In this document: piece after piece, positions 1 to 64,000 of the stretch
How the letters are laid out: each line of letters opens with the position of its first letter
How positions within the stretch are numbered: the first letter of the stretch is position 1
Assembly: GCA_902600485.1 (NCBI GenBank)
Contig: CACKJD010000002.1
Coordinates: 183,392 to 247,391, forward strand
Direction of reading: 5' to 3'
Source: an uncultured Pelagibacteraceae bacterium
Lineage (GTDB): Bacteria; Pseudomonadota; Alphaproteobacteria; Pelagibacterales; Pelagibacteraceae
Length of the DNA stretch: 64,000 nt
The notes under the pieces: model-generated
Told to the model about the DNA's origin: nothing
Seen by the model: the letters and a program-made list of their open reading frames with translations, nothing else
Databases searched by the model: none
Program-made: the position numbers and the translations under genes

Positions 1-1009
1 CCTTTTCTTGGCTATTAAGTAATTCTAATGTTCTAATTTTAGGGCAACCTATTACAGATCCACCTGGCATCATTGATTTAATAATATTTATTAATTTAAT
101 TTTTTTTCTTAAATTACCTTCTATCGTGGTTACATAGTGAAAAAGATGTTTATATTCCTCAACATATTTTTTTCTTGTTATCCTTACAGTTCCTGGTTTG
201 CAAATTCTTGATAAATCATTTCTTTCCATATCAACTATCATATTATGTTCTTTTGTTTCTTTATTATTATTCTTAAAAAAACTAAGTGCTTTTGATTTAT
301 TGAGCTTTGGGTTTTTTTTTAAAGTTCCAGCTATTGGTTTTGTTTTTAATTTTAAACCTTTTTTTTCAATCAATGTTTCGGGGGAACAGCTGACAATTGA
401 ATAATTTTTATCTCTTATCATAAAAGACTCTGGCGATGAATTTACTTTCATTAACTTCCAGAAAAAATTAACTGGGTTGATTACTGAATTATTTTTATAT
501 TTTGTGCAAATTTTAATTTGATAAGTTTCACCTTGTTTAATTTTTTTTGAAAATAAATTAAAAATTCTTTTATATTTATTGAAATCAGTATTTATTTTAA
601 AAGGACTTAAAATCTTTGTTGGATTGAATTTATTATTAAATTTATTTTGTTTAATATTTGATGAGATTTTTACTTTATCAGATATTGTAATTACAGTCTC
701 TGGTTTATAAAAAATACCTTTATAAAAATTAGTTTTTTTCTGATTTTTTAATCTTATATTTAATAGATTACACAATATTTCATATCCAAAAAAACCTATA
801 AATAAATCCTGCTCTTTTTTATATTTTTTATTTGAAAAACTACCTAAAAAATTTTTTATATTTGAATTATTAAGTATTATTTTTTTTGAGAAATCTGTAA
901 AAATTTTATACTTGTTTCTAAATTTATAGATAATCATTGGCTTATCAGATTGATATAGCTTTTCCAGATAAGGACTAAATCTTAGTTTATGCTTTTTGTA
1001 ATCTCTCAA
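1..1009 (-). CDS. pabB: Para-aminobenzoate/anthranilate synthase component I (chorismate-binding), truncated by window edge
   Basis: Not in ORF track because it runs off the left edge. Reverse strand reads ...NIIKSMMPGGSVIGCPKIRTLELLNSQEK, the chorismate-binding signature (PGGSVxGxPK), and FIGFFGYEILCNL. Start uncertain: TTG near 1009 or ATG at 937. Confidence 0.85.
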   Translation of the reverse strand, partial: MRDYKKHKLRFSPYLEKLYQSDKPMIIYKFRNKYKIFTDFSKKIILNNSNIKNFLGSFSNKKYKKEQDLFIGFFGYEILCNLLNIRLKNQKKTNFYKGIFYKPETVITISDKVKISSNIKQNKFNNKFNPTKILSPFKINTDFNKYKRIFNLFSKKIKQGETYQIKICTKYKNNSVINPVNFFWKLMKVNSSPESFMIRDKNYSIVSCSPETLIEKKGLKLKTKPIAGTLKKNPKLNKSKALSFFKNNNKETKEHNMIVDMERNDLSRICKPGTVRITRKKYVEEYKHLFHYVTTIEGNLRKKIKLINIIKSMMPGGSVIGCPKIRTLELLNSQEK

Positions 1010-2204
1010 TAGCTTGCTCTTTAATTGGTAAGTGTATTAAACCTGCAAAAATTGATAATGCAATTGCCAAATACCACGCATAGTCATAAGAGCCATACAA
1101 ATCATAAAATAATCCTCCTAGATAAGCTCCAAAGAATGAGCCAATTTGATGGCTTAAAAAAACTAATCCATACAATAATCCCAGATACTTTGTTCCAAAA
1201 ATATGTGCAACTATCCCACTTGTTGCAGGAACAGTTGATAGCCACAAAATACCAAAGCTTGCCCCAAAAAAAATAGAACCTAAAGTGCTGGGAGGTAAGA
1301 AAATAAACAAACATATTGAAACACCTCTTAAGAAATAAATTATACTTAAAATTGTTTTCTTTTTTCTTTTTGTACAAAGATAGCCACTCATAAGTGATCC
1401 GAAGATATTAAATAACCCTATTAAAGATAATATCATCGCAGCAGTCCAATCCTCTAGGCCTCTATCAATTACATATTTTGGAACGTGAGTTCCTACTAAT
1501 GTTATATGAAAACCACAAACAAAAAAGCCAGACAAAAGTAATAAATAACTTTTATATCTAAAAGCTTCACTTAAAGCTTCAATGGTTGACTGACTGCCTC
1601 CATCTTTTGTTACATTTATTTGAGGCGAACGAACAAAAAATGATATCAAAAAACCTAACGACAAAAATAACATGAAATAAAACAATGTTTGTACCCATCC
1701 ATAGTTTCCAAGTGAGTAATTTGTAAATAAAGGTGATAAAAAATATCCAAATGACCCTACTGCCGTAACAATACTCATTGCAATAGTTCTATTTGATAAT
1801 GGAAAATGCTTACCAACAATCGACATTGGTATGCTAATTGCTGTTCCACCACAACCAACTCCAACGAGAACACCTAACCAAATTTGAAAGTAAATTCCTG
1901 TATTAGGACCATTATACAAAAAGTAGATACCAATAATGTAAAACACAAAAGCTAAAGATATAGCTTTATGCCCGCCATATTTATCAGCAATTGCTCCAAA
2001 AACTGGGCCAGATAAACCCCAGCCTAACATTTGTATACCAATAGCTAAACCAAATTCAGTGTTAGTAATTCCTAAATCTGCATTAAAGTCCATGAAGAAC
2101 ATGCCAAACACTTGTCTTACACTTAAAGATATAAAAACCACAAGTGATGCTGCAATTAAAGTAACTAATGCTAAATTACTTTTTATGAACTTTTCGGAGC
2201 TCAT
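987..2204 (-). CDS. MFS transporter
   Basis: 405 aa, about 12 hydrophobic segments, MFS-like motif GAIADKYGGHKA. Confidence 0.88.
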   Translation of the reverse strand: MSSEKFIKSNLALVTLIAASLVVFISLSVRQVFGMFFMDFNADLGITNTEFGLAIGIQMLGWGLSGPVFGAIADKYGGHKAISLAFVFYIIGIYFLYNGPNTGIYFQIWLGVLVGVGCGGTAISIPMSIVGKHFPLSNRTIAMSIVTAVGSFGYFLSPLFTNYSLGNYGWVQTLFYFMLFLSLGFLISFFVRSPQINVTKDGGSQSTIEALSEAFRYKSYLLLLSGFFVCGFHITLVGTHVPKYVIDRGLEDWTAAMILSLIGLFNIFGSLMSGYLCTKRKKKTILSIIYFLRGVSICLFIFLPPSTLGSIFFGASFGILWLSTVPATSGIVAHIFGTKYLGLLYGLVFLSHQIGSFFGAYLGGLFYDLYGSYDYAWYLAIALSIFAGLIHLPIKEQAIERLQKA

Positions 2205-3376
2205 CTAATAAATTTTAATGAATTTTTTAAGTCTTTTATTAAATCTTTAGGATCTTCCAAACCAATATGCAATCTAACAATGTGTTCATCTTTTGATAAA
2301 TTCAAGTATTTTCTTTTTCCTTGTTCTTTTATTTTTTGGTGCAACGCTAAACTTTCAAAACCTCCCCAACTATAACCATAACCAAACAATCTTAAAGAGT
2401 TAACAAATCTATCTATGGAGCTTATATTTCTAGATTTTATTTTGAGGCCCATTAGACCTGAGGATCCTTTATAATATTTTTTCCACATCTTATAATCTTT
2501 AGTTCCTTTTTTGTAAGGATATAAAACTGTAATCTTTTTATGTTTACTTAAAAAGGAAGCAATTTTTTTTGTATTTATCTCGTGTCTATCTAATCTTGTA
2601 TCCAAAGTTCTGAGACCTCTAATTACTAAATAAGCATCATCAGGTCCCATTCTTAAACCTGAAATTTTTTCTGCTTTTTGAACAAATTTAAATACCCTTT
2701 TATTGACTGCTAAACTTCCTCCCATTACATCTGAGTGTCCAGAATAATATTTGGTCGCTGATACAATAGCCATATCAAATCCTAATTTAATGGGTTTTAG
2801 AAAATATGGAGTTCCCCATGTGTTATCCATAGCTGTAAAAATTTTATTTTTTTTTGCAATAGAAATTATTTTTGAGAGATCTTGAAATTCAAATGTGTTA
2901 CTGCCTGGATTTTCAACAAATATTAACTTTGTTTTCTTTGTTATATTTTTTTTTAATGTGGACAAATCTCTTGGATTATAAAATATGGCTTTAATATTAA
3001 AATCTTTGAAAAAATCCTGAGTTAATATTCGCGTAGGACTGTATACTGGATCAGAAACTAGAATTTCATCTCCAGGTCTTACTACACTAAACATTGCAAG
3101 AAAAACAGAACCAAAACCAGTTGGTGTTAAGAAAACATGGTATGATTCTTCTAATTTAGTTAAAATTTTCGATAATGCAAATGTTGTCGAAGTTCCTTGC
3201 CTTCCATAATCAAAATGTCCTCCAGTAGGATCTTTTAAGTGTTTTTTTTGAGTTTTTCTAATGTCATTAAGAGATTTAAACAAAATTGTAGATGCTCTAA
3301 CAACCGGTGGATTTACAGACTGATTGTAGAAATCTTTAGCTGTATGTTTTAAAAAAGTTTTGAATGAATAACCCAT
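2201..3376 (-). CDS. metC: Cystathionine beta-lyase-type trans-sulfuration PLP enzyme
   Basis: PLP Cys/Met metabolism family motifs: YGRQGTST, DNTWGTPYFLKP, SATKYYSGHSDVMGG (lysine site). Confidence 0.88.
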   Translation of the reverse strand: MGYSFKTFLKHTAKDFYNQSVNPPVVRASTILFKSLNDIRKTQKKHLKDPTGGHFDYGRQGTSTTFALSKILTKLEESYHVFLTPTGFGSVFLAMFSVVRPGDEILVSDPVYSPTRILTQDFFKDFNIKAIFYNPRDLSTLKKNITKKTKLIFVENPGSNTFEFQDLSKIISIAKKNKIFTAMDNTWGTPYFLKPIKLGFDMAIVSATKYYSGHSDVMGGSLAVNKRVFKFVQKAEKISGLRMGPDDAYLVIRGLRTLDTRLDRHEINTKKIASFLSKHKKITVLYPYKKGTKDYKMWKKYYKGSSGLMGLKIKSRNISSIDRFVNSLRLFGYGYSWGGFESLALHQKIKEQGKRKYLNLSKDEHIVRLHIGLEDPKDLIKDLKNSLKFIR

Positions 3377-3455
3377 AAAAAAATTTGATAACTAAATATG
3401 ACAATGCTATATCCCACATATAAGTCAATAAAATAATAATAAAAGGAGAAAACTT

Positions 3456-3539
3456 ATGGGATACCCAAAAAAACATCGTGGTAGAAGAAAGATGGGATCA
3501 AAAAAAAGAAGAGCTAGAAAAAAAAATAAGAAAAAATAA
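3456..3539 (+). CDS. 27-aa highly basic microprotein MGYPKKHRGRRKMGSKKRRARKKNKKK
   Basis: Not in ORF track. ATG at 3456, TAA at 3537-3539, preceded by AAAAGGAGAA Shine-Dalgarno with good spacing. Composition resembles tiny ribosome-associated proteins. Confidence 0.7.
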   Translation: MGYPKKHRGRRKMGSKKRRARKKNKKK

Positions 3540-3550
3540 ATCTACTCAAA

Positions 3551-4240
3551 ATGGATACCATAAATAAAGTCAAATCCATAAGTATATGGATTTTTATAGT
3601 TCCCTTTTTTGCGATAAACATTTGTCTAATACTAATAACAAACTTTCATGAACTATTTCCAAACAAAGAACATATAATACATAATACAATTCCGTATATT
3701 GATGGAGGGGCCTCAATAAGTAGAACAGCTAGGGTTTTTCCAACATACTTAATTTTTAAACCTGCCATGTTTTTGACGGCGTACTTATTGATAAAATATT
3801 GGCTGTATATTAAAAAAATTATTTTAAATGTTCATGGAGAGCATAAAAATTTAGGAAAAATTTTAATATTTGGTATTGGTTCAGCTATCTGTTTAATCAT
3901 TCACTCAATTTTTTTAGGTATTAAATTTGATTATGATCTCTATAAATTATTCAGAAGAGTAATAATGTTAGTTTTTATTATTTTTGAAGTAGTAGCCCAG
4001 GCTTATTTAGTGATTACGTTGTACTCAATCAAAAATAAATTATTAAGTTTTATAAATTTAAAATTCTTAAAATTAAAAGCTATTTTAGTATCAATTTTAG
4101 TTTTTGTAATGATAGTAAGCATCCCGATAGTGAGTATGCCAGGTAATAAGCATATTAAGCATGCATTAGAGTGGGACTTTTTTCTGGGTGTTATATTATT
4201 TTACGTATTAACTTTCTTTATGTGGAAAAAGCAAAGCTAA
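3551..4240 (+). CDS. Multi-TM membrane protein, possible Frag1/DRAM/Sfk1-like
   Basis: 229 aa, about 6 hydrophobic segments; N-terminal loop PYIDGGASISRTARVFPTYLIF is reminiscent of the Frag1/DRAM family. Confidence 0.55.
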   Translation: MDTINKVKSISIWIFIVPFFAINICLILITNFHELFPNKEHIIHNTIPYIDGGASISRTARVFPTYLIFKPAMFLTAYLLIKYWLYIKKIILNVHGEHKNLGKILIFGIGSAICLIIHSIFLGIKFDYDLYKLFRRVIMLVFIIFEVVAQAYLVITLYSIKNKLLSFINLKFLKLKAILVSILVFVMIVSIPIVSMPGNKHIKHALEWDFFLGVILFYVLTFFMWKKQS

Positions 4241-5356
4241 TTATCGAGTAATCCAGCCTCCGCCTAAAACTCTATCACCATCTATATCTTTTTTATAAAA
4301 AACACATGCTTGACCTGGTGAAATACCATACTCATCTTCTAATAGTGTTAAAGAAGTTTTGTCATCATTTAAATTTAATTTAGATTTTAAAAGTTTGCCT
4401 GTAGATCTTACTTTTACAAAAATATTTTCATCAAAATATTTCTTATCAGCTAAAAGATTTAAGTTTTTTAAATTAATGTCTTTTTTTATTAATTCTTTTT
4501 TTTCACCAACAATTATTTCATTTTTATCAGAATTTATATCAATTACATATAACGGCTCTTTTGCTGCAATTTTAATTCCCCTTCTTTGACCAATAGTAAA
4601 ATTTACAATCCCATCATGTACTCCTAGGACTTTACCTAAAGAATTTTTTATATTCCCTTTTTTAAATGCATCAGGTCTAAATTTTTGAATAACTGACACA
4701 TAATCACCATTGGGAACGAAGCAAATATCTTGGCTATCTGGTTTATCTGCAACATTTAATTGAAGTTTTTGTGCTATTTCTCTAGTTTCTTTTTTTAATA
4801 AATTTCCTAGAGGAAATCTTAAAAAATTTAATTGATCTCTAGTAGTGTTGAATAAAAAGTAACTTTGGTCTCTGTTTGTATCAATGGCTCTATACATTTC
4901 CGTTTGATTATCTTTTGTTATACTTTTAACATAATGGCCAGTAACTAAAGCATCTGCTTTAATATTTAATGACTCTTGAAATAAATCATTAAACTTTACA
5001 GTCTTATTACATTGAACACATGGAATAGGAGTTTCTCCTTTTAGATAGCTGTCTACAAAGTTGTCTATTACACCCTCCTTAAACTTATTTTGATAATACA
5101 AAATTTTGTGTTCAATATTTAATTTGTTAGCTACCCTTTTTGCATCAAATATATCTTGACCTGAGCAACAAGTTTTTGAAGCAGCTACCTCTTTATTATC
5201 ATCATATAACTTCAGTGTGATCCCAATTACGTTATAACCTTCCCTTTTCATCATACCTGCAACAGTAGAAGAATCTACCCCACCTGACATTGCAACAACT
5301 ACAGTTGTATCTTTTGGGCTCTTTTCAAATCCAAGAGGGTTTAAAATATTTTTCAT
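4241..5356 (-). CDS. mnmA: tRNA-specific 2-thiouridylase
   Basis: [31 protein letters not shown] (PP-loop), [36 protein letters not shown]. Confidence 0.96.
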
Positions 5357-5398
5357 AAGTTTGGAAATTATACTTTTTTCTATTATAAGTTAAACTAT

Positions 5399-5578
5399 AT
5401 GATTTTAGATTTTGAGCCAGGTGACAAAGTAGTTAATCCTAAACAAAAAGAGTGGGGAATCGGGCAAGTACAATCTATTATCAAAGGGAAAGTCACAGTT
5501 AATTTTGAAAATGTAGGTAAAAAAGTAATAAATTCAAATATAGTTGAGTTAACTAAATTAAAATCAAATGGAAGATAA
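5399..5578 (+). CDS. DUF3553-type small protein
   Basis: Not in ORF track. 59 aa MILDFEPGDKVVNPKQKEWGIGQVQSIIKGKVTVNFENVGKKVINSNIVELTKLKSNGR; matches the DUF3553 pattern (F.PGD.V.P....WG.GQVQS...VTVNFE..GKK). Overlaps start of the next gene by 11 bp. Confidence 0.85.
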   Translation: MILDFEPGDKVVNPKQKEWGIGQVQSIIKGKVTVNFENVGKKVINSNIVELTKLKSNGR

Positions 5579-6350
5579 ATTAAAAAAAAAAATAATTTAT
5601 GAATTAATCAAAACTTTTATTAATGCTGGAGATATTGCTCTTGAATTAAGAGAAAAGGGTTTAAAGAAAATTATAAAGGATGATAATACTCCTGTTACTA
5701 ATGGAGATTTAGAGGTCAATAAAATAATAACTAATAAACTAAAGGAAATAACTCCTGAAATTCCTATTGTTTCAGAAGAAGTATCTGACAATAAAAACTC
5801 TAATAATCTATCAACTTTTTGGTTGATAGATCCAATAGATGGAACATATGACTATTTAAATAATAAAGAAGAATTTACTTTAAACGCTGGTTTAATTATT
5901 AATAAAAAACCTGATATAGCGATTATTAATGCACCGGCAAAAAAAAGATTATTTTATACTTTTGGTGTCAATAATAGTTTTGAATTAAAAAATAATTTAG
6001 AAACGAAATTAGATTCTGGTGCCAATTCTAAAAATAAAGAACTAAGTGCTCTTGTTTACTCTGATAATATTAAAGGAGAAATAAAAAACATTCACAATAA
6101 CTATAACATAAAAAAAATAACAAAAATGAAAAGTTCTTATAAGTTTTGCGTTATTGCCTCTGGGGAGTTTGACTTGTATGTTGCAGACCCTAGGGCTTCT
6201 GAATGGGATATAGCAGCAGGTGATGCAATATTAAGAAATGCCGGAGGTTCATTAAAAGACATGAATGGAAATGAAATATTTTATGGAAAAAAGGATTTTA
6301 AAAATCCAAGTTTAGTTGTAAAAAGTGCAAGATTGCTAAATAATGAGTGA
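5568..6350 (+). CDS. cysQ: 3'(2'),5'-bisphosphate nucleotidase / inositol monophosphatase family
   Basis: VSEEVSDN, WLIDPIDGTYDYLN, EWDIAAGDAILRNAGG: canonical IMPase/CysQ metal-binding motifs. Confidence 0.9.
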   Translation: MEDKLKKKIIYELIKTFINAGDIALELREKGLKKIIKDDNTPVTNGDLEVNKIITNKLKEITPEIPIVSEEVSDNKNSNNLSTFWLIDPIDGTYDYLNNKEEFTLNAGLIINKKPDIAIINAPAKKRLFYTFGVNNSFELKNNLETKLDSGANSKNKELSALVYSDNIKGEIKNIHNNYNIKKITKMKSSYKFCVIASGEFDLYVADPRASEWDIAAGDAILRNAGGSLKDMNGNEIFYGKKDFKNPSLVVKSARLLNNE

Positions 6351-6492
6351 ACAACTTAGAATTATCTTAATTATAATTGTTAGCGTATCAATTTTTGGCT
6401 TAATTGTCTTTGTAATAGTTAAAAATTTTATTAAATCAAAAATTGATTATTATTTAATAGAAAAAAATAAGAAAGCTAAAAAAGACGAGTGA
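6343..6492 (+). CDS. 49-aa single-TM small membrane protein
   Basis: Not in ORF track. MSEQLRIILIIIVSVSIFGLIVFVIVKNFIKSKIDYYLIEKNKKAKKDE; ATG overlaps end of cysQ, TGA at 6490-6492. Confidence 0.6.
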   Translation: MSEQLRIILIIIVSVSIFGLIVFVIVKNFIKSKIDYYLIEKNKKAKKDE

Positions 6493-7039
6493 TTTTCTCG
6501 TACTCTTCTTTAGAAAGATCCATAACTCGTTTTGATGTATCAAAATCAAAACCATTTCTTGCTAAAACTGCAATATCTTTTTTATAAAATAACGGTCTAT
6601 TGTCCTCTACTCTACATGGGCCAATTCTTCTTTTTTTACACACTTTTAACGCAGAAAAAAAATCTTGATCTTCATTTTCATCTTTTATTTTGTCTAAAGT
6701 TTCCTTAACAAATTTTTGATTGATACCTTTTGACATTAAATAATTTCTTATCTTGTTAATTGAGCTACCTCTTTGAATAAGATTTTTTGCTTTACTATTA
6801 GAATAAAATTTGTCATTTAAATATTTAGAGTTTTCAAGATCGCTCAGGACTACATCAATTAAATCTTTAATTTCATTTTTTTTTATCCCTACGGCTCCAA
6901 ATTTCAAATATTTTTTAAGTAAATAAGTCCTTAATTGCTGCTTTGATGGAGCATACTTTTCAATATACTTCATTGAAAAATCTCTCATCTCATGAACTGT
7001 ATCTTCAAAACTCTTTTTTTTATTTTTTATAGGAATCAT
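6476..7039 (-). CDS. recX: Regulatory protein RecX-like
   Basis: Three-helix repeats with RGSSINKIRNYLMSKGINQKFVKETLDKI and FYKKDIAVLARNGFDFDTSKRVM. The track start (7096) lies upstream; MIPIKNKKK (7039) looks more natural. Confidence 0.75.
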   Translation of the reverse strand: MIPIKNKKKSFEDTVHEMRDFSMKYIEKYAPSKQQLRTYLLKKYLKFGAVGIKKNEIKDLIDVVLSDLENSKYLNDKFYSNSKAKNLIQRGSSINKIRNYLMSKGINQKFVKETLDKIKDENEDQDFFSALKVCKKRRIGPCRVEDNRPLFYKKDIAVLARNGFDFDTSKRVMDLSKEEYEKITRLF

Positions 7040-7067
7040 TTTAATTTTTAATATATTATAAACTTTA

Positions 7068-7541
7068 ATGATTGAACAAATTAATAACTTCTTCACAGTT
7101 CCAATGATTTACTTATGGTTGAATTTAGGTGTTCTGCCTTTTTGGATAGTGCTATTATTTTTCCCAAGCTCAGGTGTAAGTAAATATATGGTTAGGTCAA
7201 TATTTCCATTTATGATTTTTTCATTTGTTTATGCTTATTTATTATATTACTTTTTTCTAACAGAATTTGATTTTAAGAATAATTTTAATCTTTATCTAGG
7301 TTTGGAACAACTGTCTGGGTTATTTTCTAAAACAGGTTTTTTAATTATGTTTTGGTGCCATTTTTTAGCGATAAATTTATTTTGTGGTGCTTGGATTGTA
7401 AGTGATAGTTTAAAATTTTCTATGTCAAAATTTTTAGTTTTTTTTCCACTATTGATTACATATTTTATAGGTCCTATTGGACTATTTATATACTGGCTGA
7501 TAAGAATCTTTTTTGCAAAAAAATTATCATTGTATGATTAA
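7068..7541 (+). CDS. ABA4-like (DUF4281-type) membrane protein
   Basis: Four hydrophobic segments; LNLGVLPFWIVLLFFPSS, NLFCGAWIVSDS, FIGPIGLFIYWLIR resemble the ABA4-like family. Confidence 0.65.
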   Translation: MIEQINNFFTVPMIYLWLNLGVLPFWIVLLFFPSSGVSKYMVRSIFPFMIFSFVYAYLLYYFFLTEFDFKNNFNLYLGLEQLSGLFSKTGFLIMFWCHFLAINLFCGAWIVSDSLKFSMSKFLVFFPLLITYFIGPIGLFIYWLIRIFFAKKLSLYD

Positions 7542-8118
7542 AGAAATTCAGTTTTATTACGATTTTTCAAGTCCGTATACATACATTGCCCACAAAAAAA
7601 TTAAGAAATTAAAGAATGATAAAAATATTAATTTTTTATACAAACCGATGCTTTTAGGTGGTTTGCACAAATTAGCTGGAATAACCGCGAATGCATTTAT
7701 TGGTCATAAAAACGAATTTATGATTCAAGATTGTGAAATGATTTCAAAGAAACTTGGTATCAATTTTCATTTTAACGAAAAATTTCCTATTAATTCTTTA
7801 TATTTAATGAGGGGAACATTAGTTTTAAAGGATAATTTACTTGAAAAATATATAGATACTTTTTTTGAATCCTACTGGCAGTTAAATTTAGATTTATCAG
7901 ATAGAAGTATTTTTGAAAAAAAATTAAAAGAAATAAATATTGATGTTGATAAATTTCTTTTAGATATTGAGAAAAGGGAGACTAAAGAAAAGCTAAAGCT
8001 GCTCACCGATGAAGCTTTTTCCAAAAAAATTTTTGGCGCTCCGACTTTTTTTTATAATAATAAAATTTATTGGGGACAAGACAGATTAGATTATGTAATT
8101 GATGAGGCAATTAAATAA
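7534..8118 (+). CDS. 2-hydroxychromene-2-carboxylate isomerase / DsbA-family oxidoreductase
   Basis: FYYDFSSPYTYIAHKKI and FGAPTFFYNNKIYWGQDRLDYV; start reassigned from 7513 to MIKEIQF. Confidence 0.85.
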   Translation: MIKEIQFYYDFSSPYTYIAHKKIKKLKNDKNINFLYKPMLLGGLHKLAGITANAFIGHKNEFMIQDCEMISKKLGINFHFNEKFPINSLYLMRGTLVLKDNLLEKYIDTFFESYWQLNLDLSDRSIFEKKLKEINIDVDKFLLDIEKRETKEKLKLLTDEAFSKKIFGAPTFFYNNKIYWGQDRLDYVIDEAIK

Positions 8119-8518
8119 TTTCAAAATCGCTTGCTTTAATAGTACTAAAACCACCATCAACATGAGACACATTTTTAAAACCCATGTCTTGTAAAGTTTT
8201 AGTGGCAAGAGCAGATCTTAAACCAGCTGCACAAAACAATATTGTTTCTTTTGATGGATCTATTTTTCCTTGTTTATAATATGGACTAGATGGATCCATC
8301 CAAAATTCTAACATACCTCTGGGAATATGAAGGGAATTTTTTACTCTTCCATCTCTTTCTAGTTCTCTAATATCTCTAATATCGATTAAATTACATTTGT
8401 TTTCCTTAAACAATTTTGCAGCCTCATTGCTTGTAATAGTTTTAATTTCTTTTAATGCATTATTAACTAGATCTTGTGATGATTTAATAGTCATATATGT
8501 GTAATCTGTTAATATCAA
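8111..8518 (-). CDS. Rhodanese-like domain protein
   Basis: NLIDIRDIRELERDGRV, IPRGMLEFW, LFCAAGLRSALATKTLQDMGF (active-site Cys loop). Confidence 0.9.
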   Translation of the reverse strand: MILTDYTYMTIKSSQDLVNNALKEIKTITSNEAAKLFKENKCNLIDIRDIRELERDGRVKNSLHIPRGMLEFWMDPSSPYYKQGKIDPSKETILFCAAGLRSALATKTLQDMGFKNVSHVDGGFSTIKASDFEII

Positions 8519-8523
8519 AAAAA

Positions 8524-9516
8524 ATGAAAAAAAACATCTTTAAAAAATTATTTATAAAAATATCTAAGTTAGTAGGTTACGAATTAATAGATCAAAACGA
8601 ATTTTACTCACCAACTCTTGAAAAAAGTCTTGATGAAAAATTATCTAATAAAGACAAGTCAATAATTCTTCCTTTAGGTGAAGTAAAATTAACGAAAAAA
8701 ATTAAAAATTTGTCAATTATATTTAGGACTAATTCTAACATAGACATTTGGGACCAAAACAAAAAGAGAGTTTTTGAAGAACCCAAAATCGAATATGTAT
8801 TAAGATGTTTGTTTTCATTAATAAAATCTATTAACCGACTTAAAAAAGAGAATTCATCAATTAACGTTAACTTACTGATTATTGATGACAATTCTAAATC
8901 AGATAATTTAAATAAAATTAAAGATGTTTTAAATAGAAACCACTCAAAATATTTAATTATAAATAACAAAAAAGAGGAGCATAAGGGAAAAATATTTGAG
9001 AATACAAATGATCAAACATTTTCAAATTTATCTAGCTTATTAAAATGTTTCGAAACTGCAAAAAAAGAAAATAGCGATTTAATTTATTTTGTAGAAGACG
9101 ATTATTTACATTTTGAAAATTCTTTAACCGACATGATCAATACTTATGAAAGGGTAAGCTCACAAATTGAAAAAGATATTATAATTTGTCCTTGTGACTA
9201 TCCTTTTAATTATATGTCTAATGAAAAAACAAATATTTTAATAGGTAGTAATCAACACTGGAGAACAGTCCAAAAAATTTTATGTACCTTTATGATTTCT
9301 AAAAAAATGCTTGAAAAATATTGGGATAATTTAATAAAGACTTGTGAAAAAAGACACGACCCTTTTGAAAAATATATTAATGAAATTTTGATAAATGAGA
9401 TTGGTATATCGCCAATAAATACACTCTCTATTCATCTAGCAAATGTAAATTCAAGCTATGGCTTATCTCCCTTTGTAAATATCAAAAAACTTTGGGATGA
9501 AAACAATACTAGTTAA
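8524..9516 (+). CDS. Glycosyltransferase-like (GT-A fold suspected) protein of unknown specificity
   Basis: NVNLLIIDDNSKSDNLNKI and LIYFVEDDYLHFENSL resemble nucleotide-sugar/metal motifs of GT-A enzymes. Start reassigned from 8497. Confidence 0.5.
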   Translation: MKKNIFKKLFIKISKLVGYELIDQNEFYSPTLEKSLDEKLSNKDKSIILPLGEVKLTKKIKNLSIIFRTNSNIDIWDQNKKRVFEEPKIEYVLRCLFSLIKSINRLKKENSSINVNLLIIDDNSKSDNLNKIKDVLNRNHSKYLIINNKKEEHKGKIFENTNDQTFSNLSSLLKCFETAKKENSDLIYFVEDDYLHFENSLTDMINTYERVSSQIEKDIIICPCDYPFNYMSNEKTNILIGSNQHWRTVQKILCTFMISKKMLEKYWDNLIKTCEKRHDPFEKYINEILINEIGISPINTLSIHLANVNSSYGLSPFVNIKKLWDENNTS

Positions 9517-9827
9517 TGCAAATGTTTTTGTACATAACTTGTGCCAATATTAAAGAGGCAAAAAAAATTTCTTCAATATTAGTAAAAAAAAAATTAATAG
9601 CCTGTGCAAATATTTTTAATAATATTCAATCTGTTTTTTCATGGAAAAACAAAGTTAACTTCTCAAAAGAGGTTATAATAATGGGAAAGACTACAAAAAA
9701 ACGACAGGCTAAAATAATTTCAGAAGTAAAAAAAATACACTCTTATGATATGCCTTGTATTGTATTTTTTAAAATTTCATCAGGAAATAAAGAATTTTTA
9801 AAGTGGATTAGCAATTCTACAAGATGA
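9516..9827 (+). CDS. cutA: Divalent cation tolerance protein CutA
   Basis: ITCANIKEAKKISSILVKKKLIACANIF and HSYDMPCIVFFKISSGNKEFLKWI. Confidence 0.9.
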   Translation: MQMFLYITCANIKEAKKISSILVKKKLIACANIFNNIQSVFSWKNKVNFSKEVIIMGKTTKKRQAKIISEVKKIHSYDMPCIVFFKISSGNKEFLKWISNSTR

Positions 9828-10276
9828 AAAAAGCAAAAAATTTTAAGCTATTAGGAACATCAAATAGGCTAGTTGAATTAAATAAAATAAAATCAAAATA
9901 TACGGTTTTATACTTTTATCCAAAGGATGACACTCCAGGGTGTACTCTCGAAACAAAAGATTTTAACTCGCTTTACAATAAATTTATAAAACTTAACTGT
10001 GAAATATATGGAATTTCTAAAGATACAATCGAAAGTCATTTAAAATTTAAGAAAAAATACAAAGTAAAATTTGAACTATTATCTGATGAAAATAAAATTG
10101 CTATTAAAGAATTTAAAGTTTGGGGTAAAAAAAAATTCATGGGGAAAGAATTTATGGGTTTAATTAGAAGTACCTTTTTATTGAAAAAAAATAATATCAT
10201 TAAAGAATGGCGGAATGTAAGGGTTAAAGGCCACGCAGAGGAAATTTATAATTTTATTAAAAACAATAAGCTATAA
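9824..10276 (+). CDS. bcp: Thiol peroxidase/peroxiredoxin, Bcp-like
   Basis: FYPKDDTPGCTLETKDFN (peroxidatic Cys), ISKDTIESHLKFKKKY, GLIRSTFLL. Confidence 0.92.
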   Translation: MKKAKNFKLLGTSNRLVELNKIKSKYTVLYFYPKDDTPGCTLETKDFNSLYNKFIKLNCEIYGISKDTIESHLKFKKKYKVKFELLSDENKIAIKEFKVWGKKKFMGKEFMGLIRSTFLLKKNNIIKEWRNVRVKGHAEEIYNFIKNNKL

Positions 10277-10279
10277 AAA

Positions 10280-10305
10280 AAGGCCTCCTATTTCTAGGAG
10301 GCCTT
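10280..10305 (-). terminator. Rho-independent terminator at 3' end of amtB
   Basis: Perfect 11-bp inverted repeat AAGGCCTCCTA-TTTC-TAGGAGGCCTT; on the minus strand followed by TTTTTT. May also affect the convergent bcp side. Confidence 0.85.
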
Positions 10306-10339
10306 AATTAAACGTCAAACCACTAAGAGGGAGAGATGC

Positions 10340-11641
10340 CTAATCTCGTATAGCGTAACCTATTACGCCAGTTTCGACGACGTCAGTACCTTTAAGCTCT
10401 GCTTCTTTACTTAATCTAATACCAATTGTGCTCTTCATAAGTGCCCAAACGATATAGGCAACTACAAAAACAAAAACGTTAATTGATATAATACCAAGTA
10501 ACTGAGCTCCAAAAGTTGCATCTGGATTTGTTATCGGCACAGCTAATGTACCCCAAATTCCAGCAAATAAGTGTGCAGGAATTGCACCTACAACATCGTC
10601 AATTTTTAATGCGAATAGCAGTTTAGTACCATAAACAACAATTACACCACCAACAGCACCAATTAAAATTGCTGCGAAAGGTGAAGGTAATAATGGTTCA
10701 GCAGTAATAGCAACTAATCCACCAATACATCCGTTTAACATTTGAATTACATCCGTTTTACCAAAATGCAATCTTGTCATCGTTGCAGCTGCCATTACAC
10801 CACCAGCACCCGCTAAGAATGTATTCATGAAGATTTTTGCTACAGCAATTGCATCTGCACCTGTTCCGATTGCAAGTTGCGAACCTCCGTTAAATCCAAA
10901 CCAACCTAGCCATAAAATAAATACACCAATTGTAATTAATGGAATTGAAGAAGCTGCAAATGGTTTCATTGGAGCCGGTTCACCTTTTTTAGTGAATCTT
11001 CCAAGTCTTGGTCCCAGTAAAAATGCACCAGCAAGAGCAGCTGCACCACCAGTTGAGTGAACTAGAGTTGATCCAGCAAAATCTTGGAAATTAGCAGCAG
11101 CTAACCATCCGCCACCCCATTTCCAACCCATTACGATTGGATAAATAATACCTGATAAAATTGCAGCAAATAGCAAGAATGGCCACAGTTTAATTCTTTC
11201 AGCTAATGTACCAGAAACAATAGATACTGTTGTTGCACAGAATACCATCTGGAAATACCAGTCTGATGCATCTGAGTAACCAGTCTCTATCTTACTTGCA
11301 TCCGACCATGGCAAAAATTTTCCGATATATCCACCTTCTGGAATACCATATGCTAAATTATATCCAAATAACCAAAACATCATTCCGGCAATTGAAAACA
11401 ATCCAATATTTTTTGCACAAATTACTGATACACTTTTTGATGTTACACTTCCTGCTTCTAGCATAGCAAAACCTGCAGCCATAAACATGACCAAGAATCC
11501 ACACACTAAAAAGAGGAAAGTATTAAAAATAAATCCGACTTCAGCGGATACTGTAGTCTCAGCATAACCAACATTGGTCATATTAAGTAAGAACATAATA
11601 CTTACTACTGGTCCTAACAGTTTACATAAAAGTTTTTTCAT
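10340..11641 (-). CDS. amtB: Ammonium transporter
   Basis: Signal peptide plus AMT signatures: LEAGSVTSKSVS, DFAGSTLVHSTGGAAALAGA, GWFGFNGGS, VGAIPAHLFAGIWGTLAV. Confidence 0.96.
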   Translation of the reverse strand: MKKLLCKLLGPVVSIMFLLNMTNVGYAETTVSAEVGFIFNTFLFLVCGFLVMFMAAGFAMLEAGSVTSKSVSVICAKNIGLFSIAGMMFWLFGYNLAYGIPEGGYIGKFLPWSDASKIETGYSDASDWYFQMVFCATTVSIVSGTLAERIKLWPFLLFAAILSGIIYPIVMGWKWGGGWLAAANFQDFAGSTLVHSTGGAAALAGAFLLGPRLGRFTKKGEPAPMKPFAASSIPLITIGVFILWLGWFGFNGGSQLAIGTGADAIAVAKIFMNTFLAGAGGVMAAATMTRLHFGKTDVIQMLNGCIGGLVAITAEPLLPSPFAAILIGAVGGVIVVYGTKLLFALKIDDVVGAIPAHLFAGIWGTLAVPITNPDATFGAQLLGIISINVFVFVVAYIVWALMKSTIGIRLSKEAELKGTDVVETGVIGYAIRD

Positions 11642-11712
11642 TAATCCTCCCTATTAAAAAATTTGTTATAGATTTTTATGATTTAATAACTATTGCTAAA
11701 TGGAATATATAG

Positions 11713-11731
11713 ATATGCATAATTTGCATAT
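11713..11731. promoter_or_regulatory. Palindromic candidate operator upstream of amtB
   Basis: Perfect inverted repeat ATATGCA-TAATT-TGCATAT about 70 bp upstream of the amtB start codon. Confidence 0.45.
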
Positions 11732-11735
11732 AGAA

Positions 11736-11770
11736 ACAGCCTTTATTAACTCTCAATTAATAAAGGCTGT
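11736..11770 (-). terminator. Terminator-like hairpin downstream of hupB
   Basis: Perfect 14-bp stem ACAGCCTTTATTAA-CTCTCAA-TTAATAAAGGCTGT immediately 3' of hupB on the minus strand; weak U-tract. Confidence 0.7.
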
Positions 11771-11783
11771 CTAGAGGAAATAT

Positions 11784-12059
11784 CTATTTATTGAATATTT
11801 CTTTAAGTGCTTTTGCAGGTAAAAATTTTACCTTTTGAGAAGCTGCGATTTGGATTTGTTCTCCAGTTCTTGGATTTCGGCCAATTCTAGCTTTTCTTTT
11901 AGCAACTTTATAAGTACCAAAACCCGCTATTTTTACAGAGTCATCGTTTTTTAATGCATCTAAAATAGTGTTAGTTATGGTATCAAATGTTCGCTCAGCA
12001 TCAGCCTTACTTTGGTTTAAAGAACCAGCTAATTTCGCGACTAGTTGTTTTTTGTTCAT
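11784..12059 (-). CDS. hupB: DNA-binding protein HU
   Basis: MNKKQLVAKLAGSLNQSKADAER...VKIAGFGTYKVAKRKARIGRNPRTGEQIQIAASQKVKFLPAKALKE. Confidence 0.96.
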   Translation of the reverse strand: MNKKQLVAKLAGSLNQSKADAERTFDTITNTILDALKNDDSVKIAGFGTYKVAKRKARIGRNPRTGEQIQIAASQKVKFLPAKALKEIFNK

Positions 12060-12206
12060 TTTAGCTCCGGTATTAGGTTATTTCTATAGTTAACAAAATG
12101 CTTTATAAATCAAGCTTTTTTTTAGTGTTTAATTTGGTTCTTAACACAATATATAGTGTTAAAAAAACGTTGAATTTATTGATTTTTTTTAGGTTTAAAA
12201 AAGCCT

Positions 12207-13316
12207 TTAAAATAAGCCTAAATCTTTAAGATCATTAAAAGTTGCAAAAAACATTAGGGATAACAGTAAAAACATTCCGATTCGAAAAAAACCTTCTTGA
12301 GTTTTTTGTGTTAAAGGTCTTCCTAGAATTTTTTCAATTCCATAAAACATCAAATGACCTCCATCTAAAAGTGGAATTGGAAAAAGATTAATTAAACCTA
12401 AGCTTATAGATATGTAAGCCATCATGCTTAAAAACGGCACTATTCCAAATTCTGCAACTTGTCCTGAAATTTTTGCAATTCTAATTGGTCCACCAAGCTG
12501 TGAACTGTCACCTTTTCCAGTAATAATAGTACCTAAATATTTAAGTGTGGAAGTTGTCACAAAATATACTTCGGTAATAGAATAATAAAAGGCTTTTACA
12601 GGTCCAAGTTTTTGGTGATTGACGGTATCTTTATAAGGTGAAAGTTGAATACCAACCATCCTTTTTTTAATTTTATTTCCTAAGTTGTCCTCGGTCTCCA
12701 CGAAATTAGGTTTTACTTTTACATTTACTTCCTGGTCATACCGTGAAACTTTAAAATCAATAAATTCAGATGTCGATAAAGTTATAAATTTAGATACATC
12801 TAAAATACTCTTTACTTTATTGTTATCGATAGACAATATTACGTCGTTCTTTTTTAATCCAGCTACTTGTGCAGGGCTATCTTTAGTGACCTCACTTATC
12901 ATTGCTGGAGTAAAATCCTTTCCAACAAAAATATTTATCATTAAAAATATAAATATAGCTAATATAAAGTTAGCAAGTGGACCTCCAAAAACAATCCATG
13001 CTCTTTGATATAATGGTTTTAAGGTAAAAAGTTTTTCTCTATCTTTTTCATTATACTTTTTTAAAATTTCATCACGATCTGCTTGAGAAAATACATTTCT
13101 ATCTCCAAAAAATTTTACATAGCCTCCTAAAGGAATCCAGCATACTTTCCAACGAGTACCTGATTTATCGTTCCATCCAAATAATTCTTTACCAAAACCA
13201 ATTGAAAAATCTGTTACACCTACGCCATATCTACGAGCAAAATAATAATGTCCATATTCATGAACAAAAACTACAACGATTATTAATATTATAAAAGGTA
13301 AAACGAATTCAAACAT
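12207..13316 (-). CDS. rseP: RIP/site-2 zinc metalloprotease (RseP)
   Basis: VVVFVHEYGHYYFARRYGV (HExxH), PDZ segment, NLFPIPLLDGGHLMFYGIE. Confidence 0.94.
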   Translation of the reverse strand: MFEFVLPFIILIIVVVFVHEYGHYYFARRYGVGVTDFSIGFGKELFGWNDKSGTRWKVCWIPLGGYVKFFGDRNVFSQADRDEILKKYNEKDREKLFTLKPLYQRAWIVFGGPLANFILAIFIFLMINIFVGKDFTPAMISEVTKDSPAQVAGLKKNDVILSIDNNKVKSILDVSKFITLSTSEFIDFKVSRYDQEVNVKVKPNFVETEDNLGNKIKKRMVGIQLSPYKDTVNHQKLGPVKAFYYSITEVYFVTTSTLKYLGTIITGKGDSSQLGGPIRIAKISGQVAEFGIVPFLSMMAYISISLGLINLFPIPLLDGGHLMFYGIEKILGRPLTQKTQEGFFRIGMFLLLSLMFFATFNDLKDLGLF

Positions 13317-13334
13317 CTTTATATAATAATATAT

Positions 13335-14765
13335 TTACTTTACTTTCCAAGTCAAAACTGGAAGTAATGTTGCCGCTATAAATGACAGAAATAAAAGAGA
13401 TTGTGTTACAAATTCTGGGAAATAGCTAGTATGGAATAAAATGCCAACTAAGATACTTTTTGAAAAATCAGGACTTGGAAATAACAATATACCACCTAAC
13501 AACCCAATTAAAATTGAGATATAAGCTGTTTTTTCACTAAATGATTTTGAGTAAAAACTATAAAATATACTTAAAACCGCCGCACAACAAAACAAGTCAG
13601 CTAGTAAAAATAGATACAAGATACTAAAACCTTTTGAGGCAACATATAAAGCGATAAAAGAAAGGCCTATAATTATATTTCTAGATAATTTTAAGGAATC
13701 TTTATTAGAACTTAAAACTTTTTTTCCATCAACTATTATCAGGCTAGATATAGCATTTATAAGTGTATCTATACTGCTTATAGTCAAAGATATACCAAGC
13801 ACAATGACTATAATAGACAACGTAGGTATTTCTTTATTTAATAATAATGAAAAAAAAGCAAGATCAGGTGTTACATTCAAATTTTTAGATACAGATACTA
13901 ATCCTGTAAAGCCCATCATATATACAATTGGAATTATAATTAAAAAGGAAAATAACAAACTCTTTTTTAAAACATCATTATTTTTTGCAGCATAAACTCT
14001 TTGCCAATTACCTTGGTGAAAAAGATTAGTAGCTGTAACAGCAATAAAGAATGTTAACCCTGCAGTAAAGTTAGGAATATAATTTTTACTTAATAAATTT
14101 GGTTTGTTTTTATTTATAAATTCAAAACTAAATTCGTTTGTATTAAATGAAAATAAATAAGAAAAAGATATTAACAACAATAATGTAAAAACTATAAATT
14201 GAATATTGTCAGTGAATATTGAGGCCCTTAAACCTCCATATAAAGTATATATAAGCGAACTAGAAATAACTATTAAAGCAGTAATCCACAATTTCACTCC
14301 TGAAATATAATTTATCAAAATTGATACAGCTGTAACCTCTGCAATCAAAAAAATAGTCATGTAAAATATAGATAAAATTAAGATCAACTTAAATATATGT
14401 TTTCCAAACCTTAATCTAATAACTTCAATTAAAGTTTTTGCTTTTGGGTAAGAATTTCTTAAAATTTTTCCAATAAAAATAATTGCAAATAAGGGAAATG
14501 CAGTTCCTAATGAATAACCAATAACCGCACCTATCCCACCCCACGTTGCGGCTGATGCAGGACCAAATAAAATCCAAGTGCCCAAAGCTGAGGCTACTAG
14601 GCTACATGTTAATGTGAATGTTCCAACTGATCTATTAGCTACCAAGTAATTGTTTAAACCTTTGAATTTTTTCGAGTAAAAAAAACCAACTAGGACAAAA
14701 GAAAAACTAATTAATAAAATTAGTGTGATAGCAGTTGTTGGATTTAAAATATTTTGTTGTTCCAT
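13335..14765 (-). CDS. thiV: Sodium:solute symporter, likely thiamine-precursor (HMP) transporter ThiV
   Basis: SSS-family transporter (about 13 TM) directly behind a TPP riboswitch; matches the SAR11 thiV arrangement as I recall it from the literature. Confidence 0.8.
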   Translation of the reverse strand: MEQQNILNPTTAITLILLISFSFVLVGFFYSKKFKGLNNYLVANRSVGTFTLTCSLVASALGTWILFGPASAATWGGIGAVIGYSLGTAFPLFAIIFIGKILRNSYPKAKTLIEVIRLRFGKHIFKLILILSIFYMTIFLIAEVTAVSILINYISGVKLWITALIVISSSLIYTLYGGLRASIFTDNIQFIVFTLLLLISFSYLFSFNTNEFSFEFINKNKPNLLSKNYIPNFTAGLTFFIAVTATNLFHQGNWQRVYAAKNNDVLKKSLLFSFLIIIPIVYMMGFTGLVSVSKNLNVTPDLAFFSLLLNKEIPTLSIIVIVLGISLTISSIDTLINAISSLIIVDGKKVLSSNKDSLKLSRNIIIGLSFIALYVASKGFSILYLFLLADLFCCAAVLSIFYSFYSKSFSEKTAYISILIGLLGGILLFPSPDFSKSILVGILFHTSYFPEFVTQSLLFLSFIAATLLPVLTWKVK

Positions 14766-14768
14766 TTA

Positions 14769-14832
14769 TCCCTTTCTGAATTACCGGACAGGTTCAATGG
14801 GTATTTCTCAGCCTTAACAGCACCCCATGAAA
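14769..14832 (-). promoter_or_regulatory. TPP (THI element) riboswitch
   Basis: Reverse strand TCATGGGGTGCTGTTAAGGCTGAGAAATACCCATTGAACCTGTCCGGTAATTCAGAAAGGGAT contains GGGGTGC, GGCTGAGAAATACCC, GAACCTG and GGTAAT conserved TPP-aptamer blocks; ends a few nt before the ATG. Confidence 0.93.
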
Positions 14833-14871
14833 TAAATTTATATAAATATTTTTTGATTGTAAATAATTAAT

Positions 14872-16149
14872 TTAAAATTGATCTTTTTCCGTAGAGCCTT
14901 CCATAGCGGTTGTTGAACTTTTTCCACCACTAATGGTATTTGATACAGCGTCAAAATATGATGTTCCAACCTCTCTTTGATGTTTTACACTAGTGTATCC
15001 GTCTTTTTCTCTAGCAAATTCCTGCTGTTGAATTCTTGAATATGCAGTCATACCTTCTTTTTTATACTTTTCTGCTAATTCAAAAATTGCAATATTTTGT
15101 GTATGAAAGCCCGCAAGTGTAATGAATTGAAATTTATATCCCATCGCACTAATTTTTTGTTGAAAAGTTGCAATTTCAGAGTCTGACAAATGTTTTTTCC
15201 AATTAAAAGATGGTGAACAATTATAAGCTAATAATTTACCCGGAAATTTATTGTGTATTGCGTCAGCAAATTTTTTAGCTTCTTCTAAATTTGGAGTTGC
15301 TGTCTCACACCAAATTAGGTCAGAGTATGGTGCATATGCAAGTCCTCTAGATATTGCCTGATCGATTCCGTGTTTAACATAATAAAATCCTTCTGGTGAT
15401 CTTTCACCAGTTAAAAAGGGTTTGTCGTTTTCATCATGATCATTTGTAATTAATTTTGCTGCATTAGCATCTGTTCTTGCTAAAATTATCAAAGGAACAT
15501 CGGCAATATCAGCAGCTAACCTAGCGGCTTTTAAATTTTTTATCATTGTACTTGTTGGAACCAATACTTTTCCTCCCATATGTCCGCATTTTTTCTCACT
15601 TGCTAGCTGATCCTCAAAATGAACTCCAGCAGCGCCAGCTTTTATAAATTTTTTAGCTAACTCAAAAACATTAAGTGGTCCACCAAATCCAGCTTCGCCA
15701 TCAGCAATTATTGGTAACATATAATCAACTCTATCTTTAGATTTCATTTGACCATCTTTAATTTCCATGTGCTGAATTTGATCAGCTCTCATTAAAGCAT
15801 TATTCATTGACTCTACAAGTTTTGGTGCGCTATCGTATGGATACAATGATTGATCTGGGTACATTTCACCTGCGCTGTTAGCATCTGCTGCTACCTGCCA
15901 TCCACTTAGGTAAATTGCTTTAAGGCCGGCTTTTGCATGTTGGACCGCGTGATTTCCAGACAATGAACCTAATGTATTAACGTAAGGCTCAGAGTTTAAC
16001 AGTCTCCACAATTTTTGAGATTGATGTTTGCACATCGAATACTCTATTTTTATAGATCCTCTTAATCTTTCTACATCTTCTGGGGTATAATCTCTTTTTA
16101 CTCCTGCAAATCTCTTTAGGTCATATGATATTTTAGACTCGGAGCTCAT
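14872..16149 (-). CDS. aceA: Isocitrate lyase
   Basis: [46 protein letters not shown] (KKCGH active site), [12 protein letters not shown]. Confidence 0.97.
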
Positions 16150-16187
16150 TTTTTCCTTTGAAAAGGTTAATAATTAAGACTTAAAAA

Positions 16188-16352
16188 TTAGTTACTGTTA
16201 TACTCGTTAGTAAACTCATTCATTCCACTTGAGCCCCAATCACAATGATCATCTCTTAAATAAATGCCAGAGTTGCCAGAGTGATTTTGATTCTCATGGT
16301 CAGAATTTAAAGCCTTATTTGCTTGATTTTTTATTTTGTTTTTGCTGTTCAT
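16188..16352 (-). CDS. 54-aa hydrophilic Asn/His-rich small protein, unknown
   Basis: Not in ORF track. MNSKNKIKNQANKALNSDHENQNHSGNSGIYLRDDHCDWGSSGMNEFTNEYNSN; located between aceA and its divergent regulator, oriented with aceA. Confidence 0.5.
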   Translation of the reverse strand: MNSKNKIKNQANKALNSDHENQNHSGNSGIYLRDDHCDWGSSGMNEFTNEYNSN

Positions 16353-16365
16353 GTAAACTTTATAA

Positions 16366-16455
16366 TTTACAAAGTTTACAAAATCTACAAATAAGTTGTT
16401 AATGCTTGTAAAATCAATAAATTTATTGTAAATTATTATTTACAAAATTTACAAA
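16366..16455. promoter_or_regulatory. Two clusters of TTTACAAA-type repeats between aceA-side genes and XRE regulator
   Basis: TTTACAAAG TTTACAAAA TCTACAAAT tandem array at 16366-16392 and TTTACAAAATTTACAAA at 16439-16455, the latter ending 9 bp before the regulator's ATG. Confidence 0.6.
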
Positions 16456-16464
16456 TAGAAAATT

Positions 16465-17892
16465 ATGAGTCAATTAGATGTAAAAATAGGCCCAAAAATC
16501 AAGTCTTTTAGGAGACAATTGGGGCTTCAAGCTAACAAACTAGCTGAGCAACTAGGAATATCACCGAGTTATTTAAATTTAATTGAAAGTGGCAAGAGAA
16601 AAATTGATGGCGATCTTCTTTTAAAGGTTTGTGAAGAACTTAAAATAGAGCTTTCAGACTTAACAAATAAGTCAGATCTAAACTTGGTAAATGATATATC
16701 GGAATTATTGGATGATCAATTATTTGAGGATTTAGATATTCTTGGACCTGAAGTTAAAGATTTAGTAAATACAAATCCTAAGATAGCAAGAGCATTAATT
16801 AAATTAGGTGATAATTACAAACAAAAAGATAATGAAATAATCAATAAAGTTGAAACACTATCTGGCAAAATAATAGACAGTCGTAAAACTTCATTTCCAG
16901 GAGAAGTAATATCAGATTTTCTACAAGATAAACAAAATTATTTTCCAAAACTTGAAGAATTTGCAAATAAAATTTTTGAAAAAGTTCAAGTAAATAATAG
17001 AACTAGATATATTGCACTTTGTGATTTTTTAAATTCTGAATACTCAATTAAAGTTAAAGATGTAATTCCAGAAGAAGATAAACCTTTCTCAAAAATATTT
17101 AATAAAAATAAAAAAGAACTTCTCTTAAGTGACTATAATTCTTTGGAAACTAAAAAATTACACGCTGCAGCTCAAATAGCTCAAGAGGGTGCGGAAGAAG
17201 AAATTAATAGTTACCTATCTGAATTTAAGTTTCCTACTGATGAAGCAAAGAGATTAACAAAAATAGCATTACTAAATTATTGCGGCGCTGCAATATTAAT
17301 GCCTTATAAATTATTTCACTCTGAATGTAAAAAATTGAAATATGATTTAGAATTACTACAAAATACTTTTGCAACTTCTTTTGAGCAAGTAGCGCATAGA
17401 GTTACTTGCTTACAAGATCCAAAATTACCAGGAATACCTTTTCATATGTTACGAGTGGATATAGCAGGAAATATTTCAAAAAGATTTTCTTTATCTGGTA
17501 TTGAAATACCTAGATATGGGGGAGCCTGTCCAAGATGGAACGTCTATTCAGCTTTTACAAGACCAGGAGTAATTCAAGCTGCCGTAAGTAAGATGACTAA
17601 TGGTAAGAAATATGTTTGTATCGCTCGTACAGTTGAAAAAGGTGTTGGAAGATATGGTAAAAAGAAAAGTATGCTGTCTATTGGCCTAGGTTGTGAAGCA
17701 AAATATGCAAAGGACTTTGTATATACAGAAAATTTAAATTTAAATGATAAAAAAACTGAAATACCAATTGGCGTATCTTGTAGAACTTGTGATAGATTAG
17801 ATTGTTCTCAAAGAGCATTTCCTCCTCTTCATAAAAAATTTGATGTAGATATCAATTCGAGAGGAGTTTCTGTTTACGTGACAGATAAATAA
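16465..17892 (+). CDS. XRE-family regulator with IrrE-like and short-chain fatty acyl regulator C-terminal domain (RamB/ScfR-type)
   Basis: N-terminal HTH (LRRQLGLQANKLAEQLGISPSYLNLIESGKR), 475 aa, Cys-rich C-terminus CRTCDRLDCSQRAFPPLHK typical of this family. Confidence 0.85.
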   Translation: MSQLDVKIGPKIKSFRRQLGLQANKLAEQLGISPSYLNLIESGKRKIDGDLLLKVCEELKIELSDLTNKSDLNLVNDISELLDDQLFEDLDILGPEVKDLVNTNPKIARALIKLGDNYKQKDNEIINKVETLSGKIIDSRKTSFPGEVISDFLQDKQNYFPKLEEFANKIFEKVQVNNRTRYIALCDFLNSEYSIKVKDVIPEEDKPFSKIFNKNKKELLLSDYNSLETKKLHAAAQIAQEGAEEEINSYLSEFKFPTDEAKRLTKIALLNYCGAAILMPYKLFHSECKKLKYDLELLQNTFATSFEQVAHRVTCLQDPKLPGIPFHMLRVDIAGNISKRFSLSGIEIPRYGGACPRWNVYSAFTRPGVIQAAVSKMTNGKKYVCIARTVEKGVGRYGKKKSMLSIGLGCEAKYAKDFVYTENLNLNDKKTEIPIGVSCRTCDRLDCSQRAFPPLHKKFDVDINSRGVSVYVTDK

Positions 17893-17893
17893 T

Positions 17894-18949
17894 TTAAAAA
17901 CAAACTAAATGATCAATATAAACCGGTTTTTTTATACCAAATTTTTCATCTATATCATGTTGATGAATATGGTGAGAATGAACGAATACAGGTATTAAAT
18001 TCCCTTTTTCTGTTCTTAAAGTATAAATAAAATTAGTTCCTCTAAATTTTCTGTCTACCACATCAAATTTTAAGTTACTTTTGTCGTCATGAATAAGATC
18101 TTCGGGTTGTAATAATAATTTAACATTAGAACCAATTTCAGTAGGTTTAACAAATTTACCTTCAATAGTACCCAAATCATCATTTTCTAATGTGTTTTTT
18201 CCAGTGACTTTGGCTGGTATTAAAATTCCCCTGTTTAGAAAGTTAACCACACTAACAGAATTTGGATAATGATAGACTTTATAAGGATCATCAAACTGTT
18301 TTAATTTTTCATCTAAAATAACTCCACATTTATTACCTAAATAAAAAGCTTCATAGGAGTCGTGAGTTACTACAATTGTCGTTATTTTTAGATTTTTTAG
18401 AATTTTTTTTAATTGTATTTGTATTTCTTCCTTAAAGCTTTGATCAACGTTTGATAGCGGCTCATCTAAAAGTAATAAGTCTGGTTCAAATACTAGTGAT
18501 CTTGCTAGAGAAACACGTTGAGCTTCACCAGCACTTATTTGATGAGGAAATTTTTTTAAGACATTATTTAGATTTAACAATTTAATTATAAAGTCTGGAA
18601 TGATTTTTTTTGTTTTGTTTTTATTTCTATTTACAGCTATTTGAATATTTTTTTCTACAGTATAGTGAGGAAACAAACAATTATCCTGGAAAGCTAATGA
18701 TATATTCCTATTTTCTGGTTCCACATGATTATCTTTTGAAGATATTAACTGTCCTTTTAAAAAAATTTCACCTTTATTAATTTTTTCAAGCCCTGCTATA
18801 GTTCTTAAAATTGTAGTTTTACCTATGCCAGAAGGTCCTAACAAACAAATTATATCTCCCTCATTTTCTATGGAAAAAGAAACGTTTTTTACTTTTTCAA
18901 TTCCATCTACCGAAAAATTTACGTTTTTTATTTCAAAAATATTTTTCAT
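17894..18949 (-). CDS. fbpC: ABC transporter ATP-binding protein, Fe3+ type
   Basis: Walker A GPSGIGKTT, signature SAGEAQRVSLARSL, Walker B LLLLDEPLSNVD; C-terminal TOBE-like region. Confidence 0.9.
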   Translation of the reverse strand: MKNIFEIKNVNFSVDGIEKVKNVSFSIENEGDIICLLGPSGIGKTTILRTIAGLEKINKGEIFLKGQLISSKDNHVEPENRNISLAFQDNCLFPHYTVEKNIQIAVNRNKNKTKKIIPDFIIKLLNLNNVLKKFPHQISAGEAQRVSLARSLVFEPDLLLLDEPLSNVDQSFKEEIQIQLKKILKNLKITTIVVTHDSYEAFYLGNKCGVILDEKLKQFDDPYKVYHYPNSVSVVNFLNRGILIPAKVTGKNTLENDDLGTIEGKFVKPTEIGSNVKLLLQPEDLIHDDKSNLKFDVVDRKFRGTNFIYTLRTEKGNLIPVFVHSHHIHQHDIDEKFGIKKPVYIDHLVCF

Positions 18950-20563
18950 TTAATCTCGTAATATAAACTTAGATGTTGATAAAATAAATACACTAGCAAT
19001 TAAGATTAAAATTAAAGACGGTGCAGCAGCTGCCTCTAATAAATCCTCAGATGCGTATATATATGCAGTAGTTGCGAATGTCTCAAAATTAAATGGTCTT
19101 AAAATTAATGTAATTGGAAGCTCTCTAATTATTTCAAGAGAAATTAAAATTGCCACAAATAAAACTGAATTCCTTAAATAAGGTATATGTATATTAACAA
19201 ATGTTTTAATTTTTGAATATCCTAGTAAATATGCACTCTCATCAACAGAAAGATTAATTTTTTCGTATCCTGACTTTATACCGTTACAAGCCAACGAATA
19301 AAATCTTATAAAATAAACTATAACAAGTCCTAGTATTGAACCAAAAAATACCTTTTTAATAGATTCAAATCCAAAAAATTTTACAAAATTATTATCAAAC
19401 CATGCAATAAAAGTAATAAATGCAATTGCTAAGATTACACCAGGTATTGCATATCCAGATATTGATAGCGTGTTTATTATATTTAATGGTTTGCTTTTTG
19501 AGACTCTCATTCCATAATTAGATATAAATGAAAAAATAATAAGTGCTAAACTTGATAAGAAAACTAAATATAGGGTATTGTAAATTAGACTTAATACTTC
19601 TAAATCAAAAAGATTATCAGAATAAATAATTGTCCAATACAACATTTGACTAGATGGAAATATGAAGCTCAAAAAAAATATTACAAAGCAAAATAGAAAT
19701 GCCAAAAAACTTTTTCCTCCATCTAGTTTATATTTCTCTCGTTGTTTAAATCTGCTTGATGAGTTTGAATGATATTTTGCTTGTTTTCTTGATAAATTTT
19801 CTAAGATGAATAAGGCAAAAATAAATAACAATAAAAAGAATGAAAGCCTATTTGCAAATGCAAGGTCATCAAATGTTATCCATGAATTATATATTCCAGT
19901 TGTTAGAGTATTTATTGAAAAGAAGTCTACAGCGCCGAATTCTGCTAAAGTTTCCATTGCCACTAAAGATAATCCAGCAACTATTGCAGGTCTGGCAGAC
20001 GGTAAAATTACCTGTAAAAAAGCCCTTATTTTAGAAAATCCCAAATTTTTACTAAGGTCTATTAAATTTTGAGATTGATATAAAAAAGAAGCTCTGGCTA
20101 AAATGTATACGTAAGCAAACAAAGAAAAGGATAATGATAATATCGCTCCAAACATGCCGCTAAATTTAGGTATGTGTTTATTGTATTCCCCCTCACCAAA
20201 TAAATTTTTAAGAATGGTAAAAGCAGTTCCATAATTGTCAAAAAAAGCAAAAATAGAATACGCATAGATATAAGGAGGAACAGCAAAAGATAATATTAAA
20301 GCCCATTTAAAAAAATTACTCCCTGGAAAATCATAAAAAGAAACAAGATAAGCTGTGCCTGTTCCAAAGATAAAAGTTAAAATCAAAACTCCAACCAATA
20401 AAGTTACAGAATTATATATATATTCTAGTAAAAAGGTTTCTTTTAAAATTTTATAATATTCTGTTGTTTCCTCAAAAAAACTAAAAGAAACAGTTGCTAT
20501 AGGAATCAAAACTATAAATGAGATAAGAAAAGAGCTTAAGTACCAAATATTAATTTTTTTCAT
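18950..20563 (-). CDS. fbpB: Fe3+ ABC transporter permease (double permease domain)
   Basis: 537 aa with two BPD permease modules (AGLSLVAMETLAEFGAVDFF and ILISLEIIRELPITLILRPF). Confidence 0.9.
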   Translation of the reverse strand: MKKINIWYLSSFLISFIVLIPIATVSFSFFEETTEYYKILKETFLLEYIYNSVTLLVGVLILTFIFGTGTAYLVSFYDFPGSNFFKWALILSFAVPPYIYAYSIFAFFDNYGTAFTILKNLFGEGEYNKHIPKFSGMFGAILSLSFSLFAYVYILARASFLYQSQNLIDLSKNLGFSKIRAFLQVILPSARPAIVAGLSLVAMETLAEFGAVDFFSINTLTTGIYNSWITFDDLAFANRLSFFLLLFIFALFILENLSRKQAKYHSNSSSRFKQREKYKLDGGKSFLAFLFCFVIFFLSFIFPSSQMLYWTIIYSDNLFDLEVLSLIYNTLYLVFLSSLALIIFSFISNYGMRVSKSKPLNIINTLSISGYAIPGVILAIAFITFIAWFDNNFVKFFGFESIKKVFFGSILGLVIVYFIRFYSLACNGIKSGYEKINLSVDESAYLLGYSKIKTFVNIHIPYLRNSVLFVAILISLEIIRELPITLILRPFNFETFATTAYIYASEDLLEAAAAPSLILILIASVFILSTSKFILRD

Positions 20564-20595
20564 ATTATAATCCGCCTTATAATCATGAAATTAAA

Positions 20596-20627
20596 TATGC
20601 CCATAGAGGAGATCGTCTACGGGCATA
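20596..20627. other. Intercistronic hairpin upstream of fbpB
   Basis: TATGCCC-A-TAGA-GGAGATCG-TCTA-C-GGGCATA near-perfect inverted repeat in the gap between the Cys microprotein and fbpB. Confidence 0.6.
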
Positions 20628-20642
20628 CAATCAAGAAATTAT

Positions 20643-20813
20643 CTAAAAATCAAAAACCTTTAGGATATGCGGAACCTCCTTATCTTTAATATCAGATAAA
20701 TTTCTTTTATTTATTCTGTCATTGATTTTTTTACACTCTGAAAGACACGGTGAGCATCCTTTAGAAGATTTATTATAATCTATTTCAGAAATAAATTCTT
20801 TTTTATCTTTCAT
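20643..20813 (-). CDS. 56-aa Cys-containing small protein within iron transporter locus
   Basis: Not in ORF track. MKDKKEFISEIDYNKSSKGCSPCLSECKKINDRINKRNLSDIKDKEVPHILKVFDF; CxxCxxxC motif; just downstream of fbpA. Confidence 0.6.
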   Translation of the reverse strand: MKDKKEFISEIDYNKSSKGCSPCLSECKKINDRINKRNLSDIKDKEVPHILKVFDF

Positions 20814-20814
20814 A

Positions 20815-21840
20815 TTATTTCCAACCAGCTGCTGTCATTACTTCTAATGCATCAGCTTGTTTTGCACCATAACTTGAAACTTTAGTTTTTAGATCTTGTT
20901 TAAAATCTAATCCTATATTGTTCACAACCAGCGGGCTTGGAGAAACATCATCGATCATTGGAAACTCAAAAGTATTATTTGTAAAGTGCTCTTGAGCTTC
21001 TGTAGTTAATAAAAACTCTACAAGTTTAATCGCATTTGCTTTATTAGGTGCGCCTTTTACTAAAGCAGCACAACTAATATTCATATGTGTTCCTCTATCA
21101 TTTTGGTTAGGAAAGAAAGCTTTTACTTTTTTCGCAGCAGCTTGTTGCTCTGCTCCTTTGTTTCCTGATAACATTAATGCTAGATAATATGTATTAGCAA
21201 CGGCAATATCTGCTTCACCAGCAGCAACTGCCATAATTTGAGCTCGGTCATTTCCTATTGGTGTCCTAGCCATGTTTGCAACAACACCTTTTGCCCAATC
21301 AGCTGTAGCTTTTTTACCATTATTTTTAACTAATGATGCTACAAGTGATTTATTATAAATATTACCTGATGCTCTAATTACTAATCTACCCTTCCATTTC
21401 GGATCAGCTAAACTTTCATAAGTTAAACCTGACAACTCTGCACCTGATACTCTATCTGGAGCGTAGTAAACAATTCTTGCTCTTTTAGCAATTCCTGTCC
21501 AATGGTTTGTTCTAAAGTTTGACGGAACAGCTGCTTTTATTGCAGGTGAAATTAGACCACCTTGCGTCATACCTTTTGCTTTGAATGCTCCACATCGACC
21601 AGCATCAGCAGTGATGTAAAGATCAGCGGAAGAATCTGCTCCCTCTTCGATCATTCTTTTTTCAAGAGCTCCTGCTTTTCCGTTTATTAAATTAACTTTA
21701 ATTCCAGTTTTGTTTGTGAACTTACTGTAAAGTTCTGCATCAGCTTTATAATGTCTTGCATTAAAGATATTAACTTCAGCAGCTATCGTTAAACTAGAAA
21801 TGAAAGTTAAAAGTATTGTATATATACTTAGTTTTTTCAT
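20815..21840 (-). CDS. fbpA: Fe3+ ABC transporter periplasmic substrate-binding protein
   Basis: Signal peptide, VNIFNARHYKADAELYSKFTNKTGIKVNLI, ADLYITADAGRC, YAPDRVSG, ANTYYLALM (iron-binding tyrosines). Confidence 0.93.
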   Translation of the reverse strand: MKKLSIYTILLTFISSLTIAAEVNIFNARHYKADAELYSKFTNKTGIKVNLINGKAGALEKRMIEEGADSSADLYITADAGRCGAFKAKGMTQGGLISPAIKAAVPSNFRTNHWTGIAKRARIVYYAPDRVSGAELSGLTYESLADPKWKGRLVIRASGNIYNKSLVASLVKNNGKKATADWAKGVVANMARTPIGNDRAQIMAVAAGEADIAVANTYYLALMLSGNKGAEQQAAAKKVKAFFPNQNDRGTHMNISCAALVKGAPNKANAIKLVEFLLTTEAQEHFTNNTFEFPMIDDVSPSPLVVNNIGLDFKQDLKTKVSSYGAKQADALEVMTAAGWK

Positions 21841-21867
21841 TTTATTAATTAACCTTCTTCCGCACTA

Positions 21868-21928
21868 TTGATAATGAGAATTAATCTCATTGAAAATGAT
21901 AATTAATCTCATTGATAATGATTATCAA
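21868..21928. promoter_or_regulatory. Triple Fur-box-like operator upstream of fbpA
   Basis: TTGATAATGAGAATTAATCTCA / TTGAAAATGATAATTAATCTCA / TTGATAATGATTATCAA at 21868, 21890, 21912 (22-bp period); the last is a perfect 8-1-8 palindrome close to the Fur consensus GATAATGATAATCATTATC. Confidence 0.82.
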
Positions 21929-21960
21929 TCGCATATATTGACGCAGGGGTCAAGCGATAT

Positions 21961-22851
21961 TTAAAATTCCCACTCTGAGATTTTGCTATATAAAAAGTTT
22001 CTAAAAGCCTGAACTCTGGCTACATTTTTCATTGATTGTGGGTAAACAAAATGGGCCTCGGTTATTGGGCCTTCAACGTTTGGTAATACTTTAACAATAT
22101 TAGGCTGATTTACTGTAATGTAGTCAGGTAAAGCAGCTAATCCTACTCCACTTTGAACAGCTAACAATAAGCCATAAACACTGTTAACTTTCATCACAGT
22201 TTTTCTTTTTTTATTATCTTTTGTACCTAATTTTAAAGCCCAATCAGGATTATAAACAGGTGAAGGAGCGCCTCTTCCAAATGATATAAAAGAGTGTTTG
22301 TTTAAGTCACTTGTATTTTTCGGAAAACCGTGTTTTTCCAAATATTTTGGCGAACCATAAATATGGTAATTTATATCTATTAATTTTTTTTGTATATAAT
22401 TTAGTTGTTTAGGTCTTCTCATAAAAATACCAATATCAGCTTGTCTAGTGCTTAAGTCTAACTCTTTGTCATCGAAAATAAGCTCTACTTCTATATCTGG
22501 ATTTAATTGCATGAATTCTTGGATTCTTGGAGTTAGCCATGTTGTCCCAAAACTTACGACAGTGGTGACAGTTAATTTACCGCTTGGTTTATTTTTTTGA
22601 TCTCCGAGTGAAGTTTCAACCTCTTTAAGCTTACTGATTACTTCATGGGCAGTTTTAAATACATACTCACCATTTTCCGTTAAAGTAAGACCTCTTGCGT
22701 GTCTCTCAAAAAGCTTAACTTTAAGATCTTCTTCTAAAGCCTGAATTTGTCTACTGATTGCTGATTGACTGAGATTTAGATTAACTGTTGCGCTTGTAAA
22801 ACTACCAGCTTCTGCAACTGCGTGAAATATTTTTAGCTTGTCCCAATCCAT
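21961..22851 (-). CDS. LysR-family transcriptional regulator
   Basis: MDWDKLKIFHAVAEAGSFTSATVNLNLSQSAISRQIQALEEDLKVKLFERHARGLTLTENG. Confidence 0.94.
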   Translation of the reverse strand: MDWDKLKIFHAVAEAGSFTSATVNLNLSQSAISRQIQALEEDLKVKLFERHARGLTLTENGEYVFKTAHEVISKLKEVETSLGDQKNKPSGKLTVTTVVSFGTTWLTPRIQEFMQLNPDIEVELIFDDKELDLSTRQADIGIFMRRPKQLNYIQKKLIDINYHIYGSPKYLEKHGFPKNTSDLNKHSFISFGRGAPSPVYNPDWALKLGTKDNKKRKTVMKVNSVYGLLLAVQSGVGLAALPDYITVNQPNIVKVLPNVEGPITEAHFVYPQSMKNVARVQAFRNFLYSKISEWEF

Positions 22852-23852
22852 TATTTATTAACATTAATAATGTATCTTCCAGAAGTTTTGCCTTCAAGCA
22901 TTTTTGAATATTCAACTAAAAGTTGTTCGAGACTTATCTCTTTAATGGACTTGTCAAGTAAATCAAAATCTACAAGTTTTGAAACTTCATCCCATAGAAA
23001 TTCTCTTCTCTTTATAGATACACTTACAGAGTCGATACCCCAAAGTTTTACACCTCTTATAATAAAAGGCATTACAGTAGTATTTAATTTTATACTTGAT
23101 GCATTTCCACACGCTGCAACTATTCCGTTGGGCTTAACATGAGATAAAATATTAGCTAAAATATTTCCACCAACTGTATCAACTGCACCATCGTACAATC
23201 CTTTATCCAGCGGTCTAGCCTCTTTATCTAAATCACCTGATTTTATTATATTTTTTGCGCCTAGTGATTTAAGATATTCTTCATTTGGTTTTGTTGTTGC
23301 GGCTGTTACATTGCAACCCATTTTACTGAGTATCATGACTGCAATACTACCAACTCCACCAGAGGCTCCGGTAACAATTACATCATTTACTTTTTCTCCA
23401 AGTAGTAAAACTTCTCTAGTTTGTTTAGTCGTAAAAGCACATTGGATTGCTGTCATGCCAGCAGTACCTAACATCATCGCTTGTCTCGATGTAATTCCTT
23501 TAGGTTTTTTTACCAAAAAATTTGAATTTACTTTTGCAAATTGAGAATATCCACCAAAGTAAATTTCACCAACTCTCCAGCCAGTTTGAATTATTTCATC
23601 GCCCTCTTTAAATTTTTCACTTTTACTTTCAACTACTGTACCTGAAAAATCAATACCTGGAATATGTGGAAATTCTTTAACTAATCTTGCCCCATTTTTT
23701 AAAATTAAAGCATCTTTAAAATTTAATGTAGAATAATCAACTTTAACTAAAACATCACCATGTTTTAAAAATGATTTCTCTATAGTTTTAATTTCTCTTG
23801 AAAACTTTTCACCCTCTTGATTTACGATTAATGCTTTAAAATTATCAGACAT
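22851..23852 (-). CDS. acuI: Acrylyl-CoA reductase / YhdH-family quinone oxidoreductase (AcuI-like)
   Basis: MDR-type: VDYSTLNFKDALILKNGARLVKEFPHIPGIDFSGTV, VTGASGGVGSIAVMILSKMG, WGIDSVS. Confidence 0.8.
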   Translation of the reverse strand: MSDNFKALIVNQEGEKFSREIKTIEKSFLKHGDVLVKVDYSTLNFKDALILKNGARLVKEFPHIPGIDFSGTVVESKSEKFKEGDEIIQTGWRVGEIYFGGYSQFAKVNSNFLVKKPKGITSRQAMMLGTAGMTAIQCAFTTKQTREVLLLGEKVNDVIVTGASGGVGSIAVMILSKMGCNVTAATTKPNEEYLKSLGAKNIIKSGDLDKEARPLDKGLYDGAVDTVGGNILANILSHVKPNGIVAACGNASSIKLNTTVMPFIIRGVKLWGIDSVSVSIKRREFLWDEVSKLVDFDLLDKSIKEISLEQLLVEYSKMLEGKTSGRYIINVNK

Positions 23853-23870
23853 TACTTTTTTTTTAATTTA

Positions 23871-24482
23871 TTAGATCTTGCTACTAATAAATCTTAGATA
23901 TCTATTTTGACAAGCTAGGTCGTCTTTAAATTTACCTAAATAATAATTAGTTATAGTTGTGGCTTGTTCCTTTTTAATCCCTCTAGTTGTCATACATTGA
24001 TGAGTTGCATTTATTGTTACAGCAACTCCTTTAGCCTGTAAAGAGTCCATCAAGGTTGTTGCAATTTGTTTTGTTAATCTTTCTTGAGTTTGCATTCTTC
24101 TTGAAAAAACTTCTACAACTCTAGCAAGTTTACTTAAACCTACAACTCTTTCATTTGGCATGTAAGCCACATGTGCAATTCCTAAAATCGGTGCCATGTG
24201 ATGTTCGCAATGGCTCTGGACTGATATATTTTTTTGTATTACCATATCGTTGTATCCCTCTACATCACCAAAAGTTTTGCTTAGTATTTTATTAGGATCT
24301 TCCTGGTAGCCTTTAAAATATTCTCTATATGCTTTTAAAACTCTTTTAGGTGTTTCTAATAAACCTTCTCTGCTTGGATCTTCCCCTATCCATTTTAATA
24401 TTTTGATATAAGCTTCTTCAGCTTCTTTATCCGATACTTCGTTATTATTTAATGGCTTATTTTGTTCTTTAACTAATTTCAT
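23871..24482 (-). CDS. folE: GTP cyclohydrolase I
   Basis: DPSREGLLETPKRVLKAY, SVQSHCEHHMAPILGIAHVAYMPNERVVGLSKLARVV, QERLTKQIA. Confidence 0.96.
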   Translation of the reverse strand: MKLVKEQNKPLNNNEVSDKEAEEAYIKILKWIGEDPSREGLLETPKRVLKAYREYFKGYQEDPNKILSKTFGDVEGYNDMVIQKNISVQSHCEHHMAPILGIAHVAYMPNERVVGLSKLARVVEVFSRRMQTQERLTKQIATTLMDSLQAKGVAVTINATHQCMTTRGIKKEQATTITNYYLGKFKDDLACQNRYLRFISSKI

Positions 24483-24559
24483 CGCGATAGTTATATATAT
24501 AATTTAACCTTTTTAAAATATTTATTATAATCTTTTATGTGCTAAATACTTCTAAAAAT

Positions 24560-25027
24560 ATGTTTAAAAAAAGAGAAAATGTCACAGATATTGAAGAGGG
24601 AAATTTATTGTCCCCTAAATTTGATAATGATGGATTAATTCCAGTCATCACAACATGTTCAAAGACAAAAGAAATATTAATGCATGGTTATATGAATGTA
24701 GAAGCTTTAAAAAAAACAATTGAAACTAAAGAAGCTCACTACTGGAGCAGATCAAGAAATCAAATTTGGCACAAAGGTAAAACAAGTGGTTTTGTGCAAA
24801 AAGTTATTGAAGTTAGAATTGACGATGATCAAGATGCTGTATGGTTAACTGTAGATATTGGATCAGGATCAAGTTGCCATGTTGGATATAGATCATGTTT
24901 TTATAGATCCGTACCTCTAGGAAAAATAGATAATGCTAGAGAGATAAAAATGAAATTTGAAGAAAAAGAAAAGAAATTTGATCCTGAAGTTGTTTATAAA
25001 GGTCAACCAAATCCAACTAAAATATAA
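24560..25027 (+). CDS. hisI: Phosphoribosyl-AMP cyclohydrolase
   Basis: GLIPVITTCSKTKEILMHGYMN, AHYWSRSRNQIWHKGKTSG, CHVGYRSCFYR. Track ORF starts 24539; internal Met likely. Confidence 0.93.
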   Translation: MFKKRENVTDIEEGNLLSPKFDNDGLIPVITTCSKTKEILMHGYMNVEALKKTIETKEAHYWSRSRNQIWHKGKTSGFVQKVIEVRIDDDQDAVWLTVDIGSGSSCHVGYRSCFYRSVPLGKIDNAREIKMKFEEKEKKFDPEVVYKGQPNPTKI

Positions 25028-25647
25028 TGTCAAAAAAAATTAATATAATAAGTCCTTTTGGTCCTAAATTAGCAAAAATAAAACTTAGCAAAAAAGTTGT
25101 AAGCGATATTAATCAAGAGGTCGAAAGAATCATATTAAACGAAAAAAAATCTAAAAAAAAAGATTATTCTAAAAAATTAGTTGGTGAAGTATATCAAGAG
25201 ATTGAGCTTTCCAAAAATTTTATTAATAAAAAACTTAAAAAGTTTATTCATGAAAAAGTAAAAAATTATTTAAAAAGCACAATTAATAAATCAACCAATC
25301 AAATAAATATTAAAAATTTTTGGGTGGTAAGACAATTTAAAAATGAATACAACCCAGTTCATTACCATGATGGAAATATATCTGGTGTAGGATATCTTAA
25401 AATACCAAAAAACTTAAATTTTAGTAAAAAAAAAAAGAAAACTAATGGAACTATAGATTTTATAAATGGTTCTAGAATGTTTTTAAATAAAAGTATTTAT
25501 AATCATGTACCAAAAGTTGGTGATTTAATATTATTTCCAAACTACCTTATGCATACTGCATATCCTTTTGTCGTTGATGGCGAAAGAAGATCATTCTCTT
25601 TTAATGTTGAATTAGATAAAAAAGTTGCTGACGTTTTTCATGACTAA
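25027..25647 (+). CDS. Putative 2OG-Fe(II) oxygenase-like protein
   Basis: NFWVVRQFKNEYNPVHYHDGNISGVGYLKIP ... GDLILFPNYLMHTAYPFVVDGERRSFSFNVEL (HxD...H...R pattern). Confidence 0.7.
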   Translation: MSKKINIISPFGPKLAKIKLSKKVVSDINQEVERIILNEKKSKKKDYSKKLVGEVYQEIELSKNFINKKLKKFIHEKVKNYLKSTINKSTNQINIKNFWVVRQFKNEYNPVHYHDGNISGVGYLKIPKNLNFSKKKKKTNGTIDFINGSRMFLNKSIYNHVPKVGDLILFPNYLMHTAYPFVVDGERRSFSFNVELDKKVADVFHD

Positions 25648-26014
25648 AAAACAAAAAAACGTTTTAGGTGAGGATCTTGAATTATGCTCATCAAATCCAT
25701 TAACTGGTTGGTATAGAGATGGATGCTGTAATACAGATGAAAATGATAAAGGTGTTCATACAGTTTGTGCAAAAGTATCTAATGAATTTTTAAATTGGTG
25801 CAAAGATGCTGGTAATGATTTAATAACTCCTCATCCAGAATTTGGATTTCCTGGTTTAAAAGATGGTGATTGCTGGTGTGTTTGTGCAAGTTGGTATGCA
25901 AGAGCAATTGATGCAAACAAAGGATGTCCTATATTTTTAAAAAGAACTCACGAAAATACTTTGAAACTTATTCCGATTGAAACTTTAAAAAAATACGCAA
26001 TAGACTTATCTTAA
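25640..26014 (+). CDS. DUF2237 family protein
   Basis: KNVLGEDLELCSSNPLTGWYRDGCCNTDENDKGVHTVCAKVSNEFL...LKDGDCWCVCASWYARAIDANKGCPIFLKRTHE. Confidence 0.85.
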   Translation: MTKKQKNVLGEDLELCSSNPLTGWYRDGCCNTDENDKGVHTVCAKVSNEFLNWCKDAGNDLITPHPEFGFPGLKDGDCWCVCASWYARAIDANKGCPIFLKRTHENTLKLIPIETLKKYAIDLS

Positions 26015-26015
26015 A

Positions 26016-27635
26016 TTACATATTCCCGTATCTTGGACCACCACTTCCTTCAGGTGTTACCCAAGTGATATTTTGGGATGGTTCTTTGATATCACATGTC
26101 TTGCAATGTATGCAATTCTGAGCATTTATTACAAATTTCGGTGAACCGTTTTCATTTTGAACTTCGTAAACACCTGCTGGACAATATCTTTGAGCAGGTT
26201 CATCGTATTTTTCTAAAGTATATTTTATTGGTAATTCTTTATCTTTTAACTGGAGATGGACTGGCTGATTGTCCTCGTGATTTGTTCCAGTTAAATATAC
26301 AGAGCTAGTTTTGTCAAAAGTTAAGACGTTATCTGGTTTTGGGTACTCTATAACTGGCATTTTATTTGCTGGTTTTAAAGTTTCATGATCTGCATGCTTA
26401 TGTTTCAATGTGAATGGTAGCTTTCCTCTAAATAATATTTGATCAATTCCGGTAAAAATAATGCCTAAGATTAAACCCCAACTAAAGCTTGGTTTAACAT
26501 TTCTTGCTGCATGTAATTCTTCATAAGCCCAGCTTTTTTTGAATTTTTCCTCATAAATTGATAAATCTTTTTTATCTTTTAGATGCTCAACTATTGTTTC
26601 TGCTGCTATTAAACCACTTTTCATTGCTGTGTGTGAACCTTTTATTTTAGGCATATTTAAAGTACCAGCATCACATCCAATTAATAAAGCACCAGGCATA
26701 AACATTCTTGGTAAACTTTGAATTCCTCCCTCTATTAAAGCTCTTGCACCGTACGAAATTCTTTTACCTCCATTAAGCATTTTTGAAATAGCAGGATGTG
26801 TTTTAAATCTTTGAAATTCATCAAATGGAGATAGATGAGGATTTTGATAATCTAAACCAATTACATATCCTAAGTAAACTTCTTTGTTTTCAGCATGATA
26901 AACAAAACTTCCGCCGTATGTATTATTGTCTAATGGCCAACCTGCAGTATGCATAACTAATCCTTCTTCATGATTTTTTTCATCTACTTTCCAAATTTCT
27001 TTAAAACCGATACCATACTGCTGTGGATTTTTTCCTTTACTTAAATCAAATTTTTTAATTAGGTTTTTTCCTAGATGTCCTCTGCAACCTTCAGCAAAAA
27101 CAGTTACTTTTGCATGAAGCTCCATTCCAGGCTCGTAGCTATCTTTTTTTTCTCCGTTTTTATCTAGACCCATATCTTGCGTGATAACTCCTTTTACAGA
27201 TCCATCCTCATGATACAAAATATCGGATGCTGGAAAGCCAGGGAATATTTCTACACCTAATGCCTCTGCTTGTTCAGCTAACCATCTACACAAATTTGCA
27301 AGACTTATAATATAATTTTTATGATTTTGTTGAACTTTAGGCAGTAGCCATGTTGGCCAACTTATTGATTTTGTTTTACCAAGAAATAAAAATTTTTCTT
27401 TTGTAACTTTTGTTTTAATTGGTGAATTTAATTCTCTCCAATTAGGTATTAATTCATCCAAAGCTCTTGTTTCAAAAACATTTCCTGATAAAATATGGGA
27501 ACCAATTTCTGCTCCCTTTTCTAAAACACAAACATTAATTTCAGAATTTAATTGTTTTAGTTTTATTGCTGTTGCGAGTCCTGATGGTCCTCCACCAACA
27601 ATAACAACATCATATTCCATAACTTCTCTAGTCAT
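26016..27635 (-). CDS. Electron transfer flavoprotein-ubiquinone oxidoreductase
   Basis: GGGPSGLATAIKLKQL, EGCRGHLGKNLI, C-terminal 4Fe-4S motif INAQNCIHCKTCDIKEPSQNITWVTPEGSGGPRY. Confidence 0.95.
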   Translation of the reverse strand: MTREVMEYDVVIVGGGPSGLATAIKLKQLNSEINVCVLEKGAEIGSHILSGNVFETRALDELIPNWRELNSPIKTKVTKEKFLFLGKTKSISWPTWLLPKVQQNHKNYIISLANLCRWLAEQAEALGVEIFPGFPASDILYHEDGSVKGVITQDMGLDKNGEKKDSYEPGMELHAKVTVFAEGCRGHLGKNLIKKFDLSKGKNPQQYGIGFKEIWKVDEKNHEEGLVMHTAGWPLDNNTYGGSFVYHAENKEVYLGYVIGLDYQNPHLSPFDEFQRFKTHPAISKMLNGGKRISYGARALIEGGIQSLPRMFMPGALLIGCDAGTLNMPKIKGSHTAMKSGLIAAETIVEHLKDKKDLSIYEEKFKKSWAYEELHAARNVKPSFSWGLILGIIFTGIDQILFRGKLPFTLKHKHADHETLKPANKMPVIEYPKPDNVLTFDKTSSVYLTGTNHEDNQPVHLQLKDKELPIKYTLEKYDEPAQRYCPAGVYEVQNENGSPKFVINAQNCIHCKTCDIKEPSQNITWVTPEGSGGPRYGNM

Positions 27636-27638
27636 GAA

Positions 27639-28592
27639 TTACTTTTGAATACTATTGAGTTTATTTAATTCTTCTAAAAATTGAGGTAACGCTTCAAACA
27701 AGTCTGCTTCTAATCCATAATCTGCAACACTAAAAATTGGAGCTTCTCCATCTTTGTTGATTGCAACTATTACTTTACTCTCTTTCATTCCAGCTAAGTG
27801 TTGGATTGCGCCAGATATTCCAACTGCAATATACAAATCAGGTACAACAACTTTGCCAGTTTGGCCTACTTGATGATCGTTAGTGATATAACCTGCATCA
27901 ACTGCTGCTCTTGAAGCTCCTATCGCTGCGTTAAGTTTATCTGCGATTGCAGAAATTAATTTAAAGTTATCTGAATTTTGCATTCCTCTTCCACCAGAAA
28001 TAACAACTCTTGCAGTACCTAACTCTGGTCTATCAGATTTTATTTCTTCTCTCTTAACAAATTTTGAACTCTCAAACTTATCCCCTGGCTCGGATTTAAC
28101 TATTTCTGCTGATCCTCCAGTTGAAGGTGCTGGATCAAAAGATGTTGGTCTAATTGTAACACATTTTTTTTTGTCAGTGCTTTTAACAGTTGCAAACGCA
28201 TTACCTGCATAAATTGGTCTTAAAAAAGTATCTTCAGAAATAACATTTACTATATCGCTAACTTGTGACGTATCTAATAATGCTGCTACTCTAGGCATTA
28301 AATTTTTTCCAAATGTATTTGCTGAACAAACGATGTGTGAATAATTATCTACATGCTTTAAAATCGTAGATGTATAATTTTCAGCAGTAAAATTATCAAA
28401 TATTTCATTATCAACATGGATCACTTTTTTGACTAATGGTATTTCGCTTGCAGCTTTTGCAACACTATCTGATTTGTTGCCAAGAACTAAAACATGTAAA
28501 TCTTCATTAATTTTTGATGCTGCTGTAGCTGCATTAAAAGTAAATGGTCTAAGATCTGTGTTATTATGTTCCGCTATTAATAAAACTGACAT
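27639..28592 (-). CDS. etfA: Electron transfer flavoprotein alpha subunit
   Basis: [15 protein letters not shown]...[46 protein letters not shown]. Confidence 0.96.
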
Positions 28593-29341
28593 TATATTAC
28601 TTTAGCCTCATTTTTTAATTTTTGAACCAATTCTGATACACTTGCGACTTTTATACCAGCTTTTCTTTTTGGCGGTTCTTCTACTTTAATTTGCTCGATT
28701 CTCGCTTTAGTATCAACCCCTAAATCAGATGCATTTAATTGTTCTAAAGGTTTTTTCTTTGCCTTCATAATATTTGGTAAAGATGCATATCTTGGTTCAT
28801 TGAGTCTTAGATCACAAGTTACAATCGCAGGTATGTTTACTTCGATCGTTTCTAAGCCCTCATCAATTTCTCTAGTAACCTCTAAAGATTTTTCCTTAAC
28901 CTCAATTTTTGAAGCAAAAGTTGCTTGGGGCCAATTTAATATTGCAGCTAACATTTGACCTGTTTGATTGCAATCATCATCAATTGCTTGTTTTCCCATA
29001 AAAACTAAATCTGGATTTTCTTTTTCGACTATTTTTTTTAATATTTTAGAAACAGCTAGTGGTTCAACTATTCCATCAACTTTAACATGAATTCCTCTGT
29101 CAGCTCCTACAGCAAGAGCCTTTCTTACTGTTTCTTGTGCTTTATCATCTCCGATTGTAATTGCTACAACCTCTTTAGCTTTACCTGACTCTTTTATCTT
29201 CACCGCTTCTTCGATTGCATTATCGTCTGGTGGATTAGTAGACATCTTGACGTTGTCAGTTACAACACCAGTTCCATCATCCTTTACTCTAACTTGGACG
29301 TTATAATCAATTACTCTTTTTACAGCCACTAATATTTTCAT
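28592..29341 (-). CDS. etfB: Electron transfer flavoprotein beta subunit
   Basis: [67 protein letters not shown]. Confidence 0.96.
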
Positions 29342-31773
29342 TATGCTCTCAATAATTTATTTTCTGGATCATAAGGACTTTCATCCAGAATAGTTGCATC
29401 ATATTTCTCGCCTAAAATTTCAACTTTTAATTTCTGTCCTACATTTCCAAGCTCTGGTTTTACCATGCCTAATGCAATTGATTTACCTAATCTAAAACCG
29501 TAATCACCACCTGTTGCTCTACCAATAACACTTCCATTTTCATATATGGGATTATTTCCAAGAACATCTGCGTCTTTTGGATTATGAATTTCTAATGTAA
29601 CTAATTTATTATTAAATCCCTTTTCTCTCCACTTGTTTAAAGCTTCTAAACCAATAAAGCTTCCTTTATTTGGATGAATGAACCTGTCTAAACCACTTTC
29701 ATAAGGCGAGTATTCGATAGATAACTCTGTTCCAACTAGTTTGTATGATTTTTCAACTCTTAAACTATTCATGGCTCTAATACCAAAAGGTTTAATTCCT
29801 AAATCTTTTCCTGCTTCCATTAATTTATCAAAAATATGATTTTGATATTCAATTGGATGATGAAGTTCCCACCCGAGCTCTCCTACAAAATTCACTCTCA
29901 TTGCATTGACAGGCGCATAACCTACGTCAACCATTTTAGAACTTAGCCATTTAAAGTTTTCATTTGAAAAATCGTCTTTTGAAACTTTTTGCATTAGTTC
30001 TCTAGCTTTTGGTCCTGCAACAACAAGAACACCATTGCTATTTGTTAAATTTTCAAATTGAACAGACCCATCATTTGGCATCCATTTTAAAATCCAATCG
30101 TGGTCTAACCTTTGAAAAGCACCTGCAGAAACTAGATAAAAACTTGTTTCAGATTCTCTCATGATTGTAAACTCTGAGTGAACTCCCCCTTTTGTATTTA
30201 GTGCGTGGCAAAGATTAATTCTTCCAATTTTTTTTGGTAATTTATTTGCAACAAGCTTATCTAAAAAAGCTTCAGCACCAGGTCCTTTAATTCTACATTT
30301 TGCAAAAGCCGTCATATCCAGCAGGCCAACATTTTCTCTTACATTTTTGCATTCTTTTTCTATAGCGCTGAACCATTTAGATCTTCTAAATGACCAATCA
30401 TCTTTTTGTTCCATTCCATCTGTTGCAAAAAAATTCGGTCTTTCCCAACCAAATTTTTGACCAAACACAGCACCTAAATTTTTCATTCTATCGTAACACG
30501 GAGCTGTTCTTAGAGGTCTTGCTGCAGGTCTTTCTTCATCTGGGAAGTGATTTATAAAAACATGGCTATAAGCCTCTTCATTCTTTTTAATCAAATATGA
30601 TTTAGAGCAATAGTCGCCGTATCTTCTTGGTTCAACACCAAGCATATCAATTGTAGGTTCTCCATCAACAATCCACTCAGCTAATTGCCAGCCTGCACCT
30701 CCAGCTGCAGTTATTCCAAAACTATGTCCTTCATTAATCCAAAAATTTTTTAATCCCCAAGCTGGTCCAACAATTGGGTTACCGTCAGGTGTATAGCAAA
30801 TTGCACCATTGTAAACTTTCTTAACTCCAACTTCACCAAAAGCTGGAACTCTATGTATCGCACCCTCTATATGAGGTGCTAGTCTATCTAAATCTTCTTG
30901 AAATAATTCATACTCAGACTCTTTAGATGGTCCATTAACGTAACATGCTGGAGCACCATCTTCATATGGACCTAAAATTAATCCTCCTGCTTCTTCTCTC
31001 ATATACCATCTACTGTCACTGTCTCTTAAAACTCCCATTTCAGGTAAACCTTCTTTTTTTCTTTTTTGAATTTCTGGATGAGGTTCTGTAACGATGTATT
31101 GGTGTTCTACTGGTATAACAGGAATATCTAATCCTACCATTTTACCAGTTTGTCTTGCAAAATTTCCTGAACAAGAAATTACATGTTCACACTCTATTGA
31201 TCCTTTATCTGTTTCAACAACCCAACCGTTTTTAGTTTGTTTAATTCCTACAACTGTTGTGTTTCTATAAATTTCTGCACCTCTATTTCTTGCTCCTGTA
31301 GCCAAAGCTTGTGTTAAATCTGCAGGTTGAATGTAACCATCCTCAGGATGTTGAATAGCGCCAACTAAATCAGATGTGTTACATAGTGGCCAAATTTCTT
31401 TTACTTGATCTGGAGTTAAAAATTTTACATCAACACCAATTGTTTGTGCAACACCTGCATACTGAAAATATTCATCCATTCTGTCTTTATTGTTTGCAAG
31501 TCTAATATTAGATACTCTACTGAAGCCTACATTTTTTCCTGTCTCTTCTTCTAACTTACCGTACAAGTTAACTGCGTATTTATGTAATTGACCAACTGAA
31601 TAGCTCATGTTGAATAGAGGTAATAATCCCGCTGCATGCCAAGTCGATCCTGAAGTTAGTTCTTTTCTTTCCACTAGGACAACATCCGACCAACCTTTTT
31701 TTGCTAAATGATATAGTGCGCTAACTCCTACTACGCCGCCACCAACAACAACTACTTTAGATTTAGATTTCAC
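29341..31773 (-). CDS. Dimethylglycine/sarcosine dehydrogenase-like FAD protein with GcvT-like C-terminal domain
   Basis: N-terminal DAO fold ([44 protein letters not shown]) fused to folate-binding GcvT region ([20 protein letters not shown]). Confidence 0.9.
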
Positions 31774-31819
31774 AATATGGTTTTACTAAATTTTGATAAT
31801 TTACGAAACATAATTTTTG

Positions 31820-32023
31820 CTAATCATCCTCAAAGTCTCGCCAGTCTTTTATATACATAAGGTAACCTGCCACAGTAACGCTGATAGCGCCTACAATCAT
31901 TCCACAATTAAGACCCACTGCTTTACCCCAAAAATACCATCCAATTTGGGTTGCACCAATAGGTGGTAGGCAAAGGATCGCCATTAAAATTGGGATTCTT
32001 AAATAAAAAGGTGGCTTAGACAT
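31820..32023 (-). CDS. Small two-TM membrane protein
   Basis: 67 aa; two hydrophobic stretches; just upstream of the dimethylglycine dehydrogenase-like gene. Confidence 0.6.
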   Translation of the reverse strand: MSKPPFYLRIPILMAILCLPPIGATQIGWYFWGKAVGLNCGMIVGAISVTVAGYLMYIKDWRDFEDD

Positions 32024-32075
32024 TTTGTGAAATTACCAAAATAGGGATCTTAATATATAATTCAAATGACGCACT

Positions 32076-32318
32076 ATGACAAAAAAAATATTAATTATAC
32101 TGAGTATTTTAGCTCCTTTTATAACTTTTTATTTAATTAAATTTGCTTTTAAATTGTCAGATAAAAAAATACCTTTCCTAGCACTTTCTTTAACAAGCTT
32201 AATACTTTTGATTTTAACTTTAGTTTACTTCAGGTTCGACAATAGTTTCCTCCCGGATACAAAGTATTCACCTCCAAAGATGGAAAATGGAAAAGTTAAA
32301 CCAGCTGAGAACAATTAG
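32076..32318 (+). CDS. Small two-TM hypothetical protein
   Basis: 80 aa with two TM segments and hydrophilic Lys/Pro-rich tail. Confidence 0.5.
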   Translation: MTKKILIILSILAPFITFYLIKFAFKLSDKKIPFLALSLTSLILLILTLVYFRFDNSFLPDTKYSPPKMENGKVKPAENN

Positions 32319-32785
32319 ACGGAAGAACCTAGCACTTTTGGTGCTAAAACAGCTGTTGTTAACCAGCAATTTTTAAGTGGTCCTTCTTTATTATACTTTT
32401 CTACCTGCCACTTAAATTTATAGAATTTTTTATCTCTTCCTAAAATAACTACTTCATATGTAGCAACGTTTTCATTTTTAAACATCTCTTTTACTTCGTG
32501 AGATTTATGATTAATTAAGATTGAATATGAGTCTTTTTTAATCATATTTTTAAATTTATCATATGGACCAGTAAAACTTTTGTTTTTTGGATGTGCAAAT
32601 TCCCAGGTTTGTAAAATCCCAGAGTCGATGTTAGGAGAATTATTATTTTGTAAACTACTTAATTGTATTTTGACAACTTCAGATGGCAAAATAGAAATAT
32701 TAGGTTTTAAAATTTCTGCATAAGAAAAATTTGTATTAAAAAAAATGATTATAAAAAAAAATGTTTTAAAAATATTAAATTTCAC
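32315..32785 (-). CDS. Secreted DUF4864-like protein
   Basis: Signal peptide; QTWEFAHPKNKSFTGPYDKFKNMI resembles DUF4864. Confidence 0.6.
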   Translation of the reverse strand: MKFNIFKTFFFIIIFFNTNFSYAEILKPNISILPSEVVKIQLSSLQNNNSPNIDSGILQTWEFAHPKNKSFTGPYDKFKNMIKKDSYSILINHKSHEVKEMFKNENVATYEVVILGRDKKFYKFKWQVEKYNKEGPLKNCWLTTAVLAPKVLGSSV

Positions 32786-32825
32786 AATTTTATAATATAG
32801 TATTTAAATATAAATTTAAGAAAAA

Positions 32826-33296
32826 ATGACTCTTTACTTAACATCAAAAAAAATAATTAAGGATTGGACTGATTATAATGGACACATGAATGTCGCATAC
32901 TACGTTTTGATATTTGATATATTTGGTGCAGAAATATTAATGAATAAGTTTCAAATGGGAGAAGAGTCTGCAAAAACCACAAAAAAAAGCACAATGGTTG
33001 TGGAGTCACATATTACTTATAATCAAGAAGTAAAAGAAGGAGAAGATGTAGATGTTAACTTAATTTTTTTTGATCACGACAAAAAAAGACTTCAATATAA
33101 GCTTGAAATGGTACACAAAGAAAAAAAATATATTGCATCAACAATTGAAGTTTTATCATTATATGTTGATTTAAATCAGAGAAAAGTTGCAGAGTTTGAG
33201 GATGAAAAAGTAAAAATTATGGATCAATATATTAAAGAAAACTCATCAAAATTTAATTCTGAGAATTTAAAATTTTCTAACAAGTTAAAAAAATAA
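32826..33296 (+). CDS. Hot-dog thioesterase
   Basis: DWTDYNGHMNVAYYVLIFD motif of 4-HBA-CoA thioesterase-like proteins. Confidence 0.85.
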   Translation: MTLYLTSKKIIKDWTDYNGHMNVAYYVLIFDIFGAEILMNKFQMGEESAKTTKKSTMVVESHITYNQEVKEGEDVDVNLIFFDHDKKRLQYKLEMVHKEKKYIASTIEVLSLYVDLNQRKVAEFEDEKVKIMDQYIKENSSKFNSENLKFSNKLKK

Positions 33297-33297
33297 A

Positions 33298-33867
33298 TTA
33301 TAAACTGGTAGCGGTATTTTCTACGTCTTTTAAATATTTTTTTCTTTTTTCATCTGATACGAAAGGAACCTCAAAATATCTTCTGTAAAGCACATCTTTG
33401 ATGCCGCAAATAAAGAAAACTCCTCTTTTTAATCGTCTTATAGGCATATTCAAAAAGAAAGTTGTCACTGCAAATCTTGGTGAGCCATAAGTACAAAATA
33501 TAATAACTTTTTTTCCTTTTAAATTTCCTTTTGGGTAACCATAATTTCCAAATAACTTTTTAAAAGTAAATGCCCAAGGCGGTGAGAGAACTCTATCAAT
33601 CCAACCCTCTACAATTGCTGGCATTCGATAGTTCCAAATAGGTGCTACTAAAACTATTACATCTGATTTATCAATTCTCTTTTGATGATCTAAGACTACT
33701 TCATCCGGTTTTTCGCCTGCATAGACTGGGTTGAACTTCTCTTTATATAAATCTACACAATCAACAGTGTGTCCCTTTTTTTGAGCAGCTTCTGTAAATG
33801 TATTCTTTATAGCTGCGTTAAATGAATTTTGGTTGTAGTGACCGTAGACAATAAAAATATTTTTCAT
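33298..33867 (-). CDS. NAD(P)H dehydrogenase (quinone), flavodoxin-like fold
   Basis: IFIVYGHYNQNSFNAAI, VIVLVAPIWNYRMPAIVEGWIDRVLSPPWAF. Confidence 0.85.
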   Translation of the reverse strand: MKNIFIVYGHYNQNSFNAAIKNTFTEAAQKKGHTVDCVDLYKEKFNPVYAGEKPDEVVLDHQKRIDKSDVIVLVAPIWNYRMPAIVEGWIDRVLSPPWAFTFKKLFGNYGYPKGNLKGKKVIIFCTYGSPRFAVTTFFLNMPIRRLKRGVFFICGIKDVLYRRYFEVPFVSDEKRKKYLKDVENTATSL

Positions 33868-34436
33868 TTTTTCCAGATTTGATCCAGTCTATTCTCTCTA
33901 CCACAACCCTTTTTATAAAGTAAGTAGTTAATAAAATTAGTTTGATAATAATTTTGGTGGTAATCTTCAGCTTTATAGAACTTATCAAAATCTCTAACAT
34001 AAGTTACTACACTTTTATTATACTGAGTCTCAATTTCTTTGATTCTTTTTTCTATTAATTTTTTTTGTTCTTGGTTTTGGTAAAACGCAACTGATCTGTA
34101 GCTATATCCTTTATCACAAAATTGACCAGCTTTATCAAATGGATCTATATTTTTCCAAAAGACATTTAGTAAATTTTTAAAGTTAGTTATTTTACTGTCA
34201 TAGACAATTTCAACTACTTCAAAGTGTCCTGTATTTCCGTAAGTTACTTCTTTATATGTTGGATTTTTTGTTGTGCCGCCAGAATATCCAGATATTACAT
34301 CTTTTACACCTTCAGCTTTATCAAAAGATTCTTCCATGCACCAAAAACACCCTCCACCAAAGTAAACTTTTTTTAAATCTTCTGCAAAAACGTTGGTATT
34401 AAAAAGTAAAAATAAAACTAAAAATATTCTCAGCAT
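33864..34436 (-). CDS. msrA: Peptide methionine sulfoxide reductase MsrA (secreted)
   Basis: Signal peptide; KKVYFGGGCFWCMEESFDKAEGVKDVISGYSGG; FYKAEDYHQNYYQ. Confidence 0.95.
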   Translation of the reverse strand: MLRIFLVLFLLFNTNVFAEDLKKVYFGGGCFWCMEESFDKAEGVKDVISGYSGGTTKNPTYKEVTYGNTGHFEVVEIVYDSKITNFKNLLNVFWKNIDPFDKAGQFCDKGYSYRSVAFYQNQEQKKLIEKRIKEIETQYNKSVVTYVRDFDKFYKAEDYHQNYYQTNFINYLLYKKGCGRENRLDQIWKK

Positions 34437-34448
34437 TTTATGGGTTGT

Positions 34449-34910
34449 TTAATTTTTTAATGCTGGAAAAACTGGATTAACTTTTTGAAAAATATTTTGA
34501 TAATCCTGTTTAATGCAGCGATTTGAAATATACTTGATTTTTGCATCATTAGCTATTTTCTCTGCTGCGTCATTTTTAATTCCGTACTGTAACCATAAAA
34601 CTTTAGCGTTAATTTTAACTGCATCCTCTGCTATTCCAGGAGTTTCTTTAGATGGTCTAAAAACATTAACTATATCTACCTTTTCATTTATATCACCAAG
34701 TTTAGCTACTACTTTCTCACCATGAATTACTTCTCCCACTGCAAATGGATTGACTGGTATAACTTTATACCCAAATTCTTGCATATACTTCATAACAATT
34801 GTTGAAGGTTTTCTTTTTAAATTTGTTCTATCCTCTTTTTCTTTTAAAGAACTAACTCCAATCATTGCAATTGTTTTTGAATTTTTTAAAATAGTTTCTA
34901 TCTCCTGCAT
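34449..34910 (-). CDS. CoA-binding protein (YccU-like)
   Basis: KTIAMIGVSSLKEKEDR, PSTIVMKYMQEFGYKVIPVNPFAVGEVIHGEKV, VDIVNVFRPSKETPGIAEDAV. Confidence 0.9.
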   Translation of the reverse strand: MQEIETILKNSKTIAMIGVSSLKEKEDRTNLKRKPSTIVMKYMQEFGYKVIPVNPFAVGEVIHGEKVVAKLGDINEKVDIVNVFRPSKETPGIAEDAVKINAKVLWLQYGIKNDAAEKIANDAKIKYISNRCIKQDYQNIFQKVNPVFPALKN

Positions 34911-35707
34911 TATCTATTTTTCCATTTTGGAGATCTTTTTCCTAAAAACGCAGATATCCCCTCTTTTGCATCTTGTTTCATCATGTTTAAAGTCATCATC
35001 TTACTCGTATATGTGTAAGCTTGTTTTAACGGCATCTCTAATTGTTTATAGAAAGCTTTCTTTCCAATTCTAATTGAAGCATTGGATTTAGATGAAATAA
35101 CTTTTGCAACTTCTAAAACTTTTTTATTTAGTTTCGATTTTGGATAGTAATCATTTATTAAACCAATTTCTTTTGCGTATTTCGCATTAATTGGCTCACC
35201 TGTTAAAAGCATTTTCATCATTCTTTTTCTGTTAATTTTTCTACTTACTGCAACCATGGGGGTACTACAAAATAAACCTATGTTTACACCTGGTGTTGCA
35301 AATTTTGAATCTGTTGAACAATAAGTTAAGTCACAACTTGCAGCTAGCTGACATCCTGCTGCGTATGCTGATCCATGAACTTTTGCAATAACTGGTTTTC
35401 TACATTCAACTATATCAATCATTAATTTAGAGCATAAATTAAATAATTTTAAGTACTTAGATCTTGCTTTTAAACCTCTAACCTCTTTTAAATTATGACC
35501 AGCACTAAAACCTTTGCCATTTCCACTTATTACAATGACATGAGTTTTATTATCATTATTTAATTTTTTAAATATTTTTATTAAAGATCCTAATGTTTTA
35601 AAAGAAAGTGAATTATAAGTTTTAGGATCATTTATAATTACACTTTTGATACCATTTCCTAGATCTTTTAAAAGAACTGACATTTTATTCAAGTTCTCCA
35701 TCTTCAC
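34910..35707 (-). CDS. Enoyl-CoA hydratase/isomerase family protein
   Basis: VISGNGKGFSAGHNLKE, KVHGSAYAAGCQLAASCDLTYCS. Confidence 0.9.
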   Translation of the reverse strand: MKMENLNKMSVLLKDLGNGIKSVIINDPKTYNSLSFKTLGSLIKIFKKLNNDNKTHVIVISGNGKGFSAGHNLKEVRGLKARSKYLKLFNLCSKLMIDIVECRKPVIAKVHGSAYAAGCQLAASCDLTYCSTDSKFATPGVNIGLFCSTPMVAVSRKINRKRMMKMLLTGEPINAKYAKEIGLINDYYPKSKLNKKVLEVAKVISSKSNASIRIGKKAFYKQLEMPLKQAYTYTSKMMTLNMMKQDAKEGISAFLGKRSPKWKNR

Positions 35708-36059
35708 GCATTTTTTTTCTAATATTTGTCGCAGATATTTTTTGAATATCCTCTGGTAATACTATTTCCTCAATTTTATATCCAACCCCACGTCCATAAC
35801 AAATATTTGTAATATTGGGCACTAACATTATTTTAAATCTTCCCTCAAACTTTGGATTTAATCTTTCTTCTATTTTCTTTTTTACTGTTTCAAAATCAAA
35901 AGGATTATCATCAACACCTTGCACATCTCTTATTTGAATGCAAACTTGTCCTGTTTTTTTTATGATTTCTTCAAACAAAGCATAATGACCATCATGAAAT
36001 GGTTGCCAACGTCCTAGCATTTGCGCCGTTGGTTTTTTATTATCCCACTGATAACTCAT
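35685..36059 (-). CDS. Cytidylyltransferase-like/adenylyltransferase family nucleotidyltransferase
   Basis: LGRWQPFHDGHYALFEEII (HxGH) and ISATNIRKKMRE. Confidence 0.8.
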   Translation of the reverse strand: MSYQWDNKKPTAQMLGRWQPFHDGHYALFEEIIKKTGQVCIQIRDVQGVDDNPFDFETVKKKIEERLNPKFEGRFKIMLVPNITNICYGRGVGYKIEEIVLPEDIQKISATNIRKKMREDGELE

Positions 36060-36099
36060 ATATAATCCTTGTGTTTGAGTTTATTCTTAATAACTAAAA

Positions 36100-38403
36100 T
36101 TAAAAGACTTTATTTAACACTATATTAGCTTCTTTGTTATCTCCTAAGTTTGTCATGTCATCTTGAACATTAAAGCTTAGGTTTAATCCATCAACATTCT
36201 TTTTAAATTCTAACTTTGATAATAGATTTTCTGATCCATTAATTGTAAAAGCATATTCAGCACCCTCATAAGGCAAATAACCAAAGGCAATATGTATGTT
36301 ATCTGTATGTCCTGAGTTAATTGCTTGATTTCTTTCATATATTATAAATAAACTATATTTATCGGGTAAAACAATATCTAAACCAAGTTCTCCATTTAAA
36401 TTATGTAAGGATCCTGAATGTAAAGTTTCGCTTCCCACAACCTCTTTAGCATCTAACAGTTTATAATTAAAATTTGAGCTCCGATCAATATCAATTTGAT
36501 ATTCAATTTTTCCGTGTCTTTTAACTTTATATTTATCATTAGATAAATCTTGCACTGCAGCGAGTGCTGCTCTTAAATTTTTAGTTCTAACATGTTGATC
36601 ATCAACAATATATGCACCATTACCTTGGCCAGTTTCTTCATAACCATCTAATATAGTATGACCGATATCAAATTGAGCTGAAGGAATAAATGTAAAAGTA
36701 TTTTTTTTAATTTCATCCTTAATTTTCAATGTTCCGTATATTTGATTTCCATTTCTATCTGCAGTAAATTTTTTACTATCAACCACAGTTAAAATATCAG
36801 ATTTTATTTTTCCAATACCAAATATTTTATCAATATATTGTTTATTGTTCTGCATTGGTGTTGAACTATAATAAGTAAGGTTAAGAGTTTCTGCGTCTAC
36901 TTCACTTCCAAATTTACCAAAATCTATATGATCATTTCCATACCTGAATACATACCCATGTATGCCTTTTTTGTCTGTAAGTTTATCAAAACCGAAGGAT
37001 AATGAACTTACTTCAAATTTTTTAGGTGTAGAAATTTTGGTATCACCTGTTCTTCCAATTGAAACACTTCCCTCTGTCCAATGAAAATATTTTTTATCAG
37101 AATTATTTTTTTTTTGATTTGTTGATACTTTTTTAAATGAAGAAATTGGTAATTGCTTTAAAGACGAAAGTAAACTGTTAGAAAAATTTATTTTAATATT
37201 CTGATTGGATAAATTGTCTTTATCTTTATTTCTTCTAATCCATTTTAATCTATTTAGAGCCGAATTAGTTGAGAGTGTTATTGTTCTTTTAGCTAGTTCA
37301 GCTTGTGCCTCTGCTACACCTGTTCTGCCTTTTGAAGTATAAGATTTACAGGTTGCACCTGAGACAATATTAAAAGGACAAATTAAATCAATTTCGTTCA
37401 TATGCTCTCCACCATCATCTCCAGGATTATTTTGATCGGTTCCAACATACATTTTTAAACCAGAAGTACTAAAAGCAATACCCCTAGGCTCATCAAACGA
37501 GTCAAACCCATTTAAATCTTCTATGTCTACTGTGCCATCAATAGTAAATGAATTTGTTGAGTAAGCTACATTAAGTGAAATTTGAGTAACATCTGCTGAG
37601 TCGTTTTGGTGATCAAGAGTCCAGAGTCTTGTTCCATCTGGACTAAATACCAAACCGTTAGGGTTTTTAGTTTCATCCTCTAATTCAATTCCTCCACTTG
37701 TTACGAGTGATATAGTTGTTAAATCGAACGCAGTAGACATTGTATACTCTAATAATCTAGTATTTGCACCTTTATCCACAGCTAGTCTGCTGTGAAAAAT
37801 AGCAAATAATTTTGTACCATCTTTGCTAATGTCAAAACCTTGAAGAGTTACTTTGTCATCCCCTAGAGCAGTAATATCTCCTGCATTGCTACCATTTTGT
37901 AAAGCGTCTGAGTCTAAACCTGAAGTTTGATTATCAGAAAAAGAGCACGTCGAAACATCGAAAGGTGAACTAAGTTCAAAACCAAATACTCTATCATGAT
38001 CTGCTCCATCGGACAGTGCACCTCGGCCTACAAATAACTTCCTTCCATCACTAGAAAATTTAAGACCATAAACTCTATTAATTGGACCGGTTGTAGTATC
38101 ATTAGTGTTCAAACGACATTTTTCGTTATCACCAGCAAATATACTCGTCGAGATATCAAAAGGAATGCTTAAATTATACTCACTGACATGCGAATAAGTT
38201 TGAGTGTTTGATGCATTAAACACCACAAACATTTTAGACCCGTCGTCGTTAAAAGCAACTCCATTTCCAAAAAAACCATCATTATCAACTCCTGCAGTAC
38301 CTGATTTTTCCACTAAAACTCTTTGAACAAAAGATATTTCCGCAAATGAAAAAGTGGAAAATAATAAAAAGAATGTAAAGATAATTTTGTTTAACAGTCT
38401 CAT
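36100..38403 (-). CDS. Secreted beta-propeller-like surface protein with C-terminal autotransporter-type beta-barrel
   Basis: Signal peptide MRLLNKIIFTFFLLFSTFSFA; repeated D-G-x-x(L/M)-[FWY]V/T blade motifs (NDDGSKMFVVF, SSDGRKLFVG, SKDGTKLFAIF, SPDGTRLWTLD, STSGLKMYVG); barrel-like C-terminus ending in Phe. Confidence 0.8.
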   Translation of the reverse strand: MRLLNKIIFTFFLLFSTFSFAEISFVQRVLVEKSGTAGVDNDGFFGNGVAFNDDGSKMFVVFNASNTQTYSHVSEYNLSIPFDISTSIFAGDNEKCRLNTNDTTTGPINRVYGLKFSSDGRKLFVGRGALSDGADHDRVFGFELSSPFDVSTCSFSDNQTSGLDSDALQNGSNAGDITALGDDKVTLQGFDISKDGTKLFAIFHSRLAVDKGANTRLLEYTMSTAFDLTTISLVTSGGIELEDETKNPNGLVFSPDGTRLWTLDHQNDSADVTQISLNVAYSTNSFTIDGTVDIEDLNGFDSFDEPRGIAFSTSGLKMYVGTDQNNPGDDGGEHMNEIDLICPFNIVSGATCKSYTSKGRTGVAEAQAELAKRTITLSTNSALNRLKWIRRNKDKDNLSNQNIKINFSNSLLSSLKQLPISSFKKVSTNQKKNNSDKKYFHWTEGSVSIGRTGDTKISTPKKFEVSSLSFGFDKLTDKKGIHGYVFRYGNDHIDFGKFGSEVDAETLNLTYYSSTPMQNNKQYIDKIFGIGKIKSDILTVVDSKKFTADRNGNQIYGTLKIKDEIKKNTFTFIPSAQFDIGHTILDGYEETGQGNGAYIVDDQHVRTKNLRAALAAVQDLSNDKYKVKRHGKIEYQIDIDRSSNFNYKLLDAKEVVGSETLHSGSLHNLNGELGLDIVLPDKYSLFIIYERNQAINSGHTDNIHIAFGYLPYEGAEYAFTINGSENLLSKLEFKKNVDGLNLSFNVQDDMTNLGDNKEANIVLNKVF

Positions 38404-38474
38404 AAAATTATAAAGATATTAACTTAATCTCTATAATTTAAATTAAAAGACTTTAAATTCATTATAAATTTAAT

Positions 38475-38891
38475 TTATTTTTTTAAGTCCTCAAGTATTT
38501 TTGGCGCCCAATTTTTAGCATCCTGAGAAGTTACATGAAAGTCATATTTTTCAGGTTTTACGAACATCTGATTAGTGTCTTCAAATCTACCTTTTTGAAT
38601 AGTGTCAACCCAAACTGTATAATCTGCAGGGAACAAACTTCTTGCCTTTGGTGTTGGACAAATAAAGTCTGCAATAACGAAATAACCCTCCTCTTTTAAC
38701 TTTAAAGCAAAGTCTGCCATTCTTTTTGCTTGTCTAGTTCTTCCCTCTGGTGAAAAGTCCCAGTCATTTGCGGCCTTCCTAACTTCATCTGCATTAAGCC
38801 TTTTGGCTTTTAACATGGGGGCTAATTCATTGGCCAAGGTTGTTTTCCCAGCTCCAGGAAGACCCATTATTAGTATTATTTTCATAAGCAA
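38475..38891 (-). CDS. Adenylylsulfate kinase-like P-loop kinase
   Basis: GLPGAGKTTLANELAPMLKAKRLNADEVRKAANDWDFSPEGRTRQAKRMADFALKLKEEGYFVIADFICP. Confidence 0.8.
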   Translation of the reverse strand: MLMKIILIMGLPGAGKTTLANELAPMLKAKRLNADEVRKAANDWDFSPEGRTRQAKRMADFALKLKEEGYFVIADFICPTPKARSLFPADYTVWVDTIQKGRFEDTNQMFVKPEKYDFHVTSQDAKNWAPKILEDLKK

Positions 38892-39014
38892 ATTTAAGAC
38901 TTATATAATAGATAAATTTCAACATTTGTAGATATAAATAGAGACCACTAAATCTCACTTTATGACGTCAATATTTATATAGACAGATAATTCAAAATAA
39001 ATAATGATCCTCGA

Positions 39015-39743
39015 ATGAATTTTTCTATAGAAATTGGACCAAAAACAAATCTAGATACTCTGCCAGCTTTAAAAGACGTCTACATTACAATGCTACCTGG
39101 TGGCGATTTTAAAGAGACAGCTCAACAAGCAGTCAACTTAGTTAAAAAGGGTTTCAACCCTGTCCCTCATTTTCCAGCTAGATCAATGGCGAATGAAGCA
39201 CAACTAAAAGAATATGTAACAATGTGTAAAGATGGTGGGGTAAAGCAAGCCCTTGTAATTGGTGGCGGCAGAGAGCCCATGGGAAAATTCGATAGTTCTT
39301 TCCAGCTTTTAGAGACTGGTTATTTTGAGAAAATGAAGATAGGAATTGCTGGACATCCAGAGGGGAGTCCTGATATATCCGACGAAGTGTTAGAAAAAGC
39401 AATGATTGATAAAAAGCCTTACGCTGATTACATTGTAACCCAATGGTTAATGCAGTCTGAACCAATTATTGAATTTATTTCTAAACAGTCTGTCCCAGTT
39501 CATGTTGGAATTACTGGACCTATGAAAATATCAAGCTTAATTAAGTTTGCAAATATTGTAGGTGCAAAAAATTCTATAAATTTTATTAAATCCAATTTTA
39601 GTAGGGCAATTGATTTATTAAAACCAAAAGACCCAAATGATCTAGTAGATAAAATTAAAGAGCATACGAAACATTTTCATATCTACACGTTTGGTGGGCT
39701 TAAGGAAACCAACAACTGGCTAAAGGAAAATAACTATGCCTAA
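39015..39743 (+). CDS. Methylenetetrahydrofolate reductase (MetF/LigH neighbourhood)-like protein
   Basis: MTHFR-type TIM barrel pattern: VPHFPARSMANEAQLKEYV, ALVIGGGREPMGKFDSS, IGIAGHPEGSPD, YADYIVTQWLMQSEPIIEFI. Confidence 0.75.
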   Translation: MNFSIEIGPKTNLDTLPALKDVYITMLPGGDFKETAQQAVNLVKKGFNPVPHFPARSMANEAQLKEYVTMCKDGGVKQALVIGGGREPMGKFDSSFQLLETGYFEKMKIGIAGHPEGSPDISDEVLEKAMIDKKPYADYIVTQWLMQSEPIIEFISKQSVPVHVGITGPMKISSLIKFANIVGAKNSINFIKSNFSRAIDLLKPKDPNDLVDKIKEHTKHFHIYTFGGLKETNNWLKENNYA

Positions 39744-41148
39744 AAAAAGAAAAAAAACAAAAAAAAAGTCCAACGGAAAATTATCACCAAGCAGAATTAT
39801 TGAAAAAGTCGATTATTCAAAAGTATCACATACTACAAAAGTAGATCAATCAGACAGACACGTTCCATATAACTTAAGACAAAGCGGTCCAACAAAAGTA
39901 GAATTGTTAATGTCAACAAGAGTTAGAAAATCTCCGTACTGGCACTTATCAATGAAGGCAGGATGTTGGAGAGCAACAGTTTATAACAGAATTTATCACC
40001 CACGTGGATATGTAAAACCTGAAAAAGGTGGAGCGATGGTTGAGTATAAGGCTATTAAAAATCACGTTACAATGTGGAATGTTGCTGTTGAGAGACAAAT
40101 TAGAGTTAAAGGTCCTGATGCAGAAAAATTTACTGACTATGTAATTACAAGAGATGCAACTCGAATTTCACCGATGAGAGCTAGATATGTAATTCTTTGT
40201 AATTATAAAGGTGGAGTTCTTAATGATCCAATTTTATTAAGAATTTCACAAGATGAGTTTTGGTTTAGTTTGTCAGACAGTGATATAGGCTTATATCTAC
40301 AAGGAGTAAATGCAGATAAAAGATTTAATGTTGAAATAGATGAAATAGATGCATGTCCTGTGCAAATTCAAGGTCCAAAATCAAAAGCTTTGATGAACGA
40401 CTTAATTGGTAAGCAAGTTGATTTAGATAATATGCCTTATTATGGATTAGCTGAAGCAAAAGTTGGTGGAAGAAGTTGTGTAATTTCTCAATCTGGTTTT
40501 TCTGGTGAAGCGGGTTATGAAATATATTTAAGAAACGCAACACTTTACGCAGAAGATATGTGGAATGCAGTTTTAAAAGCAGGTAAAAAACATAAATTAA
40601 TGGTTATCGCTCCTGCGCATCACAGAAGAATTCAAGCTGGAATTTTATCTTGGGGTCAGGATATGGACAATGAACATAATCCATTTCAATGTAATTTAGG
40701 CTATCAAGTTTCATTATCAGGAAAAGGTGAATGGGCTAAAAAAGGAGATTACATTGGTAAAGAAGCACTAGAAAATATGAAAAAAGAATTATTAAATGGA
40801 CAAAAACCTTACAAACTTCAATTAGTTGGTATGGAACTAGGTGGAAAACCAATTGAAGAATATGCCCCAGATTTTTGGCTAATATCAAAAGATGGAAAAA
40901 ATCCAATCGGTTTTGTTACATCTCCTTGGTATCATCCAGAAAAAGGTACAAATATTGCAATGGGTTATGTTCCATTTGATGGAACGATTAACAAAAATGG
41001 ATTTCCTAAAGGTAATGTGGGTGATAAATTTAAAGTTCACTTACCTAAAAAATATTGTGAAAAAGGAAGTAATCCTGTTGATGCAGTTGTTGTGGATATT
41101 CCTTTTACAGAGTCTTATAATCCAAACACTAGGGAAGTTGCGAAGTAG
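39736..41148 (+). CDS. GcvT-like folate-dependent methyl/aminomethyltransferase (DmdA/LigM superfamily)
   Basis: 470 aa; VERQIRVKGPDAEKFTDYVITRDATRISPMRARYVILCNYKGGVLNDPILLRI, SGFSGEAGYEIYL, GxIGKEAL; carries an unusual basic ~100-aa N-terminal extension. Confidence 0.82.
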   Translation: MPKKRKKTKKKSNGKLSPSRIIEKVDYSKVSHTTKVDQSDRHVPYNLRQSGPTKVELLMSTRVRKSPYWHLSMKAGCWRATVYNRIYHPRGYVKPEKGGAMVEYKAIKNHVTMWNVAVERQIRVKGPDAEKFTDYVITRDATRISPMRARYVILCNYKGGVLNDPILLRISQDEFWFSLSDSDIGLYLQGVNADKRFNVEIDEIDACPVQIQGPKSKALMNDLIGKQVDLDNMPYYGLAEAKVGGRSCVISQSGFSGEAGYEIYLRNATLYAEDMWNAVLKAGKKHKLMVIAPAHHRRIQAGILSWGQDMDNEHNPFQCNLGYQVSLSGKGEWAKKGDYIGKEALENMKKELLNGQKPYKLQLVGMELGGKPIEEYAPDFWLISKDGKNPIGFVTSPWYHPEKGTNIAMGYVPFDGTINKNGFPKGNVGDKFKVHLPKKYCEKGSNPVDAVVVDIPFTESYNPNTREVAK

Positions 41149-41173
41149 ATTTTTATAATTTATCTGTTTTTAT

Positions 41174-41275
41174 ATGACAAAAATTGTCATAATAATCGCA
41201 AGTATCATTATTGCTATTATTTTGTTAATATTTCCTTTAATAGTTTCATTAATTGAAAAAAAAAATAAAAAGTAA
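41174..41275 (+). CDS. 33-aa single-TM microprotein
   Basis: Not in ORF track. MTKIVIIIASIIIAIILLIFPLIVSLIEKKNKK; TAA overlaps ATG of the Yip1-like gene by one base (TAATG). Confidence 0.55.
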   Translation: MTKIVIIIASIIIAIILLIFPLIVSLIEKKNKK

Positions 41276-41820
41276 TGTTTGCACAATTTTTAAGCATCGT
41301 ATTTAGATCAATTAAGCTCGATAAAAATCTTTATAGAGAAAGTAAGAGTTTTGGTGAGGCAGCAATATATTTTTCGGCTCTTGTTATGGTTTTAGATGGG
41401 GTAGCTGGAGCTATTGCAGCAAATACATTTTACAAAACATCGATCGGTTTATCCGCGATTACTGCTATTTTTACCTGGTTCGTTTGGGCAATATTTATAT
41501 TTGTAATTGGAGTAAAACTATTTCCAGACAAAGATACTAAGGTTCCATTTAAAAAAATACTTATAGCGGTAGGTTTTGCTCATGCCCCTGGCCTATTAAG
41601 ATTTTTCGCTATTACGCCAACTATGGTAATGCCAGTTATATTTCTTACTCAACTATGGATTTTCGCATCCCTTATAATTTCAACAAGAGAGGTGTTACAA
41701 TTAAAATCCAATTTTAAATCTTTTGGAATTATATTTTTGTCATTTTTAATACTAGCTATATTATCAGTGTCTTTTGTTATGAGTAGAATGGATACGTTGC
41801 CAATAAGTAATGTAACTTAA
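41275..41820 (+). CDS. Yip1-domain-type membrane protein
   Basis: 181 aa, 5 TM; VPFKKILIAVGFAHAPGLLRFFAI matches the Yip1 (YIP1_2) pattern. Confidence 0.75.
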   Translation: MFAQFLSIVFRSIKLDKNLYRESKSFGEAAIYFSALVMVLDGVAGAIAANTFYKTSIGLSAITAIFTWFVWAIFIFVIGVKLFPDKDTKVPFKKILIAVGFAHAPGLLRFFAITPTMVMPVIFLTQLWIFASLIISTREVLQLKSNFKSFGIIFLSFLILAILSVSFVMSRMDTLPISNVT

Positions 41821-41978
41821 ATTGGAAATATTGTTTTAGACACTCTACAAGATTTACAAATTTTAAATCCTGTAAATATTAAATTATGGGTAACACTTTC
41901 GTCATTTTTTTTACATTCCTCACATAAATCGTCTAATGACTCTTCAGTATAATCAATGTTTGAGTTTTCTTTAGTCAT
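41817..41978 (-). CDS. 53-aa CxxC/CxxC zinc-ribbon-like microprotein
   Basis: Not in ORF track. MTKENSNIDYTEESLDDLCEECKKNDESVTHNLIFTGFKICKSCRVSKTIFPI; ATG overlaps 3' end of the upstream gene by 8 bp. Confidence 0.65.
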   Translation of the reverse strand: MTKENSNIDYTEESLDDLCEECKKNDESVTHNLIFTGFKICKSCRVSKTIFPI

Positions 41979-42582
41979 TATCTGTCAAACCAGCTCCAGC
42001 AGCAGTATTTTTTAAGCTTTCATTTTCTTTGACGAAAGTTTCTTCAGATATTTTATATAACTCTTCCCAATCTTTTTCATCAAAAGTATTTTCGTTTTTT
42101 AAAAATTCTATTTCTAATATTTCAACTTTGTCTTTTAAATTACTTAAATTACTTTTTAAAAGTATGGACTGATTAAAATTAAGTAAAAAAGTTTCATTCT
42201 CAACTTTAAGGCTTAACCTTTTTCCAATTATTTCTGAAGATCTTGAAATAAATGGTATCAGTAATATTGGATAAGCCATATTGTTAAAAATTATTTTATT
42301 GTATTTTTCCAAAGAATGAATTTGATCCATAAAGTTTATACCTGTGATTAAAGGACAGTAAGGAATTTTGTTTGAAATATTTGTCTCTGTAATCAAGCTA
42401 ATATTCTGGAACTGGCTTCTTTTGATAACTTTAAAGTAGTTATTAAGATTTTTTAAACCTGGTAGTCCGAACATTTCCATCAGTTTTATAGATTTTCCAA
42501 TTTCTTCTGAGATTCCCCATGAAAAACCCATGCCTTTAGAAGCTCTTTTAGATATTGTATCAATTTCGCTTAATGATCTCAT
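41971..42582 (-). CDS. DUF3726-like protein
   Basis: MRSLSEIDTISKRASKGMGFSWGISEEIGKSIKLMEMFGLPGL resembles the DUF3726 N-terminus as remembered; function unknown. Confidence 0.6.
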   Translation of the reverse strand: MRSLSEIDTISKRASKGMGFSWGISEEIGKSIKLMEMFGLPGLKNLNNYFKVIKRSQFQNISLITETNISNKIPYCPLITGINFMDQIHSLEKYNKIIFNNMAYPILLIPFISRSSEIIGKRLSLKVENETFLLNFNQSILLKSNLSNLKDKVEILEIEFLKNENTFDEKDWEELYKISEETFVKENESLKNTAAGAGLTDND

Positions 42583-44243
42583 TAGTTTAAAGAATTATAA
42601 ATCCAATTATCTTTAAAATTATTTAAATCCTCAGGCAAAGGTGCTCCTTGAAACATGCAAATCCTTAACCACTTGTCTGATCTTGGGTCAAATTTACAAG
42701 CGCCAAAGAAAGATAATTTAAGTCTAAGCATGTCAATTGGAATTAATTTATGCCCGATTGTATTATCTTGTATTTCTGAATATGGGAATTTTTCAATAAG
42801 GAAAGCTCTTCTGACAACATGTCTTAAATCATTATTATCTAACAAAAATCTACTTACTGGCAAACTTTGTTTAAAATTAGTAGCTCTAAAATATAATTGA
42901 TTTATATCTCTTGCTATTGCAAGCGGTTGTTCTAATTCAGAACCTTGTTCTTCAAATCTATTTGCAATTCTTGGTTCTTCTTTATTTTGAGAAATAAACC
43001 AAAAATTTTGGTTATTTTCATTTTTTTTAAAATCGATCTTTATTAAATTTCCATAATATTTTTCTAAAATATTTAATAAATCTCTAACAGTTTTATGAGT
43101 TGGGATATTAAAATATTTATCCTCATTTGAGCTCATTGTTGCAATTAGAGGTTCGATTATGTCATCAAAAGGTTCCATTAACATTGAAACTATATATTCA
43201 ATGCCCTCTTCACTTAAGTTTTCCTCAGCCCATAAATAAAATTCATTGAAAAAATAATCCTTTTTTTCAGAATAATTTGTATCTAAGAAATCTATTACTT
43301 TTTTTAAATCATCTTTTAAATTTTGTATCTTTTTTTTTTGATAATCACTATCTGTTTCCCAAGAAAAAATATTCTTTAGAGACTTTTTTAAACAATCTAA
43401 AAAATAGCTATAATCTTTAACATTAATTCTTTTTAATTCTCTAATCTTTTTTAATGCAACTTCCCTCGCAGTTATCCAATTATTTAATAAAGTTGGATGA
43501 TTTATTATAAATGGTGCCATACCTAAACCTGTGGAATTGCCTATGCCCAAACTTCTACATATATTTTTATCCAATTCGACTGCTGACTTAGGGCTCTTTG
43601 ATTTTGCAATATGATTAACTTGATCAAAAGTAAATTGTCTTACAAAATAAACTAACATCATTTCTAATCTAAAAGGACCAACTATTTCTGGCCTATCTTT
43701 AATTCTAAATCTGTCTGCTAAACCAAATTTTCCTGAGCCATATACTGCAGTAGTTCTGTAAAGGTATCCAATTTTGCCTATTGTGCTTTTATCTGGTTGT
43801 TTTCCATTTGATAAACAATCGACTACATAATTAAAAGCTCTTAATGATTTATTGGCTCTTGATAAAGTAAGTTCTTTATAAGTCATTCTACCTATTTCTT
43901 GTTTTGGTACATTTTGTTTTAATCTATCAATATCTTTTTTGGTAGGCACACCATCAAAGAGTGTAAAGCTTGCATCCCATTTAGTAGCAATAACCCTATC
44001 TGATCTTTCATGATCATCAATTTTATTTGAAAAACAAATTAATGAATAATTTCTATTTTTTTTCTTAAAAGAATAGACAGCAACGCCATGTCCATTTTCA
44101 TCTAAATCAAACATGTCTCTTTTATAATCCCAGTCTTTAAATTCTCTTAAGAAAGATCTTAAAAATGATAATTTTGATTGATGGAATGAACCCAATCTTG
44201 AGAGTTTCATAATTTTTTTTGGATCTCTTAATTCAATTTGCAT
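42582..44243 (-). CDS. Conserved-looking 553-aa protein of unknown function
   Basis: Long intact ORF with no family I can assign; sits between the M19 dipeptidase and the DUF3726-like gene with 1-2 bp junctions. Confidence 0.85.
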   Translation of the reverse strand: MQIELRDPKKIMKLSRLGSFHQSKLSFLRSFLREFKDWDYKRDMFDLDENGHGVAVYSFKKKNRNYSLICFSNKIDDHERSDRVIATKWDASFTLFDGVPTKKDIDRLKQNVPKQEIGRMTYKELTLSRANKSLRAFNYVVDCLSNGKQPDKSTIGKIGYLYRTTAVYGSGKFGLADRFRIKDRPEIVGPFRLEMMLVYFVRQFTFDQVNHIAKSKSPKSAVELDKNICRSLGIGNSTGLGMAPFIINHPTLLNNWITAREVALKKIRELKRINVKDYSYFLDCLKKSLKNIFSWETDSDYQKKKIQNLKDDLKKVIDFLDTNYSEKKDYFFNEFYLWAEENLSEEGIEYIVSMLMEPFDDIIEPLIATMSSNEDKYFNIPTHKTVRDLLNILEKYYGNLIKIDFKKNENNQNFWFISQNKEEPRIANRFEEQGSELEQPLAIARDINQLYFRATNFKQSLPVSRFLLDNNDLRHVVRRAFLIEKFPYSEIQDNTIGHKLIPIDMLRLKLSFFGACKFDPRSDKWLRICMFQGAPLPEDLNNFKDNWIYNSLN

Positions 44244-44244
44244 T

Positions 44245-45210
44245 TTATATTTCTTTATAAAAATTAAACCAATTGTTGCCTAATATTGCATTAATATCAT
44301 TGTTATCGAAACCAACTTTTTTAAGTCCATTTTCAATATTATTAAATCCTCTCGCATCTTTAAACCATTCAGGTTGATCAGGAAATCCTTGATTGTTTTT
44401 TGACCCCTCTCCTAAATTTTTTGACTTTGTCCATGTTCCATTTCTCATCCACTCAACAACACTATCAGGCTGATTTAGACAAAGATCTGAGCCAATACCA
44501 ATATTTTTAATCCCCATGACATCGACTAATCTTGCTACCATTTCGCAAAAACTATCTAGTGAACAATTTGTTCCATCTTTTAAATGATGTGGATAAAGTG
44601 ATAGACCTAGCATACCTCCACTTTTTGATAATGTTTTAAGAAGATCATCAGACTTACTTCTTTTAGTTTGATGCCAAAAAGATGGATTAGCGTGAGTAAT
44701 TGCAATAGGTTTTTGGCTTAAGTCAATTGCATCGTAAGTACTTTTTTCTCCTGAGTGAGACATATCAACAACAATTCCTAATCTATTCATTTCTTTAATT
44801 GCTTCTCTTCCAAAATTAGTAACACCTCCATCATTTTTTTCATAACATCCTGAGGCTAATAAAGATTGATTATTATAAGTGAGCTGCATAAATCTGCACC
44901 CATGCTCATAAATCTTTTCAATTAAATTTATATCATCCTCAATTGGCGAACAGTTTTGAAAACCAAAAAAAATTGCTGTTTTATTTTCATTTTTTGCTTT
45001 CTCAATATCTTTGAAGTTTTTACCTAAAAAAATTAAATCTTTGTTTTCCTCAAAATTTTCTTTCCACTCTAAAAGTCTCTTTTTAAATTCATCAAAATCT
45101 TCATGATAAACAACCGTTACATGTACTGCATCTAAATTAGCTTCTCTATTAATCTCAAAAACAGATCTTTCCCATTTGCAGTATTGTAAATTGTCAATTT
45201 TGAAATTCAT
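44245..45210 (-). CDS. Membrane (renal-type) dipeptidase, peptidase family M19
   Basis: DAVHVTVVYHEDF, GIVVDMSHSGEKSTYDAIDLSQKPIAITHANP, IGIGSDL, ILGNNWFNFYKE. Confidence 0.88.
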   Translation of the reverse strand: MNFKIDNLQYCKWERSVFEINREANLDAVHVTVVYHEDFDEFKKRLLEWKENFEENKDLIFLGKNFKDIEKAKNENKTAIFFGFQNCSPIEDDINLIEKIYEHGCRFMQLTYNNQSLLASGCYEKNDGGVTNFGREAIKEMNRLGIVVDMSHSGEKSTYDAIDLSQKPIAITHANPSFWHQTKRSKSDDLLKTLSKSGGMLGLSLYPHHLKDGTNCSLDSFCEMVARLVDVMGIKNIGIGSDLCLNQPDSVVEWMRNGTWTKSKNLGEGSKNNQGFPDQPEWFKDARGFNNIENGLKKVGFDNNDINAILGNNWFNFYKEI

Positions 45211-45257
45211 AACAATAGTTATATATTAGTAGATAATTTTTTGGTATTAAAAGATAA

Positions 45258-45749
45258 ATGAGTAATAAAAAATTAAATAAAGTAGCAATTATAATGGGTA
45301 GTCAATCTGATTACTCTACTATGAAGTATTCAAAACAAGTTCTTCAAAGCTTTGGAATAAAATCTGATGTTAAAATAGTTTCAGCACACAGAACTCCAAA
45401 AAGAATGTTTGAATTTGCAAAAAATGCTGAGAGAAATAACTACTCTGTGATTATTGCTGGAGCCGGTGGTTCAGCACATCTTCCTGGCATGATTGCATCT
45501 TTGACTAGCATTCCAGTTATTGGAGTTCCTATTGAGTCTAAAAAATTAAAAGGTATGGACAGTCTTTTATCAATAGTGCAGATGCCAAAAGGTATCCCAG
45601 TTGGTACAGTTGCAATCGGTAAAGATGGCGCGATAAATGCTGGACTTTATGCTGCATCAATTATTGGACTTCAAAATAAAAAAGTTAAAAATTCATTATT
45701 AAAGTTTAGATTGAAACAATCAAAATCAGTAAAAAAAAAACCTAAATAG
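45258..45749 (+). CDS. purE: N5-carboxyaminoimidazole ribonucleotide mutase
   Basis: VAIIMGSQSDYSTMKYSKQVLQSFGI, VSAHRTPKRMFEFA, IAGAGGSAHLPGMIASLT. Confidence 0.96.
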   Translation: MSNKKLNKVAIIMGSQSDYSTMKYSKQVLQSFGIKSDVKIVSAHRTPKRMFEFAKNAERNNYSVIIAGAGGSAHLPGMIASLTSIPVIGVPIESKKLKGMDSLLSIVQMPKGIPVGTVAIGKDGAINAGLYAASIIGLQNKKVKNSLLKFRLKQSKSVKKKPK

Positions 45750-45750
45750 A

Positions 45751-46800
45751 ATGAGTAAAATTTCTTTAGGTATAATTGGTGGAGGCCAACTTGGATCTTT
45801 GCTTTGCGTGGCAGCAAAAAATATAAAAATAAACACAGTAGTGATTAGCGACGATGAAGACTCGCCAGCCAAACATTTTGCAGATCATTTTATTTATTCT
45901 AAGTATGACAATGAGGAAAATTTGACAAAGTTTACTTCAATGGTAGATAAAATAACCTATGAATTTGAAAATATTCCTTATGATGTGTTGTCAAAATTAA
46001 ACAAAGTTAAAAAAGTAGATCCTAATCCAGAAGTTAACAAAATTGTTCAACACAGATACTCAGAAAAAAATTTTCTAACTAATAAAAATATAAAAACTAC
46101 AGAATTTGAAAGAATCGTTAATGAAAGTGATATAAAAAAAAATAAAAATTTATTACCTGGAATACTAAAAACTTCTACACTTGGGTACGATGGTAAGGGC
46201 CAATATAAATTAAATAATTTGGAAGATTTAGATAATCATAAAATTATCTTTGATAGAGAATTTGTACTAGAAAAATTAGTAAATCTAGAAAAAGAAATTT
46301 CTGTAATAATTACAAGATTTTCTAAAGATAATTACGAAATATATGAACCAATAGAAAACTTACATGAAGAACAAATTTTAAAATATTCAACCATTCCAGC
46401 CCAAATTAATTTGTCTCATTTTAAAAAATCTCAAGAATGGGCTAAACTTATTTCTGAAGAACTTCAGTATGTTGGAACTTTATGTATTGAATTTTTTATA
46501 GATAAAGATCAAAATTTATATGTAAATGAAATTGCACCAAGAGTTCATAATTCAGGTCATTTAACTATAAATGCCTATAATATTAGTCAATTTGAAAATC
46601 ATATCAGGGCTGTTTGTGGATTAGAAAAAATTAAACTAGAAAAAATATGCAATGCAAAAATGATAAATATTATTGGTGATGAAATAAATAATTACAGAAA
46701 TAAAAAATATACTGAAAAAGAATTTTTTTTTGATTATTTAAAAAAACAAATTAAACCTAAAAGGAAAATGGGACACTTAACTATAATTGAAAATAAATGA
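45751..46800 (+). CDS. purK: N5-carboxyaminoimidazole ribonucleotide synthase
   Basis: LGIIGGGQLGSLLCVAAK, TLGYDGKGQYK, EIAPRVHNSGHLTINAYNISQFENHIRAVCG. Confidence 0.95.
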   Translation: MSKISLGIIGGGQLGSLLCVAAKNIKINTVVISDDEDSPAKHFADHFIYSKYDNEENLTKFTSMVDKITYEFENIPYDVLSKLNKVKKVDPNPEVNKIVQHRYSEKNFLTNKNIKTTEFERIVNESDIKKNKNLLPGILKTSTLGYDGKGQYKLNNLEDLDNHKIIFDREFVLEKLVNLEKEISVIITRFSKDNYEIYEPIENLHEEQILKYSTIPAQINLSHFKKSQEWAKLISEELQYVGTLCIEFFIDKDQNLYVNEIAPRVHNSGHLTINAYNISQFENHIRAVCGLEKIKLEKICNAKMINIIGDEINNYRNKKYTEKEFFFDYLKKQIKPKRKMGHLTIIENK

Positions 46801-47837
46801 AAAAATTTTTATTCATTTTATTTTTAATTATCATTACAAACACTATTGCAATGGATAATAAACCTTCACATCATCAGTCTAACGGAACATTTAAAAATCC
46901 TGAGGGCTCGCCAGAACGTTCTGGAAAAGTAAAATGGTCTTGGAGTACGTTTAATAAAGAGAAAAAAAAATTAGATATGACCGTACCAAAAAGCCATGTT
47001 TTAAATAAAAATGAAGTTTTAAAAAATTTAGAACTATATAAAGATAAAGATTACATTGGGTGGATTGGTCATGCTACTTTTTTAATAAAACTTGGAAATA
47101 CAACTATTATTACTGATCCAGTTTTTTCTAAAAATGCGGGACCATTAATATTTGGCCCAAAAAGATATGTTGATCCAGCTTTAAGTTTAAAAGAAATTCC
47201 TAAAGTGGATTTATTTTTACTTACGCATAACCACTATGACCATCAAGATACAGCAACAATCAGAAAGTTTCCTTATAAAGATGCAAATGTTATTGTGCCT
47301 CTTAAGTTGGGAAAGTATTTTACCAAATACAATTATAAAAAAGTTAATGAGCTCGATTGGTTTCAAACAATTCAAGTAAATGATTTAAAAATAACATTGC
47401 TACCAGCTGTTCATTGGTCAAAAAGAAGTTTGACAGATACTAATAAAACACTTTGGGGAAATTTTTTAATAGAATATAAAAATAAAAAAATACTGTTTGC
47501 ATGTGATACGGGGTATGGACAAATATATAAAAAACTTGGTGAAAAATTTGGTCCAGTCGATCTTACGATGATTAATATAGGTGCATACGACTTTAGACCG
47601 ATGTTTGAAAAATCTATTTACCACACAAATCCAGAAGAGGCTTTACAGGTTGCAAAAGATCTTAAAAGCAAAAAAGTAATAGGAACTCATTGGGGTACTT
47701 TTGTGCTTTCTTTAGAACCTATTATGGAACCTCCTGTTCGTTTTAAAAATAATGCAGAAAATTTTGGTTTTCAAAAAAAAGATGCCATTATTTTTAAAAT
47801 TGGAGAAATAAGGCCTCTGCAAGAAATATTAGATTAG
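46797..47837 (+). CDS. MBL-fold metallohydrolase (UlaG/NAPE-PLD-like), secreted
   Basis: Signal peptide; WIGHATFLIKLGNTTIITDPVFS, LLTHNHYDHQD, CDTGYG, GTHWGTF. Confidence 0.9.
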   Translation: MKKFLFILFLIIITNTIAMDNKPSHHQSNGTFKNPEGSPERSGKVKWSWSTFNKEKKKLDMTVPKSHVLNKNEVLKNLELYKDKDYIGWIGHATFLIKLGNTTIITDPVFSKNAGPLIFGPKRYVDPALSLKEIPKVDLFLLTHNHYDHQDTATIRKFPYKDANVIVPLKLGKYFTKYNYKKVNELDWFQTIQVNDLKITLLPAVHWSKRSLTDTNKTLWGNFLIEYKNKKILFACDTGYGQIYKKLGEKFGPVDLTMINIGAYDFRPMFEKSIYHTNPEEALQVAKDLKSKKVIGTHWGTFVLSLEPIMEPPVRFKNNAENFGFQKKDAIIFKIGEIRPLQEILD

Positions 47838-47882
47838 TTTTTATTTGATAAATTAAATTTTCTATATAGATATTCAATTGAT

Positions 47883-48338
47883 ATGAAAACTATTGAAGGT
47901 AATTTTGATAATCCTGAAGTTAATAAACTTTTAAAAAAACACTTTATCGAATTAAGATCCGTTTCACCTGAAGGAAGTACCCACGTACTAGACATTCAGG
48001 GTTTGCAAAACAAGAGTATTAAGTTTTGGAGTATATATGAAAACGATGAGTTAATTGGGTGTGGAGCTTTAAAATTTTTAGATCCTAAGCATGGTGAATT
48101 CAAATCAATTCGTGTTTCAGATTCTTTTAGAAAAAAGGGTTATGGAAATAAAATTATTAAAGTTCTAATTGATAAATCTCGAAAATTAAATATTCAAAAA
48201 ATTAGTGTTGAAACGGGGTCAGGTGAATTTTTTCTACCAGCTCGTAAATTATTTAAAAATTTAGGTTTTACAGAATGTAAACCTTTTAGCCATTACGTTG
48301 ACGACCCAAACTCATGTTACATGTCTCTAAAACTTTAA
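47883..48338 (+). CDS. GNAT-family N-acetyltransferase
   Basis: ELIGCGALKFLDPKHGEFKSIRVSDSFRKKGYGNKIIKVLID, ARKLFKNLGFTEC. Confidence 0.9.
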   Translation: MKTIEGNFDNPEVNKLLKKHFIELRSVSPEGSTHVLDIQGLQNKSIKFWSIYENDELIGCGALKFLDPKHGEFKSIRVSDSFRKKGYGNKIIKVLIDKSRKLNIQKISVETGSGEFFLPARKLFKNLGFTECKPFSHYVDDPNSCYMSLKL

Positions 48339-48350
48339 AAAGTTAATTGA

Positions 48351-49463
48351 TTATCTTTTTTCTATGACGAATAATTCATTTTTAAAATATAAGCCTTTAT
48401 ATTTATTAACCACTTGTTGAACTATTTTTTGATAATTTTTAGATCTTTGCACTTTAAAAATTTGTTCATCTGTCATTTGATTAACATATACTGCTGCATT
48501 CCAAGCTGAAAAAATTAAAGAAGTAGCAATACCACCTTTTATTTCATTTGGAAGAGCTCTTAAAACATAACTAATTTTTTTTACCTTATGAAATTTCAAA
48601 GTTTTTAAAAATGGTTTTTCTGTATTAGATTTTATATATTTTTCAATTGAAGAATACAGGTAAGGGAATGGGTTTTCTTTCGGCCACAACTTTTTAATTA
48701 TCTTATTGCCTGGATCTCCGCCGCATGCGTGCACTACAACTAATTTTCCTTTTTTAGCTAAAGATCTTAACATTGGATCAATCACATATTTTACTTTTTT
48801 TTCAGCAGAAACTCTCGATCGATAAGGTTGTGATGCAATAATTAGATCATAATCAGTTTTGCCATTATTTTTTTGTGGGATTACATTTTTAAGAACAAAT
48901 TCTTGATCTTTTCTGTAAATTACTATTACTGATGGTTCTTTGTAAGTTGATGTACCAGTTTTAGGATTTGTTTCAACTTGCCATTTTTTTGCTAAAAATT
49001 CTTGATTAAGTTTTCTTAATTGATTTGAAAAATCTAAAGATGAATTTCCTTTAAGTTTTACAACTTTCCAATTCATTTTTTTTTGTTTTTTAATATTTCT
49101 AGATTTTAAAGAGGTAGATTCAACATAATTTAAATTTGATATTACAAAAACAGTATTTTTATGTTCAGCAAACCTATCTGGAAGTTTTTCTAAACCAAGT
49201 CTAACATCTTCCATACTAATTTCTTTTGTTGAAACTAGTAAAGGTATGTTTGGCATTTTTTGATGACATTGTCTCATTACATTCATTAGCAAAGACCCGT
49301 CTCCCATACCAGCATCAAAAATTTTTAATGCAGGACTTTTAGGTTTTAAATTTTGAACAATCGGTCTTAAAGCATCAGCAATTTTATTTTTTTCATTAGT
49401 AGTGGTAACAAAAAGTAGATATTTTTGTCTATTATCGAAAAAACGGAAATTTTTTTTCATCAC
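48351..49463 (-). CDS. Putative class-I SAM-dependent methyltransferase-like protein
   Basis: KIFDAGMGDGSLLMNVMRQ (motif I-like), YDLIIASQPYRSRVS, GKLVVVHACGGDPG; otherwise unplaced. Confidence 0.5.
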   Translation of the reverse strand: MMKKNFRFFDNRQKYLLFVTTTNEKNKIADALRPIVQNLKPKSPALKIFDAGMGDGSLLMNVMRQCHQKMPNIPLLVSTKEISMEDVRLGLEKLPDRFAEHKNTVFVISNLNYVESTSLKSRNIKKQKKMNWKVVKLKGNSSLDFSNQLRKLNQEFLAKKWQVETNPKTGTSTYKEPSVIVIYRKDQEFVLKNVIPQKNNGKTDYDLIIASQPYRSRVSAEKKVKYVIDPMLRSLAKKGKLVVVHACGGDPGNKIIKKLWPKENPFPYLYSSIEKYIKSNTEKPFLKTLKFHKVKKISYVLRALPNEIKGGIATSLIFSAWNAAVYVNQMTDEQIFKVQRSKNYQKIVQQVVNKYKGLYFKNELFVIEKR

Positions 49464-49554
49464 TTAAGATATGTATTATGTAATTAAATGTCCATTATAA
49501 ATATTTCTTTTAAAGTAGACAAATAAAGTATAAACACCCTTAAAAACTCGAGTA

Positions 49555-51243
49555 ATGAAAAAATTTAAATCTGATATTGAGATTGCAAGAGGTTGTAAAC
49601 TAAAACCAATCTCAAAAATTTTAAAAAAGATAAATGTTCCAGATAACCCAAAAGCTTTTAGTCCCATGGGAAGACACATAGCTAAAATAAATTTTGAATT
49701 CTTGGATAAACTTAAAAATAAAAAAGATGGTCATCTTATTCTTGTAACAGCAATAACACCAACCCCAGCTGGGGAAGGTAAAACTACAACATCTGTTGGT
49801 CTAAATGATGGATTAAATAAAATTGGAAAAAAATCTATTGTTTGTTTGAGAGAGCCTAGTCTTGGCCCTTCTTTCGGAATGAAGGGAGGTGCGGCGGGAG
49901 GTGGTAATGCACAGGTAGTTCCTATGGAACAAATCAATCTTCACTTCACTGGTGACTTTCATGCTATTACATCAGCACATAATCTTCTGTCAGCTTTAAT
50001 CGATAATCATATTTATTGGGGAAATAAACTTAACATTGATGAAAATAAAATTGTTTGGAAAAGAGTTGTAGATATGAACGATCGGGCTTTAAGATTTATA
50101 GATATAAATACTAAAGGAGTAGCAAAGGATTTTGTTAGAGAGGATGGTTTTGATATTACAGTAGCATCTGAGGTAATGGCAATTTTTTGTTTATCTAATG
50201 ATTTGTCTGATTTAGAAAAAAGAATTGGAAACATCACAATTGCTTATGATAAAAATAATAAGCCAGTCTATGCAAAAGACCTAAATGCTCAAGGTCCAAT
50301 GACAGTCCTTCTGAAAGAAGCAATTAGGCCAAATGTTACTCAAAGTTTAGAGCATAACCCAGCTATAATTCATGGAGGACCGTTTGCTAACATTGCTCAC
50401 GGATGTAATTCAGTAATTGCAACAAAGTCAGCTTTAAAGTTATCTAAATACGTAGTAACGGAGGCAGGCTTTGGTGCTGACCTTGGCGCTGAAAAATTTT
50501 TGGATATAAAATGTAGAAAAGCAAATATAAAACCAAGTTGTGTTATTATAGTTGCCACAGTTCGTGCTTTAAAAATGCATGGTGGTGTGGAAAAAGAAAA
50601 TTTAAAAACTGAGAATATTGATGCTTTAAAAGAAGGATTATCAAATTTAGATAGGCATATAAATAATATTAAAAAATTTGGCATAGAGCCAATAGTTGCG
50701 ATTAATCATTTTGTTTTAGATACTAAAAAAGAAATACAAACAATAATTAATTTTTGTAAAAATTTAAATGTTGAAGTTAGTAATTGTAAACATTGGGCAG
50801 AAGGTGGAGCAGGAACAGTTGATTTAGCAAAAAAAGTTGTACGAGTTTGTAATGATTTAAAAAAACAAAAATTTAAATTCTTGTATAACGATAGTAAAAG
50901 TTTATGGGAAAAAATTGAGATTATTGCAAAAGAAATATATAGAGCTGATAAAATTACAGCAACTGAAGAGATTAAACAAAAATTAAAAACATTTGAGAAG
51001 AATGGGTTCAAAAATTTTCCAGTTTGTGTAGCAAAAACTCAATATAGTTTTTCTACTAATCCAAAATTAAAAGGTGCACCAACAAATCATGAAATACCAA
51101 TTAGAGACGTAAGATTATCCTCTGGAGCAGAATTTATTGTTGTGATATGTGGATCAATTATGACTATGCCAGGCTTGCCGAAAATCCCTGCTGCAGACAA
51201 AATTAAATTAAATAAAAAAGGTCAGGTAGAAGGTTTATTTTAA
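49555..51243 (+). CDS. fhs: Formate--tetrahydrofolate ligase
   Basis: [70 protein letters not shown]. Confidence 0.97.
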
Positions 51244-52170
51244 TTTTTCTAGCTCGTCCCAATAATTTTTTGCAAGATTTACTCCTGTTAATTCTTTAAA
51301 TTGAGGAAGCCCTGTTGGTGATGTTACATTTATATCACCAATTAGATATCCAGAAACTAGATCTATACCTGCAAAGAATATTCCATTTTTTTTTAACACT
51401 TTAGCTACTTGATTTGAAACTTTAATCTCTTTATGGCTAAGAGTAGTTTTTACAGCTTTGCCTCCTTGGGATAAATTTGATAAAATTGAATTTGATGAAG
51501 GCACACGGCTTATTGCACCTTTAACCTTGCCGTTAATTATAAACACTCTTTTATCACCATATTTAATTCCTGGTAAATATTTTTGGGCCATAACATGACC
51601 AATTTTTTTTAAATATTGTCTAATTTTTTTTACATTTGTTGTGCTGTTAATATAAATTATGTCTTTTCCTGCATACCCATGTATAGGCTTTAATACAATT
51701 TTTTTGTTAATTTTTATAAATTTTCTAATCTCATCTAAATTTTTAGTGAAAATTGTTGGTGGCATAAGTTTTTTAAAATTAATTGAAAATAATTTTTCAG
51801 ATATATTCCTGATAGAGGTTGGGTCATTAACTATCTTTACGCTATCTTTTATAGTATCTAAGAATAATGTAGAAGTTACATAATCCATATTGAAAGGTGG
51901 ATTTTGCCTTATAAAAATAACTTTTGATTTTTTTAATTCAAACTTCTTTTTTGATATAATTTTAAAGTAAGTTTTATTATTTTCTAAAAATTTAATATGA
52001 CACACCTCGGCAATCAATTTAGAATTTATAAAATTTATATCTTTTGTCTCATACCAGTAAATCTTATAATTTCTTCTTTGTGCCTCTAGAGCTAAAAGAT
52101 ATGTTGTGTCTGTGATAATGTTGAGATTTTTAAAAGAGTTACCTTGTATTGCTAATATTTTTCCTGCCAT
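51235..52170 (-). CDS. gshB: Glutathione synthetase
   Basis: [56 protein letters not shown]-like C-terminus ([12 protein letters not shown]). Confidence 0.95.
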
Positions 52171-52172
52171 AT

Positions 52173-53429
52173 TTATAATTTTTCCAATACTTTTTCTGCT
52201 CTAGTTTTTTTTTCATTTAGTATATTTTCAACATTTTTTAAAAAAACTGTCTCATCTTGATTATTACTATTTATGTATTTTCTTCTTTTTAAACCATCTT
52301 TTGAAAGATCTAGGAAAATCTTACCCCATTCTAAAATGGTTTTATTATTTATTAGTGTATTTAAACCTTTTTTTGGTGAGTCATAATATGCATTTAAAAT
52401 TTCACTTTGGTCCCATTTTTTTATCACATCTAAAGACTCCTCTAAATTCCCGTAAATTAAACCGGTATAAAATGCCGGCCCTGCGCAATGACAATCCCAT
52501 TCGCACTCATCTATTGATCTAACCTCTAAATATTTTTTTAATCTTACCTCGGTAAATATTGTACTTAAATGAAGTCCAAGATCTTTATCAGTTGGTATAG
52601 ATTTGTTAGATTGTAAATTTCCCTCCATAAAGTCTTTGAATGTTTGGTCGCCCCCATAATGGTAAGAGTTATTTTTTTCAATAAATAATAGGGGAAATTT
52701 AATAATGAAATCTGCATATTTTTCAAAATCCATGTTTTCTAAAAATATTTTCGGTAGACCTGCTCTTGCGGTATTTTGCCAGACTTTTGCACGATAAGAT
52801 AAATAACCACTTGCTCTGTTCTCATATACGGCTGAATTAGCAAATATGCCAATTGCTAAAGGTGTTAAGTAACACATCAACTTAAATTTTTTTTTAAAAT
52901 CTTCTTCAGAGCTATAGTCCATATTTACTTGCGTTCCAGATGTTTGATACATCATATTTAAACTTAGCTCGCCACCTTTTGGCATTTCGTTTGTCATTAT
53001 TTTGTATCTTTCTTTAGGATTATTGGGTGCATCCTTTAATTTAGTCACAGGATCGTACCCTGTTGCCATGTTTGTTAAATTAGTATCAAAACAAGCTAAG
53101 TCTAATTCTTTTTGAAAATTGTGTAACTCTACACAAACTTCATGAATATTTTTTAATTTGTCTCCTGATAACTCAATTTGATTTCCTGGCTCTAGCGATA
53201 TTGATTTACCATTAAATTTTAGCCCTATTAAATTTTCATTTTCCTTAATTTCTTGCCAGCCAAATTTTGTTATAAAAATTTGTAATAATTTTTTAATATT
53301 TTCATATTCAGCTCTTTTGTTTGTTTTAATGTTGAATAAAAACTGCTCATTCTCAACACCTATTAATTCATCTTGTTTAATGCCTGATGCAAAATAATCT
53401 ATGATGTCATTTTTAGATTTAATTTCCAT
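52173..53429 (-). CDS. gshA: Glutamate--cysteine ligase (GCS2/plant type)
   Basis: IGVENEQFLF, ISLEPGNQIELSG, PKGGELSLNMMYQTSGTQVNMDYSSEEDF, TFKDFMEG, EVRSIDECEWD. Confidence 0.93.
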   Translation of the reverse strand: MEIKSKNDIIDYFASGIKQDELIGVENEQFLFNIKTNKRAEYENIKKLLQIFITKFGWQEIKENENLIGLKFNGKSISLEPGNQIELSGDKLKNIHEVCVELHNFQKELDLACFDTNLTNMATGYDPVTKLKDAPNNPKERYKIMTNEMPKGGELSLNMMYQTSGTQVNMDYSSEEDFKKKFKLMCYLTPLAIGIFANSAVYENRASGYLSYRAKVWQNTARAGLPKIFLENMDFEKYADFIIKFPLLFIEKNNSYHYGGDQTFKDFMEGNLQSNKSIPTDKDLGLHLSTIFTEVRLKKYLEVRSIDECEWDCHCAGPAFYTGLIYGNLEESLDVIKKWDQSEILNAYYDSPKKGLNTLINNKTILEWGKIFLDLSKDGLKRRKYINSNNQDETVFLKNVENILNEKKTRAEKVLEKL

Positions 53430-54213
53430 TTATACTACCTAGCCAGTTCTTTAATTCTATCATTCTATGATTTATTTCAGATTTTGATAATTCATTTTTT
53501 ATCAAACTTATATGATGATCGATTTCATCATATGATTTAAAAGCTTTTCTTTGATTTATTAATCTATCTTTTCTAAATTTAATTAATTCTATCATTTTTT
53601 CATATTTAATCTCTGGATGATATTGAATTCCCCATATTTCACTTTTTTCATGATTAAAAGATATGCTTGAAATTTTATTGATATTATTTGAAGCTAATAG
53701 AATTGCATCTTTTGGTAAGGTAACCACTTCATCAAAATTAAAAGCTGGAGAACAAAATTTATTTTTTTTTCCTTTATAAATAGGATGTCTTTGGCCATTA
53801 GGATTTAATTCAATATCAAAAGCAATACCTATATGAGATCCGTTAGATGATTTTTTAACCTCTCCCCCTGCTGCAACCACAGCAACTTGCATGCCCCAGC
53901 AAATTGCTAAAATCTTTTTTATTTTTTTTTGACATTCTTTCATAAACATAATTTGTCTCTTAATTTCATCCGTATTATTGTAAATATTTAAACTACTGCC
54001 ACCCCACACTGTCCCATCATATTTTTCTAAATTTCCAATATTTTCAAAAATTTTAGGATCAGCAGATGGATTAACAACATCTATGTCGAGATCTTTGGTA
54101 ATGTAACCAAGACTATCTTTTAAACTTTCTGTATGTGTTTGAATGCCAGCGTTTTTAAAATTTTGATTTTCCTCTTGTAGGTTTCCTTCAACTATTAATA
54201 ATTTAATTGTCAT
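53419..54213 (-). CDS. Class I glutamine amidotransferase-like protein
   Basis: ILAICWGMQVAVVAAGGEV (nucleophile Cys elbow) and WGIQYHPEIKYEKM (His/Glu). Confidence 0.88.
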   Translation of the reverse strand: MTIKLLIVEGNLQEENQNFKNAGIQTHTESLKDSLGYITKDLDIDVVNPSADPKIFENIGNLEKYDGTVWGGSSLNIYNNTDEIKRQIMFMKECQKKIKKILAICWGMQVAVVAAGGEVKKSSNGSHIGIAFDIELNPNGQRHPIYKGKKNKFCSPAFNFDEVVTLPKDAILLASNNINKISSISFNHEKSEIWGIQYHPEIKYEKMIELIKFRKDRLINQRKAFKSYDEIDHHISLIKNELSKSEINHRMIELKNWLGSINGN

Positions 54214-54234
54214 GATTAAAGATTAATTAAAATA

Positions 54235-55263
54235 TTACCAACTGATTTCTAATTTTTTATTTTCACAAATACATTCAATAATGCTTAACATAAGAGGAAA
54301 ATCTTTTTCATTTAAGTCTTGTTTTAATTTTTTTCCCACTTCAATTGCAAGTTCTGCTCCCTCAACAGTAACTTCGTCCATAAATTTCTTTTTTGCTTCT
54401 TTGTATAGGTATCCCTCGCCTAAGTATTTTCCCATTTGACTATTTCTTCCGCCAATTGCGCTTACATACAAATCTCCAAGTCCAGCTAATCCATAAACAG
54501 TATTTGATTTACCTCCATAGTGTTTTACAAATTTTGCCATTTCAGAAATTGATTTATGTATTAATGAAGCGGATGTATTATGAAAATATTTAGATTTAAC
54601 CTCGCTTTTTGCAGATGAACTACTTAATCCCTCTGAGGCTCCGATAATCATAGAATAAATATTTTTAATTGCTCCAGATAATTCAACTCCATTGAGATCC
54701 TCTGAAATTTCTGTTGAGTAATAATCTGTTGAAATTATTTTTTGTAATTTTTTGGCTTCATCAATATTAGGGCTTGCAATTAATGTGCTTGTTCTAATTT
54801 TGTTAGCTAGACCAGCTGCTAAACAAGGGCCTTTAATTGCAGATATATTTGTATATTCAATTCCTTTTTCACTTAATATGTTTTTTATCTTATCTGAAAT
54901 AGTGCTGAGTTTTTTATTAACAATTGAGAGACCTTTGGTGAGTATTACCAAAGAGGTTTTGTTATCAATTTTGTCTGCAATTTTATCTACAAACCAGTCA
55001 ATTCCGATAGAGCTTACTCCAACAACCAACACATCTGGTATTTCCTTCATCAAATCATCAAGTTTTTCAATTTTTTCTACTTTTAATTTTGAAGGCAAAC
55101 TTACATTTAATTTTGGATGAAAATTATTTTTAGATTTAATCATTTCAATCAAACTATCTTCGAGATGGGTCCCTATAAGTGATACATTATTATTATTTTC
55201 AACACATGGTACTGAAAATGCTGAACCCATTGCTCCTGCACCAACAATTAAAATATTTTTCAT
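54235..55263 (-). CDS. gpsA: NAD(P)-dependent glycerol-3-phosphate dehydrogenase
   Basis: ILIVGAGAMGSAFSVPCVENNNNVSLIG, IKGPCLAAGLANK, GVELSGAIKNIYSMIIGASEGL, GLAGLGDLYVSAIGGRNSQMG. Confidence 0.92.
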   Translation of the reverse strand: MKNILIVGAGAMGSAFSVPCVENNNNVSLIGTHLEDSLIEMIKSKNNFHPKLNVSLPSKLKVEKIEKLDDLMKEIPDVLVVGVSSIGIDWFVDKIADKIDNKTSLVILTKGLSIVNKKLSTISDKIKNILSEKGIEYTNISAIKGPCLAAGLANKIRTSTLIASPNIDEAKKLQKIISTDYYSTEISEDLNGVELSGAIKNIYSMIIGASEGLSSSSAKSEVKSKYFHNTSASLIHKSISEMAKFVKHYGGKSNTVYGLAGLGDLYVSAIGGRNSQMGKYLGEGYLYKEAKKKFMDEVTVEGAELAIEVGKKLKQDLNEKDFPLMLSIIECICENKKLEISW

Positions 55264-55357
55264 GATATAAAATTTATTACAATCAAATTAATACTTAGTT
55301 TTATAAATTGATATAAAATTTTTATTAGTTGTTTAGCGATTAATTTTAAATGAGGTA

Positions 55358-55393
55358 TAAAAAAAAGGCCCCATATATGAATACGGGGCCTCT
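55358..55393 (-). terminator. Rho-independent terminator of the GMC oxidoreductase operon
   Basis: Minus strand AGGCCCC-GTATTCATATAT-GGGGCCTTTTTTTT. Confidence 0.88.
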
Positions 55394-55406
55394 TTAAATT
55401 AGTTAA

Positions 55407-56969
55407 TTAAACGTTACCTTTTTTTAGTTGATCAGCAAGATATTCACCTTGTCTGATAGCTAATGCAGTAATCGTTAATGTTGGGTTACATGCTGCACCT
55501 GTAGTCATGACAGAACCATCTGATACGAAAAGGTTTTTCACATCATGGCATCTGCCCCATTTATCTACAACACCATCTTTTGCCTTAGCACTCATTCTCA
55601 TAGAGCCAAGGTTGTGTGTGTGTGGATATGGTGTAACTCTGTATGTTTGTGTTGCGCCAACAGCTTTGTATATTGCTTCACCTTTTTCATACGCATGATT
55701 TCTCATTGCAGTATCATTTGGGTGATCATCAAAGTGAACGTTAGGAGCAGGAAGACCAAAAGCGTCTTTTGCTGATCCTAAAGTTATTCTGTTGTTTGCT
55801 TGAGGCATATCTTCACCTACAATCCACATACCAGCCATATTTTGATATCCATCCATCATGTCAGCAAATTTCTTACCCCATTTACCTGGATCTAAGAAAG
55901 CTCCTAAGAATGATGGTCCTAAAGCTAATGTCTCAAGATAGTATCCACCTACGAAACCTCTTTTAGGATTGTGTTTTACTTCATCTGCTAAGAATCCAGC
56001 CATAGTTTCTCCTCTGAAGAAGTTAACTGGCTTATCAAATGTAGCATAAACTGAACCTGTTAAGTGTCTCATGTAGTTTCTTCCAACTTGATCTGAGCTG
56101 TTAGCTAAACCATTTGGAAATCTTGATGAAGCACTCATTAAGAACAATCTTGGTGTCTCAATTGAGTTACCAGCAACACAAATAACTTTAGCTTCTTGTC
56201 TGTGTAAAGCTTTAGTTTTTGTATCCATGTATAAAACACCATCAGCTTTTCCTGAACTGTCAGTAGTTATCTGAACAGCTTGAGAGTTTGTTCTTAGTTC
56301 TAATTTTCCAGTTGCAAGGGCTTTTGGAATTTCACTTACGTTTGGATTCCATTTTGAACCATTTTTATCACCTTGGAAATTAAAACCATCTTGAATTGAT
56401 GCTGGTCTTCCATCATATGGAGCTGCATTAGTACCGTAAGGTCCTGTTGCATAGAACTTGTAACCATTTCTTTTTGCTCCTTCAGCAAAAACTTTATAGT
56501 TGTTGTTTGCTGGTAATGGAGGACGTCCACCTCTATGTGTTGATCCGATAGCATCTTCAGCCTTTACGTAGTAAGGCTTCATCTCTTTTCCATCGATCGG
56601 CCAGTCCATTAGAGTTGCACCGTCAACGCTTCCGTATGTTGATTTAGTTTTCCACTCATAGTCAAGAAAACGTGGAGTAGCACCTGCCCAGTGTGTAGCA
56701 GTTCCACCTACAGCTTTTACTAACCATGTTGGTAAACCATTAAAGTCTTTAACTATTCTAGCGTTACCTGACATAGTTCTCTTATCTAACCAAGCCATTT
56801 GGCTGAAAGCTGGCCATTCTTCATTTACGTACTCTTCTTTCATAATACGTCTTCCAGCTTCTAAAAGAACAACAGGAATACCCTGTTTAGTTAATTGATA
56901 AGCTACTTGTGCGCCACCAGGACCAGATCCTATAACGACAACAGCTTTTTCTTTTTTGTCTATTTTCAT
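55407..56969 (-). CDS. GMC-family oxidoreductase (gluconate dehydrogenase-like FAD subunit)
   Basis: VVVIGSGPGGAQVAYQLTKQGIPVVLLEAG, KAVGGTATHWAGATPRF, THNLGSMRMSAKAKDGVVDKWGRCHDVKNLFVSDGSVMTTGAACNPTLTITALAIR. Confidence 0.93.
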   Translation of the reverse strand: MKIDKKEKAVVVIGSGPGGAQVAYQLTKQGIPVVLLEAGRRIMKEEYVNEEWPAFSQMAWLDKRTMSGNARIVKDFNGLPTWLVKAVGGTATHWAGATPRFLDYEWKTKSTYGSVDGATLMDWPIDGKEMKPYYVKAEDAIGSTHRGGRPPLPANNNYKVFAEGAKRNGYKFYATGPYGTNAAPYDGRPASIQDGFNFQGDKNGSKWNPNVSEIPKALATGKLELRTNSQAVQITTDSSGKADGVLYMDTKTKALHRQEAKVICVAGNSIETPRLFLMSASSRFPNGLANSSDQVGRNYMRHLTGSVYATFDKPVNFFRGETMAGFLADEVKHNPKRGFVGGYYLETLALGPSFLGAFLDPGKWGKKFADMMDGYQNMAGMWIVGEDMPQANNRITLGSAKDAFGLPAPNVHFDDHPNDTAMRNHAYEKGEAIYKAVGATQTYRVTPYPHTHNLGSMRMSAKAKDGVVDKWGRCHDVKNLFVSDGSVMTTGAACNPTLTITALAIRQGEYLADQLKKGNV

Positions 56970-56986
56970 TTATATATCTCCCCTAG

Positions 56987-57556
56987 TTAAAATGTTTTTT
57001 TAATTTTCAAAGACGCATATTTTTTCGGCGAGCTGTCGTCTAGAAAAGCAGTTAAATCTGGGTGCTCCTCAATTCTTGGCTCCGGTAACCATGATAGGTC
57101 ATTGTATTCACCGTCTTTGTATCCACCTTTATCAAAGCTTGCACCTTGGTATCCAAAGATTTTGTGAACTTCTTTGTGATCATAAAGTGCTACTACCGTG
57201 TGACCTCTTACTAAGCCAAAGAACGGAGTGTTCTCTATTGATTTTAGGTATTTAGTTTGTTTTTTAAAGTTCATCTTGTCGAACTTATTAATTTTCAAGC
57301 CATCTAAACCAGCTCTAAAGGAAATTTTTGCACCTGTATCTGCATTTCCTTTTTTGATAGCTCCAGCAGCTACATCCATGTAGATACTCATTGGGAATCT
57401 ATCATGCGGATATAGAGCTTTGCACATAGAAGCAATCATTTCTTGATCACCTGGCTGCGCAGCGATATTAACTTCAGCATTAGCTAGTGAACCCAACTGT
57501 GAGTAAGCAAGTAAAGATCCAGCGCTAATAAGAAGTTCTCGTCTAGTTATTTTCAT
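56987..57556 (-). CDS. Tat-signal gluconate 2-dehydrogenase subunit 3-like protein
   Basis: MKITRRELLISAGSLLAYSQLGSLANA (twin-arginine), followed by short alpha-helical domain; immediately upstream of the GMC subunit. Confidence 0.8.
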   Translation of the reverse strand: MKITRRELLISAGSLLAYSQLGSLANAEVNIAAQPGDQEMIASMCKALYPHDRFPMSIYMDVAAGAIKKGNADTGAKISFRAGLDGLKINKFDKMNFKKQTKYLKSIENTPFFGLVRGHTVVALYDHKEVHKIFGYQGASFDKGGYKDGEYNDLSWLPEPRIEEHPDLTAFLDDSSPKKYASLKIKKTF

Positions 57557-57574
57557 CTATTCTTCCTCCAATTG

Positions 57575-57615
57575 TTGAGAGCGGGAAACTTGAGGGCTTC
57601 AAGTGGCACTCTCAA
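57575..57615 (-). promoter_or_regulatory. Nested-stem structured 5' leader upstream of the Tat/GMC operon
   Basis: Minus strand UUGAGAG-UGCC-ACUUGA-AGCCC-UCAAGU-UUCCCG-CUCUCAA, followed by AAUUGGAGGAAGAAUAGAUG start region. Confidence 0.65.
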
Positions 57616-57751
57616 AATTTAACGTTTAATTTATCTAATGATAAATTTTATAAATTAAATTTAACATGATCTAAAAAAAGAAGTCAATTATATTGATAAT
57701 AATTCGCAACGAAAAAAATTATTTTAATCAACTTCAGATTGTAAAATCTTG

Positions 57752-58303
57752 CTAAATTTTTCCCATCTCTTTTACGATATTTGCAACTTTTTTTGATTGA
57801 ACAATTTCAATCCAATATCCATCTGGATCTTTTATAAAAGCCAAACCTTTCATGGATCCATCGTCTGGTTTTTTAACAAATTCAACTCCATTTTCCTCGA
57901 ATTTTTTGCAAGCTGCGTATATATCAGGAACTGAAAAACATATGTGTCCAAAACCTTTTGGTTCTGCATTCCCATCATGGAATTTTACTTTATCATCATT
58001 TTCTGATCCCCAATTATGCGTAAACTCGAGCATTCCTTTTTGGGTGAAAGTCCATGAAGACCTATCAAAATTATCTTTTGGAACATTTTCAATTTCCTCA
58101 TCTGTAAGATTGCCTAAAAAATATAGAGAAAACTTCATTGTTGGAAAGTCAAATTTTTTAATTAGTCTCATTCCCATCAATTTTGAGTAGAAATTTAATG
58201 TTTTTTTGGGATCTTTTATTCTTAGCATTAGATGGTTAAAAACAAATCCATCAGTGTCTTTGTCTGGAGCCATTAAACCATCGGCTTCTTCACAGTGTTT
58301 CAT
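57752..58303 (-). CDS. gloA: Lactoylglutathione lyase (glyoxalase I)
   Basis: [83 protein letters not shown]. Start reassigned to MKHCEEADG. Confidence 0.92.
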
Positions 58304-58437
58304 ATTTCCTCCGTAATTAGTTCTTTGAAATTGGTAAGCTAGCATTAATAAGTATAAAATTAAATAATTATTTCACAAATATTATAATAAAATACACCTA
58401 TACGTTTAAAAATTTTTAAAATAACTTAAAAAAATAA

Positions 58438-59583
58438 ATGGCAAAAAAATATTTAAATTTTAAATTTTCTGAATTTACTATTAATAAAAATTTTAATTTT
58501 AACAGGAAAAAGATACTCAAAGTACTACCAGAAAAGCATCTATTAGATGCTCATAAAGTAATTTCAAAATGGAAAAGATATAAAAAAACCCCTCTAATTA
58601 ATCTAAGGATATTATCTAAAAAATTGCGTACAAATAACATTTTTTACAAAGATGAGTCTAAGAGATTTGGTTTAAAATCTTTTAAAGCATTAGGTGGGGC
58701 TTATGCAGTAGAAAAAATTGTTAAAAATAAAAAAAAAGTAACAGTATCAACTGCAACAGCCGGAAACCATGGGAAATCTGTGTCTTGGGGAGCAAAAAAA
58801 ATAGGATCAAAATGTAAAATTTTTATTAGTGAAAATGTGAGTAACACTAGAGCTATTGAAATGGAAAAACTCGGAGCTGATGTAATTAGGGTGAAAGGAA
58901 ATTATGAAAAATCTTTAAAAGTTTGCAAAGAAATATCAAAAAAGAAAGGATGGAAAATTATTCAAGATGTTGCCTGGCGGAATTATGAATATGTTCCTAA
59001 ATTAACAATGGCTGGATATTCGGTAATGATCAAAGAAATTTCTAATCAAACGAAACATTACATAACGCATGTTTTTCTTCAAGCTGGGGTTGGTGGCATG
59101 GCGGCAGGAATTATAAGTGGGATTGCTAAATATTTTAAAAGAATTCCAAAAATAATTGTTATTGAACCAGAGAATGCAAATTGTGTGATGAAAAGCATTA
59201 GATTTGGGTCTCTTAAAAAAGTTAATATCCAAAAACAAAGTATTATGGGTGGAATGTCTTGTGCTGAAGTATCTTTGGTCCCATGGCGAATTTTAAAAAA
59301 TGCTGTAAATAATTGTGTGAGTGTATCAGATAAATATGTGCCTCAAACTTTAACAATGTTAGCAAAAAAAAAATTTAGTGACAAAAAAATAATTGCAGGG
59401 GAATGTTCTACTCCTGGTGTAATAAGCGTAATCTCTTGTTGTAATGATCCACTTGTGAAAAAAAAATTAGAAATAAATGAAGAATCTAATATTTTAATAA
59501 TTGGTTGTGAAGGTGATACAGACAAAAATTTATACAATAAATTGTACAAAATAGGTAATCAGAAATTAAAAAAATATGATTAA
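58438..59583 (+). CDS. Diaminopropionate ammonia-lyase-like PLP enzyme
   Basis: FYKDESKRFGLKSFKALGGAYAV (PLP Lys), VSTATAGNHGKSVSWGAKKIG, GGMSCAEVSLVPWRILKNAVNNCVSVSD. Confidence 0.85.
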   Translation: MAKKYLNFKFSEFTINKNFNFNRKKILKVLPEKHLLDAHKVISKWKRYKKTPLINLRILSKKLRTNNIFYKDESKRFGLKSFKALGGAYAVEKIVKNKKKVTVSTATAGNHGKSVSWGAKKIGSKCKIFISENVSNTRAIEMEKLGADVIRVKGNYEKSLKVCKEISKKKGWKIIQDVAWRNYEYVPKLTMAGYSVMIKEISNQTKHYITHVFLQAGVGGMAAGIISGIAKYFKRIPKIIVIEPENANCVMKSIRFGSLKKVNIQKQSIMGGMSCAEVSLVPWRILKNAVNNCVSVSDKYVPQTLTMLAKKKFSDKKIIAGECSTPGVISVISCCNDPLVKKKLEINEESNILIIGCEGDTDKNLYNKLYKIGNQKLKKYD

Positions 59584-60994
59584 AAATTCTATAGTTTGGA
59601 TAAGAGATGATTTTAGATTACAGGATAACCCCGCGCTATCTTTTGCAACAAGCAATCATGAATTTGTTTCTGCAATTTATATTTATGATAAAAAAGAATT
59701 TGATAATATTAGAGAAGCTCAAAAGTGGTGGATATCTAAGTCTTTAAAAAGTTTAAATGAGGATCTGCTTAAAAATAATGTAAATTTAGAAATTATTGAA
59801 GACAATCAAATTAATTTTTTTAAAAAATTTAAATCAAATGATATCGCAGTTTATTGGAACAAAATTTATGAACCACAAGAATTAAAAAAAGATAAAGAAA
59901 TAATCACTGAATTGGAAAAAAATAAAATAAATTACAAATTTTTTAAAGGCAATGTTCTCAATGAATATAATGAAATTACTAAGAATGATGGTACTCCATT
60001 CAAGGTTTACAGTCCTTTTTGGAGAAATGCTGAAAATTACTATATCGAAAGTGTTCCACTAAAAAATAAATCTTTAAAAAAATTAAAAAAAATTAAAAAC
60101 TTATTCAAAAATAAAGTGAAACCTGAAAAAATACTACCCAATAAAAATTGGTATAAAAAATTTGAAAAATATTGGACACCTTCAGAAAATGATGCTGGTA
60201 AATTACTCCAAAATTTTATTACTAAAAAAGTAAAAGATTATGGTACATTAAGAGACTATCCAAGTATCAATGGAACGTCCAGACTTTCTCCATATATAAG
60301 AAGTGGTCAAATACACGTAAGTTTAATTTGGAGAAAATGTAACGAAATAAAACCAAAAAATATTGGTATAAAAAAATATGTAAATGAAATCGGGTGGCGC
60401 GAATTTTCACATAGTTTAATAAACTATTTTCCAGAAATGCTTAAAGGGAACCTAAGAAAAGAATTCGATAGATTCCCTTGGGTAAAAAACAAAGAATTTT
60501 TGAGTGCTTGGAAGCAAGGTATGACCGGTTATCCTATTGTAGATGCTGGAATGAGACAATTATATGAAACAGGTTGGATGCATAATAGAATAAGAATGGT
60601 TGTGGGTTCATTTTTGGTAAAACACTTGAGGATAAATTGGGTCGAGGGCGAAAAACATTTTAGAAATTGTTTATTAGATTTTAATGAAGCTAACAATGTT
60701 GCACAATGGCAATGGGTAGCCGGATGCGGTGCAGATGCAGCTCCATATTTTAGAATTTTCAATCCTATATTACAGGGTGAAAAGTTTGATAAAGAAGGAA
60801 CATATGTTAAAAAATGGGTTCCTGAACTTAGTAAAGTTCCATCAAAATATGTTCATAAACCATGGGAAATGGAGGATAAATATCAGAAAGCCATAAATAC
60901 TGTTATAGGTAAAGATTATCCTAAACCTATAGTTATCCATGAAAAAGCAAGAGCTGAAGCTTTAAAGGCGTTTCAAAGTATAAAAAAAAATTAG
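59576..60994 (+). CDS. phrB: Deoxyribodipyrimidine photolyase
   Basis: IVWIRDDFRLQDNPAL, TSRLSPYIRSGQIHVSLIW, WKQGMTGYPIVDAGMRQLYETGWMHNRIRMVVGSFLVKHLRINW. Confidence 0.95.
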   Translation: MIKNSIVWIRDDFRLQDNPALSFATSNHEFVSAIYIYDKKEFDNIREAQKWWISKSLKSLNEDLLKNNVNLEIIEDNQINFFKKFKSNDIAVYWNKIYEPQELKKDKEIITELEKNKINYKFFKGNVLNEYNEITKNDGTPFKVYSPFWRNAENYYIESVPLKNKSLKKLKKIKNLFKNKVKPEKILPNKNWYKKFEKYWTPSENDAGKLLQNFITKKVKDYGTLRDYPSINGTSRLSPYIRSGQIHVSLIWRKCNEIKPKNIGIKKYVNEIGWREFSHSLINYFPEMLKGNLRKEFDRFPWVKNKEFLSAWKQGMTGYPIVDAGMRQLYETGWMHNRIRMVVGSFLVKHLRINWVEGEKHFRNCLLDFNEANNVAQWQWVAGCGADAAPYFRIFNPILQGEKFDKEGTYVKKWVPELSKVPSKYVHKPWEMEDKYQKAINTVIGKDYPKPIVIHEKARAEALKAFQSIKKN

Positions 60995-61410
60995 TCACCA
61001 ATGTAATGATGAACAATAGTTCTTTTATGACTATCTAATCTATGTTCAAATAAATAAATACCTTGCCAAGTTCCTAAAATTAATCTTGATTCTTTTATAC
61101 TTAAAGAAATTTGATTGTTAGTTAGTGCGGACTTTATATGTGCTGGCATATCATCTTTACCCTCAGATGAGTGAATATAAAGTTGATCATCCATAGGCAC
61201 TAATTTATCGAAATAATTTATTAAATCTTTTTGCACATCGGGATCTGCATTTTCTTGCACTATAAGCGATGCGCTAGTATGTTGAATACTTAAATTCAAC
61301 ATTCCATTTGTAAAATTATTTTTTTCAATCCATTCGATTGTTTGATCTGTAATTTCGTATAATCTTTGACCTGATGTATTAACTACAAGGTTAAAAAAAT
61401 TTTGTCTCAC
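60991..61410 (-). CDS. YjbQ/UPF0047 family protein
   Basis: NLSIQHTSASLIVQENADPDVQKDL, HSSEGKDDMPAHIKSALTNNQISLSI, LGTWQGIYLFEHR. Confidence 0.93.
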   Translation of the reverse strand: MRQNFFNLVVNTSGQRLYEITDQTIEWIEKNNFTNGMLNLSIQHTSASLIVQENADPDVQKDLINYFDKLVPMDDQLYIHSSEGKDDMPAHIKSALTNNQISLSIKESRLILGTWQGIYLFEHRLDSHKRTIVHHYIGD

Positions 61411-61838
61411 TTTATTTTAGTATTAAAATCAATTCCATATTCGGATCTTGGTCCTTTTCTTAGTCCGAAGGGTCCCGAAATAAAAAGTGTTAGAGGTTTA
61501 GTTCCAGGTTTTAAATCTACTCTGTGATGAGTGTTTGCTGATCTAAAACCTATATAACCTGGTGGTCTCCAATGTCTTCCGCTTTTAAGTGTTTCCCAAT
61601 ATCCATCTCTTAAAATAATCGTTATAAATGGAAATAAGTGATTATGCACCCCTTCACCATGATCATCTGCGAGCATTTCATGTATTAGAATATTAAATGG
61701 AAACCATTTTGGTCTATGCCTAAAAATCAAATAATATCTGTTCATCCATGGTTTTGCTTCATTAAATTTTGGGTGTGACGGCCCTCTATCTAAAACAACT
61801 TTTTTTCTTCCAACTTTTTCTAAAAATTTTAAAAACAT
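61407..61838 (-). CDS. Cupin-like protein of unknown function
   Basis: HDHGEGVHNHLFPFITIILRDGYWE and WRPPGYIGFRSANTHHRVDL are cupin-like. Confidence 0.6.
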   Translation of the reverse strand: MFLKFLEKVGRKKVVLDRGPSHPKFNEAKPWMNRYYLIFRHRPKWFPFNILIHEMLADDHGEGVHNHLFPFITIILRDGYWETLKSGRHWRPPGYIGFRSANTHHRVDLKPGTKPLTLFISGPFGLRKGPRSEYGIDFNTKIK

Positions 61839-63124
61839 TAATTAATCCTAATTATTGAATTATCTTTTGCAATATATAGTTCTTTATTAAAAAAAATGGG
61901 TCTTTGTATTTTCTCCCTATCTAATTTAAGTATTTTTTGAAATGTACTGTCGGAAAAGTTTATTATAAATAATCTTCCATTTTTAGTTGAAACATAGACT
62001 TTGTCGTTACTTATAATGAAACCTACTGGAAGGTAATTTTTTCTTCTCTTTTTTTTTATGTTTTTGAGAATATTATTTATTCTTATTATATTACCGTCAT
62101 TTTTGTTTAATAATATCATCAACCCCTCATTTGATATAGTTACTATATAATCAGAAATCACTACAGGTCTAATCTCAGAGTTTATCTCTTGTTTCCACTT
62201 AATTATTCCAGTTTTACTATCTAAAGCTGCGAATTGGTTTTTATTACTTGAGATAAATACAAATTTACCATCGGAAACTATATCGGAATTTCTTAGTGTA
62301 ATATTTTTTGCAAAACCTAGAATTTGAGTTGGTGTTTGCCAAATTTTTTCGCCACTTTTTAAATCAACTGCTGTTAAATCGCCAATTGAGTTTGAAAATA
62401 TAACCATATTTTCAACTATGATTATTGATTGTTTTTTTTGTGAACTGATCACAGTCAATTCAGTTGGTACTGACCATAAATTATCACCATTTTTTATAGA
62501 AAAACATCTGAGGGTATTTTCCATATCCACAACAAAAATTTTACCATCTTTAATTTTTATTTGCGAATTAAATGAGGAGGTATGTTTTTTTTTCCATTTC
62601 AAATTTCCATTTTCTTTATTGAGCAGATAGTAATTGGCATTGTTATCAGCTATAAATAAATTATTATCCTCTGAAGCTAAAAATAAAATTGGATTATTTT
62701 TTTTGTCTGATTTTGAGTAATAATTCTTCTTCCATTGAATTTTTGAGCCTTTGTTAAATTTGATTATTGATCCTTTATTATCAAAATAAAATAAATTTTG
62801 ATTATCAATTAAAATTTCGGGCTCATATCCCGAGAAATTTTCTATTTTAGAAAAGTTATATTTAGAAAATTTATTACCAGTAATATTTTCACGAGTAAAT
62901 CCATCATTGTTAAAAATATATTTAATATTTTGAATATTTTTACTTGGTAAATTTACCTTTAGTTTTGGATTAAATTCTTTTTCGTTAGGTTTTATGTCTT
63001 TAAATAGTATTTTTGTAATAATCTTATCTGTCTCAACTTTTTTTGTTTGTGACCAAAAAGCCGAGTCAGAGTTTAATGAGCAACTTAAAATAAAAATTAA
63101 ACCAATATAAACAAGTCTATTCAT
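61838..63124 (-). CDS. PQQ-like beta-propeller lipoprotein (BamB-like)
   Basis: Lipobox FILSCSLN; repeated KxGxxxW blades (KENGNLKWKKKH, IKNGDNLWSV, LKSGEKIWQTPTQI, SKTGIIKWKQEI). Confidence 0.85.
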   Translation of the reverse strand: MNRLVYIGLIFILSCSLNSDSAFWSQTKKVETDKIITKILFKDIKPNEKEFNPKLKVNLPSKNIQNIKYIFNNDGFTRENITGNKFSKYNFSKIENFSGYEPEILIDNQNLFYFDNKGSIIKFNKGSKIQWKKNYYSKSDKKNNPILFLASEDNNLFIADNNANYYLLNKENGNLKWKKKHTSSFNSQIKIKDGKIFVVDMENTLRCFSIKNGDNLWSVPTELTVISSQKKQSIIIVENMVIFSNSIGDLTAVDLKSGEKIWQTPTQILGFAKNITLRNSDIVSDGKFVFISSNKNQFAALDSKTGIIKWKQEINSEIRPVVISDYIVTISNEGLMILLNKNDGNIIRINNILKNIKKKRRKNYLPVGFIISNDKVYVSTKNGRLFIINFSDSTFQKILKLDREKIQRPIFFNKELYIAKDNSIIRIN

Positions 63125-63758
63125 TAAAATCTCTGTTTAGCCTTCTTTCAACATCTAATTTTATTTTAGGGTTTACATCACTTAGTTGAGTTATTTTTTC
63201 AAAAAATTCTTTAGATTTAGTATATTGTTTTTTATGGAAATAATAATCTCCCATTAACAAAAAAGCATGCTGTTTCCATATACTTTCAGAGTTAAGTAAA
63301 GGGTTTAAAATTTCTAACATTTTGGACTCTGTATATTTATCTGAAAAATATAATGCTTTTTTAAAAACAATTAAATTCTTAAGTTCATAATCTTTATTTA
63401 TTGAAATAACTTTATCAAATAAATCACTTATTGTATTTTGGTCGTCGATTAAATTATTATCAATTAAATGATATAGTGCTAAAGTTGAATATGTATCTAC
63501 TTTTTCGTTAATAATTTTAATCATCTCATTTTTTATATCGTTTTGATTATATTTATCTGTATTGAAGATGATGCGGTTATAGTCTGTGGCAATTTTTTCT
63601 TTTTTTCTTTTTTTTATTTCATCATAAGCAAAAAAAGATATTACTATTGCAATAATAAATACCACTGATATTGCTATATTTTTTGAATTATTTTTAAAAA
63701 AATTTTTTATTAAAGAAATTCTTGTATTTTCGTTTACTATTGCAATATCTTCATCCAT
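63117..63758 (-). CDS. YfgM-like single-TM TPR protein
   Basis: One N-terminal TM segment then TPR-like helices; adjacent to a BamB-like gene as in many proteobacteria. Confidence 0.7.
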   Translation of the reverse strand: MDEDIAIVNENTRISLIKNFFKNNSKNIAISVVFIIAIVISFFAYDEIKKRKKEKIATDYNRIIFNTDKYNQNDIKNEMIKIINEKVDTYSTLALYHLIDNNLIDDQNTISDLFDKVISINKDYELKNLIVFKKALYFSDKYTESKMLEILNPLLNSESIWKQHAFLLMGDYYFHKKQYTKSKEFFEKITQLSDVNPKIKLDVERRLNRDFNE

Positions 63759-63759
63759 T

Positions 63760-64000
63760 TTAAATCATGTTTCTAAGAACGTATTGTAAGATTCCGCCGT
63801 GTTTAAAATATTCCAGCTCATTATTAGTGTCAATTCTACATAGCATTTCTATTTTTTTTGTATCACCTTTTTTATATTTAAACTCAACTGAAACTTTATC
63901 GCCTGGTTTTAGACCTTCTTTAATTCCTTTAATCGAAATTAATTCTGAACCCTCTAAATTCAATTTTTTTCTGTTTTGGCCGTCAATAAATTGTAAAGGT
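63760..64000 (-). CDS. acnA: Aconitate hydratase, C-terminal part, truncated by window edge
   Basis: ...PLQFIDGQNRKKLNLEGSELISIKGIKEGLKPGDKVSV...IDTNNELEYFKHGGILQYVLRNMI. Confidence 0.9.
   Translation of the reverse strand, partial: PLQFIDGQNRKKLNLEGSELISIKGIKEGLKPGDKVSVEFKYKKGDTKKIEMLCRIDTNNELEYFKHGGILQYVLRNMI

Follow-up and report, generated by a model that had tools for sequence, protein, structure and literature searches.

A co-inherited M19, U553 and DUF3726 gene cassette of SAR11 bacteria and its possible role in the catabolism of an N-methylated betaine

Organization of the locus

The DNA studied originates from an uncultured Pelagibacteraceae bacterium (assembly GCA_902600485.1, contig CACKJD010000002.1, positions 183,392-247,391 of the forward strand); this whole stretch of 64,000 nucleotides is called the window, and gene positions are counted from its first letter. 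Four genes of the minus strand are considered here (Table 1), joined in the order M19, U553, DUF3726 and 53-aa gene at spacings of +1, -1 and -8, and the positions, lengths and joints of the reading frames given in an earlier note on this DNA were found to be exact on rechecking. That note had read the close packing of these genes, in a streamlined genome, as pointing to a function; however, most of the other same-strand neighbours in the window (23 of 41 pairs) also touch or overlap. The tight spacing therefore provides no evidence here, and the argument was rejected.

Table 1. Genes of the locus, with positions in the window.
Feature	Position	Strand	Basis
M19-fold protein, 321 aa	44245-45210	-	Pfam Peptidase_M19, E 6e-73; 2I5G full length
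U553, 553-aa orphan family, module core	42582-44243	-	No Pfam/NCBIfam/PHROG match; AF2 model
DUF3726 protein, 203 aa, truncated Ldh_2-like	41971-42582	-	PF12525, E 6e-22; adjoins U553
53-aa CxxC...CxxC zinc-ribbon-like protein, outside the module	41817-41978	-	Occurs in trio-less SAR11

The start of the 53-aa gene overlaps the end of the DUF3726 gene at this locus, and the four genes had been regarded as one operon. In SAR11 genomes devoid of the other three genes (L230, L232, L233 and L234) the 53-aa gene is kept intact at this site, between purE and its neighbour, and it is absent from some loci at which the trio occurs (L098, L104, L106 and L147). It is therefore an independent SAR11 gene and was rejected as a fourth member, so that the supposed four-gene unit resolves into a trio and a separate gene.

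The three proteins

The M19 protein shares the full-length fold of peptidase family M19 (membrane dipeptidase; PF01244) and has PDB 2I5G as its closest solved relative (E 2.5e-54); it groups with this 'amidohydrolase' and not with known dipeptidases. The canonical active-site roles are those of human DPEP1. In the alignment the module proteins have IDxLQY in place of the HxD motif and, in all of those aligned, Gln (GFQN) in place of the bridging Glu and Tyr (TYNN) in place of the substrate His, whereas the two distal His, Arg and Asp positions are kept in nearly all of them. The protein belongs to an atypical clade related to 2I5G, in which the canonical binuclear-metal ligands are mostly not conserved. 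Since most of the zinc ligands are missing, 'dipeptidase' is not a safe reading, and the hydrolysis of dipeptides or amides, which had been put forward as the guiding chemistry of the locus, is left without support.

The 553-aa protein had been described as lacking a recognised family, and the profile searches agreed, giving no match in Pfam, NCBIfam or PHROG. Comparison of its sequence with PDB gave only chance-level matches, and nothing was found among viral sequences and PHROG or, by hhalign, against Ldh_2. The AF2 model is confident (pLDDT 88.9, pTM 0.90), with some conserved loops of low confidence, and no solved fold in PDB matched it; thus the structural match to an unrelated pathway, named in the earlier note as the result that would speak against its proposal, was looked for and none was found. 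The alignment of 26 alphaproteobacterial sequences contains 87 invariant residues. The U553 family is deeply conserved; it has no entry in Pfam, and its confident model is unlike any solved fold.

The resemblance of the 203-aa protein to DUF3726 was a genuine Pfam match, covering residues 2-68. A search of the accessible literature on DUF3726 and PA5396 found nothing. A relationship to the Ldh_2 family (PF02615), which includes malate/L-lactate, ureidoglycolate and sulfolactate dehydrogenases as well as piperideine/pyrroline-2-carboxylate reductases, emerged from several comparisons. The DUF3726 protein of locus L215 scores above the Ldh_2 cut-off of Pfam (41.4 vs 38.8 bits), those of L213 and L218 fall just under it, and in the proteins of Gammaproteobacteria and Natrinema the N-terminal ~135 residues match Ldh_2 with E 1e-9 to 1e-10. 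The two families were aligned by hhalign with P 1.5e-4 over 57 columns, and the best PDB folds retrieved by Foldseek with the model of the SAR11 protein are nearly all Ldh_2, at a probability of up to 0.98 and an E value of only 0.08. In contrast to Ldh_2, DUF3726 is much shorter (~200 against ~335 aa), shows a gap at the SHG segment when the profiles are aligned and carries a conserved C-terminal tail of its own (AGAGL.DND). DUF3726 is a truncated relative of Ldh_2 which has lost the SHG motif and the full-length domain.

An independent search covered 29 DUF3726 loci, and in each of them U553 lay adjacent and upstream; one Mesorhizobium carries the two as a fusion. The gene that follows frequently encodes a true Ldh_2 enzyme. 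Because of this co-inheritance and fusion, U553 and DUF3726 very likely form a complex, and DUF3726 is placed as an Ldh_2-derived partner of U553.

Distribution and gene neighbourhood

The co-occurrence in relatives proposed earlier as a test was looked for and is present: of 101 SAR11-order genomes, 68 carry U553 and the very same 68 carry M19, an identical presence pattern, and the trio is missing from one third of the SAR11 genomes. U553 was found in 53 of 386 alphaproteobacterial genomes, and at 31 of 34 wider U553 loci an M19 gene lies within the locus. M19, U553 and DUF3726 thus constitute a three-gene cassette that is gained and lost together, and its conservation is far beyond chance.

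Outside SAR11, in Roseobacters, rhizobia and gammaproteobacteria, the trio is accompanied by genes for LysR, ALDH, Ldh_2, and BCCT or glycine-betaine transporters, in the recurring order LysR / ALDH - M19 - [BCCT] - U553 - DUF3726 - Ldh_2 - glycine-betaine ABC transporter. The cluster was seen, not always with full gene content, in Ruegeria TM1040, Phaeobacter, Sulfitobacter, Aminobacter, Pararhizobium, Shinella and Mesorhizobium. In Ruegeria TM1040 it corresponds to the genes TM1040_RS02315-RS02345. Within the main U553 clade the Gammaproteobacteria branch off deepest, and their loci likewise contain ALDH and BCCT. In the lineage neighbouring SAR11 (L180), ALDH-M19-U553-DUF3726 follow directly on OpuAC-type betaine ABC genes. 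In rhizobia and Variovorax, a divergent subfamily is accompanied by other ABC transporters and by a regulator of the IclR type. ALDH or Ldh_2 is missing from many clusters, and for this reason the trio may serve several substrates. Genes of the heterotetrameric sarcosine-oxidase type (Sox or Mgd) adjoin the TM1040 cluster and occur near the trio in many SAR11 loci.

The sox-type operon of TM1040 could serve sarcosine rather than N-methylglutamate.

In the genome of the window (95.8% complete) no close ALDH or Ldh_2 orthologue was found near the trio; the best matches genome-wide have only 31-32% identity and lie in other contexts.

Proposed function

Across many bacteria the trio travels together beside genes of betaine uptake and breakdown, and it therefore probably supplies the enzymes for using a single abundant marine nutrient. 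It is proposed, with a probability of roughly 0.4, that it is the central part of a module that catabolises an N-methylated betaine, homarine (N-methylpicolinate) being the likeliest one. A betaine-type compound is likely as the class of substrate, homarine as the individual substrate is tentative, and the order of the catabolic steps is given with low confidence. The dedicated pathway or small complex of the earlier note survives in so far as the genes are co-inherited, probably act on one specific metabolite and include a probable protein complex; its amide or peptide chemistry does not.

Ferrer-Gonzalez et al. (2026; Nat Microbiol 11:1531) have reportedly described a homarine catabolic pathway of marine bacteria, with an operon named homABCDER. 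We presume, from this name and the gene context, that the operon may correspond to the trio clusters. The Roseobacter cluster consists of LysR and five recurring enzyme genes (ALDH, M19, U553, DUF3726 and Ldh_2), and the SAR11 (Pelagibacteraceae) locus has three of these genes only. The betaine transporters and the neighbours of sarcosine-oxidase/Mgd type would fit the degradation of an N-methylated pyridinium carboxylate via N-methylglutamate; Mgd is reported to act in homarine catabolism (PMC13390433, with reference to Ferrer-Gonzalez et al.), and a fast drawdown of homarine by R. pomeroyi has been described (PMC12817926).

According to this proposal, the N-methylated betaine would be taken up by quaternary-ammonium transporters, and U553 and DUF3726 would act as an obligate two-protein enzyme in an unusual first or early step in which the N-methylpyridinium ring is attacked or opened. 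Where a cluster is complete, the Ldh_2 enzyme might reduce an imine or enamine beside the carboxylate, ALDH, whose closest families are alpha-ketoglutarate semialdehyde dehydrogenases, might oxidise a C5 semialdehyde, and the atypical M19 protein could free the leftover one-carbon or acyl group; the N-methylglutamate would then be demethylated by an enzyme of the sarcosine-oxidase/Mgd type. SAR11 would presumably borrow a general ALDH and folate-linked demethylases. That U553-DUF3726 represents a new enzyme class which dearomatises or opens N-methylpyridinium carboxylates, with a new fold, an active site closed by the C-terminal tail of a decayed Ldh_2-like partner and a minimal cassette in SAR11, is considered unlikely.

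Few bacteria of the ocean are as abundant as SAR11, and the cassette is present in about two thirds of the SAR11-order genomes sampled. If it consumes homarine or a betaine of that kind, three genes that could be counted in any ocean metagenome would be linked to a large flux of nitrogen and carbon from phytoplankton. Culturable Roseobacters allow the readings of U553 and DUF3726 to be tested directly.

Alternative functions

A module of the same type may act on another betaine, such as hydroxyproline betaine, trigonelline or another N-methyl heterocycle, with ALDH and an Ldh_2 imine reductase forming a hydroxyproline-like route which ends in alpha-ketoglutarate. The cluster ALDH is closest to the 2,5-dioxovalerate and alpha-ketoglutarate semialdehyde dehydrogenases, although under their cut-offs, the clusters include proline/glycine-betaine transporters, a pyrroline-5-carboxylate-reductase-like gene is present in the Shinella cluster, and a dihydrodipicolinate-synthase-family gene and an ALDH lie near the Natrinema copy. 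On the other hand, the annotation beside the clusters read shows neither a hydroxyproline epimerase nor a Rieske stachydrine demethylase nor a two-component flavin monooxygenase of the trigonelline type, and beyond ALDH, Ldh_2 and transporter no single partner set recurs; this possibility is rated as unlikely.

It is quite unlikely that the trio is a helper module of glycine betaine or dimethylglycine catabolism, handling a C1 or N-methyl intermediate. The nearest solved M19 relative, 2I5G, is presumably a Pseudomonas protein of the dgcAB region, and the window also carries a DMGDH-like gene with ETF and ETF-QO and a folate GcvT-like gene. The arrangement recalls that of P. aeruginosa and V. 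natriegens, where dgcAB, part of a cluster for the catabolism of N-methyl amino acids, is preceded by a pepD 'dipeptidase' gene of the M19 type and a hypothetical gene (PMC12093977); unlike that region, the trio has no adjoining dgcAB. Moreover, the GcvT-like gene is found in nearly all SAR11 genomes regardless of the trio, which one third of them lack.

The trio might not represent one pathway, U553-DUF3726 being a general complex and M19 merely a frequent neighbour, as a few loci with U553 and no nearby M19 (L185, L206 and L212) would suggest; this is very improbable in view of the identical presence pattern in the 101 SAR11-order genomes and of the M19 adjacency, which holds in the divergent subfamily too. 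A dipeptide- or amide-processing pathway driven by the M19 protein, already weakened, is scarcely credible despite the clear fold membership, given the replaced HxD, Glu and His residues and clusters in which neither peptide transporters nor other peptidases recur.

Other candidate partners

The 470-aa GcvT-like and the MTHFR-like neighbours were rejected as members of the module, the GcvT gene being so widespread irrespective of the trio and occupying another position in the second SAR11 family. An ALDH on contig 13 was likewise rejected as a partner, as it occurs with and without the trio and most members of the second SAR11 family lack it. A glutamate-methylammonia ligase (type III GS) was also discarded, none being present in the genome of the window. 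One type III GS adjoins the trio in the second SAR11 family.

Gene content and conservation of the locus

The four minus-strand reading frames lie where the earlier note had placed them, with joints of +1, -1 and -8 bp. That note had taken these tight joints as a sign of function, an argument that loses its force since 23 of 41 further same-strand gene pairs across the window also touch or overlap. The Pfam search assigned the first protein to Peptidase_M19 (E 6e-73) and the third to DUF3726 (E 6e-22), and returned no family for the 553-aa protein (U553) or the 53-aa protein.

Features of the window and of one comparison locus
Feature	Coordinates	Strand	Remark
M19 gene	44245-45210	-	trio
U553 gene	42582-44243	-	trio
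DUF3726 gene	41971-42582	-	trio
53-aa CxxC...CxxC gene	41817-41978	-	kept here in SAR11 genomes whether or not the trio is present
MTHFR-like (242 aa) and DmdA/GcvT-like (470 aa) pair	39015-41148
767-aa protein gene	36100-38403		autotransporter beta-barrel domain
Four-gene block	26016-31773		dimethylglycine dehydrogenase/sarcosine-dehydrogenase-like (folate domain), ETF beta, ETF alpha, ETF-quinone oxidoreductase
Natrinema (halophilic archaeon) locus	L218:10091-12621		plasmid-borne U553, Ldh_2-like partner, BCCT transporter

The window belongs to a Pelagibacteraceae (SAR11) genome, and the closest fetched loci came from SAR11 single-cell genomes and MAGs (U553 identity 96-98%). U553 was found in 68 of 101 SAR11-order genomes and the M19 gene adjoins it in the identical 68, which bears out the proposal of a conserved functional unit including a protein without known family; each of the 80 SAR11 loci retrieved by name has M19, U553 and DUF3726 adjacent. 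The 53-aa gene, proposed as the fourth member, stays at the locus in four trio-less SAR11 genomes (L230, L232, L233, L234), where the order is purE, 53-aa, 181-aa, GcvT-like and MTHFR-like gene, and is missing from some trio-bearing loci (L098, L104, L106, L147). Because gene and trio each occur without the other, the 53-aa protein belongs to a separate SAR11 gene adjoined by the cassette, and the conserved unit is three genes, not four. The nearby GcvT-like and aldehyde dehydrogenase (ALDH) genes were also considered as partners and rejected, their presence being independent of that of the trio.

Distribution and structure of U553 and DUF3726

Most interesting here are U553, as an orphan family, and the identification of DUF3726. 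Among 386 alphaproteobacterial genomes sampled class-wide, 53 carried U553 (48 of the 331 of high quality), and a separate phylum-wide search for DUF3726 was positive in 33 of 398 genomes. Outside the SAR11 group U553 shows mostly 40-47% identity to the window protein, with 86-87 residues invariant in Alphaproteobacteria; it has further members in Gammaproteobacteria and Variovorax and a distant one in the archaeon Natrinema, probably the result of a transfer between domains. In the tree of 53 U553 proteins the SAR11 copies form a single clade (100/99) adjoining the L179/L180 lineage, which has a fuller gene cluster.

U553 lies immediately upstream of DUF3726 in 29/29 loci examined, and a single 814-aa protein of Mesorhizobium sp. 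131-2-1 fuses both, with the DUF3726 tail preserved at its end. Adjacency and fusion are together taken as strong evidence that the two proteins would form an obligate complex. M19 shares the locus with U553 in 31 of 34 wider loci (hand count).

The AlphaFold2 model of U553 (pLDDT 88.9, pTM 0.90) gave no match in a Foldseek search of the PDB (best E 1.6). The invariant residues include 15 Arg, one His and no Cys, and 40 of 87 fall within the eight lowest-confidence 10-residue blocks (Spearman -0.59, p 2e-6), which would fit conserved loops that gain order upon binding of a ligand or the partner.

Gammaproteobacterial and Natrinema homologues of DUF3726 align with the dehydrogenase family Ldh_2 (PF02615) over its N-terminal 135 residues (E 1e-9 to 1e-10), in one case above the Pfam cut-off, and comparison of the two profiles gave P 1.5e-4 over 57 columns. 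The PDB top list for the SAR11 model (pLDDT 85.4) consists nearly entirely of Ldh_2 enzymes, with probabilities up to 0.98 but E no better than 0.08. Since, besides these matches, the alignment has a gap where Ldh_2 carries its SHG motif and DUF3726 has an extra conserved tail, AGAGLxDND, DUF3726 looks like a decayed Ldh_2 relative turned partner subunit, probably without a catalytic role.

The M19 protein

The dipeptidase chemistry suggested earlier is not supported by the alignment of 14 module M19 members. The HxD motif is absent, with IDxLQY there in most, and Gln and Tyr occupy the positions of the bridging Glu and the substrate-binding His; Arg and Asp are kept, and nearly all members also retain the two distal His. 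With the roles of the canonical residues taken from human DPEP1, ordinary dipeptidase activity appears unlikely. The best solved relative, over the full length, is 2I5G ('amidohydrolase'), which we take to be a Pseudomonas protein from the dgcAB region. There dgcAB is preceded by one gene of the M19 family and one hypothetical gene (PMC12093977).

Gene neighbourhood and proposed pathway

Beyond SAR11, clusters repeatedly show the order LysR, ALDH, M19, (BCCT transporter), U553, DUF3726 and Ldh_2 oxidoreductase, in many cases with a glycine-betaine ABC transporter next; this order was derived from Phaeobacter, Mesorhizobium, Ruegeria TM1040, Shinella, Aminobacter, Pararhizobium and Sulfitobacter, and not all of these clusters are complete. 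In L180 three OpuAC-type betaine transporter genes run straight into ALDH-M19-U553-DUF3726, and in TM1040 the LysR gene separates the cluster from a four-subunit sarcosine-oxidase-type operon. The cluster ALDH scores best with 2,5-dioxovalerate and alpha-ketoglutarate-semialdehyde dehydrogenases, under their cut-offs. The transport and neighbouring genes therefore suggest that the compound is quaternary and N-methylated, with a C5 semialdehyde as end point, and we put the probability of a betaine-type substrate at about 0.7.

Within this class homarine is a tentative candidate, at somewhat less than even odds; it is proposed because of the betaine transporters, an enzyme set fitting an N-methylpyridinium carboxylate that ends as N-methylglutamate, and the reported role of N-methylglutamate dehydrogenase (Mgd). 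Homarine, the operon for which is reportedly named homABCDER in a 2026 study, would be taken up and its ring attacked or opened by U553-DUF3726; the Ldh_2 enzyme would perform a reduction, ALDH would oxidise the C5 semialdehyde, and the M19-fold protein would free the leftover group to give N-methylglutamate, to be demethylated by Mgd or a sarcosine-oxidase-type enzyme. The gene set and its genomic context are the observed part of this chain, which is the one we favour, with a tentative order of steps. Mgd is described as taking part in a homarine pathway conserved among bacteria (PMC13390433, citing Nat Microbiol 2026, 11:1531).

In a divergent subfamily (Sinorhizobium, Neorhizobium, Bosea, Variovorax) U553, the small partner and M19 stand together in a different order, behind an IclR regulator and with an ABC transporter downstream in most; in L217, L175, L222 and L223 it reads IclR, U553, Ldh_2-like small partner, M19. 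Given this order, regulator and transporter, the trio may act on more than one substrate, and the divergent subfamily likely handles another.

The SAR11 variant

The SAR11 system is probably a reduced form of a Roseobacter betaine-type catabolic operon. No dedicated ALDH or Ldh_2 gene was found beside the trio in the window's genome, the best matches being 31-32% identical and in unrelated contexts; Pelagibacteraceae thus seem to retain the core only, general enzymes covering the remaining steps. The genome encodes one four-subunit sarcosine-oxidase-type alpha subunit, on a different contig, and the window a formate-tetrahydrofolate ligase besides the dehydrogenase-ETF block. In a second SAR11 family ALDH lies beside the trio in some loci, one of which also has an Ldh_2 enzyme. 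Two loci of this family, L225 and L226, carry the trio with a polyamine-type ABC transporter and ALDH, a type III glutamate-ammonia ligase being one gene away.

The GcvT-like gene is present in nearly all sampled SAR11-order genomes; the window's DmdA/GcvT-like protein has a long N-terminal extension and scores under the DMSP-demethylase cut-off. At the place of the 767-aa protein, close relatives carry variable copies.
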